Shown here: piece after piece, positions 1 to 64,000 of the stretch | Position numbering within the stretch: the first letter of the stretch is position 1 | Layout of the letters: every line of letters begins with the position of its first letter | Source of the DNA: Actinomycetes bacterium | GTDB taxonomy: Bacteria > Planctomycetota > Phycisphaerae > JAACET01 | DNA length: 64,000 nucleotides | NCBI GenBank assembly: GCA_030614915.1 | Contig: JAUXAG010000004.1 | Coordinates: forward strand, 1-64,000 | Reading direction: 5' to 3' | The notes under the pieces: generated by a model | What the model saw: the letters and a program-made list of their open reading frames with translations, nothing else | What the model was told of the DNA's origin: nothing | Databases searched by the model: none | Position numbers and translations under genes: made by a program

Positions 1-1651
1 GCTGAGCGGCGTTCAGCACGGGACAGTCGCCGTAAAAGCTGGTGAATCGGCCGGCTAAATCATAGAGATAATTACACAACACGTTGGGCTTATAGGTGGC
101 CTGGGCTTGATAGATAGCATCGGGCAGGCGAAGGATGTGCTTGGCCAAAGCAAGCTCGGCCTGGTGGTCCAGGTGGACTTGGGCGGGGGCCCGGCGCAAT
201 TCGTCAAGGTTGATCCGCCCCTTACGGAAGATGCTCTGGACGCGGACGTAGGCGTACTGCAGATAGGGGGCGGTGTTGCCGTCGAGGCTGAGCATCCTGT
301 CCCAGTCGAAGACGTAATCGCTGGCGGGGTTCTGGGAGAGGTCGGCATATTTGAGGGCGCCAATGCCAACTACTTTGGCGATTTGGCGGCGGTGGTCCTC
401 AGGCAACTCGGGATTTTTTTCAGTGACGGGTTCGAGGGCCCGCTGCTGAGCTTCGTCGAGAAGGTCGGCTAATTTGACGGTGGCACCTTGGCGGGTTTTG
501 AAGGGTTTGGCGTCCTTGCCGAGCATCGAGCCAAAGGCAACATGGGCCAGGTGGGTCGTGGATTTGGCAAAGTCGGCTTGGCGAGCAAGCGTGAAGATCT
601 GCTGAAAGTGGAGCTTTTGGCGAGCGTCGGTTACGTAGATAAGGCGGTCGGCCTTTAAGGTTCTGATGCGGTAACGTAGGGCGGCCAGATCGGTGGTGGA
701 ATACAAGAAGCCTCCGTCGGACTTACGAACGATGACGGGCAGAGGTGAGCCGTCTTTGGCAGTGAAACCTTCGAGGAAGACGCAGGCGGCGCCGTCGGAT
801 TCGGTAATCAAGCCCAGGGAATCCAGGTCGTCAAGGACTTGGGACAAATCGTCGTTGTAATCGCTTTCGCCGCGGACGTCTTCGGGCTGCATCAAGAGGC
901 CCAAACGCGAATAGATGGCGGCGGCGTGGCGGAGAGATTCATCGCGGAAGAGCTGCCAAACCTTGATGGTATCGGGATCGTGGGCCTGGAGGTCAACTAC
1001 GGCTTGGCGTGCCTGGGAGGCGAAGTGGGGGTCGGAGTCGAAGAGCTGTTTGGCTTGCCGATAGAAGTCCTCCAGGTCGGCCAGCTGCAGGGGGGATGAG
1101 CCATCCAGAGCCTGGGGCACAGTGCGGCGGAGGAAACTGATAAGCATACCAAACTGAGTTCCCCAATCTCCGACGTGGTTCTGGCGGATGACCTTGTGGC
1201 CGAGGAAACCATTGAGACGGGCGAGGCAGTCACCGATGATACTGGATCGCAAATGGCCGACGTGCATTTCCTTGGCCAGATTCGGACCGGCATAGTCGAT
1301 GACTACGGTTTGAGGTTCGGCAAGCTTGGGCACGCCAATCCGGTCGTCGGCGCAGAGCTCGGCAGTGCGGGATTCGAGCCAGTCCTGGCGCAGACGCAGA
1401 TTGATAAAGCCCGGGGCGGCGACTTCGGGGGCCTGGCAGATATCGCCGACCTCCAGGGCCTGGACTATTTTTTCGGCTAATTGTCGAGGGTTTTTCTTGA
1501 GCTGCTTGGCCAGGGGCATGACGCCGTTGATCTGGTAATCTCCGAAGCGGTCCTCGGCCGAGGCTTTGAGAATAGGTGGGGCGTCCAGGTGAGTCGCGGC
1601 TTGAATGGCTGCGGCTGCACGTTGAGAGAGAATGTCGATGATGGATTCCAT
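1..1651 (-). CDS. argS: arginyl-tRNA synthetase, 3' end cut by window edge
   Basis: Manual minus-strand translation: MESIIDILSQRAAAAIQAATHLDAPP...VVIDYAGPNLAKEMHVGHLRSSIIGDCLARLNGFLGHKVIRQNHVGDWGTQFGML..., typical class I ArgRS. Runs off the left edge. Confidence 0.95.
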   Translation of the reverse strand, partial: MESIIDILSQRAAAAIQAATHLDAPPILKASAEDRFGDYQINGVMPLAKQLKKNPRQLAEKIVQALEVGDICQAPEVAAPGFINLRLRQDWLESRTAELCADDRIGVPKLAEPQTVVIDYAGPNLAKEMHVGHLRSSIIGDCLARLNGFLGHKVIRQNHVGDWGTQFGMLISFLRRTVPQALDGSSPLQLADLEDFYRQAKQLFDSDPHFASQARQAVVDLQAHDPDTIKVWQLFRDESLRHAAAIYSRLGLLMQPEDVRGESDYNDDLSQVLDDLDSLGLITESDGAACVFLEGFTAKDGSPLPVIVRKSDGGFLYSTTDLAALRYRIRTLKADRLIYVTDARQKLHFQQIFTLARQADFAKSTTHLAHVAFGSMLGKDAKPFKTRQGATVKLADLLDEAQQRALEPVTEKNPELPEDHRRQIAKVVGIGALKYADLSQNPASDYVFDWDRMLSLDGNTAPYLQYAYVRVQSIFRKGRINLDELRRAPAQVHLDHQAELALAKHILRLPDAIYQAQATYKPNVLCNYLYDLAGRFTSFYGDCPVLNAAQ

Positions 1652-1704
1652 ACCAAATTAGATGGTAGGGTTTTAGGGTATGAAGTTCAAGGGAGGATTA
1701 GGAT

Positions 1705-1800
1705 AAACCCCCGGTAAAACCGGGGGCTAAATATACTGGATTCTGCATCAAGTGCCCAATGACAGAAAAGAAACCCCCAGATAAATCTGGGGGCTAAATA
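1705..1800 (+). repeat. composite: family-1 hairpin, degenerate family-2 palindrome, family-1 hairpin (stem variant CAGA/TCTG)
   Basis: aaacccccggtaaaaccgggggctaaata (1705-1733), tggattctgcatcaagtgcccaatgacag (1737-1765), aaacccccagataaatctgggggctaaata (1771-1800). Confidence 0.85.
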
Positions 1801-1820
1801 TGCAGAATCGGCAAAAGGTT

Positions 1821-2162
1821 TTACGTGGAGAGTTTGCGGGGGATGGGCCTTTTCCAACGGGTCTTGGGGGCATCGCCCCAGAGCATCTCCAGATCGTAGT
1901 AGCTGCGGTGCTGGAAATCGAACAAGTGGACGACGACGTCGATGAAGTCGATCAAGACCCAAGTGGCCCGGGGCAGGCCGCCAATAGAAAAGGCAGGGTG
2001 GTCGGCCTGAGCAGCGGTGTCGGCCATCTCCATGGCCAAACTGGTCATCTGGCGATCAGAAGTACCAGTGGCAATGACGAAAAAGTCGGTAACCGGCGAG
2101 AGGCGGCGAAGGTCAAGGACGACAATGTCTGTGCAGTGGCGGTCGAGGGCCAAACGGGCCAA
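1821..2162 (-). CDS. rsfS: ribosomal silencing factor RsfS/Iojap; true start may lie slightly upstream
   Basis: DIVVLDLRRLSPVTDFFVIATGTSDRQMTSLAMEM...WVLIDFIDVVVHLFDFQHRSYYDLEMLWGDA is the RsfS signature. Confidence 0.92.
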   Translation of the reverse strand: MARLALDRHCTDIVVLDLRRLSPVTDFFVIATGTSDRQMTSLAMEMADTAAQADHPAFSIGGLPRATWVLIDFIDVVVHLFDFQHRSYYDLEMLWGDAPKTRWKRPIPRKLST

Positions 2163-2229
2163 CTCTATGGCGACAGTTCTGGAAGTTGGAGGTTTCTTTC
2201 GAGCCAGGGGGGTTCAGCCTCCTTGTGTG

Positions 2230-2300
2230 CCACTGATTATACAGATTCCCAGAAAGAAATACAGAAATTAAACATAAAAGAATACAGATAATACAGAAAG
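2230..2300 (+). repeat. degenerate acagatt-type dispersed repeat
   Basis: ccactgattatacagattcccagaaagaaatacagaaatt. Confidence 0.5.
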
Positions 2301-2354
2301 ACAATCTTGGCGGGAATGACATGGCTACTGTTCGGGCACGGCTATTTAGAGGAA

Positions 2355-3695
2355 CTAGTACAAGATGGCGTGGATGGCCAGGAGCACGTTGATAATTATG
2401 GAGATAATCAGGGCCAGGATGAGAATGGGGGCAACGGGTACTGGAGCTGCGGTCGGCTTTTGGACAGAGATGGGCTTGGCTTTAGTTTCGGTTTCGGCTT
2501 TGGCTCTGGCTTGGGCTTTGACGGCGTCTCCGGTAGGTATGGGCCCTTCGATGGAGACCTGCTGTCCGGAGACACTAGATTCCTCGGCCAAACCGGTGAG
2601 TAGCTTGGCATCAAGACGTTCGCGAGCGAGGAGGGGAGATTCGCCTTTGGCAATACATTCGAGGTCCACGAGCATGTCTTTTGCGCTTTTGTAACGGTCA
2701 TCGCGGTTTTTGGCCATCATCATCTCAATGACTTCAGCGATACCGGCGGAGAGCTTGGTATTGATGTGATCAGGGGGTACAAGTTCCTGTTTGAGGTGCT
2801 TGTGCATGATGGCGGAGGGGTTGGGCCCTTCAAAGGGCACCCGTCCAGTAACCATGTGATAGGCGGTGGCTCCGAGGGAATAGATATCGATGCGAGCGTC
2901 GAGATCTCGTTCTCCGCGGATCTGCTCGGGGGCGATGTAGTAAGGCGTTCCGTAAGCCCTTCCGGCCTCAGAGGCGGCGGCTCTCAAATCGGCCATTTCG
3001 CGGGCCAAACCCAGGTCGGCGAGTTTGACCACACCGCCCGAGGCAAGCATGATGTTTTTTGGTTTTACATCACGGTGAATGAAGCCGCGTTCGTGGGCGT
3101 GGGCCAAGGCCCTGGCGGCTTGAATGATAATGTTCAAGGCCTCTTTTTCGGTAAACTTCTTTCCCCTGGCCATCTGCTCGTGGATGCTCTCACCCTCGAC
3201 GCACTCCATGACGAAATAGTGATATCCGCCGGCTTCTCCAACGTCGATGGCCTGGACAATGTTATTGTGGTTGAGCTGGGCTGCGGCTCGCCCTTCCTTA
3301 TAGAAACGTTCGACGAACTCTCGGTCGCGGCTAAGATGCTTGGGCATAATCTTGACAGCGACAATACGATCGAGGGAAATCTGCTTGGCCCTGTAAACGG
3401 TAGCCATGGCACCGGAGCCGATCTTTTCGAGCATCTGAAATCCGGGGATTTGTCGAAGCGGCGTATCAGCCTCCAGGCGAGACTTGATACGCTCGATCTG
3501 CTTGGAGGTGAGGTAGCCGTGGGCGACCAGCACGCCGCTGATGGAGGTTTGCTCGTTTTGGTCGGTCAAGGCCTGCTGGGCCTGGATACACTCGTCCAAC
3601 TCTACCTGGTCAATCAAACCATGTCCGAGAAGATAGTGTAGAAGCCCATTTTGGGAATCTTTAGGCGATATTTTATTATTATTATTCTCACTCAT
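2355..3695 (-). CDS. serine/threonine protein kinase with N-terminal MshEN/GspE-N-like segment and C-terminal TM
   Basis: IGSGAMATVYRAK, VAVKIM, HRDVKPKNIML, DLGLA, GTPYYIAPEQ; N-terminal GLLHYLLGHGLIDQVELDECIQAQQ; C-terminal hydrophobic helix. Confidence 0.93.
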   Translation of the reverse strand: MSENNNNKISPKDSQNGLLHYLLGHGLIDQVELDECIQAQQALTDQNEQTSISGVLVAHGYLTSKQIERIKSRLEADTPLRQIPGFQMLEKIGSGAMATVYRAKQISLDRIVAVKIMPKHLSRDREFVERFYKEGRAAAQLNHNNIVQAIDVGEAGGYHYFVMECVEGESIHEQMARGKKFTEKEALNIIIQAARALAHAHERGFIHRDVKPKNIMLASGGVVKLADLGLAREMADLRAAASEAGRAYGTPYYIAPEQIRGERDLDARIDIYSLGATAYHMVTGRVPFEGPNPSAIMHKHLKQELVPPDHINTKLSAGIAEVIEMMMAKNRDDRYKSAKDMLVDLECIAKGESPLLARERLDAKLLTGLAEESSVSGQQVSIEGPIPTGDAVKAQARAKAETETKAKPISVQKPTAAPVPVAPILILALIISIIINVLLAIHAILY

Positions 3696-3799
3696 AAATA
3701 CACTACAGGCCAATTACAGACCAGAGCGGCAATAGAAGATACCCTAGATATCGTCCAGGTCTGGTCGGGTCAACAACAATTATGACTTTTTTAGGGGAA

Positions 3800-4804
3800 T
3801 CAGTTTTCATAGTAACACTGCTCCGGGCCGATAGTTGGAGCGAATTTTCCGGTGCCCCAGAGGAAACGGCGGACCTTGGTGCAGAGGTGACACTTGCCAG
3901 CAAAACCGTCCTGGTCGGGTTGATAGCCGAGACGGGCGGCAATGCAGACAAGGCCGTAGGGACCCTGCTGAACTAAGGTCTGGAGGATCTGGTCTTCGCT
4001 GCTGAGCAAGAGGTCCCATAATTGGGGCAGGGGATTTTGGCGGGCGTTACCAACAACCAGGCCGGCGCAGACGCCGGGAAAAACGTTTCCGGCTGGGTCA
4101 ATATGCACATGGCGGCTGGCCAATATAGGCTTGCGGCAATCCTGCCCGGCAAAGGTCCGCAGGTCGTGCAGTTGGAGCAGGGGGGCAATTTCTGCGGCGG
4201 CCCGGCCGGTGAGTCTGTCGTGATGGCTCTGCCAAGCGTGGCGATAAGCCTGGCGGGACTGTTGGGGACTCAGGTCGGAGATATCGACGGGATTGGCAAA
4301 AAAGTCTCGCCAGCGGATTCGAACCCTATGGGCACCGAGAACGTCTGTGGCTGCCTGGACGAGCAGTTTGACCCGCTCGAAAGGGATGTAGCGTTGGTGG
4401 TAGAGGTCGCAACTGACGACCAAACGTCCGAGGTGCAGCTGGTGGAGGAGGCGGCAACGCTGCTGAACTTGCTGTGGTTCGGTGCACCAAAAGGCGTTGG
4501 TTTCGAGCTCATAAGCACAGAGGCCCTGAGCATGGGCTGCCTGGAGAATGGCCAGCAGAGCGGGCCAATTGGCAAAGGGCTCACCACCGGTCAGATGAAT
4601 TTTAGCGGCTGGCCCGGCCATGGCTTCGAGTCCTTTCCAGTAAGCCAGGGCGTCGGAAACGCTCATGAAAGAAGTCCGCTGTTTGGGCCCACAGTTGAGA
4701 TAGCAGATGGCACAGCGGCAATTGCACCAGTAAGTCAAGATGAGTCCAGCAGATTTCCAGGGCTTGGGCGAAGATGGCGTGGTTGGTTGTTGCTGGGGGC
4801 TCAT
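3800..4804 (-). CDS. radical SAM protein with Cys-rich C-terminal region
   Basis: LTYWCNCRCAICYLNC contains CxxxCxxC; C-terminal CHLCTKV. Confidence 0.85.
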   Translation of the reverse strand: MSPQQQPTTPSSPKPWKSAGLILTYWCNCRCAICYLNCGPKQRTSFMSVSDALAYWKGLEAMAGPAAKIHLTGGEPFANWPALLAILQAAHAQGLCAYELETNAFWCTEPQQVQQRCRLLHQLHLGRLVVSCDLYHQRYIPFERVKLLVQAATDVLGAHRVRIRWRDFFANPVDISDLSPQQSRQAYRHAWQSHHDRLTGRAAAEIAPLLQLHDLRTFAGQDCRKPILASRHVHIDPAGNVFPGVCAGLVVGNARQNPLPQLWDLLLSSEDQILQTLVQQGPYGLVCIAARLGYQPDQDGFAGKCHLCTKVRRFLWGTGKFAPTIGPEQCYYEN

Positions 4805-4973
4805 TATTCGTTTTGTTTAATTATAGGCTGGGAATTGGGTTTTTGCCTGCGGTCCTTGGGAAAACATGCAGCTGAGGCGGTTTGTAGGGCTGAACGGTTG
4901 ACGGTCAATGAGAGAAAGGATAAACTCCCAGAGAGATAAACAAGGGAGGTCTTGTGGCGGGTGGTGGATATTG

Positions 4974-5588
4974 ATGGCTGAGCAACGAATAGGATTACTG
5001 GGGGGCACGTTTGACCCGATCCACTTTGGGCATCTGCTGCTGGCGGTTCACAGCTACGAGGAGCTGGAGCTGGATCGGGTGATATTTATACCGTCTCGGT
5101 TGCCTCCTCACAAGTCTCAGCCGGTGGCCGAGGCGGCTGATCGACTGGAGATGGTTCGTTTGGCCCTGGCTGATGATGATCGTTTCCTGGTCTGCGACTG
5201 CGAGCTGGGCAGAGCAGAGCCAAGTTACACGATCGAGACGGTGCGGCAACTGCAAAGCTCGCTGGGGTCCGATAGCCATTTGTTCTGGCTGATCGGCTCG
5301 GACATGGTGACAGACTTGCCCAGCTGGCATAAGATAGGTGAACTGGTCGAGTTGATTGAAATCATTGTGGTTGGCCGGGCGGGTCAGGCTGAGCCGGACT
5401 ATCCGGCGCTGGAGCCGACTCTGACGGCCGAACAGATTAGGCGGCTCAGAGCCCAAGGGATCAAGCTTCCGCTGATTGATATTTCGTCAACAGCGATCAG
5501 AGAACGGATCGGGGCCGGACAATCAGCTCGCTATCTGCTGCCCAGAGTGGTCGAAGAGTACATAACCCAGCACAAGCTGTACCGATAA
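4974..5588 (+). CDS. nadD: nicotinate-nucleotide adenylyltransferase
   Basis: RIGLLGGTFDPIHFGHLLLA...; ...SSTAIRERIGAGQSARYLLPRVVEEYI. Confidence 0.95.
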   Translation: MAEQRIGLLGGTFDPIHFGHLLLAVHSYEELELDRVIFIPSRLPPHKSQPVAEAADRLEMVRLALADDDRFLVCDCELGRAEPSYTIETVRQLQSSLGSDSHLFWLIGSDMVTDLPSWHKIGELVELIEIIVVGRAGQAEPDYPALEPTLTAEQIRRLRAQGIKLPLIDISSTAIRERIGAGQSARYLLPRVVEEYITQHKLYR

Positions 5589-5614
5589 GACTAAACTAGC
5601 AGATATGCCGGCGC

Positions 5615-5686
5615 AAAAAAAACGGAGCCGGAGAGCATGGGGGGGAATACTCAGAGCCGACTCCTAGCCCGAAGGGCTCGGGCTTA
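5615..5686 (-). ncRNA. candidate small RNA with promoter and intrinsic terminator
   Basis: Minus-strand TTGACC-17-TAGATT (5692-5720), hairpin AGCCC-UUC-GGGCU, terminator stem GGAGUCGG/CCGGCUCC enclosing UAUUCCCCCCCAUG, then U8. Confidence 0.6.
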
Positions 5687-5691
5687 GATGT

Positions 5692-5720
5692 AATCTACAA
5701 TATCGCGGCGGCCAGGTCAA
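5692..5720 (-). promoter_or_regulatory. sigma70-like promoter for candidate sRNA
   Basis: TTGACC N17 TAGATT on minus strand. Confidence 0.55.
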
Positions 5721-5999
5721 GAGAATTTAGCAAAAAAATCACCGCAAGGCTAATAAGTTACAACTTATTTATGCCAAAATGGTTAGCGTTTTAATTCTTG
5801 TGTTTTGGAAAGTTTGACTGGGTTTACGGTGTGATTTGGGATGGTAATTGTGTTTGGCGAAGGCCGGCGGGTGGAGACTCGGGCAAAGAGCCAAGTGTCC
5901 TGGCAGAGTTGGGCGAGGGGGGACTTTGCTTGACAGAGGCAAGTTGGGGGTTTAGGCTGTGCAGGCGGGCATTCTTTCAAAGGCAGTAAGGACAGGCAT

Positions 6000-6530
6000 A
6001 TGGGCAGCAGCAAGCACAGGGGATTGCGGCCGGGCAAGAAGGGGCTGCTGGTGGCTCTGGTGATGCTGTGCTGGTGCGGGTGTGTGTCTAAAGAATTCCA
6101 TAAGGAACCGGTTCCGAAAATAGACGTGCGGGAACTGCTTGAGCCGGTAAGGATCAAGGTTCATCATTCCTCAACCGTGGTGCGCAAAGAGGCAGGGGGA
6201 AAATTTGACGGTTTGGTTGTGGCCTGCGAGGTCAAGGACCGTTTCGGGGACCCGGTGAAGGCCTTAGGGGTAATGCGTTTTGAAGCCTACGCCTACGCCC
6301 GAAGCCAGCCGGGAAATAAAGGAGCACGAGTGGGTTTTTGGCCGAGCGTGAGTATCGACTCGCTGGAGGCAATACAACAACACTGGGATGGTATTTGGGG
6401 GCTTTATCGATTCAACCTTAGATGGCAAAGGCAGGTTGGAGTGAGAGATCGCTTCGTACTGGAAGCGACGCTGACTACACCGGAAGGAGAGCAACTGAGC
6501 GACAGGCGTGTTCTGGAAGTTCGGCCTTAG
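6000..6530 (+). CDS. putative lipoprotein of unknown function
   Basis: KKGLLVALVMLCWCGCVSKEF: hydrophobic segment followed by lipobox-like Cys. Confidence 0.7.
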   Translation: MGSSKHRGLRPGKKGLLVALVMLCWCGCVSKEFHKEPVPKIDVRELLEPVRIKVHHSSTVVRKEAGGKFDGLVVACEVKDRFGDPVKALGVMRFEAYAYARSQPGNKGARVGFWPSVSIDSLEAIQQHWDGIWGLYRFNLRWQRQVGVRDRFVLEATLTTPEGEQLSDRRVLEVRP

Positions 6531-6574
6531 GACTATAAAGGCGCAAAGGCGGGATAAACCGGGGATGAGCAAAG

Positions 6575-6657
6575 AAACCCCCGGTAACGCGTAGCGTCCT
6601 TCGGAAACCGGGGGCTAAATACTGAAGAGCTCCCCAGGATAAACCTGGGGGCTAAAC
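6575..6657 (+). repeat. two family-1 hairpins; first carries an 18-nt insertion in its loop (6588-6605)
   Basis: aaacccccggtaa[cgcgtagcgtccttcgga]aaccgggggctaaata ... tccccaggataaacctgggggctaaac. Confidence 0.88.
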
Positions 6658-6672
6658 AAAAGGACGGGGGAA

Positions 6673-7767
6673 TTACTTTCTTCCAGCAACTCGGCGGCGC
6701 AGAGCAGTAATGTCTGAAGGTCTGCTGTGGACCACGATGCTGGTCTGGTAAGTGCGGGTCTGTCCGGGCCTGAGTCGGTGAGAGGGGTCGGTCTTGCGAG
6801 CAGTATCCGGAACAGCCCACATGGGGCTATTAAGGGGTTCGATGGCGCAGACGTATTCGCCTCGTGGTCCCCAATGCTGCCAATTGAGGACTCTTTGGAA
6901 CTGCTTCATGCTGCAGCGGATTTCGACGGCCAAGCCGAGCTTGGGGTTGTGTACGCCCAGCGAGACCATCTTGTTGCGATCGGTTTTGGGCTCGATGAAG
7001 GCGCAGGCTTCTCCGGCGCCTTTGTGCGCCGGGAGGGGCTGGGGGACCAACTTGAATTTGTTGGATCTGCTGAAGAACTGCTCGCAACCAATGATAGGGA
7101 TAGTCTTGCCGGACCAGAGCAATTCACTTCCGGCATCGAGGAGGGGATAGCCGAAATTGATATGCAGCAGCCAGACATGGGGGACAGTCTCGTTGCCCAG
7201 ATTTCTAAAGGTGTCGGTTATGTTTATGGCCGGCTGGCCGAGCTCGGAGGTAATGGTGCGTCTGAGCTCGATATTGGGTCCGAAGACCTTGGCGGTGCGA
7301 ACCGTGCCGGTGATGGCCATGGTTGTTTGGCCGGTGGTCAAATCAGGGTTGAGCAGCGACTCAAGTGTGGCCGGGGTGTTGGAATGACGACCATGGAGGC
7401 CAAGTTCTTCGCCGTTTCGGATAGTGGGCGGGCCCAAATGAGTCGGGCCACAAGAAACCACCAAACCACCGTAAAAACCGCGGAGCCAATCGAAGCCCCT
7501 ATCCAGAGCCCTGGTGGGGGCGGTGATGCCGCCAAAACTGTGCCAGCAAAGGCTGTGTGGGCCAAAAAAGGCATCGGCAATATCTAGGCCGCGGTCGATG
7601 AGCACTTTGTAGCGGAGGGCAGAGCCGGTATTGACCCAGGCTATACGAGTACCGCGGCCGGGGCCATTGTCGAGGACGGAAGTTTCGATGCCGCCGAGCT
7701 GGGTGGGATTGATGAGCTTGGACTTAGCGGCCAACAAGGCCTTAGTGCGTCTGGAGGATTTAGCCAT
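6673..7767 (-). CDS. DUF4432 family protein (aldose-1-epimerase-like)
   Basis: VLIDRGLDIADAFFGPHSLCWHSFGGITAP...GLHGRHSNTPA. Confidence 0.8.
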   Translation of the reverse strand: MAKSSRRTKALLAAKSKLINPTQLGGIETSVLDNGPGRGTRIAWVNTGSALRYKVLIDRGLDIADAFFGPHSLCWHSFGGITAPTRALDRGFDWLRGFYGGLVVSCGPTHLGPPTIRNGEELGLHGRHSNTPATLESLLNPDLTTGQTTMAITGTVRTAKVFGPNIELRRTITSELGQPAINITDTFRNLGNETVPHVWLLHINFGYPLLDAGSELLWSGKTIPIIGCEQFFSRSNKFKLVPQPLPAHKGAGEACAFIEPKTDRNKMVSLGVHNPKLGLAVEIRCSMKQFQRVLNWQHWGPRGEYVCAIEPLNSPMWAVPDTARKTDPSHRLRPGQTRTYQTSIVVHSRPSDITALRRRVAGRK

Positions 7768-7891
7768 AATCAGCTCCCTTTCAAGAAAAGTCTGGTTAAT
7801 GAGCAGATTGAGACATCGCCAAAAGCGTACAAAAGTCGGGCATTATCTGCAAGGGGCCATCCGGGGGGCGAATTTGAGCGCCGAAAACACT

Positions 7892-7920
7892 TTGACAAGC
7901 ATCGGGAAAGGACAGATAAT
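7892..7920 (+). promoter_or_regulatory. sigma70-like promoter upstream of membrane protein-rmuC
   Basis: TTGACA N17 GATAAT. Confidence 0.6.
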
Positions 7921-8007
7921 TATGACCGACAGATAGAAGGGGGGCTTGGACAAAAGCAATGTTGCGTGGTGCAAGGAAAGGCTTCTAGAAAAGAAAGGAG
8001 GCTTAAG

Positions 8008-8712
8008 ATGGCAGAGGATGAATATGCAAGTGCGGCAGGAGCTTACGTGGAGGCGATGCGGACCGTGCGGGGGGTGAAGAATCTTTTTTTCGGGCTGCTG
8101 GTAGTGGTGATCCTCTTTCTGGTGGCGGCGTTTTGCCTGGTCCGGTACGCGGTGGTGCTGGAAGGTGCGAACCAATTGGTCTGGGAGAACTGGCTAAGCT
8201 GGGCGTTTCCGTTCTCGGCCTTCGTGGGAGTAGTGGTGGGATGCCTGTATGTGCTGACACTATTGGTCGGGCTGAAGATATCGTTGGCGGGTCGGCTGGA
8301 AGGGGCGGCGGGGCTGACTAAGGGGTTCTTCTGGTCGCTGCTTTTTCTGGCTATTCTTCTGCCCTGGCAGAACATACTGATGCACAAGGTAGCCGGGGAA
8401 CAGATGCCCATGCTGCGGACTGTGCCTGGGGTATTGTTCGGACTGGGCGAGCTAAAGGAGGAGACGGCGGTGAAGACTGAAGAATCGAAGGAAGCTCGGA
8501 AATCCAAGCCCAAGGAAGCTGTCGAGAAAGAAGAGGGCACAAAGGTGGATGTGCCCAAAGAAGCCCGGCTGGCGATAAGATTCATTCTTTACCCAATAGC
8601 GGCGTTGCTGCTGCTGGTGGCAGCCCAGAGCAAATATCGGCCGCAGCGAGTAGAGATGCCTGAGCCGGTGAGCATTTCGCGACTGACCGAGCAGCCACCG
8701 GAAACACCATAG
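8008..8712 (+). CDS. hypothetical membrane protein
   Basis: AAGAAAGGAGG Shine-Dalgarno then ATG; several hydrophobic helices and a Lys/Glu-rich linker. Confidence 0.75.
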   Translation: MAEDEYASAAGAYVEAMRTVRGVKNLFFGLLVVVILFLVAAFCLVRYAVVLEGANQLVWENWLSWAFPFSAFVGVVVGCLYVLTLLVGLKISLAGRLEGAAGLTKGFFWSLLFLAILLPWQNILMHKVAGEQMPMLRTVPGVLFGLGELKEETAVKTEESKEARKSKPKEAVEKEEGTKVDVPKEARLAIRFILYPIAALLLLVAAQSKYRPQRVEMPEPVSISRLTEQPPETP

Positions 8713-8733
8713 TAACAAGGTGGAAAAGTTGTT

Positions 8734-9894
8734 ATGGCGCTTTGGCAGATACTCATAGCGGTATTAGTTGGTTTTGTTCTGGGGTTAGTACTTTCTAAGC
8801 TGATTTTACGCCAACGCCAATTGGACAAAAGTGCGATTGTCCAGGCTGGCAAGGAAGCCTTTGCCCCTCTCAGCGAAGAAGCTCTGTCTCGCAGTATAGA
8901 CACGCTGGTAAAACTCAACAAAGCCCAAAGCCAACTAGGTGCCAAAGATCTGGAGTCCAAGAAGGCCCTGATCGACCAGGTCCTGGAGCAGATGAGCAGC
9001 CGGCTGGAGGGGGTCAAGACATTGGTGCAGGGGCTGGACAGGGATCGGGCCCAGAAGTTCGGGGAACTGGCCAAGCAACTGCAGTTGGCTTCAGAGCAGA
9101 CGACAGAACTGACGCGGACGACCGATTCGCTGCGCAAAGCCCTGGCGGGCGGCAAGAGCCGCGGGCAGTGGGGCGAACGGATGGCGGAGGACGTTCTGCG
9201 GCTGGCGGGGTTCGTGGAGAACATCAACTACGTAAAACAGAAGACCATAAGCTCGGCGGGGACGCGTCCGGACTTTACTTTCAATCTGCCGCACGGGCTG
9301 AAGGTTAACATGGACGTGAAATTTCCGCTGGATAACTACATGCGCTATCTGGAGACGGAGTCGGCGACGGATAGAGAGCGTTTCAAAAATGCGTTCCTGA
9401 GCGATGTGAAGAAACAGAGCAATGAGCTTGTAGGGCGGGAGTACATCAATCCCGAGCAGAAGACGGTGGATTACGTGCTGATGTTCATTCCCAACGAGCA
9501 GGTGTATGCGTTTATCCAGGAAGAGGACAGCAGCATTATGGACCAGGCCATGGCGAAGCGGGTGATTTTCTGCTCGCCGTTGACGCTTTTTGCGATTCTG
9601 GCGGTGATTCGCCAAGCCGTGGACAATTTTGCCCTGGAACAGACATCGAATGAAATGCTGACTCTTCTGGGGCAATTCTACAAACAGTGGGCGGCATTCA
9701 AGGAATCCATGGGAAGAATGGGAGACCGAATAGCCGGGGCCCAGGAGGAGTTTGAGAGACTGAGCACGACGCGGAGTCGGCAATTGGAAAGGCCTTTGGA
9801 AAAGCTCGATCAATTGCGGAGCGAACGGGGATTGCCCGCAGAAGCGGACTCAAGCACAGCGAAGGAACTGGCTGGGCGTGAAAGGGGCCAATAG
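8734..9894 (+). CDS. rmuC: DNA recombination protein RmuC
   Basis: RGQWGERMAEDVLRLAGFVENINYVKQ...RPDFTFNLPHGLKVNMDVKFPLDNY; N-terminal TM. Confidence 0.93.
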   Translation: MALWQILIAVLVGFVLGLVLSKLILRQRQLDKSAIVQAGKEAFAPLSEEALSRSIDTLVKLNKAQSQLGAKDLESKKALIDQVLEQMSSRLEGVKTLVQGLDRDRAQKFGELAKQLQLASEQTTELTRTTDSLRKALAGGKSRGQWGERMAEDVLRLAGFVENINYVKQKTISSAGTRPDFTFNLPHGLKVNMDVKFPLDNYMRYLETESATDRERFKNAFLSDVKKQSNELVGREYINPEQKTVDYVLMFIPNEQVYAFIQEEDSSIMDQAMAKRVIFCSPLTLFAILAVIRQAVDNFALEQTSNEMLTLLGQFYKQWAAFKESMGRMGDRIAGAQEEFERLSTTRSRQLERPLEKLDQLRSERGLPAEADSSTAKELAGRERGQ

Positions 9895-10081
9895 AAGCAG
9901 AGGGGCCAGGGGTTAGGCGTATCCTGCTAGTTCGTAATTTCCTTTGTTACAAGTAGTTATATCAATCTCTGGACTGTGGATTTCCCCAGCGCAAAGGACA
10001 ATGCCCCATGGCGAGCTCAGGTGTGCGGGGTGGGAGGAGGCGGTGAGTGGGAGGTGAGTGGGGGGCAAAGACCTTTCGTGC

Positions 10082-10110
10082 TTGACCTATCAAGGGCAAG
10101 CTGTTAGATT
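10082..10110 (+). promoter_or_regulatory. promoter upstream of rpsB
   Basis: TTGACC N17 TAGATT. Confidence 0.5.
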
Positions 10111-10165
10111 TAGCCGACTGTTTGGGCGTTGAACGACGATAAGGCCTTGTTTTGGAGGATGTAAT

Positions 10166-11005
10166 TTGCTCACGACTTTAATCCGTGAGTTGGTGGATTC
10201 GGGCGTACATTTCGGTCACCGAGTGAGTTGGTGGAACCCGAAGATGGCCCCGTATATCTACGGCAAACGTAACGGGATTCATATTATTAATGTTAAGGAG
10301 ACGGTCAAAGGACTTCTGGTGGCTAAGAAGTTCGTGTCGCAGGCGGTATCCCAGGGACAGGACGTGCTGTTCGTGGGGACCAAACGGCAGGCGAAGCAGG
10401 CCATAAATGAGCAGGCCGGCCGCTGCTCAATGCCCTACGTGAACGAGCGCTGGCTGGGGGGTACGCTGACGAACTTCCGGACGATCCGGTCTCGTCTAGC
10501 CCGGCTGGAGGAGCTGGAGGCTCTGGAAGAGAGCGGGCAAATCAACAGCTATTCCAAGAAGATGATTACCACGCTTACGCGAGAAAAACGCAAAATCAAG
10601 CGGAACCTGGAAGGCATCCGCAAGATGTCGAAGCTTCCGGGTGCGGTGGTGGTCATCGACTGCCGACGGGAGTATCTGGCACTGCGGGAGTCGCGGAAGC
10701 TGGGGATTACAACCATCGGACTGATTGACACGAACTCGGATCCGGATACGGTGGATATTGCCATTCCGGGCAATGACGACGCGATGCGAACTATTGAGCT
10801 TCTGCTGAGGGAGCTGGTAGAGTCGGTGGAAGAAGTCAAAGCGGCCAGCAAAGGGTCTGAAGAGGCAACGGCTGTCAGCCGACCTTCGAGCCGCAGGCCC
10901 ACCACGGCCAGGGCGGTCGGCAACGGCCCGACTAAGCTTGATAACCAAGAAGATGTAGCCGCTGAAACTTCCGAGGACCCGGCTAAGAGCCAGGGCCAGC
11001 CCTGA
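10166..11005 (+). CDS. rpsB: 30S ribosomal protein S2
   Basis: LIRELVDSGVHFGHRVSWWNPKMAPYIYGKRNGIHIINV; TTG start. Confidence 0.97.
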   Translation: MLTTLIRELVDSGVHFGHRVSWWNPKMAPYIYGKRNGIHIINVKETVKGLLVAKKFVSQAVSQGQDVLFVGTKRQAKQAINEQAGRCSMPYVNERWLGGTLTNFRTIRSRLARLEELEALEESGQINSYSKKMITTLTREKRKIKRNLEGIRKMSKLPGAVVVIDCRREYLALRESRKLGITTIGLIDTNSDPDTVDIAIPGNDDAMRTIELLLRELVESVEEVKAASKGSEEATAVSRPSSRRPTTARAVGNGPTKLDNQEDVAAETSEDPAKSQGQP

Positions 11006-11121
11006 GCGTTTGGATGGAGTGCGGGCCTGGAGAGCAATAAATCGGCAGAGTCCGATCGAAGAGGCCGGGGGCGGCCGCGATTCAGACAGACAGATACAAA
11101 GGTTTGACAGGAGTAAGATCG

Positions 11122-11712
11122 ATGGCCGAGATCACGGCAGCAATGGTAAAGGCCCTGCGGGAAAAGACTAATCAGCCGATGATGGAATGCAAAAAGGCCC
11201 TGCTGGAATCCGCCGGCGACGAAGCCAAGGCAGTGGAGATCCTGCGGAAGAAGGGACTTCTGGGCCTAGCCAAACGAGCGGACCGGGCGACAAAAGAAGG
11301 GTTGGTGGGCAGCTATATTCATCACAATGCCAAGGTTGGGGCCATGGTGGAACTGAACTGCGAGACGGACTTTGTGGCCCGCAACGAGGCCTTCAGGCAG
11401 CTGGTTGCGGACCTGGCGGTGCACGTCTGCGCCACGGCTCCGATGGCGGGGAGCATCGAGGATCTGGACACAGAAATGCTGGACAAGGAACGGCAGATAC
11501 TGAGAGAACAGATAGAAAACAAGCCGCCGGAGATCGTGGAGAAAATAGTCGAAGGAAGAATGGGCAAGTTCTACGAGGAACACGTTCTGCTGGAGCAGGT
11601 TTTTGTCAAGGACGACAAGAAAAAGATCAAGGACCTGCTGAATGAGCTGTCGAGCAAGACGGGGGAGAAGATAACGCTGGGGCGTTTTGCTCGCTTTGCG
11701 GTAGGCGGATAA
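11122..11712 (+). CDS. tsf: translation elongation factor Ts
   Basis: AAMVKALREKTNQPMMECKKAL...YIHHNAKVGAMVELNCETDFVARNE. Confidence 0.97.
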   Translation: MAEITAAMVKALREKTNQPMMECKKALLESAGDEAKAVEILRKKGLLGLAKRADRATKEGLVGSYIHHNAKVGAMVELNCETDFVARNEAFRQLVADLAVHVCATAPMAGSIEDLDTEMLDKERQILREQIENKPPEIVEKIVEGRMGKFYEEHVLLEQVFVKDDKKKIKDLLNELSSKTGEKITLGRFARFAVGG

Positions 11713-11715
11713 GTA

Positions 11716-11828
11716 AAATCAAAATGCAAAAATCAAATATCAAAATTACAAATCAAAATTCAAAGAGTTTGAAAGATTCTGTCTCACTGTACCGGAGCAT
11801 TTTGACGTTTGCGTTTTGATTTTTGGTA
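11716..11828. repeat. AT-rich MITE-like repeat between tsf and pyrH; 18-nt-free (empty-site) copy
   Basis: AAATCAAAATGCAAAAATCAAATATCAAAATTACAAATCAAAATTC ... TTTTGACGTTTGCGTTTTGATTTTT: inverted termini. Confidence 0.75.
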
Positions 11829-11833
11829 TCCTA

Positions 11834-12577
11834 ATGGGTAAAGCTGAACTTAAATATCGGCGAGTACTGCTGAAGATATCTGGGGAGGGCTTTTGCAGCA
11901 CGAGCGGGTTCGGAATCGAGGCTGAGCCGGTGCGGCAACTGGCCAAGGAATTGAAACAGACGGCCCAGCTGGGTCTGGAGTTGGCCGTAGTTTGTGGCGG
12001 CGGGAATTTTTTGCGCGGCCAGACCCTGACTAGCAAGCTGGAGATACCGCGGGCCTCGGCTGACTATATGGGGATGCTGGCCACGGTGATGAATGCCATT
12101 GCCCTTCAGGAATGTCTGGAAGCGATGGGGCAGCCGACGCGGGTGATGAGTGCCATAGCGGTGAAGGAGATGTGTGAGCCATTCATCCACCGGCGGGCTG
12201 TGCGGCATTTGGAAAAGGGTCGGATTGTGATCCTGGCGGGGGGGACGGGCAATCCGTTTTTCAGCACAGATACTTGCGCAGCTCTGCGGGCCAGTGAGCT
12301 TCACTCCGAAGCGGTGCTCAAGGCTACCAAGGTGGAGGGGGTTTACTCGGCGGACCCGGAGGTTGACAGCCAAGCCGAGCTATATGAGAAACTGGATTTT
12401 CATGAGGTGCTGAGCAAGGACTTGAAAGTGATGGATCACGCGGCGATCAGTTTGTGCCGGATGAACAAGATCCCCATTGTGGTGTTCAACGTGTATAAGA
12501 GCGGGAACATCGGGCGGGTCGTTCAAGGAGAGAAAGTGGGCACAACGATTGGAGATTATGGCGATGAGCCTAGATGA
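11834..12577 (+). CDS. pyrH: UMP kinase
   Basis: YRRVLLKISGEGFCS...LAVVCGGGNFLRG...SADYMGMLATVMNA. Confidence 0.97.
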   Translation: MGKAELKYRRVLLKISGEGFCSTSGFGIEAEPVRQLAKELKQTAQLGLELAVVCGGGNFLRGQTLTSKLEIPRASADYMGMLATVMNAIALQECLEAMGQPTRVMSAIAVKEMCEPFIHRRAVRHLEKGRIVILAGGTGNPFFSTDTCAALRASELHSEAVLKATKVEGVYSADPEVDSQAELYEKLDFHEVLSKDLKVMDHAAISLCRMNKIPIVVFNVYKSGNIGRVVQGEKVGTTIGDYGDEPR

Positions 12578-13124
12578 AATATGCGTCGAGGCTGAGGAGA
12601 AGATGGAAAAGGCGGTGTCCTTTTTGGGTGGGGAACTTCGGGGCATACGAACCGGGCGAGCTAGTACCGGGCTGGTGGAGCACATAAAGGTGGACTATTA
12701 CGGATCGAGCACACCTCTGCAACAGTTGGCGAGTCTGGCAACTCCGGAAGCAAACCTGATCGTGATCAAGCCTTTCGATCCATCGAGCATAAAGGATATC
12801 GAGCGGGCGATTTTGGCATCAGAGTTGGGGATTACCCCGCAATCGGACAAGAGGGTGATTCGTCTGAGCGTTCCGCCCTTGAGCGGGGAACGTCGCAAGC
12901 AGTTAGCCAGCCAGGTCAAGCAGATGGCTGAGCAGGGGCGGATAAGCATACGCAATATCCGCCGGGAGGCCAATAAACATATCGATCAGGAGCAGAAGGA
13001 CAAAAAGGCCAGCGAAGACGAAGCGGCAAAAGGCAAGGATGAGATTCAGGAGCTAACCAAAAAATACGAGGAAAAGGTGGGCGAGCTGCTTAAGGGCAAA
13101 CTTGCCGAAATAGAGAACAGCTAA
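12558..13124 (+). CDS. frr: ribosome recycling factor; overlaps pyrH 3' end
   Basis: LRGIRTGRASTGLVEHIKVDYYGSSTPLQQLASLATPE...RNIRREANKHI. Confidence 0.96.
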   Translation: MAMSLDEICVEAEEKMEKAVSFLGGELRGIRTGRASTGLVEHIKVDYYGSSTPLQQLASLATPEANLIVIKPFDPSSIKDIERAILASELGITPQSDKRVIRLSVPPLSGERRKQLASQVKQMAEQGRISIRNIRREANKHIDQEQKDKKASEDEAAKGKDEIQELTKKYEEKVGELLKGKLAEIENS

Positions 13125-13149
13125 CAGAAGAATTAAACTACAAAGGAAG

Positions 13150-14268
<1,119 letters not shown>

Positions 14269-14350
14269 GAAGCGCGGTATTGATGAGGTTTTTTCAGTAG
14301 GCCTATCCGTTTGGGTGGGCCTGCTGGCTTGATAAGATGAGGCTGAAAGC

Positions 14351-15541
14351 ATGGCCAAGAAAACAGTGGCGGACATGGAGGTAAAAGGTAAACGGGTGCT
14401 GATGCGGGTGGATTTCAACGTTCCGCTGGATAAGCAGGGTGAGATTACGGATGAGCGGCGGATACGAATGGCTTTGCCGAGCATCAAGAGCGTACTGAAT
14501 CGGGGGGGGCGACTGATCCTGATGAGCCACCTGGGCAGGCCCAAGGGGAAGGTGAACAAGGAACTTTCCCTGGCCCCGGCGGCGAAGAGGCTGGGCGAAC
14601 TGCTGGGTAAGAAGGTTGAGTTGGCGGGCGATTGCGTGGGTGCCGAAGCCAAGCGGGCGGTAGAAGAGCTTGGCGACGGGCAGTGCCTGCTGCTGGAGAA
14701 CCTGCGGTTCCACGAAGGTGAGACGAAGAATGATCCGGCCTTTGCCGCCCAGTTGGCCGATCTGGCAGAGCTGTACGTCAACGATGCCTTCGGGACGGCC
14801 CATCGCAAGCACGCGTCGATGTACGGGGTGCCGGAAAAACTCGGGGCTGGTAAACGGGTGTGCGGGTTTCTGATTCAAAAGGAGTTGGAGTTTCTGGGTC
14901 AGGCGTTGGAGAATCCGGCCCGGCCGTTTTTGGCCATACTGGGAGGGGTGAAGGTCTCGGATAAGATTCCGGTAATCGAAAACCTGATCAAGAAGGTGGA
15001 TGCGATTCTTATCGGTGGGGCGATGTCCTATACCTTTTTGCAGGCTCAGGGAATTGAGGTGGGTAACTCGAAGCTGGAAAAAGAGATGATGGGTCAGTGC
15101 AGGGAGCTTCTGTCAGCGGCCGAGCAAGCGGGTTGCCAGATGCTGGTTCCCAGCGATCACGTGGTGGGGCGGGAGGTTTCAGCCCAGGCGGATCGAACGG
15201 TGCAGGGCCCGGGGATCGAGGAGGGGTGGTTCGGACTGGACATCGGCCCGGCCACGGCTAAGGCTTATGCGGGAAAAATCGCCACGGCCAAAACGATCGT
15301 CTGGAATGGGCCGATGGGCGTCTTCGAGACCCCGCCATTCGATGCGGGGACCAGAGCGGTGGGCCAGGCGGTTGCCGATGCGGATTGCACGAGTATCATC
15401 GGGGGGGGCGACTCGGCGGCAGCGGTTGAGGCGTTCGGGCTGGAGGATAAAATGTCGCATATCTCCACCGGCGGGGGGGCGAGCCTGGAGTTTTTGGCGG
15501 GCAAGCCCTTTGCGGCTTTGGAGATACTGGACGACGCCTAA
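14351..15541 (+). CDS. pgk: phosphoglycerate kinase
   Basis: [50 protein letters not shown]. Confidence 0.98.
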
Positions 15542-15572
15542 AGCTGAGTTTGTAGACTTGCGGAGCAGAGCA

Positions 15573-16259
15573 ATGGTACTTGGTAAAAGGACTGCTGAGG
15601 ATATCTGGATCGCTCCGTCGCTGTTGGCGGCGGACTTTGCTCACTTGGCAGAGGAGATTTGCGTGGTGGAAAAGGGCGGGGCTGATCTGCTACACCTGGA
15701 CGTGATGGACGGCCATTTCGTGCCCAACCTGACCATCGGGCTGCCAGTAGTGAAAAGCATTCGGGGGGTAAGCAAGCTGCCTTTCGATGCCCATCTGATG
15801 ATAACCGATCCGCTGAAGTACGCGCCAAGGTTTGCCGAAGCGGGTGCGGATAGTATTACGTTTCATGCTGAGTGCAGCTCGGATATGGTGGCGACGGCGA
15901 GGCAGATCCGCGAGCTGGGGGTTGGCGTGGGGGTGTGCATAAACCCCCAGACGCCAGCGGAGGTGATCTTTGAAGTGCTGGAGGAGGTAGACCTGGTGCT
16001 GGTGATGAGCGTGCATCCGGGGTTCGGGGGGCAAGAGTTTATGCCAGAGGTTTTGGAAAAAGCTAAGATGCTTCGGGAGCGGATGAAGACGGATCAGTGG
16101 CTGCAGATCGACGGGGGTATAGACCAACAGACGATAGGCGAGGCAGCGGCGGCAGGGGCGAATTGCTTTGTGGCTGGGGTGGCCATATTCCGGGCCGACG
16201 ATCCGGCTAAGGCGATAAGCGATCTGAGAGATGAGGCCAGGCGGAGTATGAAAAGGTAG
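15573..16259 (+). CDS. rpe: ribulose-phosphate 3-epimerase
   Basis: IAPSLLAADFAHL; LHLDVMDGHFVPNLTIG; VMSVHPGFGGQ. Confidence 0.97.
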   Translation: MVLGKRTAEDIWIAPSLLAADFAHLAEEICVVEKGGADLLHLDVMDGHFVPNLTIGLPVVKSIRGVSKLPFDAHLMITDPLKYAPRFAEAGADSITFHAECSSDMVATARQIRELGVGVGVCINPQTPAEVIFEVLEEVDLVLVMSVHPGFGGQEFMPEVLEKAKMLRERMKTDQWLQIDGGIDQQTIGEAAAAGANCFVAGVAIFRADDPAKAISDLRDEARRSMKR

Positions 16260-16265
16260 GCGAGC

Positions 16266-17111
16266 ATGGCTAAGGAATTGCCGGCAGCGGCCTGGGACGG
16301 CTTTTCACTGCGGCGGCGCAGGGACGTGCCGGAAGGGCTGTGGATGCGGTGCCAGAATTGCGGGGCGATGCTGTATCGCAAGGCGGTGGCTGATAATTTC
16401 CAGGTCTGCCCGGAATGTCAGCAGCACTTTCGGATAGACGCCCGGACGCGGATCGAGATACTGGTGGACCCGGGGTCCTTCGAAGAAGAAGACGAAAAGC
16501 TCGAATCGGCGGACCCGCTGAAGTTCAAGGACCTCAAGAGTTATAAATCGCGTTTGGCCGATCAGCAGAAAAAGACCGGCCTCAAAGATGCAGTGGTCTG
16601 CGGCAAAGCCTTTATCAAGGGTCGGCCGGTTAGCCTGGCAGTGATGGATGCCAACTTCATCATGGCCTCGATGGGGGCAGTTGTGGGGGAGAAGATTACG
16701 CGGGCGATCGAGCGGGCAATCGAGGAGGAGATCACGCTGATAATCTGCTGCGCCTCCGGCGGGGCACGGATGATGGAGGGTCTGGTTTCGCTGATGCAGA
16801 TGGCTAAGACGTCGGCGGCGTTGGCGAAGCTGGACGAGGCGGGGGGATTGTATATTTCGGTGCTGACGGATCCGACCACGGCAGGGGTGGCAGCCAGTTA
16901 TGCCAACTTGGGGGATATTGTGATAGCTGAGCCGGAAGCCCTGGTCGGCTTTGCCGGGCCGAGGGTTATCTGGCACACGACCAAAACGGAATTGCCGAAG
17001 GGGTTTCAAACCGCTGAGTTTGTCATGGAGCACGGCTTCATAGATATGATCGTGCAGCGCAAAGATTTGCGCGATGAACTGGCCCGCCTGATAGACTATT
17101 GCGGGAAATAA
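16266..17111 (+). CDS. accD: acetyl-CoA carboxylase carboxyltransferase subunit beta
   Basis: WMRCQNCGAMLYRK...VCPECQQHFRIDA; CCASGGARMMEGLVSLMQMAKT. Confidence 0.96.
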   Translation: MAKELPAAAWDGFSLRRRRDVPEGLWMRCQNCGAMLYRKAVADNFQVCPECQQHFRIDARTRIEILVDPGSFEEEDEKLESADPLKFKDLKSYKSRLADQQKKTGLKDAVVCGKAFIKGRPVSLAVMDANFIMASMGAVVGEKITRAIERAIEEEITLIICCASGGARMMEGLVSLMQMAKTSAALAKLDEAGGLYISVLTDPTTAGVAASYANLGDIVIAEPEALVGFAGPRVIWHTTKTELPKGFQTAEFVMEHGFIDMIVQRKDLRDELARLIDYCGK

Positions 17112-17320
17112 GAAATTAGCCACAGATTTCACTGATGATCACAGATTCACAGAAAGAAAGACAGAAATTAGACGCAGATGCAGAAAGGCTTGAGGAAGAA
17201 AGAGACAGAACTCACCATGAAGGCACGAAGAACACGAAGTAAGAAAGAAAGGCTTGAGGCGGAGAATACAGAAAGAAAGGGGCAAAGGCACAAAGGCACA
17301 GAGGCAGATAAAGAAAAGAC
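17112..17320 (+). repeat. tandem dispersed-repeat fragments (acagatttcactgatgatcacaga; caccatgaaggcacgaagaacacgaag; aaaggcacaaaggcacagaggca)
   Basis: Same families recur at 2230, 30801, 36968, 44301, 56241 and 62660. Confidence 0.7.
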
Positions 17321-17337
17321 AGAAGAAAAACCGGCTT

Positions 17338-19839
17338 CTACTTCATTCCGAGCCAGGCGGCGATAGCGGGGGCGAACTTGACCACTACGCCGGCAAAGAC
17401 GATAGAAACCATGCTCATGAGCTTGATGAGGATATTGAGGCTGGGGCCTGAGGTGTCCTTGAAGGGGTCTCCGACGGTGTCGCCAACGACGGCGGCCTTG
17501 TGAGCATCAGAGCCCTTGCCGCCAAGCTGGCCGGTCTCGATCCACTTTTTGGCGTTGTCCCAGGCGCCACCGGCATTGGCCATGAAAATCGCCAAGGCGA
17601 AACCACAAACCAATCCGCCGGCCAATAAGCCGAGCACGCCGGGTACGCCGAAGACCAAACCGACAGCTAAGGGGACAACTAGAGCTAACAAAGAGGGGGC
17701 GATCATTTCTTTCTGGGCTCCGACAGTGGAAATGTCCACACAGCGGGCGTAATCGGGTGTTCCGGAGCCATCCATGATGCCGGGAATCTCTTTGAACTGA
17801 CGGCGGACCTCCAGGACCATGGAGTTCGCGACCCGGCCCACGGCCTTCATGGTTAAGGCGCAGAATAAAAAGGCCAACAGTACCCCCGAGAACATGCCGC
17901 AAAGTACGCGGGGATTCAGTAAGGTTACATTATAAAACTCCATGAAATCCCGGAGCGAAGCCCCGGAGGTGCGAATGAGGCTCAAAGGGACTGGGCTGAC
18001 GGGATCATCAAGGGAAACGCGGACGAAGCCCGCGGAGTCCTGGGAACCGGGCTCGATGGTGAGAACCTTGCCAGGAGGCAGGTCGATAGAACGGGGCGAT
18101 CGCAGCATAAGGGCGTAATATTCATCGTCGGTTTGGCTGGCATCGGTGTTGGTGGTGGTTGAATCAGTCCGTCCGGCAAAGAGGTTGTGGCCCATATAGG
18201 CAACCTGATCGGAAGCAATGGTGATTGCGGCCGAGGCTACGTACTGTTGAGCCTGGCGGTCCTGACTGACGCGGATCTGCTCGGCATAAGTGGCTAAGAG
18301 GGCCAGGGCAGTGAGGGCGGCTGAGCCGATGGCAAAACCCTTGCCGGTGGCGGCGGTGGTGTTGCCGAGGGAATCGAGGGCGTCGGTGCGTTTGCGGACC
18401 TCGGGGTCCTGATGGGTCATCTCGGCGTTACCGCCGGCGTTGTCGGCGATTGGTCCGTAAGCGTCGGTAGCCAAGGTGATGCCCAAGGTGGCCAACATTC
18501 CCACGGCAGCGATGCCTACGCCATAGAGCCCCATGGCTGGATAAGTAAATCCTCCGGCGGCGCCGAAGGCTACTATCATGGCAACAATGACAATTGTCAG
18601 GGGTGCCCAGGTGCTCTTCATGCCTTCTGCGAGGCCGGCAATTATAACGGTGCCGGGGCCGGTCTCGGCCTGGGCGGCAATGCCCTGAGTGGGCTTGGAA
18701 TCATAGGAGGTATAATACTCAGTAAACTTGCCGATGAGGACTCCGGCTACGAGGCCGGTAGTGGTGGAAAGGCCCACGCCCCACCAACGCAGGGGAGAGT
18801 CGGGGGGGAAGGCGTCGCCGAGGAGCAAATAACAGACGCCAAAGGTGGCTGCAATGACCAATATCGCAGCGGTGTTGATACCCCTTTCCAGGGCGCCCAT
18901 GAGCTGTTTCATGGTAGCTTCGACGCCGGTGCGAACAAAGTAGATGCCAATGATACTGAGGAGAATTCCCACCCCGGCAATAACCATGGGCAGAACCATG
19001 AGGTTCACGGCGTAGTCCTGGCGTCCGAGCCAATTGGCAGCAGCGACGCCGAGTACGCCGGTGGCCAAAATGGAGTTGCAATAAGATTCATACAAGTCGG
19101 CGCCCATGCCGGCTACGTCGCCGACGTTGTCACCGACATTGTCGGCAATGGTGGCGGGATTGCGGGGGTCGTCTTCGGGGATGCCGGCCTCTATCTTGCC
19201 GACCAGGTCGGCTCCGACGTCTGCGGCCTTGGTGAAGATTCCGCCGCCAACCCTGGCAAAGAGGGCCTGGAAGCTGGCCCCCATACCAAAACAGAGCATG
19301 ACCACGCTGATTTGGACGAGACTCATGGCGTATTCAGGGCCCAGAATAAAGGGTGCGAGCCAGGCGAGGATGAAAAACCAGATGCAGATGTTCAACAGGC
19401 CCAGGCCGACGACCACCAGGCCGGTAACAGCCCCGGCACGGAAGGCAATCTGCAGGCCGCGGTTGAGCGACTCCTTGGCGCCCTGAGCGGTGCGATTGGA
19501 GGCAGCGGTAGCGGTCTTCATGCCGTAAAAGCCGGCCAGGCCGGAGAAAAAGCCCCCCGCGATGAAACCCACGAAAACGAGCTTGTGCTGGGCGTTGAAT
19601 CCGAAAGCCATCAGAGCCAACAAGGCGGCGACGACGGCGAAAAAGATAGCGACGACCTTGTATTGCCTCCGGAGATAAGCGTAAGCCCCCTCGCGTACGT
19701 GAGCGGCAATGGCCTGCATGTCCGCGTCGCCGGGGGCAGCAGCCATAATCTGGCGATAAAAGATGTAAGCGAAAACCAATGCCAAGATGGAAGAGACGGG
19801 GACTATCAGCCACCAGAGAAGCGGAATACTAATGTCCAT
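17338..19839 (-). CDS. hppA: membrane-bound ion-pumping pyrophosphatase, K+-dependent type, with insertion
   Basis: [72 protein letters not shown]. Confidence 0.96.
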
Positions 19840-19882
19840 AAATGATGCGCTCGGCAGGGTATAGTCTCAAGGGCCCCGGGAC

Positions 19883-19914
19883 GCCTGTCTGCGTGCCGAC
19901 ACGCACAGGCAGGC
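19883..19914. repeat. GC-rich imperfect palindromic repeat
   Basis: GCCTGTCTGCGTGCCGACACGCACAGGCAGGC. Confidence 0.6.
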
Positions 19915-19963
19915 AACCCGAGGGCGTTATCGTGATGAGATCTAATTCAGACAAGCAGGTAGG

Positions 19964-20143
19964 TTAGACCTCTCCGACGCGGCGCTGAGATTTTCGCATC
20001 CGGCGACGCTTGCGCTCCGAGGGCTTCTCATAGTAACTGTTGCGTTTGATATCTCGGTTCAAACCTTCTTTCTCACACATTTTCTTGAGCCGGCGAAGCA
20101 TCTGCTCGACAGTTTCGTTACCCCTGACTTTGACTCTTATCAT
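19964..20143 (-). CDS. rpsU: 30S ribosomal protein S21 (below ORF-track size cutoff)
   Basis: Manual translation: MIRVKVRGNETVEQMLRRLKKMCEKEGLNRDIKRNSYYEKPSERKRRRMRKSQRRVGEV. Confidence 0.96.
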   Translation of the reverse strand: MIRVKVRGNETVEQMLRRLKKMCEKEGLNRDIKRNSYYEKPSERKRRRMRKSQRRVGEV

Positions 20144-20197
20144 AAGATCTGTGTTCCTTTACGGTTACAATTCATCCGGCAAACAGTGCAGTCATAT

Positions 20198-20226
20198 AAT
20201 ATATCGTACCAAAGGGAGGCGGTCAA
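20198..20226 (-). promoter_or_regulatory. rpsU promoter
   Basis: TTGACC N17 TATATT on minus strand. Confidence 0.6.
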
Positions 20227-20603
20227 CAGAATAATATTGTTGGCATGAGAGGATCCAGGCTATGGGGCAACTGCAAAGGAGCTAAAAAGCTCACGGGCTC
20301 GGCTCCGTGCGAGCGAGCCAGAGACCGATAATATCGCTGATACGGCTTTTGAATCCGGGGTCTAGAAGGTCAGGTTGGAGCGTTTTGGCGGCTGGCCGGG
20401 AAGGGAGCCGACTGATGAGGGCTTTTATTAGCTAAACCGGCTGGGAGGGCAGGTCGATAGCACTGGCATGGGGAATAGCTGCAAGTTTAATGCTGAGCTT
20501 GCGCCGCAGGACAAACAAAACGGCTTGAGAGTGAGTAGCCGGGCAAGCAGTTTGACCAAAGATCATATAGTCTCGCAGAGCACGGGAAAGTGAGGTCCCA
20601 CAA

Positions 20604-21884
20604 ATGAATACCAACAATCAAAGGCAGGGGGAAACGGGCACAGAGAGCTTTAAAAAGCGAACCTCGATACGAACGAAAGTAATCGTGGCTGTGGTGCTGG
20701 CGTCGTTTGTCACGGTAAGCCTGACCACGGGCTTTCAAATCCGGACGATCTGCCGGAGCATTCTGAGTGAAGCGCAGACGCAGGCTGCAGCCTTGACCAT
20801 ACCGGTCAAGGAGAAGATAGACTCGCTGCTGGACAGCGGTTCTGGGCGGGGGGATTTCGGGCAGTTGGCCCATAGTGGCCCAAACGTGGAACTGCGGCGA
20901 CTATTAGGGGAAACAGTGGCCTGGCCGGGCAGGACAGACCTGAGGGCAGCCTACGTAATAGATGATAAAGGCAAGGTGCTGGCAAGCGCAGGAAAGGCCC
21001 GGGTGGTCAGAAACGTGCCAAGCGAGATATTCGAGTCAAAAGTCAAGGGGATCCGAGAAGCAAGAATCGTGGGCAACGGGTCCCGCTACGACACCTTCGT
21101 GCCGTACTACGGGAGCGGAGGGCAGGTGAGCGGGTACCTGGTAATAGGCATTTCGGCCCAAAGTCTGTGGGATCAAGCCACAGATTTGGCATCCGGGGCG
21201 GTAATCTCTTTCTCAATCATCGCTGTAATCACGGTGGCAGTGTTGGCCCTGTGGGTGTCACACTTCATGGTCCATCCGTTGGAGAAAATCACAAAACGCA
21301 TTGCCCAAGGAGCAAGCAACGAGAAGCACTACTTGGAGAAGTTGACGAAATCCGGCGACGAGATTGCCCACCTTGCCGAGGTAACCGATCAGGTGCTACC
21401 AGAACTGTACAGGCAGCAAGAGCAACTCAAAACTACCCAACAGCAGCTAACGGCAGAAAATGCCAAACTGGAACGGACCAAGCAGGCATTGCTGAAGATG
21501 GAACAGTTCTACCGGGCGGCGGTGGAGGCAGCTACGGGGGTGGCCTATGAGCTGGACCTGGCTACGGGCAAGTTCAAGTTCCTGTCACGGCAGGTCTACG
21601 AAATGCTAGGGTTCGCGGCGGAGGATCTACCCAGCAGCGACGTGTGGAGTGAACATATTCACGAAGACGATCGGGCCCAGGCGAATGATGCCCTTTCGGC
21701 GTGCGTGGAAGGGAAAAAGAGCTGCTTTTCGCGGCGATACCGGTTCGTATGCAGAGACGGGCAGAGCCTGGAGGTGGTGGAACTTGGAGGTCTGATCACG
21801 GATGAGACGGGCAGGAGCTCGGTGGTTTCGGGGATCATCATTCCAGCATACATGCTACCAAAATCTCTGCTTGCCAGCAGGTAA
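20604..21884 (+). CDS. membrane sensor: extracytoplasmic sensor region, HAMP, coiled coil, terminal PAS; no output domain
   Basis: Two TM segments, MVHPLEKITKRIAQGASNEKHYLEKLTKSGDEIAHLAE (HAMP-like), AATGVAYELDLATGKFKFLSRQVYEMLGF... (PAS). Confidence 0.75.
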   Translation: MNTNNQRQGETGTESFKKRTSIRTKVIVAVVLASFVTVSLTTGFQIRTICRSILSEAQTQAAALTIPVKEKIDSLLDSGSGRGDFGQLAHSGPNVELRRLLGETVAWPGRTDLRAAYVIDDKGKVLASAGKARVVRNVPSEIFESKVKGIREARIVGNGSRYDTFVPYYGSGGQVSGYLVIGISAQSLWDQATDLASGAVISFSIIAVITVAVLALWVSHFMVHPLEKITKRIAQGASNEKHYLEKLTKSGDEIAHLAEVTDQVLPELYRQQEQLKTTQQQLTAENAKLERTKQALLKMEQFYRAAVEAATGVAYELDLATGKFKFLSRQVYEMLGFAAEDLPSSDVWSEHIHEDDRAQANDALSACVEGKKSCFSRRYRFVCRDGQSLEVVELGGLITDETGRSSVVSGIIIPAYMLPKSLLASR

Positions 21885-21950
21885 GCGATTGGGATAATAT
21901 GCCGGTGATAGGCGAGGAGTTTCCCAACGGCAGGGGGCAGGGAGGCCGGC

Positions 21951-24848
21951 ATGTCCAGGCGGCAAGAGAGATCAGCACACCATAATCTGCGTAATAAAGG
22001 CATAGCTATTTGCGTGGGGCTGGTGATAACCGCTCTAGCGGTCTTGGGGGGTTGGCAAGGGTGGCTAGAACGCTATGAGCGGATAAGCTATGATGGGCGG
22101 ATGGTCTGGCTGAACAACATTTCAGCCAGCGACCAAATCGTACATATCGACATTGACGACGGCTCACTGGAGACGGTGGGCCGTTGGCCTTGGCCCAGAG
22201 AGAGGTTGGCTGAGCTGATCGAGACACTCAACGAGGGAGAAGCTCGCCACATCGCTCTAGATATCCTGCTAAGACAGCAAGAAACAAAATCTACAGAAGA
22301 AGCTGAACCCAGTGGGGATGTCGCCTTAGCCGAAGCCATAAAAGATGCAGGAAGCGTGCTGGTTCCCACGCACTTCAGGATACCAGAAGATACAGATGAA
22401 CAGCCAACGTGGTTGGTAGAACTGAAACGGCTGCTAGCGGCGAATGCCTTTGAGCTGGACGGTCAAGAGTTTAGCCCGGCGGTTGCCGCCGAACGGTTGG
22501 GGGTAGATAGCATGTTGGTGGCTGAAGAGTTTTACGGCAGACGTCAGGAAACAGTGGACAACCAGGTCCTGGAACTGCTGGCGGTTGGTAAGATAGAGAG
22601 CGAACTAAAACTTCTAGAACACTACGGTCTGCTCGAAGCAGGCGAGGGTACGCCAGAATACGTGGTAGTACACAGAGCCCTTAGACGGGCCGAATCCATC
22701 CTGGAATCGCAAAAGTTCGGGCGAGTTTCAGAAAGGGCCCTGGCTCCGGAAGTCTTTAGCCCCGGACATATCGACCCACCGATTCCGGAATTGGCCCGGG
22801 TGGCTGGGGCCGTAGCCTTCATCGCTAACAAACCCGATCCCGGGGGAGTGTTTCGCAGGGTGCCGCTTTTGGCTAGGACAGGTGGGTATGTCTATAAGCA
22901 ATATGCCCTGGCCCTGGCCTGCGAGCTGCTGGGCGTGGAAGACTCCCAGATAGTCTATGAGCAATCGGGTTATCTGGTTCTGTCAAGGGCGTCGCGGCGG
23001 GGCCAAGAGCCGCATACGATACGGATACCGGTTGACCGGCAAGGTCGGATGCTGATCAACTTTCGCAAGGGCCATAAGGGCCATAAGGAGCGGTGGTGGG
23101 ACAGCGGCTTTGTGCATCTTTCGGCAGGAAAAATTCTGGAAATACCGCAACTGCGTCAAAAGATAAAGAACAATTTAGTTAAGCAAGAAGAGGCGGTACG
23201 AAAAGCGATTGAGCTAAGGGAGGGGGACCAAAAGCGAAAAGAGTATGACCAACTAAACGGGGAAATAGCCAAGATCAGGTCCAGACTCAAGAGTATGGAG
23301 GCGGGGCAAGAGTCTGAACAACTAAAGTTGGAGCTAGCGGCGTTGGAAGAACTGGCAGAGGAAATGCGAGCTGAGGCGATTGATAATATTCGGTTCATAT
23401 ACAATTCTTTGCCGAAGGAAGCGCCGAGCGATCCGGGAGAATTGCAGGAGTATCGCAATATTTTACTTTTCTACCAAGATTTGGTGGAGACGGATTACCA
23501 AGCGGAGAATCAGCGGCTGGAAAAGATTCTAAAGGAAAGTATTTCTAATTTGAGGGCTAGGACGCAAGGGAAGGTTTGCCTGGTGGGTTCGACGGCCTCG
23601 GGCGGTGCGGGGGGATCGTTGGATTATGCGAGTTGTCCGGTATTTGAGAGGGAGGTGCCGGGTATAGTGGTGCATGCGAATGTACTCAATACCATTTTGG
23701 AGCATAGTTTTCTGCGTCAGGTGAGTCTATGGCAGCAGCTGCTGCTAATAGCCGGCTGCGGGTTGGTGGCGACGGTTCTGAGCAGTCTTTTGAAGCCTTT
23801 ATATAGTATTGTGCCGGTGATAGTAGGGACAGGCGGGTATGTAGGGGTGAATTTCTGGGCTTTTGCCACAGGATTGGTATTGCCTTTTGTACTTCCGTTG
23901 GCGGCGATTCTGCTGGGCTGGGCGGGGGTGATGGCCTATCGGCAACTGTTCGAGGCCAAGGAAAAACGGAGAATGGCCACGGCGTTGGGTCAATTTACGA
24001 GCCCGGCTGTGGCTCGGAGGGTTCTGGCTCAGCCGGAACTGCTGCGTCTGAGCGGAGAGACGCGAGAAGTGAGCTGCTACTTTTCAGATCTGAAAGGATT
24101 TACGCCACTTTCGGAAAGGCTGGGAGCAGAAAAGACGGTTCGGCTGCTAAACCGTTACCTGGATAAGATGACCGAGGTGCTGTTCAAACACGGAGCTACG
24201 GTAAACAAATTCATGGCCGACGGCATCTTCGCCTTCTTCGGGGCACCAGAGGTACAGGTTGATCACGCCCGGCGAGCGTGCCTGGCGGCAGTGGATTCGC
24301 AAATTGCCTTGGCAAAACTGTGTGAGGAACTTGTCAAACAAGGCGGCAGCGAACTGCGGATGCGTGTGGGGATCAACACGGGTCAGGCGGTGGTGGGCAA
24401 CTGCGGGTCTAGCAGAAAGTTCGATTATACGGCGCTGGGTGATACGGTGAACCTGGCGAGCCGCCTGGAACCATCGAACAAGTTTTTCGGTTCGCTGATA
24501 TTGGTGAGCCAACGGACGTTCGAACAAGCCGAGCTGCCGGAGGAGATACTATCCCGACCATTGGGTTCAATCGTGGCAGTTGGTCGAACGGAGGTTACCG
24601 AAGTAGTAGAGATCGTGGGGCGTGACGGGGAAGATGAGCAGAAATCCGAGTCTGTGCGGAAGTTTGCGTCGGGGCTGGAGGCTTACCGTCAAGGACAATT
24701 GAAGGAGGCCCTGGAGATATTTGAGGGCTGCCTGGAGATTTGGGCAGAAGACAGTCCGGCGAAGGTTTATGCCAATCTGAGCCGTAAAGCACTGCAGGAG
24801 CCAAGGGCAGGTGAGTGGGATCCCATCGTGCGGATGACCTCGAAATAG
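21951..24848 (+). CDS. CHASE2-domain adenylate/guanylate cyclase
   Basis: WPWPRERLAELIETLNEGEARHIALDILL (CHASE2); VSCYFSDLKGFTPLSERLG...FMADGIFAFFGAP...RVGINTGQAVVGNCGSSRKFDYTALGDTVNLASRLE (class III cyclase). Confidence 0.94.
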   Translation: MSRRQERSAHHNLRNKGIAICVGLVITALAVLGGWQGWLERYERISYDGRMVWLNNISASDQIVHIDIDDGSLETVGRWPWPRERLAELIETLNEGEARHIALDILLRQQETKSTEEAEPSGDVALAEAIKDAGSVLVPTHFRIPEDTDEQPTWLVELKRLLAANAFELDGQEFSPAVAAERLGVDSMLVAEEFYGRRQETVDNQVLELLAVGKIESELKLLEHYGLLEAGEGTPEYVVVHRALRRAESILESQKFGRVSERALAPEVFSPGHIDPPIPELARVAGAVAFIANKPDPGGVFRRVPLLARTGGYVYKQYALALACELLGVEDSQIVYEQSGYLVLSRASRRGQEPHTIRIPVDRQGRMLINFRKGHKGHKERWWDSGFVHLSAGKILEIPQLRQKIKNNLVKQEEAVRKAIELREGDQKRKEYDQLNGEIAKIRSRLKSMEAGQESEQLKLELAALEELAEEMRAEAIDNIRFIYNSLPKEAPSDPGELQEYRNILLFYQDLVETDYQAENQRLEKILKESISNLRARTQGKVCLVGSTASGGAGGSLDYASCPVFEREVPGIVVHANVLNTILEHSFLRQVSLWQQLLLIAGCGLVATVLSSLLKPLYSIVPVIVGTGGYVGVNFWAFATGLVLPFVLPLAAILLGWAGVMAYRQLFEAKEKRRMATALGQFTSPAVARRVLAQPELLRLSGETREVSCYFSDLKGFTPLSERLGAEKTVRLLNRYLDKMTEVLFKHGATVNKFMADGIFAFFGAPEVQVDHARRACLAAVDSQIALAKLCEELVKQGGSELRMRVGINTGQAVVGNCGSSRKFDYTALGDTVNLASRLEPSNKFFGSLILVSQRTFEQAELPEEILSRPLGSIVAVGRTEVTEVVEIVGRDGEDEQKSESVRKFASGLEAYRQGQLKEALEIFEGCLEIWAEDSPAKVYANLSRKALQEPRAGEWDPIVRMTSK

Positions 24849-24937
24849 GGCTTTTTCGCCATTTTTCCAGGAAAAACACGGGGATGAGCCGGCTGGAGAG
24901 CGAAGGTTCTAGATTGGTAATTTCGGGTGATTATTTG

Positions 24938-24966
24938 TTGCAAAAGTCTGGAATTTGCTGTATAAT
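24938..24966 (+). promoter_or_regulatory. promoter for porin-like gene
   Basis: TTGCAA N17 TATAAT. Confidence 0.65.
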
Positions 24967-25031
24967 GTTGGATTACGAGCATGTCGAGAGTGCAGGCAAA
25001 AGAATCCAAGGTCAATAAAACAGGAATAACC

Positions 25032-26507
25032 ATGAAACGTTTTTGGAAGCAACTGTTCTTTTTGACGGCTGTGGCAACAGTAGCGTGGGCCCTAATGTGG
25101 GCAGGGTCTGCTGGGGCTCAGGACAGCCGAGTGACATTTATGAACCGCCAGCGGGAAATCGCACGAGATTTGGAAATCGACATAGTCCCGGTGGAACCCT
25201 CGGAGGACTTCTTGACGCTGGATTGGGGGGGCTGGTTCACCGGTAGCTATCAACTGTTCCACGACAACGGAATCATTTCCGGAAGTACGATAGTGCGGGG
25301 GGTGCATGAGCGACATATGGGCAGCTATGACCTTCGGCTTTGGGGCAGGGCCGACTTCGGGAACTTAGCGCAAGTATATGCCCGAATGCGGATGGAGTAC
25401 GTGGACTGGGAAGTGGGCGATTCGCTGACCAGCCAGGATCACTACCTGGACGGGCCGAACCTAGATCGCGGCTGGGTGTACTTCGATTTGCGCAGAGCAA
25501 CGAAGGATTGGCAGGAGCAACAACTGGGCTGGACAGTCAATACCCGCCTCGGCCGACAGTACACAGAGTGGGGGTCAGGGCTGGTACTGAGTCTGCCGAT
25601 AGATGCGGTGGTAGTCGGCGGAGAATTCGGCGATTGGCGGCTGCGAGGCCTGGCGGGACAAAGCATTACCTCTTTTGACAATATTGATCGGTCAGTAGAA
25701 CCAGCTGGCGATATAGCAGGACGACTGAGGCGGGATTTCTACGGCGGAGAGATGGATTTTGGTGGGTTCAAGCGGCACCGGCCGTTCGCTTATGCCCTGC
25801 GTGCCGTGGACAGGACCAGAACGCCAGTAGGCGCAGCTCAAAGTTACAGCTACGACAGTTGGTACTTCGGGATAGGCTCACGAGGGATTTTGTGGCGCCC
25901 TGAATGTACGTATTCGACCGAGTTCGTCTGGCAGAACGGGGAAGGATACTCGGATGTGACCAGCGGGCCAGGAGGGAATCAACTGGAGGACATCGAGGCC
26001 TTGGCCTTCGACGCCCAGGTGAATTACTTCCCAGGTGGTGAGCATAGGCCGAAGTTGTCGGCTCAGTACACCTTCGGCAGTGGTGATAGCGGGCGGGTAC
26101 GCCCGTCAGATACGATAAACGGCAATATCAAAGGCAGTACTGATCACGGCTTCAACGCCTTCGGGTTTCGCTATACGGGTTATTCTTTCGCCCCGGTGAT
26201 AAGCAACATTCACGTGCTGCGGCTGGGTTTTGCCTTTTTGCCGTTTCCGGGGAATGAGAGCTTGGAGCAATTAGAAATAGGTGCAGATGTTTTTGGATAT
26301 GCCAGCGCCACGGAGGGCGGAGTTTCGGACTCGTCAGCGGGTGTGGGCAGCCAGAGCCTGGGATACGAAGCAGATACCCATATCTACTGGCGGGTGACCT
26401 CTGACTTGTCACTGGTAGTCCGCTATGGTGCATTCTTTCCGGGCGAAGCATTCCTGGACGGCACGAGCCGTCACAGCCTGTATACCGGTGTAACACTGAG
26501 CTTCTGA
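25032..26507 (+). CDS. predicted outer-membrane beta-barrel / alginate-export-like protein
   Basis: Signal peptide (...VAWALMWAGSAGAQ), alternating amphipathic strands, RLGRQYTEWGSGL, C-terminal HSLYTGVTLSF ending in Phe. Confidence 0.65.
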   Translation: MKRFWKQLFFLTAVATVAWALMWAGSAGAQDSRVTFMNRQREIARDLEIDIVPVEPSEDFLTLDWGGWFTGSYQLFHDNGIISGSTIVRGVHERHMGSYDLRLWGRADFGNLAQVYARMRMEYVDWEVGDSLTSQDHYLDGPNLDRGWVYFDLRRATKDWQEQQLGWTVNTRLGRQYTEWGSGLVLSLPIDAVVVGGEFGDWRLRGLAGQSITSFDNIDRSVEPAGDIAGRLRRDFYGGEMDFGGFKRHRPFAYALRAVDRTRTPVGAAQSYSYDSWYFGIGSRGILWRPECTYSTEFVWQNGEGYSDVTSGPGGNQLEDIEALAFDAQVNYFPGGEHRPKLSAQYTFGSGDSGRVRPSDTINGNIKGSTDHGFNAFGFRYTGYSFAPVISNIHVLRLGFAFLPFPGNESLEQLEIGADVFGYASATEGGVSDSSAGVGSQSLGYEADTHIYWRVTSDLSLVVRYGAFFPGEAFLDGTSRHSLYTGVTLSF

Positions 26508-26537
26508 GGAAAAATGGAAATGCAAAAATCAAAAAGA

Positions 26538-26564
26538 TGGATTCCCGCCTTCGCGGGAATGACA
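26538..26564 (+). repeat. palindromic repeat TGGATTCCCGC..GCGGGAATGACA at lipoprotein gene start
   Basis: TGGATTCCCGCCTTCGCGGGAATGACA; same family at 1737, 31934, 40427, 52710, 56355. Confidence 0.85.
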
Positions 26565-27086
26565 CTATGGATCGTAGTAAGCTTGGTGGTAGGCCTAGGC
26601 GGTTGCGCTCCGGCGGGGGTCAGGGGAGTACGGGCCTTTGAAGACCTGCCGCCAGCGGAGGGAGAAGTAGCCTCGGATGCAGAGTTTCTTTTTGAGCTTT
26701 CCGAGAAGAAGTACTGCAGCACTGACGACGCTTACCGAGGGATGCTTTACCTTATCGACGGCACGGATACCAGCCGGGATTTTGAGGAACGGACGGCCCG
26801 GCTGGTAATGCACGGAGTGGCCAATAAAAGCTGGCCCCACAACCCCAATGCGGTGGCGACCAAGGGGAAGGTGGCATATATGTTGGTCCGGGCACTTGAA
26901 ATTCGCGGCGGTGTGATGTATAATATAACTAACGGATGTCCGCGGTATGCACTGCGTGAGCTGATCCACAAGGGAATTATCAAAGGCGGCATAGAAGGCA
27001 GTAAGATCAGTGGAGCCGAATACGTGGGTATTTTAGGGCGGGCTGATGATCGTCGGCACCCGGACCAGGAATATAAGTGTTTTTAG
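26559..27086 (+). CDS. putative lipoprotein (alternative start 26514)
   Basis: MTLWIVVSLVVGLGGCAPAG lipobox signal peptide when started at ATG 26559. Confidence 0.65.
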   Translation: MTLWIVVSLVVGLGGCAPAGVRGVRAFEDLPPAEGEVASDAEFLFELSEKKYCSTDDAYRGMLYLIDGTDTSRDFEERTARLVMHGVANKSWPHNPNAVATKGKVAYMLVRALEIRGGVMYNITNGCPRYALRELIHKGIIKGGIEGSKISGAEYVGILGRADDRRHPDQEYKCF

Positions 27087-27120
27087 AGGGAGGGGTTAGG
27101 CTTTTATCGGAGGAGTGGAC

Positions 27121-28014
27121 ATGGCAAGGCTAATCATATCTTCGGGAATATTAATGGCATTACTATGCGCGGGGGTCCAAGGACAAAGTGAGCCGGCAAC
27201 AGAAGCCGGTCAGGGCAAGGATCCAGCCGTGACCGTGAAAAAGCCAACTGAGGCCGCAAAGGATCTGACGGTGACTGTAAAGAGCGTATCAGGCTCGGCG
27301 GAGGTGCGGGAAAGTCCGGATAAGTCCTGGCGAGCAGTCGAGGTGAAAGATGTGTACCAGGAAGGGGCCCAAATCCGCACGGGATACAGGGCGAAGGTAG
27401 AGCTGGTCTTTGCAGACAACAGCTACGTGGTCATAAACAGAGTCAGTCATTTCAGGGTGGACAAATTCCGCCGATCAGGAAACAAAGTGGTGACGCGGTC
27501 GCATTTATCGTACGGGAAGATCCGGGCTGGAGTGGAAAAGGGTCCGGCCTTCAGCGATTATAAGATAAGCACGTCGCTGGGGACGCTGGGGGTGAATGGG
27601 ACCAGAGATATATATCTGTGTGTGGATCCCGGGGCCGGCTACGGCGTCATATGTCTTAGCCAAGAGGGAGGCATAGGCTGGAACACGGGGAGCGGGTCAG
27701 ACGGCCATGTAGATCCCGGTGGGTGCACCGACGCCAAGGGCACGAGGCAGAACCTGAGAAAGTATATTGTCAATAACGTTAATTTGGTGCCCTTCGGTTC
27801 GACGGACACCGAGCAGGGGCTGGGCAGCACTTACGGCAACCAAGGGAGTAACTCGTTTAATCCTACAGGTGGCACAAACAACCCGATGCCGACGAATGGT
27901 ACAACGAACGGCACAACTAACGGCACAAACGGCGATACGAACGGCGGCACAAACGGCGGTACTGACGGGCCTACTGACACCCCTACTGACAGGCCTTGGA
28001 GAGAGCAGTTTTGA
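27121..28014 (+). CDS. FecR-domain protein with C-terminal NGT/GGT low-complexity tail
   Basis: VSGSAEVRESPDKSWRAVEVKDVYQEGAQIRTGYRAKVELVFADNSYVVINR is FecR-like. Confidence 0.75.
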   Translation: MARLIISSGILMALLCAGVQGQSEPATEAGQGKDPAVTVKKPTEAAKDLTVTVKSVSGSAEVRESPDKSWRAVEVKDVYQEGAQIRTGYRAKVELVFADNSYVVINRVSHFRVDKFRRSGNKVVTRSHLSYGKIRAGVEKGPAFSDYKISTSLGTLGVNGTRDIYLCVDPGAGYGVICLSQEGGIGWNTGSGSDGHVDPGGCTDAKGTRQNLRKYIVNNVNLVPFGSTDTEQGLGSTYGNQGSNSFNPTGGTNNPMPTNGTTNGTTNGTNGDTNGGTNGGTDGPTDTPTDRPWREQF

Positions 28015-28029
28015 CGCAAATGGGCCGTC

Positions 28030-28698
28030 TCAATATTCTTCGAGGCGGTGGGTGAATCCAGCGAGTGGGCAAGCAGAACATTGGGGGCGGGGGCGGCAGC
28101 AGGTTTTTCCCAGAGCCACCAAAAGGGCATGATACTCGTTGTAGATGCCCAGGTCGGCTGGTAGGGCGTCGGTGAAGAGCTGCTGGACATAATCATAATC
28201 GATATCTTCGTCGAGCAGATGGTGGCGCCAGAGGATGCGGCAAGTATAACGGTCCACGACGAAGATGAGCTTTTGGAAACCATAGAGCAGGATGGAGTCG
28301 GCGGTTTCGGGGCCGATTCCCTTGATGGCGAGCAACTCGATGCGGAGGCTCTGGGTGTCGAGCTGCTTTGCGGATTCGACGTCCCCGTCAAAACGGTCAA
28401 TGAGCCAAGTGAGGAAGTTGTGCAGGCGTTTGGCCTTGATGTTGAAATATCCGGCGGGCTTTATCAGGGCGGCGAGGCGCTGGTGGTCCAGTTGAGCCAA
28501 GCGGTGGGGGTCGAGCAAATCGGCTTGTTTGAGGTTGGTAATAGCCTTGGCAACGTTTTGCCAATTGGTGTTCTGGGTGAGGATGGCCCCGATCATAATC
28601 TCAAAAGGTGAGTCTCCGGGCCACCAGTTCTGAGGGCCGAAGTGATCCAAGAGGCGATCGTAAAAGGTCAGGAGTTGTTGGCGGGTCGTAAAAGTCAT
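28030..28698 (-). CDS. endonuclease III-like HhH-GPD DNA glycosylase with Fe-S cluster
   Basis: ILTQNTNWQNVAKAITNL; GIGPETADSILLYGFQKLIFVVDRYTCRIL; CCRPRPQCSACPL. Confidence 0.88.
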   Translation of the reverse strand: MTFTTRQQLLTFYDRLLDHFGPQNWWPGDSPFEIMIGAILTQNTNWQNVAKAITNLKQADLLDPHRLAQLDHQRLAALIKPAGYFNIKAKRLHNFLTWLIDRFDGDVESAKQLDTQSLRIELLAIKGIGPETADSILLYGFQKLIFVVDRYTCRILWRHHLLDEDIDYDYVQQLFTDALPADLGIYNEYHALLVALGKTCCRPRPQCSACPLAGFTHRLEEY

Positions 28699-28700
28699 AT

Positions 28701-28890
28701 AAAAAATCAAATATCAAATATCAACGCGAAGCGTCCCTTGGAAATTACAGATCAAAAATCAAAAATGTTTAAGAGTCAATTTCTAGGCCCTGTCAGATGT
28801 CCGTTCTTTTTCTTTTTGTATTTCACTTTGTAATTTTACATTTCCAAAGGATGCTACGCATTGATTTTTTATTTTTGATTTTCTTCTAGA
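28701..28890. repeat. AT-rich MITE-like repeat with two inverted 18-nt micro-insertions
   Basis: cgcgaagcgtcccttgga (28725-28742) and tccaaaggatgctacgca (28843-28860) in KSKIKNQ-type AT-rich sequence. Confidence 0.75.
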
Positions 28891-29731
28891 ATTCCTGGGG
28901 GAGTTTTTGGAGTTCGGCGACGGAGAAGACCGGGCCATCAATGCAGACATACTTGGAGCCAATGTTACATCGTCCACATTTGCCGATGCCGCACTTCATG
29001 CGCATTTCCAGGGAAGTGATGATCTGCTCGGCGGGAAAACCCAGGTCCTTGAGGGCGGGTATGGTGTACTTGACCATGATGGGCGGGCCACAGAGAAGGG
29101 CAATGGCATTGTCAGAGGCCGGGGCAATCTTGGTAACAACAGCAGGGACCACGCCAGAGTGGCTGGTCCAGTTATCGTCGGGGTTGTCAACGGTGAGGTG
29201 GACGTCAATGTCGGGGCGTTGGGCCCAGGAGGATATCTCGTCGTGGTAGATGAGCTCGCCGGGGGTGCGGGCACCATAGAAGAAGGTGATTTTGCCGAAC
29301 CCGGAGCGCTTGGACTCGTGGAGTAGATAACGAATGGTGGAACGCAGGGTGGTGACGGCAAAGCCGCCGCCGACAATGACGATGTCCTTGCCGGCCATCT
29401 GGTCGAAGGGATAGTGATTGCCGAATGGGCCCCGCAGGCCGATGGTTTGGCCGGGCTCGCAATTGTGCAGTGCGGTGGTAACTACGCCGGTGGGGTATTT
29501 CTTGACAGTGAAGGTGACACAGTCGGCGTCGAGGGGTGAAGAGGCTATGCCGATGGGAGACTCGCCGGCTCCGAAGACCGAGAGCTGAGCGAATTGGCCG
29601 GGGACGAAGTCAAACTGTTCGCGCTGCTGGCCATCGGGGAAGACCAACTCGAAGGTCTTGATGTCCCGAGTTTCGTTCTCAATGGTGATCTTGCGGATAG
29701 TAACGGTATATGGCAGATAAGGATCAGCCAC
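28886..29731 (-). CDS. FAD/NAD(P)-binding oxidoreductase, FlxA/AsrB/HydG-like
   Basis: DFVPGQFAQLSVFGAGESPIGIASSP; IGLRGPFGN; EMRMKCGIGKCGRCNIGSKYVCIDGPVF [2Fe-2S]. GTG start overlaps the preceding stop. Confidence 0.85.
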   Translation of the reverse strand: MADPYLPYTVTIRKITIENETRDIKTFELVFPDGQQREQFDFVPGQFAQLSVFGAGESPIGIASSPLDADCVTFTVKKYPTGVVTTALHNCEPGQTIGLRGPFGNHYPFDQMAGKDIVIVGGGFAVTTLRSTIRYLLHESKRSGFGKITFFYGARTPGELIYHDEISSWAQRPDIDVHLTVDNPDDNWTSHSGVVPAVVTKIAPASDNAIALLCGPPIMVKYTIPALKDLGFPAEQIITSLEMRMKCGIGKCGRCNIGSKYVCIDGPVFSVAELQKLPQEF

Positions 29732-30770
29732 CCTGGTAATCCTCCAATTGGTTGAGAATTTCACGAAGATCGATGTTGACCGGACAACGGCTGACACATC
29801 GGCCGCAACCTACGCAAAAGGCCTGGTTGTAGCGGTCGATGGTGTAGCAGAACTTGTGCATAATCCGCTGGCGGAGACGGTGCTTCTGGACAGGACGAGG
29901 ATTGTGTCCGCTGGCGTGCAAGGTGAACAAGCCAAACATGCATGAGTCCCAGTTGCGGACCCGCTGGCCGGTGGTATCCTTGGCCTCGTCGGCGATATCG
30001 AAACAATGGCAAGTGGGGCATAGATAAGTGCAAGTGCCACAGGCCAAGCAGCGCTGATGATCATGGTCCCAGAAATCGCTTTCGTAGATTGTGGTGAGCT
30101 TCCGGGCGAGCTGGTCGGGATCTATGGGCTCGGTGGAGTCGGCGTTCTGGGCGGTGTGGATGGCCTGGGCGAAGGCCTCTATGTCTGGGGCAGTGGCCGA
30201 GACGGGCAGGTCGGCTGTTTTGAGCAGGTCTTGGCCCTTGGAAGTCAAGGGTTGGATGGCCAAGCGATTGTCGGGTAATTCGACGATGATAACGTCGGAG
30301 CCGACAGTGTCGGCGGGATTGGAGCCCAGGCGAGTGCAGAAACAGGAAGCGGCCAAGCGATTGCAGGCCAGGGTGACGATAGTGGTGGCCTGGCGGCGGA
30401 CGACGTAGCTGGTGTCGCGGAAGATATCGGTGTCGAATACCTGGTCGAGCATGGTAACGGCCCGAGCGTCGCAGGGACGAAGGCCGAAAAGAACTCGTGG
30501 GGGAATGTCTTCCCGTTGGCCATCGAGGTCGACCTGTTGGCGGTCGGTGGTGAAGCCGAAGAGCCGTTCAGTCTTGGGGAAAAATAAGTGCTTGGGCGAC
30601 ATGCGGGTATTAACGGACTCGAGGTCAACCTGATCACCAGAAGTAATTACCTTGAAGTTCGTGTAGTCGGCCTGAGGCGTGGGAGCTACCACCGTGAAAC
30701 TGCTCAGCATCTGATCCAGCCATTGGGGCAAATCTTTGCGGGGGATTATTCTTAGCTGATCGACAGACAT
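29724..30770 (-). CDS. 4Fe-4S dicluster protein, FlxB / sulfite-reductase-A-like
   Basis: LFGLRPCDARAVTMLDQVF; CLACGTCTYLCPTCHCFDI; CVGCGRCVSRCPVNIDLREIL. Confidence 0.83.
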   Translation of the reverse strand: MSVDQLRIIPRKDLPQWLDQMLSSFTVVAPTPQADYTNFKVITSGDQVDLESVNTRMSPKHLFFPKTERLFGFTTDRQQVDLDGQREDIPPRVLFGLRPCDARAVTMLDQVFDTDIFRDTSYVVRRQATTIVTLACNRLAASCFCTRLGSNPADTVGSDVIIVELPDNRLAIQPLTSKGQDLLKTADLPVSATAPDIEAFAQAIHTAQNADSTEPIDPDQLARKLTTIYESDFWDHDHQRCLACGTCTYLCPTCHCFDIADEAKDTTGQRVRNWDSCMFGLFTLHASGHNPRPVQKHRLRQRIMHKFCYTIDRYNQAFCVGCGRCVSRCPVNIDLREILNQLEDYQGG

Positions 30771-30800
30771 ATCAATTTCTCATCAACACAAAGAAATACA

Positions 30801-30895
30801 GAACTCACCACGAAGGCACGAAGAACACGAAGGTAAAAAACAAAACCAAGAAATACAGAACTCACCACGAAGGCACAAAGAACACGAAGGTAAAA
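30801..30895 (+). repeat. dispersed repeat aactcaccacgaaggcacgaagaacacgaaggtaaaa, two copies
   Basis: Near-identical tandem copies between Fe-S genes. Confidence 0.75.
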
Positions 30896-30960
30896 ACAAA
30901 GAGATAAAACCGGATCCCCGCTTATTTATCGCGAGGCATGACAGCATCAATAAAAGTCGC

Positions 30961-31917
30961 TCACATAAAGAATTCATTAGGGTCAGACTCCGAGTAAGTT
31001 GATAGCGGAGGCTTGACTTCGGGATCGTCGCCGGCTTCAAAGTCGAAAAACTCCCGAGCGTCGAGGCGAATCTTTCCGGTGTACTTTTGCAGATTGACGC
31101 CCATGGGACAGGCTCGCAGGCAGGCCCCGCAGCCGGTGCATCGGCCGGCCATGTGGACCATGCGGGTTATGTGGAAGATTTGGACGTCGGATAAATCGTC
31201 GGTCTTGCCGAGCCACTTGGGGCCGGAGGCGTCAACAAAACAGGTGGTGCAATAACAAGCAGGGCAGGCGTTGCGGCAAGCAAAGCAAGTAATGCACTTG
31301 CTCATTTCGGCACAGAAGTCTTCCCAGCGATCCTGCGAGGTTTTTTCAGCCAGGACTTTGATCTGGGCGAATTCATCGGTCTTACATGGCTGACGGTTGG
31401 AAGTTCCGAGGAGTTGGTCGGAAATAACGGGCTCGGTGATGGTGCAGGTGCAACAGCCGGGGCTAAGGAGGTCTTTAAGGGGGGTGTGCTGTTGGCCGTT
31501 GTCGGTTTCAATAATGAGCTGGTCGTTCTCGATGGCTAGGCTGCGGGTCTTTTCGGCGGGGGCGAGTGCTTCGAGCCTGGTGGGGTCGATGACGCCTTCG
31601 CAGGGGACGGCCAAAATGGTGAGAGAATCGCGCTCGATTTGACGTTCCTGGATGAGGCCGACGAGGCTGCGGGTGTCGCAAGGCTTGGCTACGATGGCCA
31701 CCTTCTTGTCCTTGTGGCGGTGAAGATAGACGCTAAGGTTGTGGCCACAGAGCGGATTGTAGACGAGGCGATCAGTGTTGGCGGGATCGCAAATGAAAGC
31801 TGGGCGCACGCCGATGCCGGCAGTACCCCTCTCGTAGGCAATGACTAAGTCAACCTTTTCGGTTGAAAGGAGGTCGGCGGCAACGGTTTGGAGTTTTTGT
31901 TCTACTGGGGACATCAT
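30961..31917 (-). CDS. 4Fe-4S protein, FlxC-like
   Basis: VAIVAKPCDTRSLVGLIQERQ; CITCFACRNACPACYC; CTGCGACLRACPMGVNLQKYT. Confidence 0.75.
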   Translation of the reverse strand: MMSPVEQKLQTVAADLLSTEKVDLVIAYERGTAGIGVRPAFICDPANTDRLVYNPLCGHNLSVYLHRHKDKKVAIVAKPCDTRSLVGLIQERQIERDSLTILAVPCEGVIDPTRLEALAPAEKTRSLAIENDQLIIETDNGQQHTPLKDLLSPGCCTCTITEPVISDQLLGTSNRQPCKTDEFAQIKVLAEKTSQDRWEDFCAEMSKCITCFACRNACPACYCTTCFVDASGPKWLGKTDDLSDVQIFHITRMVHMAGRCTGCGACLRACPMGVNLQKYTGKIRLDAREFFDFEAGDDPEVKPPLSTYSESDPNEFFM

Positions 31918-31933
31918 TGTTATCCCAAATCCC

Positions 31934-31960
31934 TGGATTCCCGCTTTCGCGGGAATGACA
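31934..31960 (+). repeat. palindromic repeat TGGATTCCCGCTTTCGCGGGAATGACA
   Basis: Direct sequence match to family. Confidence 0.85.
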
Positions 31961-31996
31961 ACAAAGAAGCAGGAACAACGGAAAAAATACTAGAGT

Positions 31997-32440
31997 TCAC
32001 AGTTTTTTTACCATCCTCTTTGCGGGGCCAAGAGCCTTGATTGACTCGGCCAGGGTGGTCATTACTTCGGAAAACTTGTTGCCCTCGGAGGCGGAGACCC
32101 AGGAGAACTGGACTCGGCCGGGCTCGATGCCGACGTGCTCGAGAATGCTGCGGAGGACGGTAAGTCGGCGGCGAGCAGTATAGTTGCCGGTCTGGTAGTG
32201 GCAGTCGCCGGGATGGCAGCCGCTGACCAGGACGCCGTCGATGCCGCTTTGCAAGGCACGGAGGATAAAGCCGACGTCGACGCGTCCGGAACAGGGCAGG
32301 CGGATAACCCGCACGTTGGGCGGATACTGCAGGCGAGAGACTCCAGCTAAGTCGGCGCCGGCATAGGAGCACCAGTTGCACAGGAAAGCAAGTATCCTGG
32401 GCTCGAAGGTGCCTGATTGACTGGAGTTTTGCTGAGTCAT
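31997..32440 (-). CDS. mvhD: MvhD/FlxD-like delta subunit
   Basis: ILAFLCNWCSYAGADLAGVSRLQYPPNVRVIRLPCSGRVDVGFILRALQSGIDGVLVSGCHPGDCHY. Confidence 0.93.
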   Translation of the reverse strand: MTQQNSSQSGTFEPRILAFLCNWCSYAGADLAGVSRLQYPPNVRVIRLPCSGRVDVGFILRALQSGIDGVLVSGCHPGDCHYQTGNYTARRRLTVLRSILEHVGIEPGRVQFSWVSASEGNKFSEVMTTLAESIKALGPAKRMVKKL

Positions 32441-32465
32441 CGTTGTTCTCTAAATCTATCGAAGA

Positions 32466-32494
32466 GACCCCCAGGATAAACCTGGGGGCTAAAC
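32466..32494 (+). repeat. hairpin repeat gACCCCCAGGATAAACCTGGGGGCTAAAC
   Basis: Family-1 hairpin immediately 3' of hdrA. Confidence 0.85.
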
Positions 32495-32505
32495 ATATAC
32501 ATCAT

Positions 32506-35500
32506 TCATAGGGCCAAGACCTCCGCCATTACCTGGCTACTGGTGAAGCCGGCCAAGTCGAGGGCCCCGCTGCGACAGGCGGCGACGCAGGCTCCGCAGC
32601 CTTTGCACAAGGCTGGGTTGACCTCGGCGAGGTCTCGTTCGATTCGGCCGAGAGTTTTGCGAACGACTTCGATGGCATTATAGGGGCAGATACTTTCGCA
32701 AGTTCCGCAGGCAACGCAACGGTCGGGATTGACGCGGCAGATGACTCCCTCGGCCTCGAGATGGTCCATGGCCAAGACTACGGAGGCGCGGGAGACGGCG
32801 GCCTTGGCCTGGGCGATGGTCTCGTCCATGGTTTTGGGGCTGTGGGCCAGGCCGGCCAGATATACGCCCGCGGTGGCGAACTCGACGGGTCGGAGCTTGA
32901 CGTGGGCTTCGAGGAAGAAGCCGTCCTCGTTGCGGGGGACCTTGAGCTTTTGGGCGAGCTCTTCGCCGTCGGGATGAGGGACGATACACGAATTGAGGAC
33001 CAACAGGTCAGGGGTAATCCGCAGGTCGCGGGCCAAGACCGGGTCGGGGAGAGTAACGGACAGTCGGCCGTTGACACTGACGGCGGGCTTGCGGTCGAGG
33101 TCGTAGCGAACAAAGACGATGCCGGCCTGTCGGGCCTGGCGATAGTATTTTTCTTTGAATCCGTAGGCTCGCAAATCACGGTAAAGAACGTAGACGCTTA
33201 TATCGGGCCAACGATCCTTGAGCTTGAGGGCGTGCTTGAGGGCGCCCGCGCAGCAAACCCTTGAACAGTAACGGTGTGGCTCTTCGCGGGAGCCGACGCA
33301 CTGGATGAAGGCGACGGTTTTGGGTGGGACGTCGGAGCCAAGGCCGTCGTTGAGTAATTGCTCCATCTCCAGGCCGGTGATGACCCGCTCGTCTCGGCCG
33401 TAGAGGTACTCGGTGGGTCGGGACTCGTCGGCGCCGGTGGCGACGACAACTACGCCGTGGTCGATCTGGGATTCCTGGTTAGCCGTGAGCACGGTGGTGG
33501 TGAAGTTGCCGACAAAACCGGCAATGTCCTTGACCTCGGTGTCGGTATGGACATGGATGAGGGGATTGTCGGTAACAGCGGCAACATTCTCGGCGAGCAG
33601 GGCCCGGACGTCTTTGCCCTCGAGAGTGGTACGGAGCCGGCGAAGATTTCCGCCGAGCTGGGACTGGCGCTCCACTAGATGCGTGTTATAGCCCTGGGCA
33701 GCGAGGGCGCGGGCGGCAGTGAGACCGGCCAGCCCGGCGCCAATGACAAGGGCATCATGATTGACATCGAGCTTTACGGGAATAAGCGGTTCGAGCATTC
33801 GGGCTTTGGCCACGGCCATGCGGAGGAGGTCCTGAGATTTGGCGGTGGCCTTTTCGGGTTCGAACATGTGAACCCAGGAGCATTGGTCGCGAATGTTGGC
33901 CATGGTGAAAAGGTAGCGATTCAGGCCGGCTTCGCGGATGGTCTCCTGGAAGAGGGGCTCGTGGGTGCGGGGAGTGCAAGAAGCGACGACCACGCGGTTG
34001 ATATTGTTCTCGAGGATGATTTCCTTGATCTTGTCCTGGGTGTCCTGGGAGCAGGTGTAGAGGTTTTCTCCGGCGAAGACGACGTTGGGCAAGGTTCTGG
34101 CGTAGTCAACAGTGCTGGGGACGTTGACTATTCCGCCGATGTTGATGCCGCAATGGCAGACGAAGACGCCGATGCGCGGGGGCTGGCCGGTAACATCTAT
34201 CTCGGGCGGGTATTGCTTTGTAGCAGTGAGGGTGCCGCGAGCGTCGGCTAGAAGCTCGCCGGTGGCACAAGCGGCAGCGGAGGCCTGCATGACCGTCTCG
34301 GGGATGTCTTTAGGTCCGCTGGCTACGCCGCCGACAAATACTCCCTGGCGTGAAGATTCTACGGGGCGCAAGGGGTCGGTCCAGACGAAGCCGAATTCGT
34401 TGGTTCGCAGTCCGAGCTTTTCGGCGAGTTGGGCCTGATGGGGGGCGGGCTCAAGGCCAACACTGAGCACAGCCAAGTCGAAACGTTCAATGTGCACGGA
34501 GGCGTCCTCAGCCTGGTAGGTTATCATTACGTCGCCGGAGTCGTCGTCGGCAGGGCTGACATCGGAAACGCGCGAGCGAACAAACTTGATGCCGTATTCG
34601 TCGCGGGCCCGCTCGTAATACTTGTCGAAATCCTTGCCCTGAGCCCGCATGTCCATGAAGAAGATGGTGGCCTCGAGTTTGCCGCCCAGGTGCTCCTTGG
34701 CGATAACGGCTTCCTTGATGGCGTACATGCAGCAGACACTGGAACAGTAATCGTTGCGGCAATTCAAATCGCGAGAGCCGACGCACTGGAGGAAAGCAAC
34801 CGTTTTCGGTGTTTGCTTATCACTGGGCCTAACGACGTGTCCCTGATATGGGCCGGACGCGGATAGGATTCTCTCGAACTCGATACTGCTGACGACATTG
34901 GGCAGGCGAGAATATCCGAGCTCGGGGCGAGTGGCGGGAGCGAATTCATCGAGGCCGTTGGTAACGACCACGGCGCCGACGTCGAGCTCGACGGTTTCGG
35001 CGCGGTCGGCATGATTGACGGCCTTGGCCTGGCAGGCACGTTCGCAGGCCATGCACTCGGAACATAAGCCGCAATCAAGGCAGCGGGCGGCTTCGGCCAG
35101 GGCCATTTCCTCAGTGAGGCCCAAATCGACGGGATCAAAGCTGCGACGATTGTCGAGAGACAACTGCGGCTCGATCTGGCGGGGAAGATAAGGGACATGG
35201 TCGGGCGTTCTGATCTCGGGGCGCTGGTCGGTGTCGGGGGGTTTGGGTCGGGGGAGTTTGCCTTTGCGGAGGTAGAAATCGACGGTTTGGGCGACGATTT
35301 TGGCGCCGCCGATGGCGTCGATGACGCTGGCGGGTCCGGTGGCGGCATCGCCGGTGACAAACAAACCAGGTCTGGAAGTGGCGCCGTTTGAGCCGTCGAG
35401 AATGGGAGAGCCCCACTTGTCGACTTTTATGTCATCGGCGGCAGCGAGGAAGGACATGTCCGAATCCTGGCCGATGGCGGAGATGATCATGTCGGTTTCG

Positions 35501-36957
35501 ATGGAAAACTCGGAGCCGGGGATGGGGATGGGTCGGCGGCGGCCGCTGTCGTCGGGCGGGCCGAGCTCCATCTGGATGCATTCGAGAGCGGAGACCTTGC
35601 CGTCGGAGCCGATTATTTTGGTAGGGGCGGCTAAAAAACGAATGTTGATGCCTTCGTGGAGGGCTTCTTCGACCTCGTCGGCGATGGCGGGCATTTCTGT
35701 GCGGCTGCGGCGATAGACGATGGTGACGGCGTTAGCGCCCAAGCGATAGGCGGTGCGGGCGGAGTCGATGGCTGCGTTTCCGCCGCCGATGATGCAGACG
35801 TTTTTGCCGACGTCGCGGCGACCCTCGAGATTGACCTGGCGGAGGAAGTCCATGCAGTCGTTGACGCCTTGGAGGTCTTCGCCTTCGATGCGGAGCTTTC
35901 GTCCGAGATGGGCGCCGATTGCTAAGATCACAGCGTGGTAGCCCTGCTCGGAGAGTTGGTCTAAGGTAATGTCGCGGCCGAGGCGGGTGTTGGTTTTGAT
36001 TTTTACGCCGGCCTTTCTTACCCAATCGATTTCGGCGCGGACGGCATCACGAGGCAGACGGTATTCGGGGATGCCGGCAACCAAGAGGCCGCCCGGCTCA
36101 GCGAGGGCTTCAAAAACGGTAACGTCGTGGCCTTGAAGGGCCAACTCATAAGCGGCGGTGATGCCGGCGGGGCCGGAACCTATGACAGCGACTTTCTTGC
36201 TCGTGCGGCGTCGGCGTTTGGGGGGTTTGGGACGGTCCTTCTCGGACAGGTCGAGCTCTTTGTCGGCCAGGAAACGCTTGAGACGGCAGATGCCGACGGG
36301 TTGGTCGTACTTGGCGCGTTGGCAGGCCTGCTCGCAAGGATGATGGCAGACACGGCCAAGTACGCCGGGAAAGACGACGGCTTCGCGAATGAGGGCGAGG
36401 GCTTCGTCGAATTTGCCGGCTCGGGTGAGGGCCACGAAGCCGTGGGTATTGATTCCGCCTGGACAGCCAAGACGGCAGGGGGATTTCTGGGCCTTGTCGA
36501 TGACAAAAGCATTGGGGAAGGCCTGAGGATAAGGGCGGAAAACAGCTTTGCGGTCGGAGAGGCACTGCTCGAACTCGTGGGGATGCGAGACAGGGCAGGC
36601 CTGGGCACAGTCGCCGCAACCGGTGCACTTGGCTAAGTCGATGTAACGGGGGTGCTTGCGGATTGTGGCTTTGAAGGAGCCGGCTTGGCCGGTGAGGGAT
36701 TCGAGCTGGGCCCAGGTGATGGTCTCGATATTAAGGTGTCGGCCGCACTCGACGACCTTGGGCGACATGATGCACATGGCGCAGTCGTTGGTGGGGAAGG
36801 TTTTGTCCAACTGGGCCATGACTCCACCGATGGCAGGGGCGCGTTCGAGGAGATAGACCTTTATTCCGGAATCGGCTAAGTCCAGAGAAGCCTGGATGCC
36901 GGCGATTCCGCCGCCAATGACCAGAGCTGCTCCGACTTTGCTGTCTTTATCACTCAT
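32506..36957 (-). CDS. hdrA: giant HdrA-family protein (1483 aa) with embedded GltD-like NAD(P)H oxidoreductase module
   Basis: N-term GGGIAGIQASLDLADSGIKVYLLER...CTGCGDCAQACP; middle CRLGCPGGINTHGF...VAVIGSGPAGITAAYELALQGHDVTVFE; C-term HCGINIGG...ASCTPRTHEPLFQ...CVACGTCESICPYNAIEV, CKGCGACVAACRSGAL. Confidence 0.92.
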   Translation of the reverse strand: MSDKDSKVGAALVIGGGIAGIQASLDLADSGIKVYLLERAPAIGGVMAQLDKTFPTNDCAMCIMSPKVVECGRHLNIETITWAQLESLTGQAGSFKATIRKHPRYIDLAKCTGCGDCAQACPVSHPHEFEQCLSDRKAVFRPYPQAFPNAFVIDKAQKSPCRLGCPGGINTHGFVALTRAGKFDEALALIREAVVFPGVLGRVCHHPCEQACQRAKYDQPVGICRLKRFLADKELDLSEKDRPKPPKRRRRTSKKVAVIGSGPAGITAAYELALQGHDVTVFEALAEPGGLLVAGIPEYRLPRDAVRAEIDWVRKAGVKIKTNTRLGRDITLDQLSEQGYHAVILAIGAHLGRKLRIEGEDLQGVNDCMDFLRQVNLEGRRDVGKNVCIIGGGNAAIDSARTAYRLGANAVTIVYRRSRTEMPAIADEVEEALHEGINIRFLAAPTKIIGSDGKVSALECIQMELGPPDDSGRRRPIPIPGSEFSIETDMIISAIGQDSDMSFLAAADDIKVDKWGSPILDGSNGATSRPGLFVTGDAATGPASVIDAIGGAKIVAQTVDFYLRKGKLPRPKPPDTDQRPEIRTPDHVPYLPRQIEPQLSLDNRRSFDPVDLGLTEEMALAEAARCLDCGLCSECMACERACQAKAVNHADRAETVELDVGAVVVTNGLDEFAPATRPELGYSRLPNVVSSIEFERILSASGPYQGHVVRPSDKQTPKTVAFLQCVGSRDLNCRNDYCSSVCCMYAIKEAVIAKEHLGGKLEATIFFMDMRAQGKDFDKYYERARDEYGIKFVRSRVSDVSPADDDSGDVMITYQAEDASVHIERFDLAVLSVGLEPAPHQAQLAEKLGLRTNEFGFVWTDPLRPVESSRQGVFVGGVASGPKDIPETVMQASAAACATGELLADARGTLTATKQYPPEIDVTGQPPRIGVFVCHCGINIGGIVNVPSTVDYARTLPNVVFAGENLYTCSQDTQDKIKEIILENNINRVVVASCTPRTHEPLFQETIREAGLNRYLFTMANIRDQCSWVHMFEPEKATAKSQDLLRMAVAKARMLEPLIPVKLDVNHDALVIGAGLAGLTAARALAAQGYNTHLVERQSQLGGNLRRLRTTLEGKDVRALLAENVAAVTDNPLIHVHTDTEVKDIAGFVGNFTTTVLTANQESQIDHGVVVVATGADESRPTEYLYGRDERVITGLEMEQLLNDGLGSDVPPKTVAFIQCVGSREEPHRYCSRVCCAGALKHALKLKDRWPDISVYVLYRDLRAYGFKEKYYRQARQAGIVFVRYDLDRKPAVSVNGRLSVTLPDPVLARDLRITPDLLVLNSCIVPHPDGEELAQKLKVPRNEDGFFLEAHVKLRPVEFATAGVYLAGLAHSPKTMDETIAQAKAAVSRASVVLAMDHLEAEGVICRVNPDRCVACGTCESICPYNAIEVVRKTLGRIERDLAEVNPALCKGCGACVAACRSGALDLAGFTSSQVMAEVLAL

Positions 36958-36967
36958 AAAACACCCG

Positions 36968-37085
36968 ATTCACCACGAAGGCACGAAGAACACGAAGGTA
37001 AAAACAAAGAAGATAAAACCTCAACAAAAAAAACACGAAGAAAAGAAAGAACTCACCACGAAGGCACGAAAAACGCGAAGGTAAG
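36968..37085 (+). repeat. dispersed repeat caccacgaaggcacgaagaacacgaaggtaaaa, two copies
   Basis: Same family as 30801 and 44301. Confidence 0.75.
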
Positions 37086-37088
37086 ACA

Positions 37089-37559
37089 TTACGAGTCCTT
37101 ATCCAAGCAGGCGCGCAATTGGGCCTTGAGTTGGCAGAACTTTTCGGGGTCTTCGATGAGGACATTTACGAGATTTCGGCGGATTTCCTGGGCGAAGTCG
37201 CCCAATTCCTGGACGTCCTTCAGCAGAGAGGGGGGGAAGTGCCCCTCCTGGACGGCCATCTCGCGCAGGGCGGCCATGACCTCGGTGAACTTTACGTTTT
37301 GGGGACACTTGGCGTAACAGGCATAACACTGGACGCATCGCCAGATGACCGGGTCGGCAAGGACCTCCTTGCGCATGCCGAGCAGGACCTGGCGAATAAT
37401 CTTGCGGGGATTGAACTCGGAGTCAATCTGGCTGACGGGGCAAGTGGCGGTGCAGGTGCCGCAGGAAAAACAGGCCTTGATGTTCTCGCCGCCGGGCCTG
37501 CTAGCGAGCTCGAACTTGAAATTCGGGTCAAGGTTTTTTGCTTCTAATGTCTGCATCAT
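37089..37559 (-). CDS. hdrC: HdrC-family heterodisulfide reductase subunit C
   Basis: KACFSCGTCTATCPVSQIDSEFNPRKIIRQVLLG; WRCVQCYACYAKCPQNV. Confidence 0.9.
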   Translation of the reverse strand: MMQTLEAKNLDPNFKFELASRPGGENIKACFSCGTCTATCPVSQIDSEFNPRKIIRQVLLGMRKEVLADPVIWRCVQCYACYAKCPQNVKFTEVMAALREMAVQEGHFPPSLLKDVQELGDFAQEIRRNLVNVLIEDPEKFCQLKAQLRACLDKDS

Positions 37560-37568
37560 AGGTCTCCA

Positions 37569-37597
37569 GACCCCCGGCATAAAGCCGGGGGCTAAAC
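37569..37597 (+). repeat. hairpin repeat GACCCCCGGCATAAAGCCGGGGGCTAAAC
   Basis: Family-1 hairpin just 3' of metF. Confidence 0.85.
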
Positions 37598-37605
37598 AAA
37601 GGACC

Positions 37606-38565
37606 TTAGGCCTCCACAACAGGACGGGGCAATAGGCCGGCCTTTTCGACGATTTCGGGGACGCGGTGCTCCCACTCAATGGCCATGAGGTGAATGCCGG
37701 CGATACCGTCGAGCTGCCTGAGGTGCTGGATTTGCTCGACGGCGATCTTTATGCCTTCGTCTGAGGCCTTCTCGGCCTTGGCGAGCCGATCGATCAGGGC
37801 GTCGGGGATGCTTACGCCGGCGACCTTGTTTTTCATGTACTTGGCCATGGGTACGGACTTCAGAGGGGTGATGCCAGCGAGGATCTTGATCTTTTCGGTC
37901 AGTCCCATATCTCGGGCTTGCTTTAGCCATCCCTCGAAACGGTCCATATCATAGACGATCTGGGTCTGGATAAAATCGGCGCCGGCTTTGACCTTTTTGG
38001 CCAAGCGGATGATGCGAAACTCGAAGGGGTCGGCAAAGGGATTGGCAGCAGCGCCGAGGAAGATTTGGGGGGCAACAAGGGGGCCCTTTTTGCCGTTGCG
38101 AATTTCCTCGCCGCCGGCAAAGCGTTTTTCGTCGCGCATGTCTTTTAGAACCTTGATCAACTGGATGGAGTCGAGGTCGAAGACGTGCCTGGCGGTGGGG
38201 TGGTCGCCAAAGGTCTGATGGTCTCCGGTGAGGCAGAGGATATTGCGAAGGCCCAGGGCGTAGGCGCCGAGGACGTCGGATTGGATAGCGATGCGGTTTC
38301 GGTCGCGGCAGGTGATCTGGGCGACGGGTTCGAGGCCCCGGTCCAGCAGCATTTTGGAAACGGCAATGCTGGAGATGCGAACAATAGCGGTCTGATTGTC
38401 AGTTACGTTGGCGGCGTCGACATAGCCCTTCAGATGAGCGACTTTTTTGTCGATGATCTCCAGCTCGACGCTGCGGGGGGGGCCTAGCTCGCCGGTGAGG
38501 ACGAATTCTCCGCGGGCCAAGAGGCGTTCAAGCCTGGAACCGGATTTTAGTTTGGTAGCTTCCAT
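37606..38565 (-). CDS. metF: 5,10-methylenetetrahydrofolate reductase
   Basis: GEFVLTGELGPPRSVE; ILCLTGDHQTFGDHP; GADFIQTQIVYDMDRF; ILAGITPLKS. Confidence 0.93.
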   Translation of the reverse strand: MEATKLKSGSRLERLLARGEFVLTGELGPPRSVELEIIDKKVAHLKGYVDAANVTDNQTAIVRISSIAVSKMLLDRGLEPVAQITCRDRNRIAIQSDVLGAYALGLRNILCLTGDHQTFGDHPTARHVFDLDSIQLIKVLKDMRDEKRFAGGEEIRNGKKGPLVAPQIFLGAAANPFADPFEFRIIRLAKKVKAGADFIQTQIVYDMDRFEGWLKQARDMGLTEKIKILAGITPLKSVPMAKYMKNKVAGVSIPDALIDRLAKAEKASDEGIKIAVEQIQHLRQLDGIAGIHLMAIEWEHRVPEIVEKAGLLPRPVVEA

Positions 38566-38578
38566 GGTAACCTCGGTT

Positions 38579-39238
38579 TTATAAATGCATGTCGGCGCGA
38601 TCCAATCGCCGGGGTCGGCCATCATGGGCAGTGGAAAAGTCGTTGGGCTCTTCGATTTCGGTGAGGTTTTCCAATTGGCCGAGTTTGGCCAAGCGGTCGT
38701 AGATGAGCTGCCAGGCACAATCTATGGTTTCGGGGTCGACTTCGCATTTTCCGTCAATGGATCCGCCGCATGGGCCATTCAGGAGGCTCTTGGAACAGCG
38801 GGCGATGGGGCAGACGCCGCCGAATTTGCCGAGCTTGCAGTCTCCACAGGCCAGGCAGGATTCGAGCCATTTTCCCTGCTCCTCGACGAGGCCGATGAAA
38901 CGGGTGTTGACACCGGGGTAGACGCACTTCTCGGGGAAGATGCGGGCCAGGAGTTGTACGCCGGCCCCGCAGGCCAGACTGAGGACGGCGTCGGCATCTT
39001 CGATTTTGCGGGTGACCTCCTCGAAGAACTCCTGGTCGCACTGGCGCTCGATGGTGGCCTCGGTGATCTGGTCGATAGATCCCTTGAGGCGGAGCAAGTC
39101 GGCCAGAGTGGCTACCTCCTTTTCTCCGCCGGCGAGGCAGACGGTAACGCAGGTCCCACAGCCGAGAATCAGCAGCTTGTCGACTCCGGCGAGCATCTGC
39201 TGAATTTCTTCAAGTGGTTTTTGTTCGGCAGTAATCAT
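38579..39238 (-). CDS. metV: MetV-like methylene-THF reductase partner protein
   Basis: ILGCGTCVTVCLAGGEKEVATLADLLR; CLACGDCKLGKFGGVCPIARCSKSLLNGPCGGSIDGKCEV. Confidence 0.9.
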   Translation of the reverse strand: MITAEQKPLEEIQQMLAGVDKLLILGCGTCVTVCLAGGEKEVATLADLLRLKGSIDQITEATIERQCDQEFFEEVTRKIEDADAVLSLACGAGVQLLARIFPEKCVYPGVNTRFIGLVEEQGKWLESCLACGDCKLGKFGGVCPIARCSKSLLNGPCGGSIDGKCEVDPETIDCAWQLIYDRLAKLGQLENLTEIEEPNDFSTAHDGRPRRLDRADMHL

Positions 39239-39299
39239 TGTCTAGCTCCTCTACTCATGGTCGAGCCTTCGACAAAGTTTTTCTTTACGGCCATGACGG

Positions 39300-39455
39300 G
39301 AAATCAAAATGCAAAAATCAAATATCAACGCGAAGCGTCCCTTGGAAATTACAAATCAAAATTCAAAACGAACAGAAAAGACGAAAGACAAGAATTTTTT
39401 CATTTTTATGTGTCATTTTGCATTTTACGTTTTGATTTTTGATATTTCGATAGCA
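39300..39455. repeat. AT-rich MITE-like repeat carrying one 18-nt micro-insertion (39329-39346)
   Basis: Same left end as 11716 copy, interrupted by cgcgaagcgtcccttgga; right end TTTTGCATTTTACGTTTTGATTTTTGATATTT. Confidence 0.8.
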
Positions 39456-39469
39456 CCTTAATAAAAACA

Positions 39470-40360
39470 TTATTCGATACCCAGTTTGGCCTTGACCGAG
39501 GCAATGGTGTTGTAGAGGAGCATGGTAATGGTCATGGGCCCGACTCCGCCGGGCACGGGAGAAATAGCGGAGGCCTTTTCCTTGACGGCCTCGAAGTCCA
39601 CGTCGCCGACGAGTCGGTAGCCACGCTTGGCTGAGGGGTCGTCGACGCGATTTACGCCGACGTCGATGACCACCACGCCGTCCTTGACCATGTCGGCGGT
39701 GACCATATTGGGCCGACCGGCTGCGGCAATGAGGATGTCAGCCTGGCAAGTAATCTCGGACATGTTCCTGGTGCGGGTGTGCACACAGGTAACGGTGGCG
39801 TTGGCGCGGTCGTTCTTCTGACTGAGCATGTTCATCAGCGGGCGGCCAACGATATTGCTGCGGCCGACAATGACCACGTGCTTACCGGGAATCTCTACGC
39901 CGGAACGGATGAGCATCTGGACGACGCCGTGCGGAGTGCAGGGCAGGAAGGTTTCCTGTCCGACCATCATCTTGCCGACATTGGTGGGATGAAAACCGTC
40001 CACGTCCTTGGCGGGGTCGATGGCCAAGAGGATCTTAGACTCGTTAATGTGCTTGGGCAAGGGCAACTGGACGAGGATGCCGTGAATCCTGTCGTCGGCG
40101 TTGAGCTTGGCGACGAGCTCGAGCAGGTCGGCCTCGGAGGTGTCGACGGGTAGTTTGTGCTCGTCGGAGAAGAACTCGGCCTCGGCACAGGCCTTGCCTT
40201 TCATGCGGACATAGACCTGGCTGGCGGGGTCTTGGCCGACGAGGACCACGGCCAGGCCGGGCGTTACTCCGTGCTTGGACTTTAGCTCTTGGGCCTGGGT
40301 TTTGATCTCGGTCCGCATCTGCTCAGCGATGGCTTTACCGTCTATAATCTTGGCTGACAT
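39470..40360 (-). CDS. folD: bifunctional methylene-THF dehydrogenase/methenyl-THF cyclohydrolase
   Basis: GILVQLPLPKHINESKILLAIDPAKDVDGFHPTNVG; VGRSNIVGRPL; SPVPGGVGPMTITMLLYNT. Confidence 0.97.
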   Translation of the reverse strand: MSAKIIDGKAIAEQMRTEIKTQAQELKSKHGVTPGLAVVLVGQDPASQVYVRMKGKACAEAEFFSDEHKLPVDTSEADLLELVAKLNADDRIHGILVQLPLPKHINESKILLAIDPAKDVDGFHPTNVGKMMVGQETFLPCTPHGVVQMLIRSGVEIPGKHVVIVGRSNIVGRPLMNMLSQKNDRANATVTCVHTRTRNMSEITCQADILIAAAGRPNMVTADMVKDGVVVIDVGVNRVDDPSAKRGYRLVGDVDFEAVKEKASAISPVPGGVGPMTITMLLYNTIASVKAKLGIE

Positions 40361-40391
40361 TTGTTCACTCCTTTTGGAAAAGTAACCGGAC

Positions 40392-40421
40392 AAACCCCCG
40401 GCATAAAGCCGGGGGCTAAAT
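40392..40421 (+). repeat. hairpin repeat AAACCCCCGGCATAAAGCCGGGGGCTAAAT
   Basis: Family-1 hairpin; followed directly by a family-2 palindrome (40427-40453). Confidence 0.85.
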
Positions 40422-40424
40422 ACC

Positions 40425-42464
40425 TTAGATTCCTACTTTCGCAGGAATGACAGGTTTGTCTCCCTGCAAACCATCACTGACGAAATCGACGAACCGTCCG
40501 GCGTCGGCGGCCATGAGCGAGCCAATCTGGACACAATCGGGGTCGAGGCCGAGCTGGGTGAGCTGGGTGCGAAGGCGTTCGATCCTGGCCCGGGCCCGGG
40601 TGATGCCGTGAAGGTATTTACAGGCTTGGTCGTAGCAGCCGAGAATTAGTACCTTCTCTGCGCCGGCCTGGAGGGCACGAAGAACATGAACGGGGTCAAT
40701 CCGGCCGGCACAAGGTACGGGCACGATGGCTACGTCCGGTGAATAGGTCATACGGGCAAGCCCTGCTGAGTCCGCGGCGAGCAGGGCTGAATTTTCGCAA
40801 GCAAAAACGACCGTAGCAGCCGGGGAGGCGGGGCTGATGGATAACTGGGAGTCGGTGTAATCGACCAACTCAACGGCCTTGGCGGGACACTCGGCAACAC
40901 ATACGCCACAGGCCTGGCACATGATGGGGACGACAATGGCGGCGCGGTTTTCCTGGTCCATGGCAATGGCTGCGTGGGGACAACTGCGATAACAAGTCAG
41001 GCAAAAGGCACACTTTGCGGGGTCAACCTCGGCGAGCTTGGCCGGGGCTCGAGCGGCAGAGTCTTTCAGCAGGGTGTGGGCGTGCTCGGCAGCAGCGGAG
41101 CCGTCGTCGAGGGCCTGGGGCCATTCAAGCGGGGTCCGGCAGGAGCCGGCAAAGAGAATCCCCTCGCGTCCGGAATCGACGGGCAAGAGAAAGACATTGT
41201 CGCGTTGGGCCAAGCCGGCGACGGGCCGGCCGGTACGCAGCTTGGCAGTGAGGCCGGCTTGACCATTGTTGGTTTGAGGCGCATCGGCTACGGCAAGCAG
41301 GTCGAGCACTAAGTCGAAATCTCGGCCGGTCTGCTCGTCGGTGCCCTTGAGGCGGACAGCAGTGACCTGTTGGGTGATCTCGGGGCAAGAAAGCGATTTG
41401 ATTACGACGACGCCATCCTGGCGGGCTTGCTGGTATTGCTGCTCCTGGTCGAGGCCGGAAAGGCGAAGGTGGCAACAGAAAAGATAGGTTTCACAGCCCC
41501 AGAGCAAACGAGCACGACTGGCGAGTTTGAGTGCGGCCCTGGTGGCGGCGCGGTCCTGCTGGGTCTGGAGGTCCAGGATCAGGCCGATACGCTTTAGATT
41601 GCTGAGACGGTTTTTCTGGAGAGCCAGGGCCAAATGGTCAAAGGTCAATGTGCCGGTTATAGCGGGCAGTTGCTGGGGGCCAGTCAGTTGCGATCGGCCG
41701 GTGGCGACGATGACGGCTCCGCAGTCGGCTTGGCCCTGAGACAGATGAGCCTGGAATTGGCCGAACCGGCCGGCGAGGGACCGCAATCGGGTGGCGGTCA
41801 AGACGCTGATCCGCCTGTTGAGCCTAATCCGCTTGGCCAATTGCCGAGCTCGTTCGGCGGCCTGGGGGATGATACTTTGTTGTAGAGCTCGGCCGCCAAG
41901 GTGGTCTGAAACAGTGATGAGGGTAACGGCGTGCTTCTTATCAGCAAGGGCCAGGGCGGCCTGCATGCCGGCCAAACCGGCGCCAATAACCAGGACCCGG
42001 CGATTCAAAGAGACTCGCTGGGTGCCGACGCGCTCGGCGAGCCGGAGGCGCCCGACGGCAGAAGCAATCAAGCGGGATGCCTTTTGGGTGGCACTGCTTC
42101 TATCGGGATGAACCCAGGCGCAATGCTCGCGGATATTGACGCGGCTGACGAGGTGAGGATTTATATTGTTGGAAGAGAAGGCCTGTTCGAGGGCGGTGCG
42201 GTAATAAGCGGGTGTGCAGGCGGCAATGAGTGCTCGGCTGATTCGCTGGTCCTTGAGGGCGGCGAGGAGCTGGTCGGAGCCGCCGGGCTGACAGAGGGCG
42301 TGGCAACGGAGAACCCTGGTGACGCCGGGCAATCGGCCGGCAGAGGCGGCGATCTTGGGAAAGTCGAGCTGGTCGGCCAAGGTTCCGGCACATTCACAGA
42401 GGCATACGGCCGAGCGAGGTCGGCTGTGGAGAGCGTTGGGTTGTGCTTGCTTCTGAACGATCAT
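40425..42464 (-). CDS. HdrA C-terminal-half-like protein fused to C-terminal MvhD domain
   Basis: CLCECAGTLADQLDFPKIA; VIGAGLAGMQAALALADKKHAVTLIT; CAFCLTCYRSCPHAAI, CQACGVCVAECPAKAV; VVFACENSALLAADSAG...VPVPCAGRIDPVHVLRALQAGAEKVLILGCYDQACKY (MvhD). Confidence 0.85.
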   Translation of the reverse strand: MIVQKQAQPNALHSRPRSAVCLCECAGTLADQLDFPKIAASAGRLPGVTRVLRCHALCQPGGSDQLLAALKDQRISRALIAACTPAYYRTALEQAFSSNNINPHLVSRVNIREHCAWVHPDRSSATQKASRLIASAVGRLRLAERVGTQRVSLNRRVLVIGAGLAGMQAALALADKKHAVTLITVSDHLGGRALQQSIIPQAAERARQLAKRIRLNRRISVLTATRLRSLAGRFGQFQAHLSQGQADCGAVIVATGRSQLTGPQQLPAITGTLTFDHLALALQKNRLSNLKRIGLILDLQTQQDRAATRAALKLASRARLLWGCETYLFCCHLRLSGLDQEQQYQQARQDGVVVIKSLSCPEITQQVTAVRLKGTDEQTGRDFDLVLDLLAVADAPQTNNGQAGLTAKLRTGRPVAGLAQRDNVFLLPVDSGREGILFAGSCRTPLEWPQALDDGSAAAEHAHTLLKDSAARAPAKLAEVDPAKCAFCLTCYRSCPHAAIAMDQENRAAIVVPIMCQACGVCVAECPAKAVELVDYTDSQLSISPASPAATVVFACENSALLAADSAGLARMTYSPDVAIVPVPCAGRIDPVHVLRALQAGAEKVLILGCYDQACKYLHGITRARARIERLRTQLTQLGLDPDCVQIGSLMAADAGRFVDFVSDGLQGDKPVIPAKVGI

Positions 42465-42482
42465 CTGTTATCTCAACAAATA

Positions 42483-42510
42483 GACCCCCGGTAAAACCGG
42501 GGGCTAAATA
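42483..42510 (+). repeat. hairpin repeat GACCCCCGGTAAAACCGGGGGCTAAATA between split hdrA halves
   Basis: Supplies the TAG stop codon of the 42504-43781 CDS. Confidence 0.85.
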
Positions 42511-43781
42511 TTCGCTACTAACGGTGCTCGGCGGAGAGTGTCGAGCAGACGGGCGGAGACCGCCGAGGTCCGCTGGATAGTCTCGGCGATATCGGCGGGC
42601 CCGGAGCAGGAGCCGGCGACAAAGATACCGGGACGATAAGAGCCCAAGGGATTCAGAAAGCCGTGCTGGTCAACGTCGATGTCCAAGAGGTCGGCCAGGC
42701 GGCGGGCATCGGCTGCAGGGCGCATACCAATGGACAAGACCACCAGGTCAAAGGGCTCTTGACAGACCTGGGTTTCGGTAACATCCTCGTAAGTGAGTAG
42801 GACCTGGCCGTCGGCGGCAGGCTCGAGGCGTGATGGGCGGGAACGGATCAGACGAAGCTTGTCGCGACAATCGCTGTAAAGAGTTTGGTAGTCTTTGCCG
42901 AACTTCTGGAGGTCCATGTAGAAAATGGTTATCTGCGATTCGGACAACTGCTGGGCGAGTAGGCGGCTGATGCGCAGGGCGTAGGCACAACAGACGGCTG
43001 AGCAATACTGGCTGGAAAAGGCCAGAGGAGCAGTCTCGTCGGAGCGTGAGCCAACGCACTGAATAAAGGCGATTTTTTTGGGGGGGCGAGAATCGCTGGG
43101 CCTGAGGATGGTGGCTGAGGCCTGGAGCTGATGCTCGGCATCGAGGCCGGTAATGACATTGGGGATTGTGCCGTAGCCGTAGGTTCCCTGGCCAAGGGCG
43201 TCGTAAGGTTCATAGCCGATGGCCAGGAGGACGGCATCAGCATCCAATTGATGAGTGCTCGGCTGGGCGGCAAGATCGATGGCGGAAGTCGGGCAGAGGT
43301 CCCGGCACTTGTGGCAATCCTGCCCCTGCAGGGCCAAACAGCGTGAGCGGTCGATAGTGTAGTAAGTAAATCCGAGGGCTGGGGTGGCTGGGCTGATGCA
43401 ATTGACGGGGCAGGCGGCGGCACATAGGCCGCAGGCAATGCACTTGGCGGGGGTTATAAGCTGGGGCTTCTGAAGGATTGTGGCCCGGAAGCCACTGCCA
43501 TTAGAGGAGTCGGTCAGAGCGTCCAGTTGGCTGGCCAGGTGTATATGTACGTTGGAGGCCTGGAGGACCTGGCGGAACTTGTCCAAGGCGAGGCAAACAT
43601 TGCACTTTTGACAGGTATCGATGGCCTTGCAGCCGAAGTCCAGGGCGTGGCCGCCGAGGTGGTCGTCCCGCTCGACGAGATGGACCTGGAGGCCGGCTGA
43701 GCTGAGCTGGAGGGCGGCCGATACGCCGGCAATTCCGCCGCCAATAATCAATGCCTGTTTAGCGGATAGGTCTTGGGACAT
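42504..43781 (-). CDS. HdrA N-terminal-half-like FAD/Fe-S protein
   Basis: ALIIGGGIAGVSAALQLSSAGLQVHLVERDDHLGGHALDFGCKAIDTCQKCNVC; CIACGLCAAACPVNCI; AFIQCVGSRSDE. Confidence 0.87.
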   Translation of the reverse strand: MSQDLSAKQALIIGGGIAGVSAALQLSSAGLQVHLVERDDHLGGHALDFGCKAIDTCQKCNVCLALDKFRQVLQASNVHIHLASQLDALTDSSNGSGFRATILQKPQLITPAKCIACGLCAAACPVNCISPATPALGFTYYTIDRSRCLALQGQDCHKCRDLCPTSAIDLAAQPSTHQLDADAVLLAIGYEPYDALGQGTYGYGTIPNVITGLDAEHQLQASATILRPSDSRPPKKIAFIQCVGSRSDETAPLAFSSQYCSAVCCAYALRISRLLAQQLSESQITIFYMDLQKFGKDYQTLYSDCRDKLRLIRSRPSRLEPAADGQVLLTYEDVTETQVCQEPFDLVVLSIGMRPAADARRLADLLDIDVDQHGFLNPLGSYRPGIFVAGSCSGPADIAETIQRTSAVSARLLDTLRRAPLVANI

Positions 43782-44028
43782 CAGTCCGATACCTGCATAA
43801 AAAGACCGACAAATTGATCTTCCGCGGCAAGCCATGGAAACAGGCAACCAGAGGCCAAGCCCCAACCGCCGATAAATCGGCAGGTGGGCCCGGACACATT
43901 GCCGGGCTGCAAGGACCTCCAAGCCCTGAACCAGCCTGTCCGCGTACCAGTTCGTCGGCCTAAGAAGGCAACAACTTGTAATTACTGCACTTACCGCCAA
44001 ATGGCGGAGAATTGCAGTCGTCGCATTA

Positions 44029-44056
44029 ATTATAAGAGGATATTCAGAGGTGTCAA
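44029..44056 (-). promoter_or_regulatory. strong promoter for the Hdr/C1 block
   Basis: TTGACA N16 TATAAT on minus strand, ~240 nt upstream of the 43781 start. Confidence 0.65.
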
Positions 44057-44216
44057 GGGCAAAAGGGGATTTTTTTTGAGTTTTTTTGGTGGGGAACCGG
44101 CTGTGGGCAAAACTCAGCGGCTTATTGTTGTGTGATACGAACCTGGCTCATCTGAATCATCAACGCACTCAATAACTAACTCCCAAGGCGGCGGAACCCG
44201 CTAGAAACCCCTCAAT

Positions 44217-44290
44217 CGCGCCCGGCAGGACTCGAACCTGCAACCTTCGGATTCGAAGTCCGCGACTCTATCCAATTGAGCTACGGGCGC
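44217..44290 (-). tRNA. tRNA-Arg(TCG)
   Basis: GCGCCCGTAGCTCAATTGGATAGAGTCGCGGACTTCGAATCCGAAGGTTGCAGGTTCGAGTCCTGCCGGGCGCG: cloverleaf, anticodon loop CTTCGAA, no encoded CCA. Confidence 0.95.
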
Positions 44291-44300
44291 AAGAAAACAA

Positions 44301-44400
44301 AGAATTCACCACGAAGGCACGAAGATCACGAAGTAAAAAAAGAAAAACAATCAGATGTAGATTACACAGATGAACACAGATTGTAAAGATTTTTAGACAC
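44301..44400 (+). repeat. dispersed repeat fragments (caccacgaaggcacgaagatcacgaag; acacagatgaacacagatt)
   Basis: Families shared with 17112, 30801, 36968, 56241 and 62660. Confidence 0.65.
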
Positions 44401-44530
44401 AGATAACCAAAAAAGGACATAATTGCATGCGAGCAGCAAGGGTTATAGAATATGAGCGCAGATCTTGGGAGGTTCCAGATAAGTGGTCTGAGGGAAAGAC
44501 CTGTAGGAAAGTGTATAGGAGTAATAGGCT

Positions 44531-47302
44531 ATGAGTAACCGGTCGGTGGTCGTCCTGCTAATAGTAGCCCTGAGCCTGGCAGTAATGGTGCTGCTGTTCG
44601 AGCGAGAGGTTGGGCGGGAAGTTGAGCCCGGTCCCGACGAGTACAAGGTGTTCAAGGCCTACGCCAAGGATCAAGTGCACTGGGTGAACCTGGTTAGAGG
44701 AGATTTGACGGTGCAGTTGAAACGGCAGGGGGACGACTGGCAGATGAAGTTGCCGGTCCGAGCGGTGGCAAAGAGCAAAGAAGTAGAGAAACTTCTGGAA
44801 CAACTGGGGGACCTTATGGAAGTGGCGAGGCCCATCAAGGGCCGAGCGGGCGAGAAGATCGACCTGGAACAGTATGGGCTGAGCAATCCCTGGGGAAAAA
44901 TCATCGTCAGCTACGGAGGCGTGAAGGGGGCGGAGCTGAGCCTGGGGCAGCGAACAAGAAAGCATAACCAGCTTTACGCACGTCTGGGAGAAGAAAACCG
45001 GGTGATGGTAATCGATGCAAAGGCTATGAAATTGCTGGAGGAGGTGGCGGCTGACGAGAACTTTTACCGCTCGCGAAGGATTTTCCAGGATAGACACATC
45101 AATAAGGCTCTGAGTATTGAATTGGTCTGGGGCCAAGTGTCCGATGGAAAGTCGATCGTGTTGGGAAAAGACCAAAGCAGCGGTCGCTGGCTGCTGAGCT
45201 CGCCGGTGAAGGATCGGGCGGATGGCCAAGCAGTGAGGAAACTGCTGGATAAGTGTGCGGGTCTGCGGGTGGCGGAGTTCATTGGGAATATTGACCAAAC
45301 GACGCCGGCAGATCAGGCGAAACTGGTCCAGATGCTGGAGCTGTACGGTTTGACGGGCCGGGGCGAGGCGGGAGCTGTGGCTGTTGAGGCAGAAGGAATG
45401 CAGGTGGTGGTACACCTGGGGCGGGCAGACAAGCAGGGCAAATTCCGCTACGCCCTGGTGGAGAACAGGGCAATGCTGGCGGGTAATCGGGAGTTGGTGA
45501 AGATTGGGGCGGAGTTCGCGGAGGTTTTGCCCAGATCGGCCGAGGCCCTTAGAGACCGAAGCTTTCTGAGCTTCCAGAGCTCAGCCGTAAACGAGGTGCG
45601 GATAAGCGGTCCGGAAGGGGAGATAGTGCTGGGGCAAGGAAGATCAAGCGAGGGCCAGGCAACAGGCCAATGGTTAATTCGCAAGCCGTTAGAAACCGCG
45701 GCGGATAAAAATATCGTGGCGAACTTTCTGAGAGAGCTGCAAGGGCTAAGGGCTAGAAACTTTGTGGGTGGGCTGACGGCAGCGATGGAGTTTGAGAAGC
45801 CCTATCTGAGAATAGAGGTGCAGAGTAATGAGAAAGGTAAAGGCGAGATCTTGGAGATCGGGGCTCTGACGGCGAACGGCCAGGCCCGCTATGCCCGGCT
45901 GAGCAGAGATAGGGTTGTGCGGCGAGTAGATGCGGTCAGGGCCGAGGGACTGGTTCACGATAGTCTGTATTTCTACGAGCGGAAGCTGGCGGACGTTGGC
46001 CGACGGGAGATAAAAAGTTTTAGGTTCAGGGCGGCAGGGGGCCAGAAAGATGAAGTGAAAGGGGTCTATAAGGAAGATCAATGGTGGTTGAGCAAGCCGG
46101 TAGTGATGCGGGCGGATAGTGATGTTGTCCGAGATGTTCTGGGTATTCTTAATCCGCTGCGAGCGGAGCGGATAGTGGCTGATGGGGTGGCTGAAAATGA
46201 TACGGCGGCACTGGGCCAATACGGTCTGGATGAGCCACGGTATGAACTGATGGTGGTGGAGGAAGAGGAGGTCAAAAAGGAATCAGCCCCGGAGGAAGCT
46301 GCTGAAGCAATAGCGGCAACACAAAGGAAAGAGCACGTCCTGCTGATAGGCAGAGCAGTTGGAGATGAGCAAGATGAAGAATACTACGGTCTGCTGCGGG
46401 GCAGAGAGGTAGTCTTTACCATCAGAAAAACAGCAGTGGATAAGCTGGGTGGTGATTTGCGAAGCAAGAAGGTTTTGCCACTGACTAACCGGCAGATCGG
46501 GGGGCTAAATAAGGTGGAGATAATTCGCGGCGATGAACTGCTGTCTTTGGAGAAGCCGAGGGAGAACTGGCAGGTGACGGCTCCGAAAAAGTTTTGGCCG
46601 AGTCAAGAAGCAGTCAAGAGATTGCTCGAATCGATAGTTGGACTTAGTGGGGAGGATTTCGGGACAAAAGCGGATGAAAATCAATATGGATTGGGTGAGC
46701 CGACGATGACGGTGAGTCTTGGGCTGAATGAAGGGAGCTATCGTTTCTTCGTGGGAAAACTGCTGGAGGGCAAAGGCTATGCAGTCAAGACGGAAGATGA
46801 AGACATAGTCCGGCTGGTTGCGGCGGAGAAGCTGGAGGCGTTGGGGCAGAGTTACCTGGCATATCGCAAGAAAGAAATGCTGAGTCTGAAGAAAGATAAG
46901 GTGCGAGCCATCGAGATTATTTACGGCAAGGGGAAAAGAGAACGAGCGGAACGGGAGCAACTGGGCTGGAAACTGAAGGTTCCGGCTGGAGGGGCGTTAG
47001 AGCTGGCTAAACTAGAGAATATTCTGGGGCTGATGAGGGGGCTGCGGGCCAAGGAGGTGGTGGCAGATACGTTGGAGCAAGACAGAAAGTATGGGCTGGA
47101 TAAACCGGCGTTGACGGTCACTATCGAAGCGGACGGGGCGGAGGATGAAAAGATCATCTATAGTCTATTGATCGGAGCGGAGGTCGAGGACGAGAGCGGG
47201 TCTCGCTATGCGAGGGTGGGAGGGGATGCTACGGTTTTTGTGGTGGGGGAGAAAGATATGCAGATATTACAGGAAGGGCTGCTATTCGAGCCGGGGAATT
47301 AG
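44531..47302 (+). CDS. DUF4340 repeat protein, membrane-anchored
   Basis: N-terminal TM; repeated units such as WQMKLPVRAVAKSKEVEKLLEQLGDL / LDKPALTVTIEADG...YSLLIGAEVEDESGSRYAR. Confidence 0.8.
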   Translation: MSNRSVVVLLIVALSLAVMVLLFEREVGREVEPGPDEYKVFKAYAKDQVHWVNLVRGDLTVQLKRQGDDWQMKLPVRAVAKSKEVEKLLEQLGDLMEVARPIKGRAGEKIDLEQYGLSNPWGKIIVSYGGVKGAELSLGQRTRKHNQLYARLGEENRVMVIDAKAMKLLEEVAADENFYRSRRIFQDRHINKALSIELVWGQVSDGKSIVLGKDQSSGRWLLSSPVKDRADGQAVRKLLDKCAGLRVAEFIGNIDQTTPADQAKLVQMLELYGLTGRGEAGAVAVEAEGMQVVVHLGRADKQGKFRYALVENRAMLAGNRELVKIGAEFAEVLPRSAEALRDRSFLSFQSSAVNEVRISGPEGEIVLGQGRSSEGQATGQWLIRKPLETAADKNIVANFLRELQGLRARNFVGGLTAAMEFEKPYLRIEVQSNEKGKGEILEIGALTANGQARYARLSRDRVVRRVDAVRAEGLVHDSLYFYERKLADVGRREIKSFRFRAAGGQKDEVKGVYKEDQWWLSKPVVMRADSDVVRDVLGILNPLRAERIVADGVAENDTAALGQYGLDEPRYELMVVEEEEVKKESAPEEAAEAIAATQRKEHVLLIGRAVGDEQDEEYYGLLRGREVVFTIRKTAVDKLGGDLRSKKVLPLTNRQIGGLNKVEIIRGDELLSLEKPRENWQVTAPKKFWPSQEAVKRLLESIVGLSGEDFGTKADENQYGLGEPTMTVSLGLNEGSYRFFVGKLLEGKGYAVKTEDEDIVRLVAAEKLEALGQSYLAYRKKEMLSLKKDKVRAIEIIYGKGKRERAEREQLGWKLKVPAGGALELAKLENILGLMRGLRAKEVVADTLEQDRKYGLDKPALTVTIEADGAEDEKIIYSLLIGAEVEDESGSRYARVGGDATVFVVGEKDMQILQEGLLFEPGN

Positions 47303-47306
47303 TAAG

Positions 47307-47336
47307 AAACCCCCAGGATAAACCTGGGGGCTAAAC
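47307..47336 (+). repeat. hairpin repeat AAACCCCCAGGATAAACCTGGGGGCTAAAC
   Basis: Family-1 hairpin between convergent genes. Confidence 0.85.
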
Positions 47337-47381
47337 AAAAAAACAACAATTAGCATGAATTCGCAGGGGCAATCAGAGTTT

Positions 47382-48443
47382 TTACATTTCGATGAGGGCT
47401 TTGAGCACGTTGTCGGCGTAGGTTTCGGCCAGTTCCATGGCCTGGGGGACTTGATCCAAAGCGAAGCGATGCGTGATCCAGGAGTCGAGGTCTATTTTTC
47501 CGGCGGCCAGGAGGCTGAGAGCTTGGGGGTAACAGTTGGCGAATCGGCGGATGTTGTGAATGGTCAGTCCCTTGCGGCGGGCCCGGTGGATGAGCAGGGG
47601 GAAGTAGTCGTCGGCGGGAATACCAATCAAGGCAAGTTGAGCATTTATAGCAGCGGCCTCGATCAGGAGGTCAGCTACCTCCGGGCCGGCTCCGGAGGCT
47701 TCGTATACACAATCGGCGCCCTGGCCTGCGGTCGTGCTGCGGACAAAATCAAGAGGGTCGGCACGGGTTACATTAAGAGTGTGGGTGGCTCCCTGCCGGG
47801 CGGCAAAGGCTAGACGGTTGTCGAGCTTGTCCAGAGCGATGATGGTGGTGGCCCCGTAAAGACGGGCCATGTTCACACAAGCTAATCCGATAGCGCCAAC
47901 GCCAATGACCAAGGCAGTGTGGCCGGGGACGGGACACAGGGTGCGGGAGGCACAAAAACCGGTAACGAAAGGCTCGATCATGGCGGCTGCGGCAGGGCTG
48001 ATGCCGTCGGGGACGGGAAAACATTGGCTGAAGTGAAAGAGATAGTATTCCTGGAAGACACCCTCGACGGGGGGAGTGCCGAGGAACTTGACGTTCGGGC
48101 ATAGATTATAGTGGCCCGTTCGGCACTGAGTGCACCATCCGCAGACTCGGCTGGGCTCACAAGCGACTAATTGGCCGATTTCGAAGCCGCGGACTTCCGA
48201 GCCGACGGCAGCGACGAATCCTGAGCACTCATGGCCAAGACACTGAGGGGATTTTATAATCTGTTCGCCAATTCGACCGTGGCGATAGTAATGGATGTCG
48301 GAGCCGCAGACGCCGACACAGGCGATTCGGACGAGGATTTCGTCGGGGCTGGGCGAGGGAACAGGACGGGTCTGTATCTCTATTTGGCCGGGCTTGAGTA
48401 AAACCGCGGCAGGCATGGATGAGCTAGATTCGGTCAGCGGCAT
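47382..48443 (-). CDS. zinc-dependent alcohol/sorbitol dehydrogenase (MDR family)
   Basis: VGVCGSDIHYYRHGRIGEQIIKSPQCLGHECSGFVAAVGSEV; CGWCTQCRTGHYNLCPNV; VIGVGAIGLACVNMARLYG. Confidence 0.93.
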   Translation of the reverse strand: MPLTESSSSMPAAVLLKPGQIEIQTRPVPSPSPDEILVRIACVGVCGSDIHYYRHGRIGEQIIKSPQCLGHECSGFVAAVGSEVRGFEIGQLVACEPSRVCGWCTQCRTGHYNLCPNVKFLGTPPVEGVFQEYYLFHFSQCFPVPDGISPAAAAMIEPFVTGFCASRTLCPVPGHTALVIGVGAIGLACVNMARLYGATTIIALDKLDNRLAFAARQGATHTLNVTRADPLDFVRSTTAGQGADCVYEASGAGPEVADLLIEAAAINAQLALIGIPADDYFPLLIHRARRKGLTIHNIRRFANCYPQALSLLAAGKIDLDSWITHRFALDQVPQAMELAETYADNVLKALIEM

Positions 48444-48600
48444 ATCCTCCAAAGGCAAGCAGGAAGATACCACAGGAGAGGCGGCAATTCAAGCAGAGAA
48501 AAGAGATGGCGGTGGGGGGTCTGGATAGGAGCAAGCTAAAGGCTGTGCGCGAACAAAGCACACAGCCCTTTAGTTGGTCAACAAAATGTCTGTTCTTCGC

Positions 48601-49254
48601 CTATGCCCTGCGTTTTCTCAACAAGATTGCAGCACCACCAAGAGCAAACAAGACCAAGGTGGCCGGTTCGGGGATGCAGATCGTTTTGATGACTATCTCC
48701 TCGATATTGGTGGATTCGAGCAGATCAAAGTGGATCGTCTCTTCCTCGGGGTTCGGCACGATCTGCAGCAGCCCGTTGTAGGTGTACCAGGTACCCACGG
48801 GCCATTGGACCTGCGGATGGGGCGACGGAAGCGACGTGCCCGGTGGGTTGGTCGTCGGCGGGCTGCCTGTAGGAGTCGGGGACTTGTCGGACGTGATCTG
48901 CCAGAAGATCAACTTGTACAGATCCGGGTCCGGGTTGTTCTTGATGGTAATGTCAATTCCACCAGGGCCGGACACGTGCCAGGTCGCGATCTCTACGTCG
49001 GGATCATGCGGGCCAGGTATGTACTCGATCTCGACATCGCCCAGAAACGTCAGTGTAGCGCTCCCGAACTCGTTGTCGATCCAGGTCGGCGAGATGGGAT
49101 CACCCGAGTACACAGGCTGTCCATCGCACTCCCACGCCTGGCTCGTCTGGTTGGGCAGGGCCATATCCCAGGGCGGATCCCACAAGTCTTCCGCAAGGGC
49201 CGTAGCGCCGGCTAACAACAAGACAGCCAAAGAGACACTCAATAACTTACTCAT
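48601..49254 (-). CDS. PEP-CTERM sorting-domain secreted protein
   Basis: Signal peptide LSVSLAVLLLAGATALA; C-term IPEPATLVLFALGGAAILLRKRRA. Confidence 0.9.
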   Translation of the reverse strand: MSKLLSVSLAVLLLAGATALAEDLWDPPWDMALPNQTSQAWECDGQPVYSGDPISPTWIDNEFGSATLTFLGDVEIEYIPGPHDPDVEIATWHVSGPGGIDITIKNNPDPDLYKLIFWQITSDKSPTPTGSPPTTNPPGTSLPSPHPQVQWPVGTWYTYNGLLQIVPNPEEETIHFDLLESTNIEEIVIKTICIPEPATLVLFALGGAAILLRKRRA

Positions 49255-49469
49255 AATTGCTCCTTTCTTCTCTCTAGAATCTATAAACTTAGGACGATTT
49301 ATGATTATCTTGACAGATTGAAGGTCCGGCAAGTGAAGCCTGGTACCTTATCGCAACTTACGGTGGTAGTTTCTCCTGTTCTCTCTTAGAGCGCTTACAT
49401 ACCTTGCGCACACAAAAGAAATAGGCGTGATGAGCCTGCAAACAGGTACACTCTCTCACACCGGCAACA

Positions 49470-49498
49470 ATTATAACACAAAGCGGATTTTATGTCAA
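49470..49498 (-). promoter_or_regulatory. consensus promoter for the PEP-CTERM gene
   Basis: TTGACA N17 TATAAT on minus strand; implies a ~210 nt 5' UTR. Confidence 0.7.
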
Positions 49499-49660
49499 GC
49501 TTTTTCTTTGTAATTAGCGAAGGGTGGGTATTTTCCACAACGTCTTTTGTGCCCGACATTTAGGTGTATCGGCCCATAAGGGCGAGGTATTTTTTTGAGC
49601 GTATAGAGGCCCCTGGAAGAGAGCCCGGGGGCTAAACTTATAGGTCTAAGAGGCCGAGGA

Positions 49661-50239
49661 TTATAGGTCCAAGAGGTCGAGGAGCTGATCGAGGGTGTCG
49701 ATGGTCTTCCAAGCGTGGGGGATAAACTCGGCGTTGCGTTGGTTGCGGAGAAGAACCGAGCGGGCCCCGGCGTCGTTGGCGGACTGCAGATCAAAGAGGT
49801 AATCGCCGACGAGGATCGTCTGGGCGGGGGTAACGTTGAGGCTGGAACAAATGGCCAGGACGGGCTCGGGAGAGGGCTTAACAGGTGGGTCCTCGCGGGA
49901 ATAGATAATTTCAAAGCTCAAGTTGTGGCGATCCATGACAGTCCGGGCAGAGGCGCTGGAATTTCTGGTGAGCAGGGCGGTTCTAATGCCCCGCTGGGCC
50001 AAAGCAGTAAGAACCGTGTGCGCATGAGTGTCCAAGCGAGCCTCGCGGGCGGCCTGGAACTCGTGCTCCTCGAGAATCTGCATGGCCCGGCGACGATCCG
50101 GGGCGGACATCTTCTGGAGGGCCTCGAGGACTGCACCGTCGGATAAACCGATGCGGCGACGAATGAGGTCAAAATCCAGATCGCTGTGGACCAAAGTGCC
50201 GTCCAGATCGAAAATAACGGCCTTTACTGCTTGAGACAT
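49661..50239 (-). CDS. HAD-superfamily phosphatase (phosphoglycolate phosphatase-like)
   Basis: AVIFDLDGTLVHSDLDFDLIR; TALLTRNS; VGDYLFDLQSANDAGARSVLL. Confidence 0.9.
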   Translation of the reverse strand: MSQAVKAVIFDLDGTLVHSDLDFDLIRRRIGLSDGAVLEALQKMSAPDRRRAMQILEEHEFQAAREARLDTHAHTVLTALAQRGIRTALLTRNSSASARTVMDRHNLSFEIIYSREDPPVKPSPEPVLAICSSLNVTPAQTILVGDYLFDLQSANDAGARSVLLRNQRNAEFIPHAWKTIDTLDQLLDLLDL

Positions 50240-50371
50240 GGAAGAATCACTCCGGGGGAGAAGGAAAAACCGAATCTTGAAAATCCGCGTCAACAAAGTA
50301 TGATGAGATTGTAAGGGCAGGGCAGTAATGGGGTCCACGAAAAAGCGGCAACGGCGGCTATAAGCGGTTAT

Positions 50372-51493
50372 ATGAAGACACGGCTAATCAAATTGGTCCC
50401 GGGCAAGTCAGTTGGACAGGCGATAAAAGAAGCAGGTCAGGTGCTGGGGGCAGGGGGACTGGTGGCGATTCCGACGGAGACAGTCTATGGTATAGCTGCA
50501 AATGCGGCGGATTCGGCGGCTATGAAGAAACTGCGAAGGCTCAAGGAGCGCAGTAAACATGAGCCCTTCACCCTGCTGATAGCTGAGAAGCAGCAGGCCA
50601 GCAACTATGCGGGTCAGCTGAGCTGGCCGGGGACGACGCTTGCGGAGCGAGGTTGGCCGGGACCGCTGACACTGGTTTTTGATGTGGGCAAGGGACGTCC
50701 GGCGGGCAGGAAGAAGCTGAAAGCCGAGCAGGCGAAGAATATCTATCATCGGGGGACTATCGGGCTGCGGTGTCCGGATCAGCAGGAAATACGAAAGCTA
50801 CTAAGCGAGTTGGATTTTCCGGTGGTAGGGCCCAGCGCCAATCGGAAGGGCCAGCCAGCGGCGGTCCAGGCGAGCGAGGTCCTGGCGGCTCTGGATGGGG
50901 AGCTGGAGCTGGTGCTGGACGGGGGCAGGTGCCGATACGGTCGGGCCAGCACGGTTGTAGAGGTAAAAAGCGGCCAGTACAGAATCATTCGGCAAGGGGT
51001 GCTGGACGAGCGAATAATAGGGGATATGGCGCGGCTGCGAATAATGTTCGTGTGCACGGGGAACGCCTGCCGCAGTCCCATGGCCGTAGGGCTATTTAGA
51101 TTGAAAGTGGCCCAGAAGCTGGGGTGTGAGCCGGAAGAATTGGCCCAGCGAGGTTTGGAGGTGTTTTCCAGCGGGACGATGGGCTTAGCGGGTGCTCCAG
51201 CCAGTGCCAACGCCATAGAAGCGGCCGGTGAGCTGGGGGCCCAGATCAGCCAACATCTAAGCGAAGGGCTAAATGAGGAGAATATCGGGCGTGCCGACCA
51301 TATCCTAGTGATGACGCGAGGACATCTGCAAGAGGTGGTTCGGCTGGTGCCGGAGGCAAAAAACAAGACAAAATGTCTTGACCCCAGGGGAGATATCAGC
51401 GATCCTATGGGGCTGGATTTACAGGGGTATCGGCAGTGTGCGGGCCGACTGGCAAAGTCCATCGATTATCTGGTGAAAGAGTTGAGAATATGA
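50372..51493 (+). CDS. fusion: threonylcarbamoyl-AMP synthase (Sua5/TsaC) + LMW protein phosphatase domain
   Basis: GGLVAIPTETVYGIAANA...RLKERSKHEPFTLLI...TIGLRCPD; then IMFVCTGNACRSPMAVGLFRL...DHILVMTRGHLQEV...DPRGDISDPMGLDLQGYRQCAGRL. Confidence 0.93.
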   Translation: MKTRLIKLVPGKSVGQAIKEAGQVLGAGGLVAIPTETVYGIAANAADSAAMKKLRRLKERSKHEPFTLLIAEKQQASNYAGQLSWPGTTLAERGWPGPLTLVFDVGKGRPAGRKKLKAEQAKNIYHRGTIGLRCPDQQEIRKLLSELDFPVVGPSANRKGQPAAVQASEVLAALDGELELVLDGGRCRYGRASTVVEVKSGQYRIIRQGVLDERIIGDMARLRIMFVCTGNACRSPMAVGLFRLKVAQKLGCEPEELAQRGLEVFSSGTMGLAGAPASANAIEAAGELGAQISQHLSEGLNEENIGRADHILVMTRGHLQEVVRLVPEAKNKTKCLDPRGDISDPMGLDLQGYRQCAGRLAKSIDYLVKELRI

Positions 51494-51966
51494 AATTGAG
51501 CATAGCGGCAGACCACAGGGGGTTTCAGGCCAAGGAACGAATGAAAGCGTTCCTGTCAGAGCTGGGGCACGAGGCAAAGGACTTCGGGACCAATTCGCCC
51601 AAACCTTACGACTATCCGGATAGCGGCTACCCGGCGGCCAAAGCGGTGGTTGAAGGACAAGCCGAGCGGGGTATTCTCTTCTGCGGGACGGGCATAGGGA
51701 TGTCGCTGACGGCCAATAAAGTACGAGGTATTCGGGCGGCACTGTGCCACGACGAAGTAACGGTGGATATGGCCCGACGTCACAATGACGCGAATATACT
51801 CTGCCTGCCGGCGGACCTGCTGGGGGAAAAGCAAATGATGCAAATCATCCGCATTTTTCTGGAAGCCCCGTTCGACGGGGGACGGCACCTAAGACGCATC
51901 AATAAACTGACCAAGATCGAGCAAGAACAAAACTCAGAGCCTTCGGACACTTCGCGTCCTTCCTAA
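51490..51966 (+). CDS. rpiB: ribose-5-phosphate isomerase B
   Basis: IAADHRGFQAKERMKAFLSELGHEAKDFG; DYPDSGYPAAKAV; GILFCGTGIGMSLTANKVRGIRAALCHDE. Confidence 0.95.
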   Translation: MKLSIAADHRGFQAKERMKAFLSELGHEAKDFGTNSPKPYDYPDSGYPAAKAVVEGQAERGILFCGTGIGMSLTANKVRGIRAALCHDEVTVDMARRHNDANILCLPADLLGEKQMMQIIRIFLEAPFDGGRHLRRINKLTKIEQEQNSEPSDTSRPS

Positions 51967-52024
51967 TCAATCCTGCTGCCATAGCAATGCGTTCCAAGTT
52001 TAGCAGAGGGGTGAATAGCTCGGC

Positions 52025-52690
52025 TTAGCTGGCGGGGAGGCGCTGTAAGTCGGCATCGCCGCCCAGAACGATGAGGGTATCCTCGGCATTGACAACCTCA
52101 TCGGGCAAGGGGACCACACAGAAATCACGGCGTTCAGTGGCGGGGGATTCGCGGCGGATAGCGGCGACATTGATGTGGTATTTGTTGCGGAGGTCCAACT
52201 GTCGCAAGGTTTTGCCGACAAAAGAAGCGGGGGCCTGTAATTGAATCAAACTGTAGCCGGGGGCCAACTGCAGGGGGTCGAGCAGGTGGGGATGGACCAG
52301 GCGACGAGCCAAGTGAATGGCGGACTCGTCCTCGGGGTAGATGACCTCATGGGCACCGACGCTGCGGAGGATGTGGCCTCGCACGCTGGAGGTGGCCCGG
52401 GCGATGATGCGCTTCAGGCCGAGGGACTTGAGTACGGCGGTGGTCATAGCGGCGGCCTCGAACTGGGTGCCCATGGCGACCACGGCGACGTCGAGCTTGT
52501 TAATGCCCTGAGCGACCAGGGCCCGGGAGTCGGTAGAGTCCATCCTGAGGGCCAGGGTAACGTCGTCGCGGATCTGCTCGATAATGTCAGGGTCGCGGTC
52601 GATGGCTATGATCTCGGCGCCGGAAGAAGTCAACTGTCCGGCCAGTCGGCGGCCAAAACGTCCCAATCCGATGATGGCGTAGCGGTCCAT
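52025..52690 (-). CDS. TrkA/KtrA-family K+ uptake regulatory protein
   Basis: YAIIGLGRFGRRLAGQLTSSGAEIIAIDRDPDIIEQIRDDV. Confidence 0.93.
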   Translation of the reverse strand: MDRYAIIGLGRFGRRLAGQLTSSGAEIIAIDRDPDIIEQIRDDVTLALRMDSTDSRALVAQGINKLDVAVVAMGTQFEAAAMTTAVLKSLGLKRIIARATSSVRGHILRSVGAHEVIYPEDESAIHLARRLVHPHLLDPLQLAPGYSLIQLQAPASFVGKTLRQLDLRNKYHINVAAIRRESPATERRDFCVVPLPDEVVNAEDTLIVLGGDADLQRLPAS

Positions 52691-52709
52691 AATAAGGCTC
52701 CGAACAGAT

Positions 52710-52736
52710 AGATTCCCGCTTTAGCGGGAATGACAG
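52710..52736 (+). repeat. palindromic repeat AGATTCCCGCTTTAGCGGGAATGACAG
   Basis: Family-2 match, between trkA-like and trkH-like genes. Confidence 0.8.
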
Positions 52737-52753
52737 AAAGATAGGAAATGACA

Positions 52754-54544
52754 CTATCCAATGACCAAGGGCTCAGAAGGATAATCGTACCTTGCGGGCC
52801 GACGGCGAGCACTGACGGCGACGAGGAAGGTCAAGGGCCCGAGCCGACCAAGAAACATGCCCACCATGAGAATATACTTCCCGGCGGTAGTCAAGCGTGC
52901 AGTCAGGCCGGTGCTCAGGCCGACGGTGCCGCAGGCACTGGCGGACTCGAAAAGCAGCTCGGCCAAGGACTCTCCGGGCTGAGCGAGCGAGAGGGCCAGG
53001 GTGACGACTACGAGCAGGGCCAGAAAGAGAATAAGCAAGGCGCCGGCGCGGCGGAGAGTCTCCAGGGCCAAGGTGCGTCCGAAGGCCTCGACATTATCGC
53101 GGCGGCGAAGAGTGGCCCAGGCACTAAGGACCAGCACGGCTAAGGTTATGGTCTTGAAGCCACCGGCAGTAGAGGCGGGCGAACCACCGACAACCATCAA
53201 GGCGGTCAAGAGGAATTGACCACCAGGGGGCAAATCTTTGATGACGATAGTATTGAATCCGGCTGTTCTGGCGGTGACGCTCTGAAAAAACGCAGCGGGC
53301 AAAGTACAACGGCCCAAGAGGAGCAAGGCCAAGGTTCCCAGGACAATCAGGGCCAAGGAGGTGGTCACGGCCAGCTTGGTCTGGAGGGTAAAACGCGGAC
53401 GAGCCGGGGCCAACTCGGCGCCGAGGACGAATTTTCTGTGGCGGCGAAAACGGTTGAGCAGGCCGGAGAAGAACATTCGGGCGATGTTGTAAAGTACGGG
53501 AAAGCCGAGTCCGCCAATGATAATCAAGGGACAAAAGACGGCGTAAACCCGCCAGGAGCCGGCGAAGCTGCGAAGGCTGTTGGTGAAAAGGCCAAAGCCG
53601 GCGTTGCAGAAAGCGGAGATGGCATGAAAAATGCTGTAGTAGACTCGCTGGGAACCGGAGAAATCGTCGGGCCAAAGTGAGAGCAAACAAACAGCACCCA
53701 AGGCCTCGAGGAGCAAGGTGGTAATGAGAATGAACTTCAACATGCGGGCGATTTTGCCCAAGATTCCCTCGGAGAGTAAGCCCTGATAAAAGGTTCCCTC
53801 GCGGAGGCCCATGGTGCGACCGATCATGAGGGCGAAGGTGGTGCCGAACATCATGATGCCCAGGGCGCCGAGCTGAATCATGGCGAGAATGACGATCTGG
53901 CCGAAGGTGGAGAAACCCTGGCCGGTGTCGCGGACAACCAGACCGGTAACGCAGGTGGCACTGACGGCAGTAAACAGGGAATCAGCAATAGTTATGCGGG
54001 TGTTTTGGGGCTGAGGGTCCCCGGGTGTGGGGCGGGGCAGAGCACGGGGGAGCAGCAAGAGGCCAGCCCCGCAGATAATGACCACCAAGAAACTGATAAT
54101 CAATAATCTGGCGGGGGGCAGGCCGGATTCGGACAGGCGAATGTTGAGTCGCAACAGGTTCAGACCCAGCAGGACCAAGATGTAGGCTTGGACGATGGTT
54201 ATGTAAACCATGCCGGCGGAGGCGAAGTGATAACCCAATCGGCGAGCTAAGAAAATAGCGGCGACTACCAGAGCAATGAGGGCCAAATGGGGCCAAATGT
54301 GCTTTACGTAGGCCCAGCGGTTCGAGGAGATCAGAAGGCGGATCAACTTATCGAGGAGAAAGTAGGCTAATATGGCAATCTGGAGAGTGTGCAGCCACTT
54401 GACAGGGACGGGGGGATAGTAAAAGCCATACTCGCAGAGAAGGCTAAACAGGGCAGCCAGGGCGGCGATGGTCATGGCCACGCTCAAAAGGCGGCGCAAG
54501 CGACGATAAGCTAACTCGCGTGGCACAAGCAAAGGATGGGGCAT
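52754..54544 (-). CDS. TrkH/KtrB-family potassium transporter
   Basis: TAVSATCVTGLVVRDTGQGFSTFGQIVILAMIQLGALGIMMFGT; FHAISAFCNAGFGLF; MVVGGSPASTAGGFKTIT; ASACGTVGLSTG. Confidence 0.94.
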   Translation of the reverse strand: MPHPLLVPRELAYRRLRRLLSVAMTIAALAALFSLLCEYGFYYPPVPVKWLHTLQIAILAYFLLDKLIRLLISSNRWAYVKHIWPHLALIALVVAAIFLARRLGYHFASAGMVYITIVQAYILVLLGLNLLRLNIRLSESGLPPARLLIISFLVVIICGAGLLLLPRALPRPTPGDPQPQNTRITIADSLFTAVSATCVTGLVVRDTGQGFSTFGQIVILAMIQLGALGIMMFGTTFALMIGRTMGLREGTFYQGLLSEGILGKIARMLKFILITTLLLEALGAVCLLSLWPDDFSGSQRVYYSIFHAISAFCNAGFGLFTNSLRSFAGSWRVYAVFCPLIIIGGLGFPVLYNIARMFFSGLLNRFRRHRKFVLGAELAPARPRFTLQTKLAVTTSLALIVLGTLALLLLGRCTLPAAFFQSVTARTAGFNTIVIKDLPPGGQFLLTALMVVGGSPASTAGGFKTITLAVLVLSAWATLRRRDNVEAFGRTLALETLRRAGALLILFLALLVVVTLALSLAQPGESLAELLFESASACGTVGLSTGLTARLTTAGKYILMVGMFLGRLGPLTFLVAVSARRRPARYDYPSEPLVIG

Positions 54545-54591
54545 AACAATAATTCTACGCAGTTCCAGTAGGCGGTGTCAAGGGCAGAAGA

Positions 54592-54680
54592 GATTGCGAA
54601 TTTCGAATTGCGAATTTGACGGAAAGAAGAAGGGATTGCGAATACCCGCCTCGGCCGACGGGAGTTTCGAATTGCGAATT
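54592..54680 (+). repeat. two copies of GATTGCGAATTTCGAATTGCGAATT, second interrupted by a 22-nt insertion (54644-54665)
   Basis: gattgcgaatttcgaattgcgaatt vs gattgcgaat[acccgcctcggccgacgggagt]ttcgaattgcgaatt. Confidence 0.8.
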
Positions 54681-54687
54681 CATCGGA

Positions 54688-56244
54688 TCAAGCTAAAGCT
54701 CGGTAAAGTACCTGCTGCATGGTAGTGAGGGGGGCGGGTTGGCCGGTCCAGAGCTCAAATTGCTTGGCGGCCTGGCGGATGAACATGTCAGCTCCGCTGA
54801 TGGTTGTGGCAGCGGCCTGGGCGGCTTGAGTGAGCAAAAGAGTCTGCTGAGGATTGTAGACGGTATCAAAGACGGTCATGTCGGGCTTCAGGGCATCGCG
54901 GGGAAATGGCGAAGCCTGAGTGTTCGGAGACATGCCGATGCTGGTAGCGTTGATGATGATTCGGGCAGTAGTTTTGGCCAGTTGGGCCAAGGGGACGGTG
55001 GTAGCGGTAAATTCTTCGGCCAGTCGCTGGGCTCTGGAGGCAGTACGATTGTAAATGAGGACCTGGGCGCCGGCCTGGGTGAGGCCTGCAACTATGGCCC
55101 GGGCGGCACCACCGGCACCAAGGACGGCAACCTTGCGTCCAGACAAGTCGGGGCGAGTGATGCCCATGCCAAGGGTAAGGGCATCAAGGGCGCCGTCGAG
55201 GTCGGTGTTGTAGCCGGATAATGGCGTCTCAAGTGAACTTACGATGGTATTGACAGATCCGATTCTTTCGGCAAGAGAGTCCACGTGAGCTGAATTGTCA
55301 CGAAGGTAACGCAGGGCGTTTTCCTTGTGGGGAATGGTGACACTCAAGCCGCGCAGATCGAGCCAGGGACGGCTAAGAAAGCCATCCATAAAGCGGGCGA
55401 AGTTTTCGTAGCCCGGCTCGACGAGGAAGGGCAGGTATAGGCCGGGGAAATCGGTCTGCTCAAAGGCGGCGTTGTGAATGGCCGGGCTTAGCGAATGAAC
55501 AATGGGTGAGCCGACGACACCAAAAAGGGAGGTTTGCGGAGTAATGCGTTCCCAGCGATATAGGCTGCGCATTTCGTCCAAGGGGATTTGGCCAGGGGCA
55601 CTGGCCTGGTCGAGGGAGAGGCAGGAGAAGGAAAGGAAGGTGCCGAGCTTGGCGGCCAGGACGCGGGAGATTTGGCCGGCCTGGCCCATGGCGATGATGA
55701 TGGTTGGCCTGGAAGACTGCTGGGCGAAGTCCAATAAGGGCAAATTGTCGTGAATCGATTGAGCCATGCAGACGACCTTGAGGATGGCGGCTGGTGCAGA
55801 GGACATCTGAGCGATAGACTCGTTGAGATTGGAAGGTACACAGTGAAAATCGTGGAGACTGAGGATAAGAGCGGGCTTGTCTGCGTCGAGGGAATCGCAA
55901 GTGATGGAGCTGATGAGTTCGCGGGCGCGTGAGGATGCAGCAAAGTGGGGCCATTCAAAGTCAATAAAGGCTGGACGGGCTTTGGCGATGTCGGCAAGGA
56001 GGTCCAGGCGCTGGTCCTCGGAGCCGGTGAATTTTCCGCCCTGGTCTCTGGGCCTGAGGGTGACGATTACGGGCAGGGAAGCTTCAGCCAGGAGAGTTGG
56101 CCAATCGGCATCGGCCATGTGGTCCAAGCGGAACTCAAGGATGTCGGCTCGGGCAGTGTGCGCAGACTTAATCTGCCGACGAGCTGAGGCGGTATCGCTC
56201 GCAGTGATGGGGACGGCCAATAATGTTCGCTTAGTCGGAGCCAC
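54688..56244 (-). CDS. aroDE: bifunctional 3-dehydroquinate dehydratase (type I)/shikimate dehydrogenase
   Basis: AroD part ADILEFRLDHMADADWPTLL...VIVTLRPRDQGGKF; AroE part GVVGSPIVHSLSPAIHNAAFEQT...LSVTIPHKENAL...VLGAGGAARAI...NATSIGMSP. Confidence 0.94.
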   Translation of the reverse strand: MAPTKRTLLAVPITASDTASARRQIKSAHTARADILEFRLDHMADADWPTLLAEASLPVIVTLRPRDQGGKFTGSEDQRLDLLADIAKARPAFIDFEWPHFAASSRARELISSITCDSLDADKPALILSLHDFHCVPSNLNESIAQMSSAPAAILKVVCMAQSIHDNLPLLDFAQQSSRPTIIIAMGQAGQISRVLAAKLGTFLSFSCLSLDQASAPGQIPLDEMRSLYRWERITPQTSLFGVVGSPIVHSLSPAIHNAAFEQTDFPGLYLPFLVEPGYENFARFMDGFLSRPWLDLRGLSVTIPHKENALRYLRDNSAHVDSLAERIGSVNTIVSSLETPLSGYNTDLDGALDALTLGMGITRPDLSGRKVAVLGAGGAARAIVAGLTQAGAQVLIYNRTASRAQRLAEEFTATTVPLAQLAKTTARIIINATSIGMSPNTQASPFPRDALKPDMTVFDTVYNPQQTLLLTQAAQAAATTISGADMFIRQAAKQFELWTGQPAPLTTMQQVLYRALA

Positions 56245-56320
56245 AGATTACCCAGATTGTAAGAAAAACAAAGAAATACAACTAGCCACAGATTTCACAG
56301 ATGAACACAGATTATAAGAA
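56241..56320 (+). repeat. dispersed repeat gccacagatttcacagatgaacacagatta
   Basis: Same family as 62660. Confidence 0.65.
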
Positions 56321-56322
56321 AG

Positions 56323-56383
56323 AAACCCCCGGTAAAACCGGGGGCTAAATATACTGGATTCCGCATCAAGTGCAGAATGACAG
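56323..56383 (+). repeat. composite family-1 hairpin (AAACCCCCGGTAAAACCGGGGGCTAAATA) plus degenerate family-2 palindrome (TGGATTCCGCATCAAGTGCAGAATGACAG)
   Basis: Same composite arrangement as 1705-1765. Confidence 0.8.
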
Positions 56384-56420
56384 AAGAGACCTACCTCTTT
56401 TGTCGCAGGTAATAACATGG

Positions 56421-57965
56421 TCATAACCTGGCTGGTGGCGTAGTCCCGTTTCCATTGGCGGTGATGATGCGATTGATGGCCTGTAAGTATGCCAGGGCAG
56501 AGGCCTCGATGATGTCGGTGCTGAAGGCCCGGCCACGATACGAGGCGTCGTTGTAGCGCAGTTTTACGTAGACCTCGCCCTGTGCTTCCTTGCCACCGGT
56601 AATGGCCCGGATGGAATACTCGGCTAGCTTGGCAGTGATGCCAGTAATTCGACCGATGGCAGAATAAACGGCGTCGATGGGTCCATCACCGGTGCCGGCG
56701 TCCTGGAAGAGCTCGCCGGCAGGGTTGCGCAGACAGATGGTGGCGGTAGGAATCATCTTTGAGCCGGACGAAATCTGCAGCGACTCGAGCTTCCAGCCGG
56801 TGGCGACTGATTCGAGCAGGTCCTCAACCACGGCTTCAATGTCTTCGCGGAAGATCTCCTTTTTCTTGTCGGCCAGGCTCTTAAGGCTGGCCACAGCGGT
56901 GGTGAGCTGCTCCTCGGAGAGGGTATATCCGAGCTCGGCAACGCGCTGCTGAAAGGCGTGTCGGCCGGAATGCTTGCCGAGGACCAGGGCAGTTTTGGGC
57001 ACGCCGACGTCTTCTGGTCGCATGATCTCGTAGGTGCTGGCCTCGGCGAGTACGCCGTGCTGATGAATTCCGGCCTCGTGGGCAAAGGCGTTGGCGCCGA
57101 CGATGGCCTTGTTGCGCTGGACCTGCATTCCGGTGAGCGAAGAAACCATGCGCGAGGTTCTGTAAATCTGGCGAGTGTCAATGTTGGTGCGGATATCGTA
57201 GTGGTCGCGGCGGACCTTCAAGGCCATGACCAGCTCCTCGAGCGAACAATTTCCGGCCCTCTCGCCGAGGCCATTGATGGTGCATTCGACTTGGCCGGCT
57301 CCGGCGCGGACGGCGGCCAGAGAGTTGGCAACGGCCAAGCCAAGGTCGTTGTGGCAGTGGACGGAAATGACGGTCTGGGAGATATTGGGCACGTTGGCAA
57401 CCAAATCGGCGATTATTTCATAAAAATGCTCGGGCGTGGCGTAGCCGACGGTGTCGGGGATGTTGACGGTGGTGGCACCGGCCTCGATGACGGCCTGGAC
57501 GACCTCGCGGAGAAAGTCCGGCTGGGTGCGGGAGGCGTCTTCGGGGGAAAACTCGACGTCGTCAACCATGCTTTTGGCCAGGCGGACGGCGTCAACGGAG
57601 AGCTTTAGAATCTCCTGATGGGCCCGCTTGAGCTTGTACTTGAGGTGTATCTCGCTGGTGGCGCAGAAGACGTGGATGCGAGGATGGGCGGCATCGGCAA
57701 CGGCTTGGCCGGCGGTGGTAATGTCTTTCTCCAAGGAACGGGCCAGGCCGGCTACGGTGGCTTTTTTGATGACGGCGGCAACCTCCTTGACGGCCTGGAA
57801 ATCGCCGGCAGAACTCACGGGGAAACCGGCTTCGATGATGTCAACGCCCAGAGCTTCGAGCTGATGGGCAATCTCGACCTTCTGAGAGATGGTCAGCGAA
57901 GCGCCGGGCGATTGCTCGCCGTCGCGGAGAGTAGTGTCGAATATCTGGATTACGCGCGGTTCCAT
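56421..57965 (-). CDS. leuA: 2-isopropylmalate synthase
   Basis: IQIFDTTLRDGEQSPGASLTISQKVEIAHQLEALGVDIIEAGFPVSS; VHCHNDLGLAVANSLAAVRAGAGQVECTINGLGERAGN; HQHGVLAEASTYEIM. Start placed at ATG 57965 behind CCGGAGGAC, not at the track start 58166. Confidence 0.96.
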   Translation of the reverse strand: MEPRVIQIFDTTLRDGEQSPGASLTISQKVEIAHQLEALGVDIIEAGFPVSSAGDFQAVKEVAAVIKKATVAGLARSLEKDITTAGQAVADAAHPRIHVFCATSEIHLKYKLKRAHQEILKLSVDAVRLAKSMVDDVEFSPEDASRTQPDFLREVVQAVIEAGATTVNIPDTVGYATPEHFYEIIADLVANVPNISQTVISVHCHNDLGLAVANSLAAVRAGAGQVECTINGLGERAGNCSLEELVMALKVRRDHYDIRTNIDTRQIYRTSRMVSSLTGMQVQRNKAIVGANAFAHEAGIHQHGVLAEASTYEIMRPEDVGVPKTALVLGKHSGRHAFQQRVAELGYTLSEEQLTTAVASLKSLADKKKEIFREDIEAVVEDLLESVATGWKLESLQISSGSKMIPTATICLRNPAGELFQDAGTGDGPIDAVYSAIGRITGITAKLAEYSIRAITGGKEAQGEVYVKLRYNDASYRGRAFSTDIIEASALAYLQAINRIITANGNGTTPPARL

Positions 57966-58074
57966 AGTAGGGTCCTCCGGAAAGGGCCGCATTGCGGCGT
58001 ATTTGTAACACCTTACCATAAAGGTTGTTACAGCTATCGAGTCCGATAATATAATCTGTTTTGGACCCGATACG

Positions 58075-58103
58075 AAAAAAGCCCCACGCAGCAAGCGTAG
58101 GGC
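58075..58103 (-). terminator. intrinsic terminator (attenuator) upstream of leuA
   Basis: RNA GCCCUACGC-UUGCU-GCGUGGGGC-UUUUUU: 9-bp stem with one G.U, U6 tail. Confidence 0.88.
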
Positions 58104-58158
58104 CTGAAATTTCGCAGCGAGGTCAGTCGCCGAAGCCCTACGCCTGGTGGGCGCATAG
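58081..58158 (-). promoter_or_regulatory. leu attenuator: protector CUAUGC/GCGUAG, antiterminator GCGUAGGGC/GCCCUACGC, terminator GCCCUACGC/GCGUGGGGC
   Basis: Segment 1 58153-58158, segment 2 58135-58143, segment 3 58095-58103, segment 4 58081-58089; 2:3 is a perfect 9-bp complement and 3:4 is exclusive with it. Confidence 0.85.
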
Positions 58159-58221
58159 CAAGCCAAGCAACAGCTCCAGGCTGTTGAGTCGAGCGAAACA
58201 ATATGGCTTGGGGCAGGACAT
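58138..58221 (-). CDS. leu operon leader peptide, 27 aa, 7 Leu codons
   Basis: ATG TCC TGC CCC AAG CCA TAT TGT TTC GCT CGA CTC AAC AGC CTG GAG CTG TTG CTT GGC TTG CTA TGC GCC CAC CAG GCG TAG = MSCPKPYCFARLNSLELLLGLLCAHQA; GGAG 9 nt upstream. Confidence 0.82.
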   Translation of the reverse strand: MSCPKPYCFARLNSLELLLGLLCAHQA

Positions 58222-58258
58222 CAGATCAGACTCCGCTAGACTATAGACTACATCGGCT

Positions 58259-58288
58259 ATTATAGGGCCTGGGGTTGAGGGGAGTCAA
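58259..58288 (-). promoter_or_regulatory. leuA leader promoter
   Basis: TTGACT N18 TATAAT on minus strand. Confidence 0.75.
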
Positions 58289-58310
58289 GGGGAAAATGGG
58301 CCGGAAAAAG

Positions 58311-58373
58311 AAACCCCCAGGATAAACCTGGGGGCTAAACAAAGAAACCCCCGGTAAAACCGGGGGCTAAATA
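58311..58373 (+). repeat. two tandem family-1 hairpins with different stems (CAGG/CCTG and CGG/CCG)
   Basis: aaacccccaggataaacctgggggctaaac aaag aaacccccggtaaaaccgggggctaaata. Confidence 0.88.
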
Positions 58374-58411
58374 TAAGACAAGTCTGCGGCAGTTCGAGCC
58401 ATTTGGGTACT

Positions 58412-59599
58412 TCAAAATTCAATGGTGGCTAGGGATGCGGTCTGGTATCGGCGGAGCTTGATGGGGTGGATGGCTAGGCCCAGGCCGGGGCCGGTGGGCC
58501 TTCTGATGCGTCCGCCGTAGCCAAAACGGCAGGGGCGGGTGGAGATGTCATCGGAGAGCAAAAAGGTTCCATAAGAACCCTCGGCGAATTTGACCTTGGG
58601 GACCATGCTCAAAAACCAACGACCGGCGACGGAAAGAATGGCGGTCTCGCCGACCATACAGCCCAACTGATAGGCGATGCCGGCCTTGCGGGCCAGATGA
58701 GCCAGGCGGAGGGCAGGAACGAGTCCGCCGTTCTTGCTGATGCGGATATTGAAGTAATCGACGCTACGCTGATCAATGAGGGCCTGGGCTTGAGAGGGCA
58801 GGACGAGCGACTCGTCCACCATGATGGGCATGGCCAATTGAGCGTGCAATAGGGCGAAGTCGGCCTGGGCCTGGGGCGAGAGTGGCTGCTCGACGCAACA
58901 CACGCCGTATCTGGCCAGGGTGGGGATTGTCTGGAGGGCGGTGTCCAGATCCCAGGCACCGTTGATGTCGGCGCGGAGGGTATAACGGCCGCTGCGCAGG
59001 CCTCGGGCAAGTTGGCGATGGGTGGTCTTGAGGATGTCGCGGTCATTATCCTGGCCAAGTTTGATTTTGAAGTCGCGCAGGCCGAATAGACGCATCTTCC
59101 AAAGTTTGCGAGTGATTTGGCGGGGGTGATCGGCGGAAAGAATGCCCGAGAAGCGCAGCGACTCGAGGGAGCCGCCGGTGGTAAATCCGGGCAGGCCCAG
59201 CCAGCCGGCAATCTCCTGGAGGCCGCGGCGGAAATGCCGGCCGAAGGAGTCGAGCAGAGCTAACTCCACGGCACAGCGAGCGGCAACGATAGGACGAGAG
59301 TGCGGATCGGTAAGGGGCAAGTCATCCAGGGAATTCAAGAGGTCGGCAAAACTGGACGGGGCCAAGTTGGCCAGGCGGGGAACGAAGACAGTTTCGATGG
59401 CCTTGGCGGCAGAGTCGAGGGTCTCGCCGGAAACATAGGTTCGAGCTATGGCCTCGCCGTAGCCGGTGGTGCCGTCGGAAAGGACGGCGATGACAATGAG
59501 ATTCTCAGAGACGTCCCGCTGGGCTGCGGCATGGCGAAAGGGAGAGCGAAAGGGTATACTAAGAGTAAGGACTTCCAAAGATACCAAGCGTGCAGGCAT
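58412..59599 (-). CDS. enolase-superfamily enzyme (muconate cycloisomerase/dipeptide epimerase-like)
   Basis: GYGEAIARTYVSGET; DFKIKLGQDNDRDIL; LRADINGAWDLDTAL; VCCVEQPL; IMVDESLVL; FNIRISKNGGL. Confidence 0.85.
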   Translation of the reverse strand: MPARLVSLEVLTLSIPFRSPFRHAAAQRDVSENLIVIAVLSDGTTGYGEAIARTYVSGETLDSAAKAIETVFVPRLANLAPSSFADLLNSLDDLPLTDPHSRPIVAARCAVELALLDSFGRHFRRGLQEIAGWLGLPGFTTGGSLESLRFSGILSADHPRQITRKLWKMRLFGLRDFKIKLGQDNDRDILKTTHRQLARGLRSGRYTLRADINGAWDLDTALQTIPTLARYGVCCVEQPLSPQAQADFALLHAQLAMPIMVDESLVLPSQAQALIDQRSVDYFNIRISKNGGLVPALRLAHLARKAGIAYQLGCMVGETAILSVAGRWFLSMVPKVKFAEGSYGTFLLSDDISTRPCRFGYGGRIRRPTGPGLGLAIHPIKLRRYQTASLATIEF

Positions 59600-59670
59600 A
59601 GACTACTGGTACTGAAAAAACATCCGGGCGTCAAGGGCGGACAAACAGGGGAATTGATGGAGCAGATATT

Positions 59671-60093
59671 TTGGGCAGAAAATGGTACGCAGACGGGTTG
59701 CACTTTAGGTGTCAGCAGTGCGGGCAATGCTGCACGGGTGATCCGGGGTACGTGTGGGTGAGCCGATATGAGCTGGGGCTGATAGCGAAGTTTCTGAAGA
59801 TAAGCGAGATTGACTTGCGGGCCAGCCACGTCCGGCGAGTGGGACTGCGGCTGAGCCTGAACGAACGGTCTAGCGGGGACTGCACCTTCCTGGAGGATGG
59901 AAAAGGCGGGCGAGTTTGTAAGATATATCCGGTGCGGCCACTGCAGTGCCAGACTTGGCCGTTCTGGAATTTGAATCTGGGAAGCCAAAACAACTGGAAC
60001 CAGGCAGGAGTGAAGTGCCGTGGGATAAACAAAGGTGAATTGTACAGCTTTGACCAGATCGAGGCAGAACGTACGCGTAAGAAGTGGTGGTAA
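59671..60093 (+). CDS. YkgJ-family cysteine-cluster protein (start uncertain)
   Basis: FRCQQCGQCCTGDPGYVWVS...DCTFLEDGKGGRVCKIYPVRPLQCQTWPFW. Confidence 0.85.
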   Translation: MGRKWYADGLHFRCQQCGQCCTGDPGYVWVSRYELGLIAKFLKISEIDLRASHVRRVGLRLSLNERSSGDCTFLEDGKGGRVCKIYPVRPLQCQTWPFWNLNLGSQNNWNQAGVKCRGINKGELYSFDQIEAERTRKKWW

Positions 60094-60101
60094 GGCAGGA
60101 A

Positions 60102-60599
60102 ATGGACACGCTGCTGAAAGATATAACAAAAGCGGCATCGGATGGCAAGCTGTGTGGTGTGGTGGCGGAAATGTACAGGGAGCTTGATGAGCAAGTGCGG
60201 GGGTTGGAGGTTATTTGCCGGCGGTGTGGGAAGTGTTGCCGTTTCGGAGAATTCGGCCAAGAACTGCTGGCGAGCACGGCAGAAGTGGGGTATCTTTGGG
60301 CGTGGCTGAGAAAGCAGGCATCGAAGCTGAAGAAGGTTCCGGCAGGAAAGAGCGAGTGGAGCCATAAGGTTTGCCCGTTCTTGGAGGATGAGAGCTGTAC
60401 GGCTAGAGAGGCGCGGGCGCTGGGCTGCAGGGCTTTCTTTTGCCAAGCTGAGGGGTCAGACAAAGAGCGGATGGAAAATATGTACGAGGCCTTTCACAAG
60501 CGGATTGTAGAACTGCACAAGCAAAGAGATGTGAGCTATCACTATCTTGGCTGGGGGGAGGCGATGTCGGCGGTAAGGTCTTTTGTGGACGGCAGTTAG
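60102..60599 (+). CDS. second YkgJ-family-like cysteine-cluster protein
   Basis: ICRRCGKCCRFGEFGQELLAS...KVCPFLEDESCTAREARALGCRAFFC. Confidence 0.8.
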   Translation: MDTLLKDITKAASDGKLCGVVAEMYRELDEQVRGLEVICRRCGKCCRFGEFGQELLASTAEVGYLWAWLRKQASKLKKVPAGKSEWSHKVCPFLEDESCTAREARALGCRAFFCQAEGSDKERMENMYEAFHKRIVELHKQRDVSYHYLGWGEAMSAVRSFVDGS

Positions 60600-60654
60600 A
60601 AAGATGCAGTTTGGGTTGGTATTTGGCCGATAGGTCCTTTGGAGCACTGCGATC

Positions 60655-61854
60655 ATGTGGCTGTGTCTGGCAAATATTTTGCAGCGAAAACTGCGGGCAG
60701 GGCTAAGCGTCCTGGCGGTGGGCATAGGTATCGCCATGCTGATCGTGCTGGTGAGCCTTTCGCGGGGGAGCATTGCCGAGGTGGTCCAGCGGTGGTCGAG
60801 CATAGAGGCCCAACTGTGGGTTTTCCCGCGGAGCGTGGACGTGATAACGGCAAAAGGAGACTACATCGACGACCGGGTGATGGAACGCATACAAGCGGTG
60901 AAGGTCAATGATGAGCCGATCGTGTCGGGAGTGTTTGGGGTATTCAAAGCAAGCCTGCAAATGGCAGGGCAGGAACAGAGCGTGTGGGGTATCGACCCTG
61001 ACGACCTGGAGGCGGTGACGGGTAAGCACAAGATTGTAACGGGGCGAGCGTTCGATGCGGACAGATATTTCAAGAAACTGGTGGCGGAAAAACGGGGCGG
61101 CCGGCGCGACTACGATCCGGAGAGTATAAGCGAGGGCGAGCTGGCCCGGGGGCTGGAATTGATTATCGATCAACGTCTGGCCGAGGCGGCCGGTGCTAAG
61201 ATCGGCGATAGGGTAGGCATGCTGGGCAAAGAATTTCGTATCGTGGGGATTGTTCAGACGGGTGTGCCGGCGCGAGTGCTGGCACCGCTGGAGGTAATTC
61301 GCTGCATCAAAGGAGTGACTCGGGCGAGGTCGACTTTCTACTTTGTCAAGATTAGAAAAGGCATCGAAGCGGTGGCTGCACAAGAGGCACTGGCTCAGGC
61401 GCTGCCGTCACTTCGGGTCGAGCGGACGGGGGCGTTCGCAGCCATACTGGGCGAGAGCGTGGCGATCGCAATCATAATCCCCGACGTAGTCTGCGGGATA
61501 TCGGTAGTGGTGTCGTTCTTGTTTATTCTGCTGACGGTGTACACAATGGTGCTGGAACGGACCAAGGAGATTGCGATCTTGCGGTCGCTGGGGGCCTCGA
61601 GCGGTTTTATCTGCCGGCAGGTGGTTTTTGAATCGCTGCTGATATCGATCGGCGGAATCGTGGCCGGTACGGGATTGGCATATGCGGGCAAGGCGGCAAT
61701 CGAAGGCATTTGGCCACTGCTGACCGTGGACATCAGAGCCGAGTGGCTAGGATTGGCGATGGTGGTGGGCCTGGCGGGGGGATTGCTAAGCTCGCAGATA
61801 CCGGCGTGGCTGGCGGTGCGGACAGATCCGTTGACGGCTTTGAACGTGGAGTAG
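60655..61854 (+). CDS. ABC transporter permease (FtsX/MacB-type)
   Basis: AVGIGIAMLIVLVSLSRG; VYTMVLERTKEIAILRSLGASSGFICRQVVFESLLISIGG. Confidence 0.88.
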   Translation: MWLCLANILQRKLRAGLSVLAVGIGIAMLIVLVSLSRGSIAEVVQRWSSIEAQLWVFPRSVDVITAKGDYIDDRVMERIQAVKVNDEPIVSGVFGVFKASLQMAGQEQSVWGIDPDDLEAVTGKHKIVTGRAFDADRYFKKLVAEKRGGRRDYDPESISEGELARGLELIIDQRLAEAAGAKIGDRVGMLGKEFRIVGIVQTGVPARVLAPLEVIRCIKGVTRARSTFYFVKIRKGIEAVAAQEALAQALPSLRVERTGAFAAILGESVAIAIIIPDVVCGISVVVSFLFILLTVYTMVLERTKEIAILRSLGASSGFICRQVVFESLLISIGGIVAGTGLAYAGKAAIEGIWPLLTVDIRAEWLGLAMVVGLAGGLLSSQIPAWLAVRTDPLTALNVE

Positions 61855-61890
61855 TGCAGTTGTAACTCGTGCTTCGGCAATGGGTTGAGG

Positions 61891-62565
61891 ATGGCTAAAT
61901 CTGTTTTTCAAACTAGTGGACTGCTCAAAAGCTTCCAAATGGGCTCTCTGGAAGTGCCGGTGCTGCGGGGGATAGATTTACAGATCAGGGAAGGGGAGTT
62001 CGTGGCGATTATGGGGCCCAGCGGTTGCGGCAAGAGTACGTTGCTGCACGTGCTGGGACTGATGAGCTCGGCCAGCGGAGGAGAATTCAAGGCGTGGGGA
62101 GAGGACGTGGGGCGGATGAGCCAAGGACAGCGGACGCAATTGCGGCGAGAAAAGATAGCCTTTGTTTTTCAACGATTCAATTTGCTCGGCGTGCTGTCGG
62201 CCTGGAACAATGTGGCCATGGCCTTGAAGATTCGGGGTGAACATCGAGACCATCAAGTGAGCGAGGCCCTGGAAGAAGTGGGGCTGGCAGAAAAGGTGCG
62301 GTTCAAGCCGGGACAACTGAGCGTGGGTCAGCAGCAGCGGGTGGCTATCGCCCGAGCGTTGGTGTGCAAGCCTGCGGTTCTGCTGGCCGATGAGCCGACG
62401 GGGAGCCTGGACTCGGAGAACTCGCGGATAGTGCTGCGACTGATGCGGCGGCTGCACGACAGCCGGGCTGAACAGACCACGATATTGATTACCCATAATC
62501 CGCTGATAGTCGATTGTGCCGACCGGGTGCTGGAGATGATCGATGGGCGAATAAGAAAGGCTTGA
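61891..62565 (+). CDS. ABC transporter ATP-binding protein (LolD/MacB-type)
   Basis: GEFVAIMGPSGCGKSTLLHVLGLM; LSVGQQQRVAIARALVCKPAVLLADEPTGSLDSE. Confidence 0.95.
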   Translation: MAKSVFQTSGLLKSFQMGSLEVPVLRGIDLQIREGEFVAIMGPSGCGKSTLLHVLGLMSSASGGEFKAWGEDVGRMSQGQRTQLRREKIAFVFQRFNLLGVLSAWNNVAMALKIRGEHRDHQVSEALEEVGLAEKVRFKPGQLSVGQQQRVAIARALVCKPAVLLADEPTGSLDSENSRIVLRLMRRLHDSRAEQTTILITHNPLIVDCADRVLEMIDGRIRKA

Positions 62566-62659
62566 GGCCTGCTCGTGCTTCGCAGCGAAGCGCCGCTTTC
62601 ATCCTTCGCAGTAGCTGCTACGGAGAACGGATCGCAGAGTAGTAAGGCTTGAGGCGAAT

Positions 62660-62702
62660 AATACAGAAATTAGCCACAGATGAACACAGATTACACAGAT
62701 GA
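62660..62702 (+). repeat. dispersed repeat aaattagccacagatgaacacagattacacagatgaa
   Basis: Overlaps the annotated start of the next CDS. Confidence 0.75.
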
Positions 62703-63537
62703 AGAAATAGAAATTGGCCAGGGGCGTAAAGAGATTGCGGATTATAAATTTAATGCTGCGGTTCCATCGCAAAGACTATTGAACCGGTTTTGGAAAGTGC
62801 TGATCGGCAAGCCTGAAGCGGATGATGAACGGATTAATCTTCGAGGATGGTTTGGGTTTTTTCTGGGTTATATGATCCTGCTGGCAGCAGCGGTGCTGGT
62901 GGGTTTGCAGTTGGTGAGGGACGGGGTGAGTATGGAGTGGGGGACGGCCCTGTGGGTGGTGGGGGGAATGATGTTCTATCTGTCGCTGTGCTGCAGTTTC
63001 TGTCCGCTGCCGACGACGTGGCTGATTTTGGCGGTGGGCTCAGGGACGGCGTTGGGAGAGTTGATCGGGCCGGAATGGGCCGGGGCCCTGGACGGTGCGC
63101 TAGGAGGATTTGGGAAAGTTGCGGTGGTGGCTTTGCTGGGGGGATTGGCCACGACTATGGCTAACCTGAATGAATACCACATATTCACTTTTCTGCTGCG
63201 GTACAAAAATATCGGGAAGGTGCGGCAGAGCCGGCTGCACGAATGGGCGGGAAAGTGGTTTAACAAAGGGGCGTTCGTCCTGCTGGCGACGTTTTGCTTT
63301 GTGCCGATTCCGGTGGACGTGGTTCGCTGGCTGGCGATCAGTCATCGGTATCCTCGGAGAAGGTTTTTTGCGGCGAACATGCTGGGACGGGGCAGTAGAT
63401 ACGCGTTGATGGCCCTGTTCAGTAATACGATGGGATTGGGGCTGTGGAGCATTCTGCTGATTCAGGCCGTGCTGGTGGTGATTGCAATCACGCGGGTGCT
63501 GACAAAAGTGCGGGCGAAAAGGAAGGCGAACAAGTGA
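62680..63537 (+). CDS. multi-TM membrane protein, possibly VTT/DedA-like; start uncertain
   Basis: Several hydrophobic helices; N-terminus MNTDYTDEE is repeat-derived. Confidence 0.6.
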   Translation: MNTDYTDEEIEIGQGRKEIADYKFNAAVPSQRLLNRFWKVLIGKPEADDERINLRGWFGFFLGYMILLAAAVLVGLQLVRDGVSMEWGTALWVVGGMMFYLSLCCSFCPLPTTWLILAVGSGTALGELIGPEWAGALDGALGGFGKVAVVALLGGLATTMANLNEYHIFTFLLRYKNIGKVRQSRLHEWAGKWFNKGAFVLLATFCFVPIPVDVVRWLAISHRYPRRRFFAANMLGRGSRYALMALFSNTMGLGLWSILLIQAVLVVIAITRVLTKVRAKRKANK

Positions 63538-63598
63538 GAGTAGAGATGCGTAGTTAAGAGTAATGGGCCTTGCCCCTTAGCTAACAGGAGCATACATT

Positions 63599-64000
63599 AT
63601 GACAATAAAAAACCTTATTATCATACTGGTAATCCCTGTCATTGTGCTTGCGGTCGTTCTGGCCTTTCTCGTTCCGGCTGTTCAAAGGGCAAGATTAGAG
63701 GCGAATCGGTCTATTTCGTGGACGAGAATCAAAGGCATCGACAGCGCTTGTTATCTGTACAGTCAGAAGAACAACGGCCAGTGGCCGGATAGTCTTGAGG
63801 TACTGGTGGAGCAAGATTATCTGCCAGCGATAGCACTGGTGAATCCGAACCGGCCGGAGCTGAAGGTGGGCTATGTCTACATCAAGCCGACAAGGCCAGT
63901 GGACGAGCTGCCTAATATAATGCTGTTTTACGAAGCCTATGAGGAGTGGGGCGACGGTGTTCAAACCAGCGCGGGGTTCATAACAGACGAAGCAGAATTC
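63599..64000 (+). CDS. hypothetical protein, N-terminal TM, pseudopilin-like; truncated by window end
   Basis: MTIKNLIIILVIPVIVLAVVLAFLVPAVQRARLEANRSISWTRIKGIDSACYLYSQKNNGQWPDSLEVLVEQ. Confidence 0.55.
   Translation, partial: MTIKNLIIILVIPVIVLAVVLAFLVPAVQRARLEANRSISWTRIKGIDSACYLYSQKNNGQWPDSLEVLVEQDYLPAIALVNPNRPELKVGYVYIKPTRPVDELPNIMLFYEAYEEWGDGVQTSAGFITDEAEF

Follow-up and report, generated by a model that had tools for sequence, protein, structure and literature searches.

The window, a 64,000-nt stretch from a 2.56-Mb genome that is 95.8% complete (G000), contains an 18-nt element, CGCGTAGCGTCCTTCGGA, at 6588..6605 on the forward strand. It lies exactly at the bar of a GC hairpin, CCCCCGGTAA|AACCGGGGG, whose left arm and half loop (CCCCCGGTAA) occupy 6578..6587 and whose remaining half loop and right arm (AACCGGGGG) occupy 6606..6614, both on the forward strand. 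Within the window this hairpin also occurs empty four times, always on the forward strand, at 1708..1726, 42485..42503, 56326..56344 and 58348..58366, and the placement of an 18-mer at the bar of the loop, as given in the first-pass annotation, is confirmed. Five further 18-mers had been noted from the sequence, and all are present, with AA on either side of each. Four are in AT-rich hosts: TGCGTAGCGTCCTCCGGA at 13162..13179 (reverse strand), CGCGAAGCGTCCCTTGGA at 28725..28742 and again at 39329..39346 (both forward), and TGCGTAGCATCCTTTGGA at 28843..28860 (reverse). The fifth, TGCGTAGTATCCTTCGGA, is at 13194..13211 on the reverse strand, 20 bp upstream of an open reading frame starting at 13231. 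An empty AT-rich host, with AATATCAA|AATTACAAATC unbroken, is seen at 11706..11756 on the forward strand. In total, the window gives six matches at up to 2 mismatches where 0.22 are expected, and none of 100 dinucleotide shuffles reaches six. An Rfam search of the window returned only a tRNA, and no known RNA family for the element. Other dispersed intergenic repeats are also present in the window, of the ACCACGAAGGCACGAAGAACACGAAGG, GGATTCCCGCTTTCGCGGGAATGACA and CACAGATTACACAGATGAACACAGATT types, at 30784-30896, 36949-37087, 26532-26564 and 44349-44412.

A genome-wide search was performed for the 18-mer, which proved to be enriched over control rather than present at chance level. The strict consensus has 15 exact matches in G000 compared to none for a reversed-pattern control, and at 2 mismatches there are 50 matches compared to 11. 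Two relatives were used for comparison, namely a sister species (G001), the contigs of which match those deposited as CSMAG_1421, and a third species of the same genus (G002), which is an outgroup whose long matches to G000 are approximately 70-75% identical, versus 86-92% for G001. We see 22 matches to YGCGNAGCRTCCNNNGGA in G001 and none in G002. Across the examined stretches of G000 and G001 there are 62 matches in total, a count that pools 18-, 36- and 56-nt forms and in which one match is probably due to chance.

The distribution beyond these genomes is narrow. Of 397 genomes in the class, only G000, G001 and G029 stand out, and no match to the element was found in viral contigs. Among 85,462 species representatives, a set that may omit G000 itself, the AA-flanked pattern is found in multiple copies only in G001 (CSMAG_1421). 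The remaining matches in that set are single and in contexts that do not correspond, with the exception of one contig end of CSMAG_2647, which matches G001. This contig end (L131, JAUWWB010000004.1; named Omnitrophota) is 99% identical to a CSMAG_1421 contig (L161/L070; named Actinomycetes) over 153 bp, including the element, and one or both of them appear to be wrongly binned or named. In G029, which belongs to another family of the class, there are 17 identical copies of TGCGCAGCATCCTGCGGA and one near-copy (L034, L049, L053, L056, L275-L293). This sequence fits the same formula of two mini-hairpins described below, is flanked mostly by GCC|GG and can also be folded as one 5-bp hairpin; it is possibly a related family.

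The flanking sequences of the 62 matches in G000 and G001 were next compared. A pyrimidine occupies position -3 in 61 of 62 matches, positions -2 and -1 are AA in 56 of 62, and position +1 is A in 61 of 62. The rule of AA on both sides, as proposed from the window, thus holds for the six copies there, but genome-wide the rule is YAA|A, where the bar marks the insertion point. Insertion is exact and without target duplication, and the element has a single orientation with respect to the target strand. A MITE or other derivative of a classical DNA transposon was considered and rejected, as no target-site duplication is seen (at 39329 or in hairpin loops) and the ends are not inverted copies of each other. 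The site preference extends over at least five different hosts, comprising two GC hairpins (GGTAA|AACC with its CCCCGGG variant, and a second hairpin, GGATAA|ACC), the AT-rich repeat, the GGCACAAAGGCAC repeat (GGCACAA|AGGCAC) and unique sequence. Within the AT-rich repeat, three different ATCAA|A positions are occupied. A separate repeat, CCTGATTCGGCGA-CACGAAGTGTCCTTCGGA-AACC, always carries the CAC/GTG variant of the element (L201:2783, L203:2129, L297:1993, L090:608) and could be an old host or a source of it. A different hairpin insert of approximately 37 nt, GGGCACCCCAATCGCG...CGCGATTGGGGACC, was also observed in different host repeats, including the loop of a GC hairpin (L197 at ~6960 and ~14870; L213 at ~2400).

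Copies of the element are concentrated outside coding sequence: in G000, 9 of 36 lie in open frames of at least 150 amino acids, versus 88% of random positions. The suggestion that a length of six codons makes insertion frame-neutral therefore finds no support, and since the copies avoid long open frames, frame neutrality looks irrelevant. The orientation of copies with respect to replication was also considered. The host GC hairpin (CCCCCGGTAAAACCGGGGG) lies on the G-rich strand at 21 of 24 loci, with one orientation per contig in G000 and G002, whereas among AT-hosted elements no preference for one strand is seen with respect to GC skew (10 of 17). This indicates that the strand bias is a property of the host and does not provide evidence on the mechanism of the element, and targeting of the lagging strand was rejected.

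Empty sites were found both within G000 and between species; a comparison of filled and empty orthologous sites between strains had been proposed as a check. The GC hairpin is filled at 5 and empty at 21 sites in G000, filled at 4 and empty at 8 in G001, and filled at 1 and empty at 30 in G002, where the single filled hairpin holds a diverged 18-mer, CGCCAAGGGCCCCTCGGA, at the same insertion point. At orthologous sites, the difference between species is the exact insertion or loss of 18 nt. The site at 39329-39346 is exactly empty in G002, inside a conserved AT-rich stretch, and the element at 13194-13211 is exactly missing in G002, while in G001 that site is absent. The element at C1:41375 is exactly missing in G001, and that at G001:C187:3961 is missing in G000, so pairs run in both directions between species; two sites, C24:1419 and C18:22742, are filled in both G000 and G001. 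These data support a discrete 18-nt micro-insertion, and the existence of empty sites shows that the 18-mer is not an invariant part of its host repeats. As G002 is the outgroup, its empty sites suggest gain in the G000/G001 lineage, although exact loss may account for individual sites.

These same comparisons bear on how the copies reached their present positions. Sub-variants of the element follow their hosts, with TTC in GC hairpins, TGC in AGGCAC contexts and TTT or TGT in AT-rich hosts, and many copies may thus have been carried along by the host repeat instead of arising through new insertions. The copies at 28725 and 39329 have a common 66-nt flank with 91% identity. Intergenic spacers also turn over in blocks between G001 and G000: in G001, one block (C161; L090:587-933) is approximately 346 nt long and contains several repeats, and it corresponds to approximately 10 nt in G000 (L300:14252-14262), so whole intergenic repeat blocks can be gained or lost between species. 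All of this is compatible with a few ancient insertions, after which filled host repeats would have spread by recombination or by their own mobility with the 18-mer as a passenger. We regard that as a rather unlikely account of the family as a whole, because a single site rule, YAA|A, applies in five or more unrelated hosts, because three different positions of the AT-rich repeat are occupied, and because differences at orthologous sites are of exactly 18 nt.

The 18-nt unit can be folded as two adjacent hairpins, each with a 3-bp stem and a 3-nt loop, of the form NNC-GNA-GNN followed by TCC-NNN-GGA. The first stem is maintained through paired changes (CGC/GCG, TGC/GCA and CAC/GTG), and its loop is nearly always GNA. 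Among units of the form AA-N9-TCCNNNGGA-A, in which the first half is left free, three Watson-Crick pairs can form in N9 in 23 of 28 cases in G000 and 21 of 24 in G001, although these copies are related and the pairing counts are not independent tests. In 21 distinct 18-mers, pair 1 of the first hairpin alternates between C-G and T-A, and pair 2 between G-C and A-T. Covariation analysis of these gave seven cells changed on both sides, versus 1.7 in shuffled data; none of 500 shuffles was as high, and slid controls gave zero. The stem of the second hairpin is essentially invariant (type I), so there is covariation support for only one of the two. The earlier proposal that each half is a mini-hairpin is supported for the first half by compensatory change in stem 1; no paired changes are seen in hairpin 2. 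The predicted DNA folding energy of the 18-mer, using standard DNA parameters, is no better than that of shuffled sequences. Standard folding parameters probably give no credit for the extra stability of d(GCGNAGC).

In the Y1 transposase pathway, DNA enters next to a short, fixed motif on the 5' side, the target is not duplicated, and short hairpins are used. The element resembles this pathway in its insertion next to such a motif, in the lack of duplication and in its short hairpins, and GTAG is present in about half of its copies. GTAG REPs and REPINs, associated with RAYT, are short intergenic hairpin repeats (PMC3116915, PMC3733652), and some REPs are on record within small palindromes (PMC3733652). 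A REP/REPIN-type element moved on single-stranded DNA by a Y1 (IS200/IS605-like, RAYT) transposase would fit these features, and a search of the genome for a Y1/HUH (REP-associated) transposase had been suggested from the window. Such a link is not supported by PF01797, which gives no hit in G000 (95.8% complete), only a fragment of 76 aa in G001, and two genes in G002, where the element has no match. The absence of Y1 from G000 and its presence in the element-free G002 disfavour a REP/RAYT origin. In addition, the stems are of 3 bp rather than the 5-13 bp of REPs (PMC3733652), and the GTAG tag is not conserved, with GAAG, GGAG and ATAG variants observed. Overall, we consider such an origin improbable.

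Larger forms of the element were also found, which the first-pass annotation had not noticed. A 36-nt form occurs at seven loci, where CCCGTAGGGACCTGTGGT, itself an 18-nt double mini-hairpin, is located at TCCTT|CGGA in the loop of hairpin 2. In the examined DNA of G000 and G001, CCCGTAGGGACCTGTGGT is seen only within type I. At one locus, G000:C35:150728, there is a 56-nt form, in which the second hairpin of the inner unit holds the 20-nt sequence TGCGTAGCATCACCACGTGA in its loop. The lengths decompose exactly: adding 18 nt to the 18-mer gives the 36-mer, and a further 20 nt gives the 56-mer. The element grows by nesting of mini-hairpins. Folding predictions for the 36- and 56-mers as isolated single strands are no better than those for shuffled sequences, and the predicted fold of the 56-mer differs from the nested one. 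As the 36-mer is found in several hosts, including a GC hairpin (G001:C161) and GGCACAA|AGGCAC (G000:C35), either it is mobile as a whole or it has arisen more than once. The location of nested insertions in hairpin loops, together with the very dynamic nature of the intergenic regions, might suggest that small quasi-palindromes arise in loops when replication switches template locally, with no mobile unit involved. Identical copies are however present in unlinked and unrelated hosts, and because the same 18 bases appear within unrelated flanks, the sequence cannot derive from local templates. Template-switching is thus largely refuted, and we give it very little credence.

Overall, we favour with moderate confidence a family of insertion elements that are ultra-short, non-coding and non-autonomous, with an 18-nt unit that enters exactly at YAA|A without target duplication. 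With approximately 60 intergenic copies in two related uncultured bacteria, the unit is among the smallest DNA sequences that appear to move. For this family of insertion elements, the inserted identity probably resides in the termini, NGCGNAGCNTCC at the 5' end and GGA at the 3' end, because the 36- and 56-nt forms, which hold extra DNA in hairpin 2, use the same kind of site. Mechanistically, the unit would fold as single-stranded DNA, and single-stranded parts of the target might then receive a copy of the folded unit, through either a putative enzyme acting in trans or the replication and repair functions of the host. A fuller version of this model can be offered only tentatively: an 18-nt structural mobile element, among the smallest known, would move as single-stranded DNA in folded form; an existing double mini-hairpin would receive newer ones in its loop; the unit, thus enlarged to 36 and then 56 nt, would itself be mobile at YAA|A; and a putative dedicated enzyme would recognise both ends.

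How elements too short for conventional transposon ends are spread is a question shared by SDRs, REPs without a transposase and mitochondrial hairpin elements. The 18-nt family offers a simple test case, with one unit, one site rule and filled and empty sites across three related species. Its graded sizes of 18, 36 and 56 nt show which parts of the element are needed, and its nesting shows that intergenic hairpin repeats in bacteria can build up in layers.

By analogy, the closest kinds would be the SDRs of cyanobacteria and the double-hairpin elements of mitochondria, with GC clusters as a further analogue. The double-hairpin elements of Allomyces mitochondria are longer and T-looped. They have two hairpins per unit, their insertions differ between close relatives, and no flanking duplication is reported (PMC2800124). 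The 18-nt element, which can fold as two hairpins per unit with covariation at two pairs of the first, likewise shows no target duplication, but it is bacterial. The GC clusters of yeast are short GC-rich hairpins in mitochondrial DNA that show presence or absence between strains, with units that merge and loops that change more than stems (GC42, PMC4478555). Unlike the 18-nt element, GC42 is 42 bp long and mitochondrial; a co-conversion tract is reported for it (PMC4478555). The SDRs of Nostoc-type cyanobacteria are described, in papers citing Elhai et al. 2008 (PMC4390886, PMC2884548, PMC3116915), as dispersed intergenic units of approximately 20 bp that are proposed to be mobile, with SDR5 inserted precisely between bases 3 and 4 of HIP1 (PMC4390886). 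Like these, the 18-nt element is a very short dispersed unit that is inserted exactly at a short target. As far as SDRs are portrayed in those citing papers, it differs in having its own sequence and lineage, a target of YAA|A rather than HIP1, a double mini-hairpin and nesting through 18, 36 and 56 nt.

Follow-up and report, generated by a model that had tools for sequence, protein, structure and literature searches.

The leucine attenuator of enteric bacteria (leuL-leuABCD of E. coli and Salmonella) places a leader peptide with a run of leucines, a competing antiterminator and a U-tailed terminator before leuA. Leader-peptide attenuation has been described mainly in Proteobacteria, Actinobacteria and some Firmicutes (PMC1262725, PMC2965389, PMC5794164). 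In Staphylococcus aureus, a Leu-responsive attenuator of ilvD, backed by reporter and suppressor mutants, has a Leu-rich leader with a terminator ~52 nt past the leader stop (PMC5794164). In Actinobacteria, the LEU element has a Leu-run leader and no typical terminator; its pseudoknot extends to the leuA Shine-Dalgarno box, and the element was proposed to control ribosome access to leuA (PMC1262725), while LeuL1 of Streptomyces lividans is a leaderless Leu-run ORF before leuA (PMC8079986). Leader genes of Planctomycetes were treated only as distance to the next gene (PMC4833913). We found no earlier description of planctomycete attenuation in the open-access literature searched, in agreement with the sequence-only reading of this DNA, which knew of none in the lineage; cases could be listed in the comparative survey of Lopatovskaya et al. 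(2010).

Here we report on a window of 64,000 nucleotides, the whole stretch of DNA analysed, from an uncultured member of Planctomycetota, most likely of the Phycisphaerae. The closest named LeuA is that of Phycisphaerae bacterium SM23_33 (64% identity). The region upstream of leuA very probably holds a ribosome-mediated, leucine-responsive transcription attenuator, made up of the following features:

58259..58288, minus strand: sigma-70-type promoter TTGACT-18-TATAAT, 11 of 12 consensus matches, downstream of the two terminators of the preceding gene
58288-58283 and 58264-58259, minus strand: its -35 box TTGACT and -10 box TATAAT by direct reading, spacer 18 nt
58138..58221, minus strand: leader ORF MSCPKPYCFARLNSLELLLGLLCAHQA, 27 aa, ATG at 58221, UAG stop at 58138
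58188, 58179, 58173, 58170, 58167, 58161 and 58158, minus strand: leucine codons of the leader
58150..58155, minus strand: segment 1, UGCGCC, within the leader, 5' side of the 1:2 hairpin by fold
58135..58144, minus strand: segment 2, GGCGUAGGGC, including the leader UAG stop; nine-base pairing part GCGTAGGGC at 58143-58135
58095..58105, minus strand: segment 3, AGGCCCUACGC, 5' arm of the terminator, also pairing with segment 2; pairing part GCCCTACGC at 58103-58095
58079..58089, minus strand: segment 4, GCGUGGGGCUU, 3' arm of the terminator
58105-58079, minus strand: terminator hairpin, 11 pairs, loop of 5, then T's
58075..58080, minus strand: U-run of the terminator, TTTTTT before CG, its first two bases common to the stem
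56421..57965, minus strand: leuA, 2-isopropylmalate synthase, 514 aa, matching TIGR00973 and NF002086

The assignment of leuA is firm, with 720.9 bits for TIGR00973 (cut-off 598.7) and 782.6 bits for NF002086 (cut-off 532). The longest ORF call starts at TTG 58166 (581 aa) and runs through the terminator, as had been remarked from the ORF track. Numbered from the ATG at 57965, the protein is matched by the LeuA family models from residue 2-6 onward; that ATG lies 113 nt past the terminator stem, close to the ~110 nt first estimated. Direct reading of the minus strand likewise bore out the promoter, the U-tailed terminator and the Leu-rich leader, whose leucine codons are exactly those noted earlier: seven of its 27 residues are leucines, with the run LELLLGLL, and GGAG precedes its ATG. 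On the other side of leuA lie a 58-aa ORF overlapping the leuA end and an aroD-aroE fusion (54688-56244, minus strand; type I 3-dehydroquinate dehydratase fused to shikimate dehydrogenase), possibly part of the leuA operon, where the enteric operon has leuBCD.

The locus resembles the enteric attenuator in its Leu-run leader peptide and in the opposition of an antiterminator to a U-tailed terminator ahead of leuA; it differs from it in phylum and in having the UAG stop of the leader at the core of segment 2. With the S. aureus attenuator it shares a Leu-rich leader and a terminator behind the leader stop, but the latter governs an ilv-leu operon in another phylum, and the antiterminator proposed for it involves pairing with the U-tail (PMC5794164). 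The likeness to the LEU element and LeuL1 is the short Leu-run ORF upstream of leuA; whereas the LEU element is defined by a stem joining the Leu codons to the leuA Shine-Dalgarno box and by the lack of a terminator, both a terminator and an antiterminator are present in the window. An Rfam scan of the window at gathering thresholds returned one tRNA only, with no match to a leader family, T-box or riboswitch, and relaxed thresholds gave sub-threshold matches to unrelated families, none of them a leader family.

The pairing of segment 2 with segment 3 is a perfect 9 bp, as had been claimed, and this antiterminator is mutually exclusive with the 3:4 terminator hairpin (-20.3 kcal/mol in the predicted fold). 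The stretch 58146-58073, if free, is predicted to fold as 2:3 (-31.8 kcal/mol), which abolishes the terminator. A ribosome at the stop would cover segment 2 and leave only 58131-58073 free, and this shorter stretch is predicted to fold into the terminator. In these models the structure switches between 2:3 and 3:4 in the manner of the textbook geometry proposed from the letters. The codon placement agrees: a ribosome stalled on the Leu codons at 58173-58156 would leave segment 2 (58144-58135, spanning the UAG) free, while one at the stop would cover it, the footprint size used here being taken from general knowledge. The whole naked leader RNA is predicted to fold as 1:2 plus 3:4; since naked RNA from 58160 on has an alternative fold, 2:3 together with a 1:4 pairing (-41.5 kcal/mol), the untranslated default state is uncertain.

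The protector stem was only partly as first drawn. A 1:2 hairpin does form in the window, but UGCGCC/GGCGUA with loop CACCA (-12.7 kcal/mol when its extension is counted) is a better pairing than the CUAUGC/GCGUAG proposed. It can form in the genus relatives as well; among terminator-bearing relatives it is not conserved, the local hairpin z-score at the leader stop averaging 0.02. The sequence comparison supports a protector only in the genus of the window and, as a stop-codon hairpin, in one other branch, not generally.

From this arrangement we infer the course of events, from transcription start and leader translation to stalling, termination and the leucine response. RNA polymerase would start at the 58288-58259 promoter and a ribosome would follow through the leader ORF. 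When charged tRNA-Leu is scarce, the ribosome would stall at the Leu codons (58173-58156) and cover segment 1; segment 2, left free, would pair with segment 3, no terminator would form and leuA would be transcribed. When leucine is plentiful, the ribosome would reach the UAG and cover segment 2, and the 3:4 hairpin would end transcription 113 nt before leuA.

We compared the element with those of the relatives of the window genome, two in its genus and many in its class. L002 and L003, the two genus relatives, keep the leader, and 15 of the 16 leuA upstream regions examined first contain a Leu-run ORF. The comparison was then extended to 107 class genomes above the LeuA cut-off. Of 110 full-length leuA upstream regions from the class, 91 hold a Leu-run ORF, here defined by four or more leucines within nine residues, and 51 combine it with a strict terminator at most 120 nt from its stop. 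Their reverse strands gave 15 and 0, and dinucleotide shuffles of them 26.2 and 0.2, respectively. Among 79 upstream regions of ilvB, trpE, hisG, leuC and cimA of relatives, eight have a Leu-run ORF and none has it with a terminator; for nine shorter LeuA-like paralogues the figures are 1/9 and 0/9. The pair of leader and terminator exceeds chance: it is all but missing from the shuffles, from the reverse strands and from the regions before other genes. Named genomes with this arrangement come from Pirellulales, Gemmataceae, Isosphaeraceae (some with the leader only), Planctomycetales, Thermoguttaceae and Phycisphaerae; the Omnitrophota and Brocadiae records in the named-genome set yielded none. 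Thalassoglobus neptunius KOR42 (L084) is a cultured species that carries the element. Examples are the leaders MYTTIINNSLLLSLLLRGRS (L087) and MTRAILLLNLGLLLSPPRGGRS (L098), each followed by a ACCCTGAGGC-type terminator and a T-run. Outside Planctomycetota, a MAG labelled Vicinamibacteria (L073) shows the arrangement too, a Leu-run leader before leuA with the UAGG/CCC antiterminator core found in the planctomycetes, which could be a binning error or a wider spread.

We also examined whether segments 2 and 3 change together. In 81 leader-terminator cases, duplexes were computed between the leader-stop region and the terminator 5' arm, with 10,000 permutations among species. Duplexes with the own arm average -14.9 kcal/mol against -11.2 for swapped arms (3.7 better; z = -13.6), and the control, a stretch lying 50 nt upstream, is indifferent to swapping (-6.8 own, -7.0 swapped). 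For compensatory change, 57 sequences were anchored on each side independently of pairing, on the UAG stop and on the CCC in the arm. Across them the UAGG(G) core and the CCC are nearly fixed, and at positions -1 to -4 of the stop 181 of 228 cells are paired, against 110 +/- 6.8 after swapping and a maximum of 133 in 2000 swaps. The compensatory pairs include GC, CG, TA and AT, and the sequences place this change in the last codons of a peptide that otherwise varies freely. Such swap tests assume that related sequences are exchangeable; using one genome per species reduces the effect of kinship, without removing it. The 2:3 pairing is co-evolving across class and phylum. The question raised by the sequence-only reading, whether relatives keep a Leu-rich leader and the stems, is answered in the affirmative class-wide and phylum-wide for leader, terminator and 2:3 pairing. 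In the recurring design, segment 2 is built around the leader stop (UAG, then GG), and a ribosome completing the leader would thereby cover the antiterminator directly.

A regulator acting on translation, in which leader and structure gate ribosome access to leuA and termination plays no part, has a precedent in the actinobacterial leuA with its terminator-less Leu-run leader and pseudoknot to the Shine-Dalgarno box (PMC1262725), and one planctomycete branch is also without a terminator. In the window, however, a strong U-tailed terminator with a mutually exclusive antiterminator stands 113 nt before leuA, and the pairings stop at 58079, ~90 nt upstream of the leuA Shine-Dalgarno box, which is unpaired with the element; we regard this explanation as highly improbable. 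It is likewise highly improbable that the leader is translated with an outcome independent of leucine supply, the terminator just lowering basal expression. Mutation of the Leu codons of the Streptomyces coelicolor leuA leader gave no classical attenuation behaviour (reported in PMC1262725), but here very divergent leaders keep their Leu codons while other residues are not kept, and the position of these codons relative to segment 2 is kept too. That the hairpin is a mere 3' terminator of the gene that ends just before (58412-59599), the short ORF being accidental, is also highly improbable, however commonplace post-gene terminators are: the gene is already closed by two terminators (58368-58346 and 58336-58312), a near-consensus promoter intervenes before the leader, and leader and terminator recur before leuA phylum-wide with a co-evolving 2:3 pairing. 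The hairpin 58105-58079 was rejected as its terminator on the first two of these grounds. The gene itself is of the enolase superfamily and cycloisomerase- or epimerase-like; its terminators at 58368-58312 (minus strand) are near-identical tandem hairpins, AGCCCCCGG...CCGGGGGTT and AGCCCCCAGG...CCTGGGGGTT, with TCTTT after each. Attenuation of leuA transcription is the reading carried by the observed elements, their exclusive pairing, their conservation and their co-evolution.

The terminator-less branch (families f8, f13, f16, f20 and f22; members include L111, L117, L124, L128, L143, L195, L201 and L206) has leaders ending in LLLLRP, LLALLLRR and similar. Leader and terminator occur together in only 2 of its 40 regions, and a GCGCC/GGCGC hairpin, mostly at the leader stop, in 36 of 40 (0.2 expected from shuffles). 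In 30 of the 40, CATAAT lies at most 110 nt from the leuA match (1.9 expected), usually at a set distance behind TRGAAW, giving a promoter-like TRGAAW-N17-CATAAT close to leuA. Because the leader ATG lies 4-10 nt behind the -10 box in 27 of the 29 branch leaders with a recognisable box, these leaders are probably translated leaderless, which resembles the Streptomyces leaderless leader (PMC8079986). A C-over-G bias after the hairpin would suit Rho, but it is slight. Because this branch retains the leader but has no intrinsic terminator, the terminator must be dispensable in some cases. We tentatively suggest, as a possibility that falls short of being probable, that leuA attenuation on a UAGGG/CCCU core is ancestral in Planctomycetota and that this branch became terminator-less, with a mechanism not yet described. 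On that suggestion, the terminator-less form would consist of a leaderless Leu-run peptide, the GCGCC/GGCGC stop-codon hairpin and TRGAAW-N17-CATAAT before leuA.

Other biosynthetic genes were also surveyed. At ilvB, leuC and cimA of relatives we found no convincing leader with a terminator, and at trpE and hisG of the window genome none was found. Upstream of hisG in two members of the class, L284 (G014) and L285 (G005), the His-run leaders MNCAATHHHHAHAKHPRGSRTFV and MNRPTFHHHVHAKHPRGSRMCA are followed by a terminator AAACGCCGGC/GCCGGCGTTT; these are probable histidine attenuators. Upstream of trpE (L249, L251, L259, L260 and L261) there are short Trp-run ORFs (SRWLGAWPWQG, WVWW, FWWWRTW, GWWWRW), with terminators in two, which are probable tryptophan attenuators.

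A leucine attenuator is in itself of a known type; what appears to be new is its occurrence in Planctomycetota, where it is apparently undescribed in the open-access literature searched. The element also reveals short genes and regulatory RNAs that the annotation of planctomycete genomes misses. Furthermore, a co-evolving attenuator found phylum-wide implies a coupling of transcription to translation that is tight enough for attenuation in Planctomycetota. The internal membranes and the nucleoid of these bacteria have been the subject of past debate, which is why such coupling is of interest here, and the planctomycete element offers a direct test of it.
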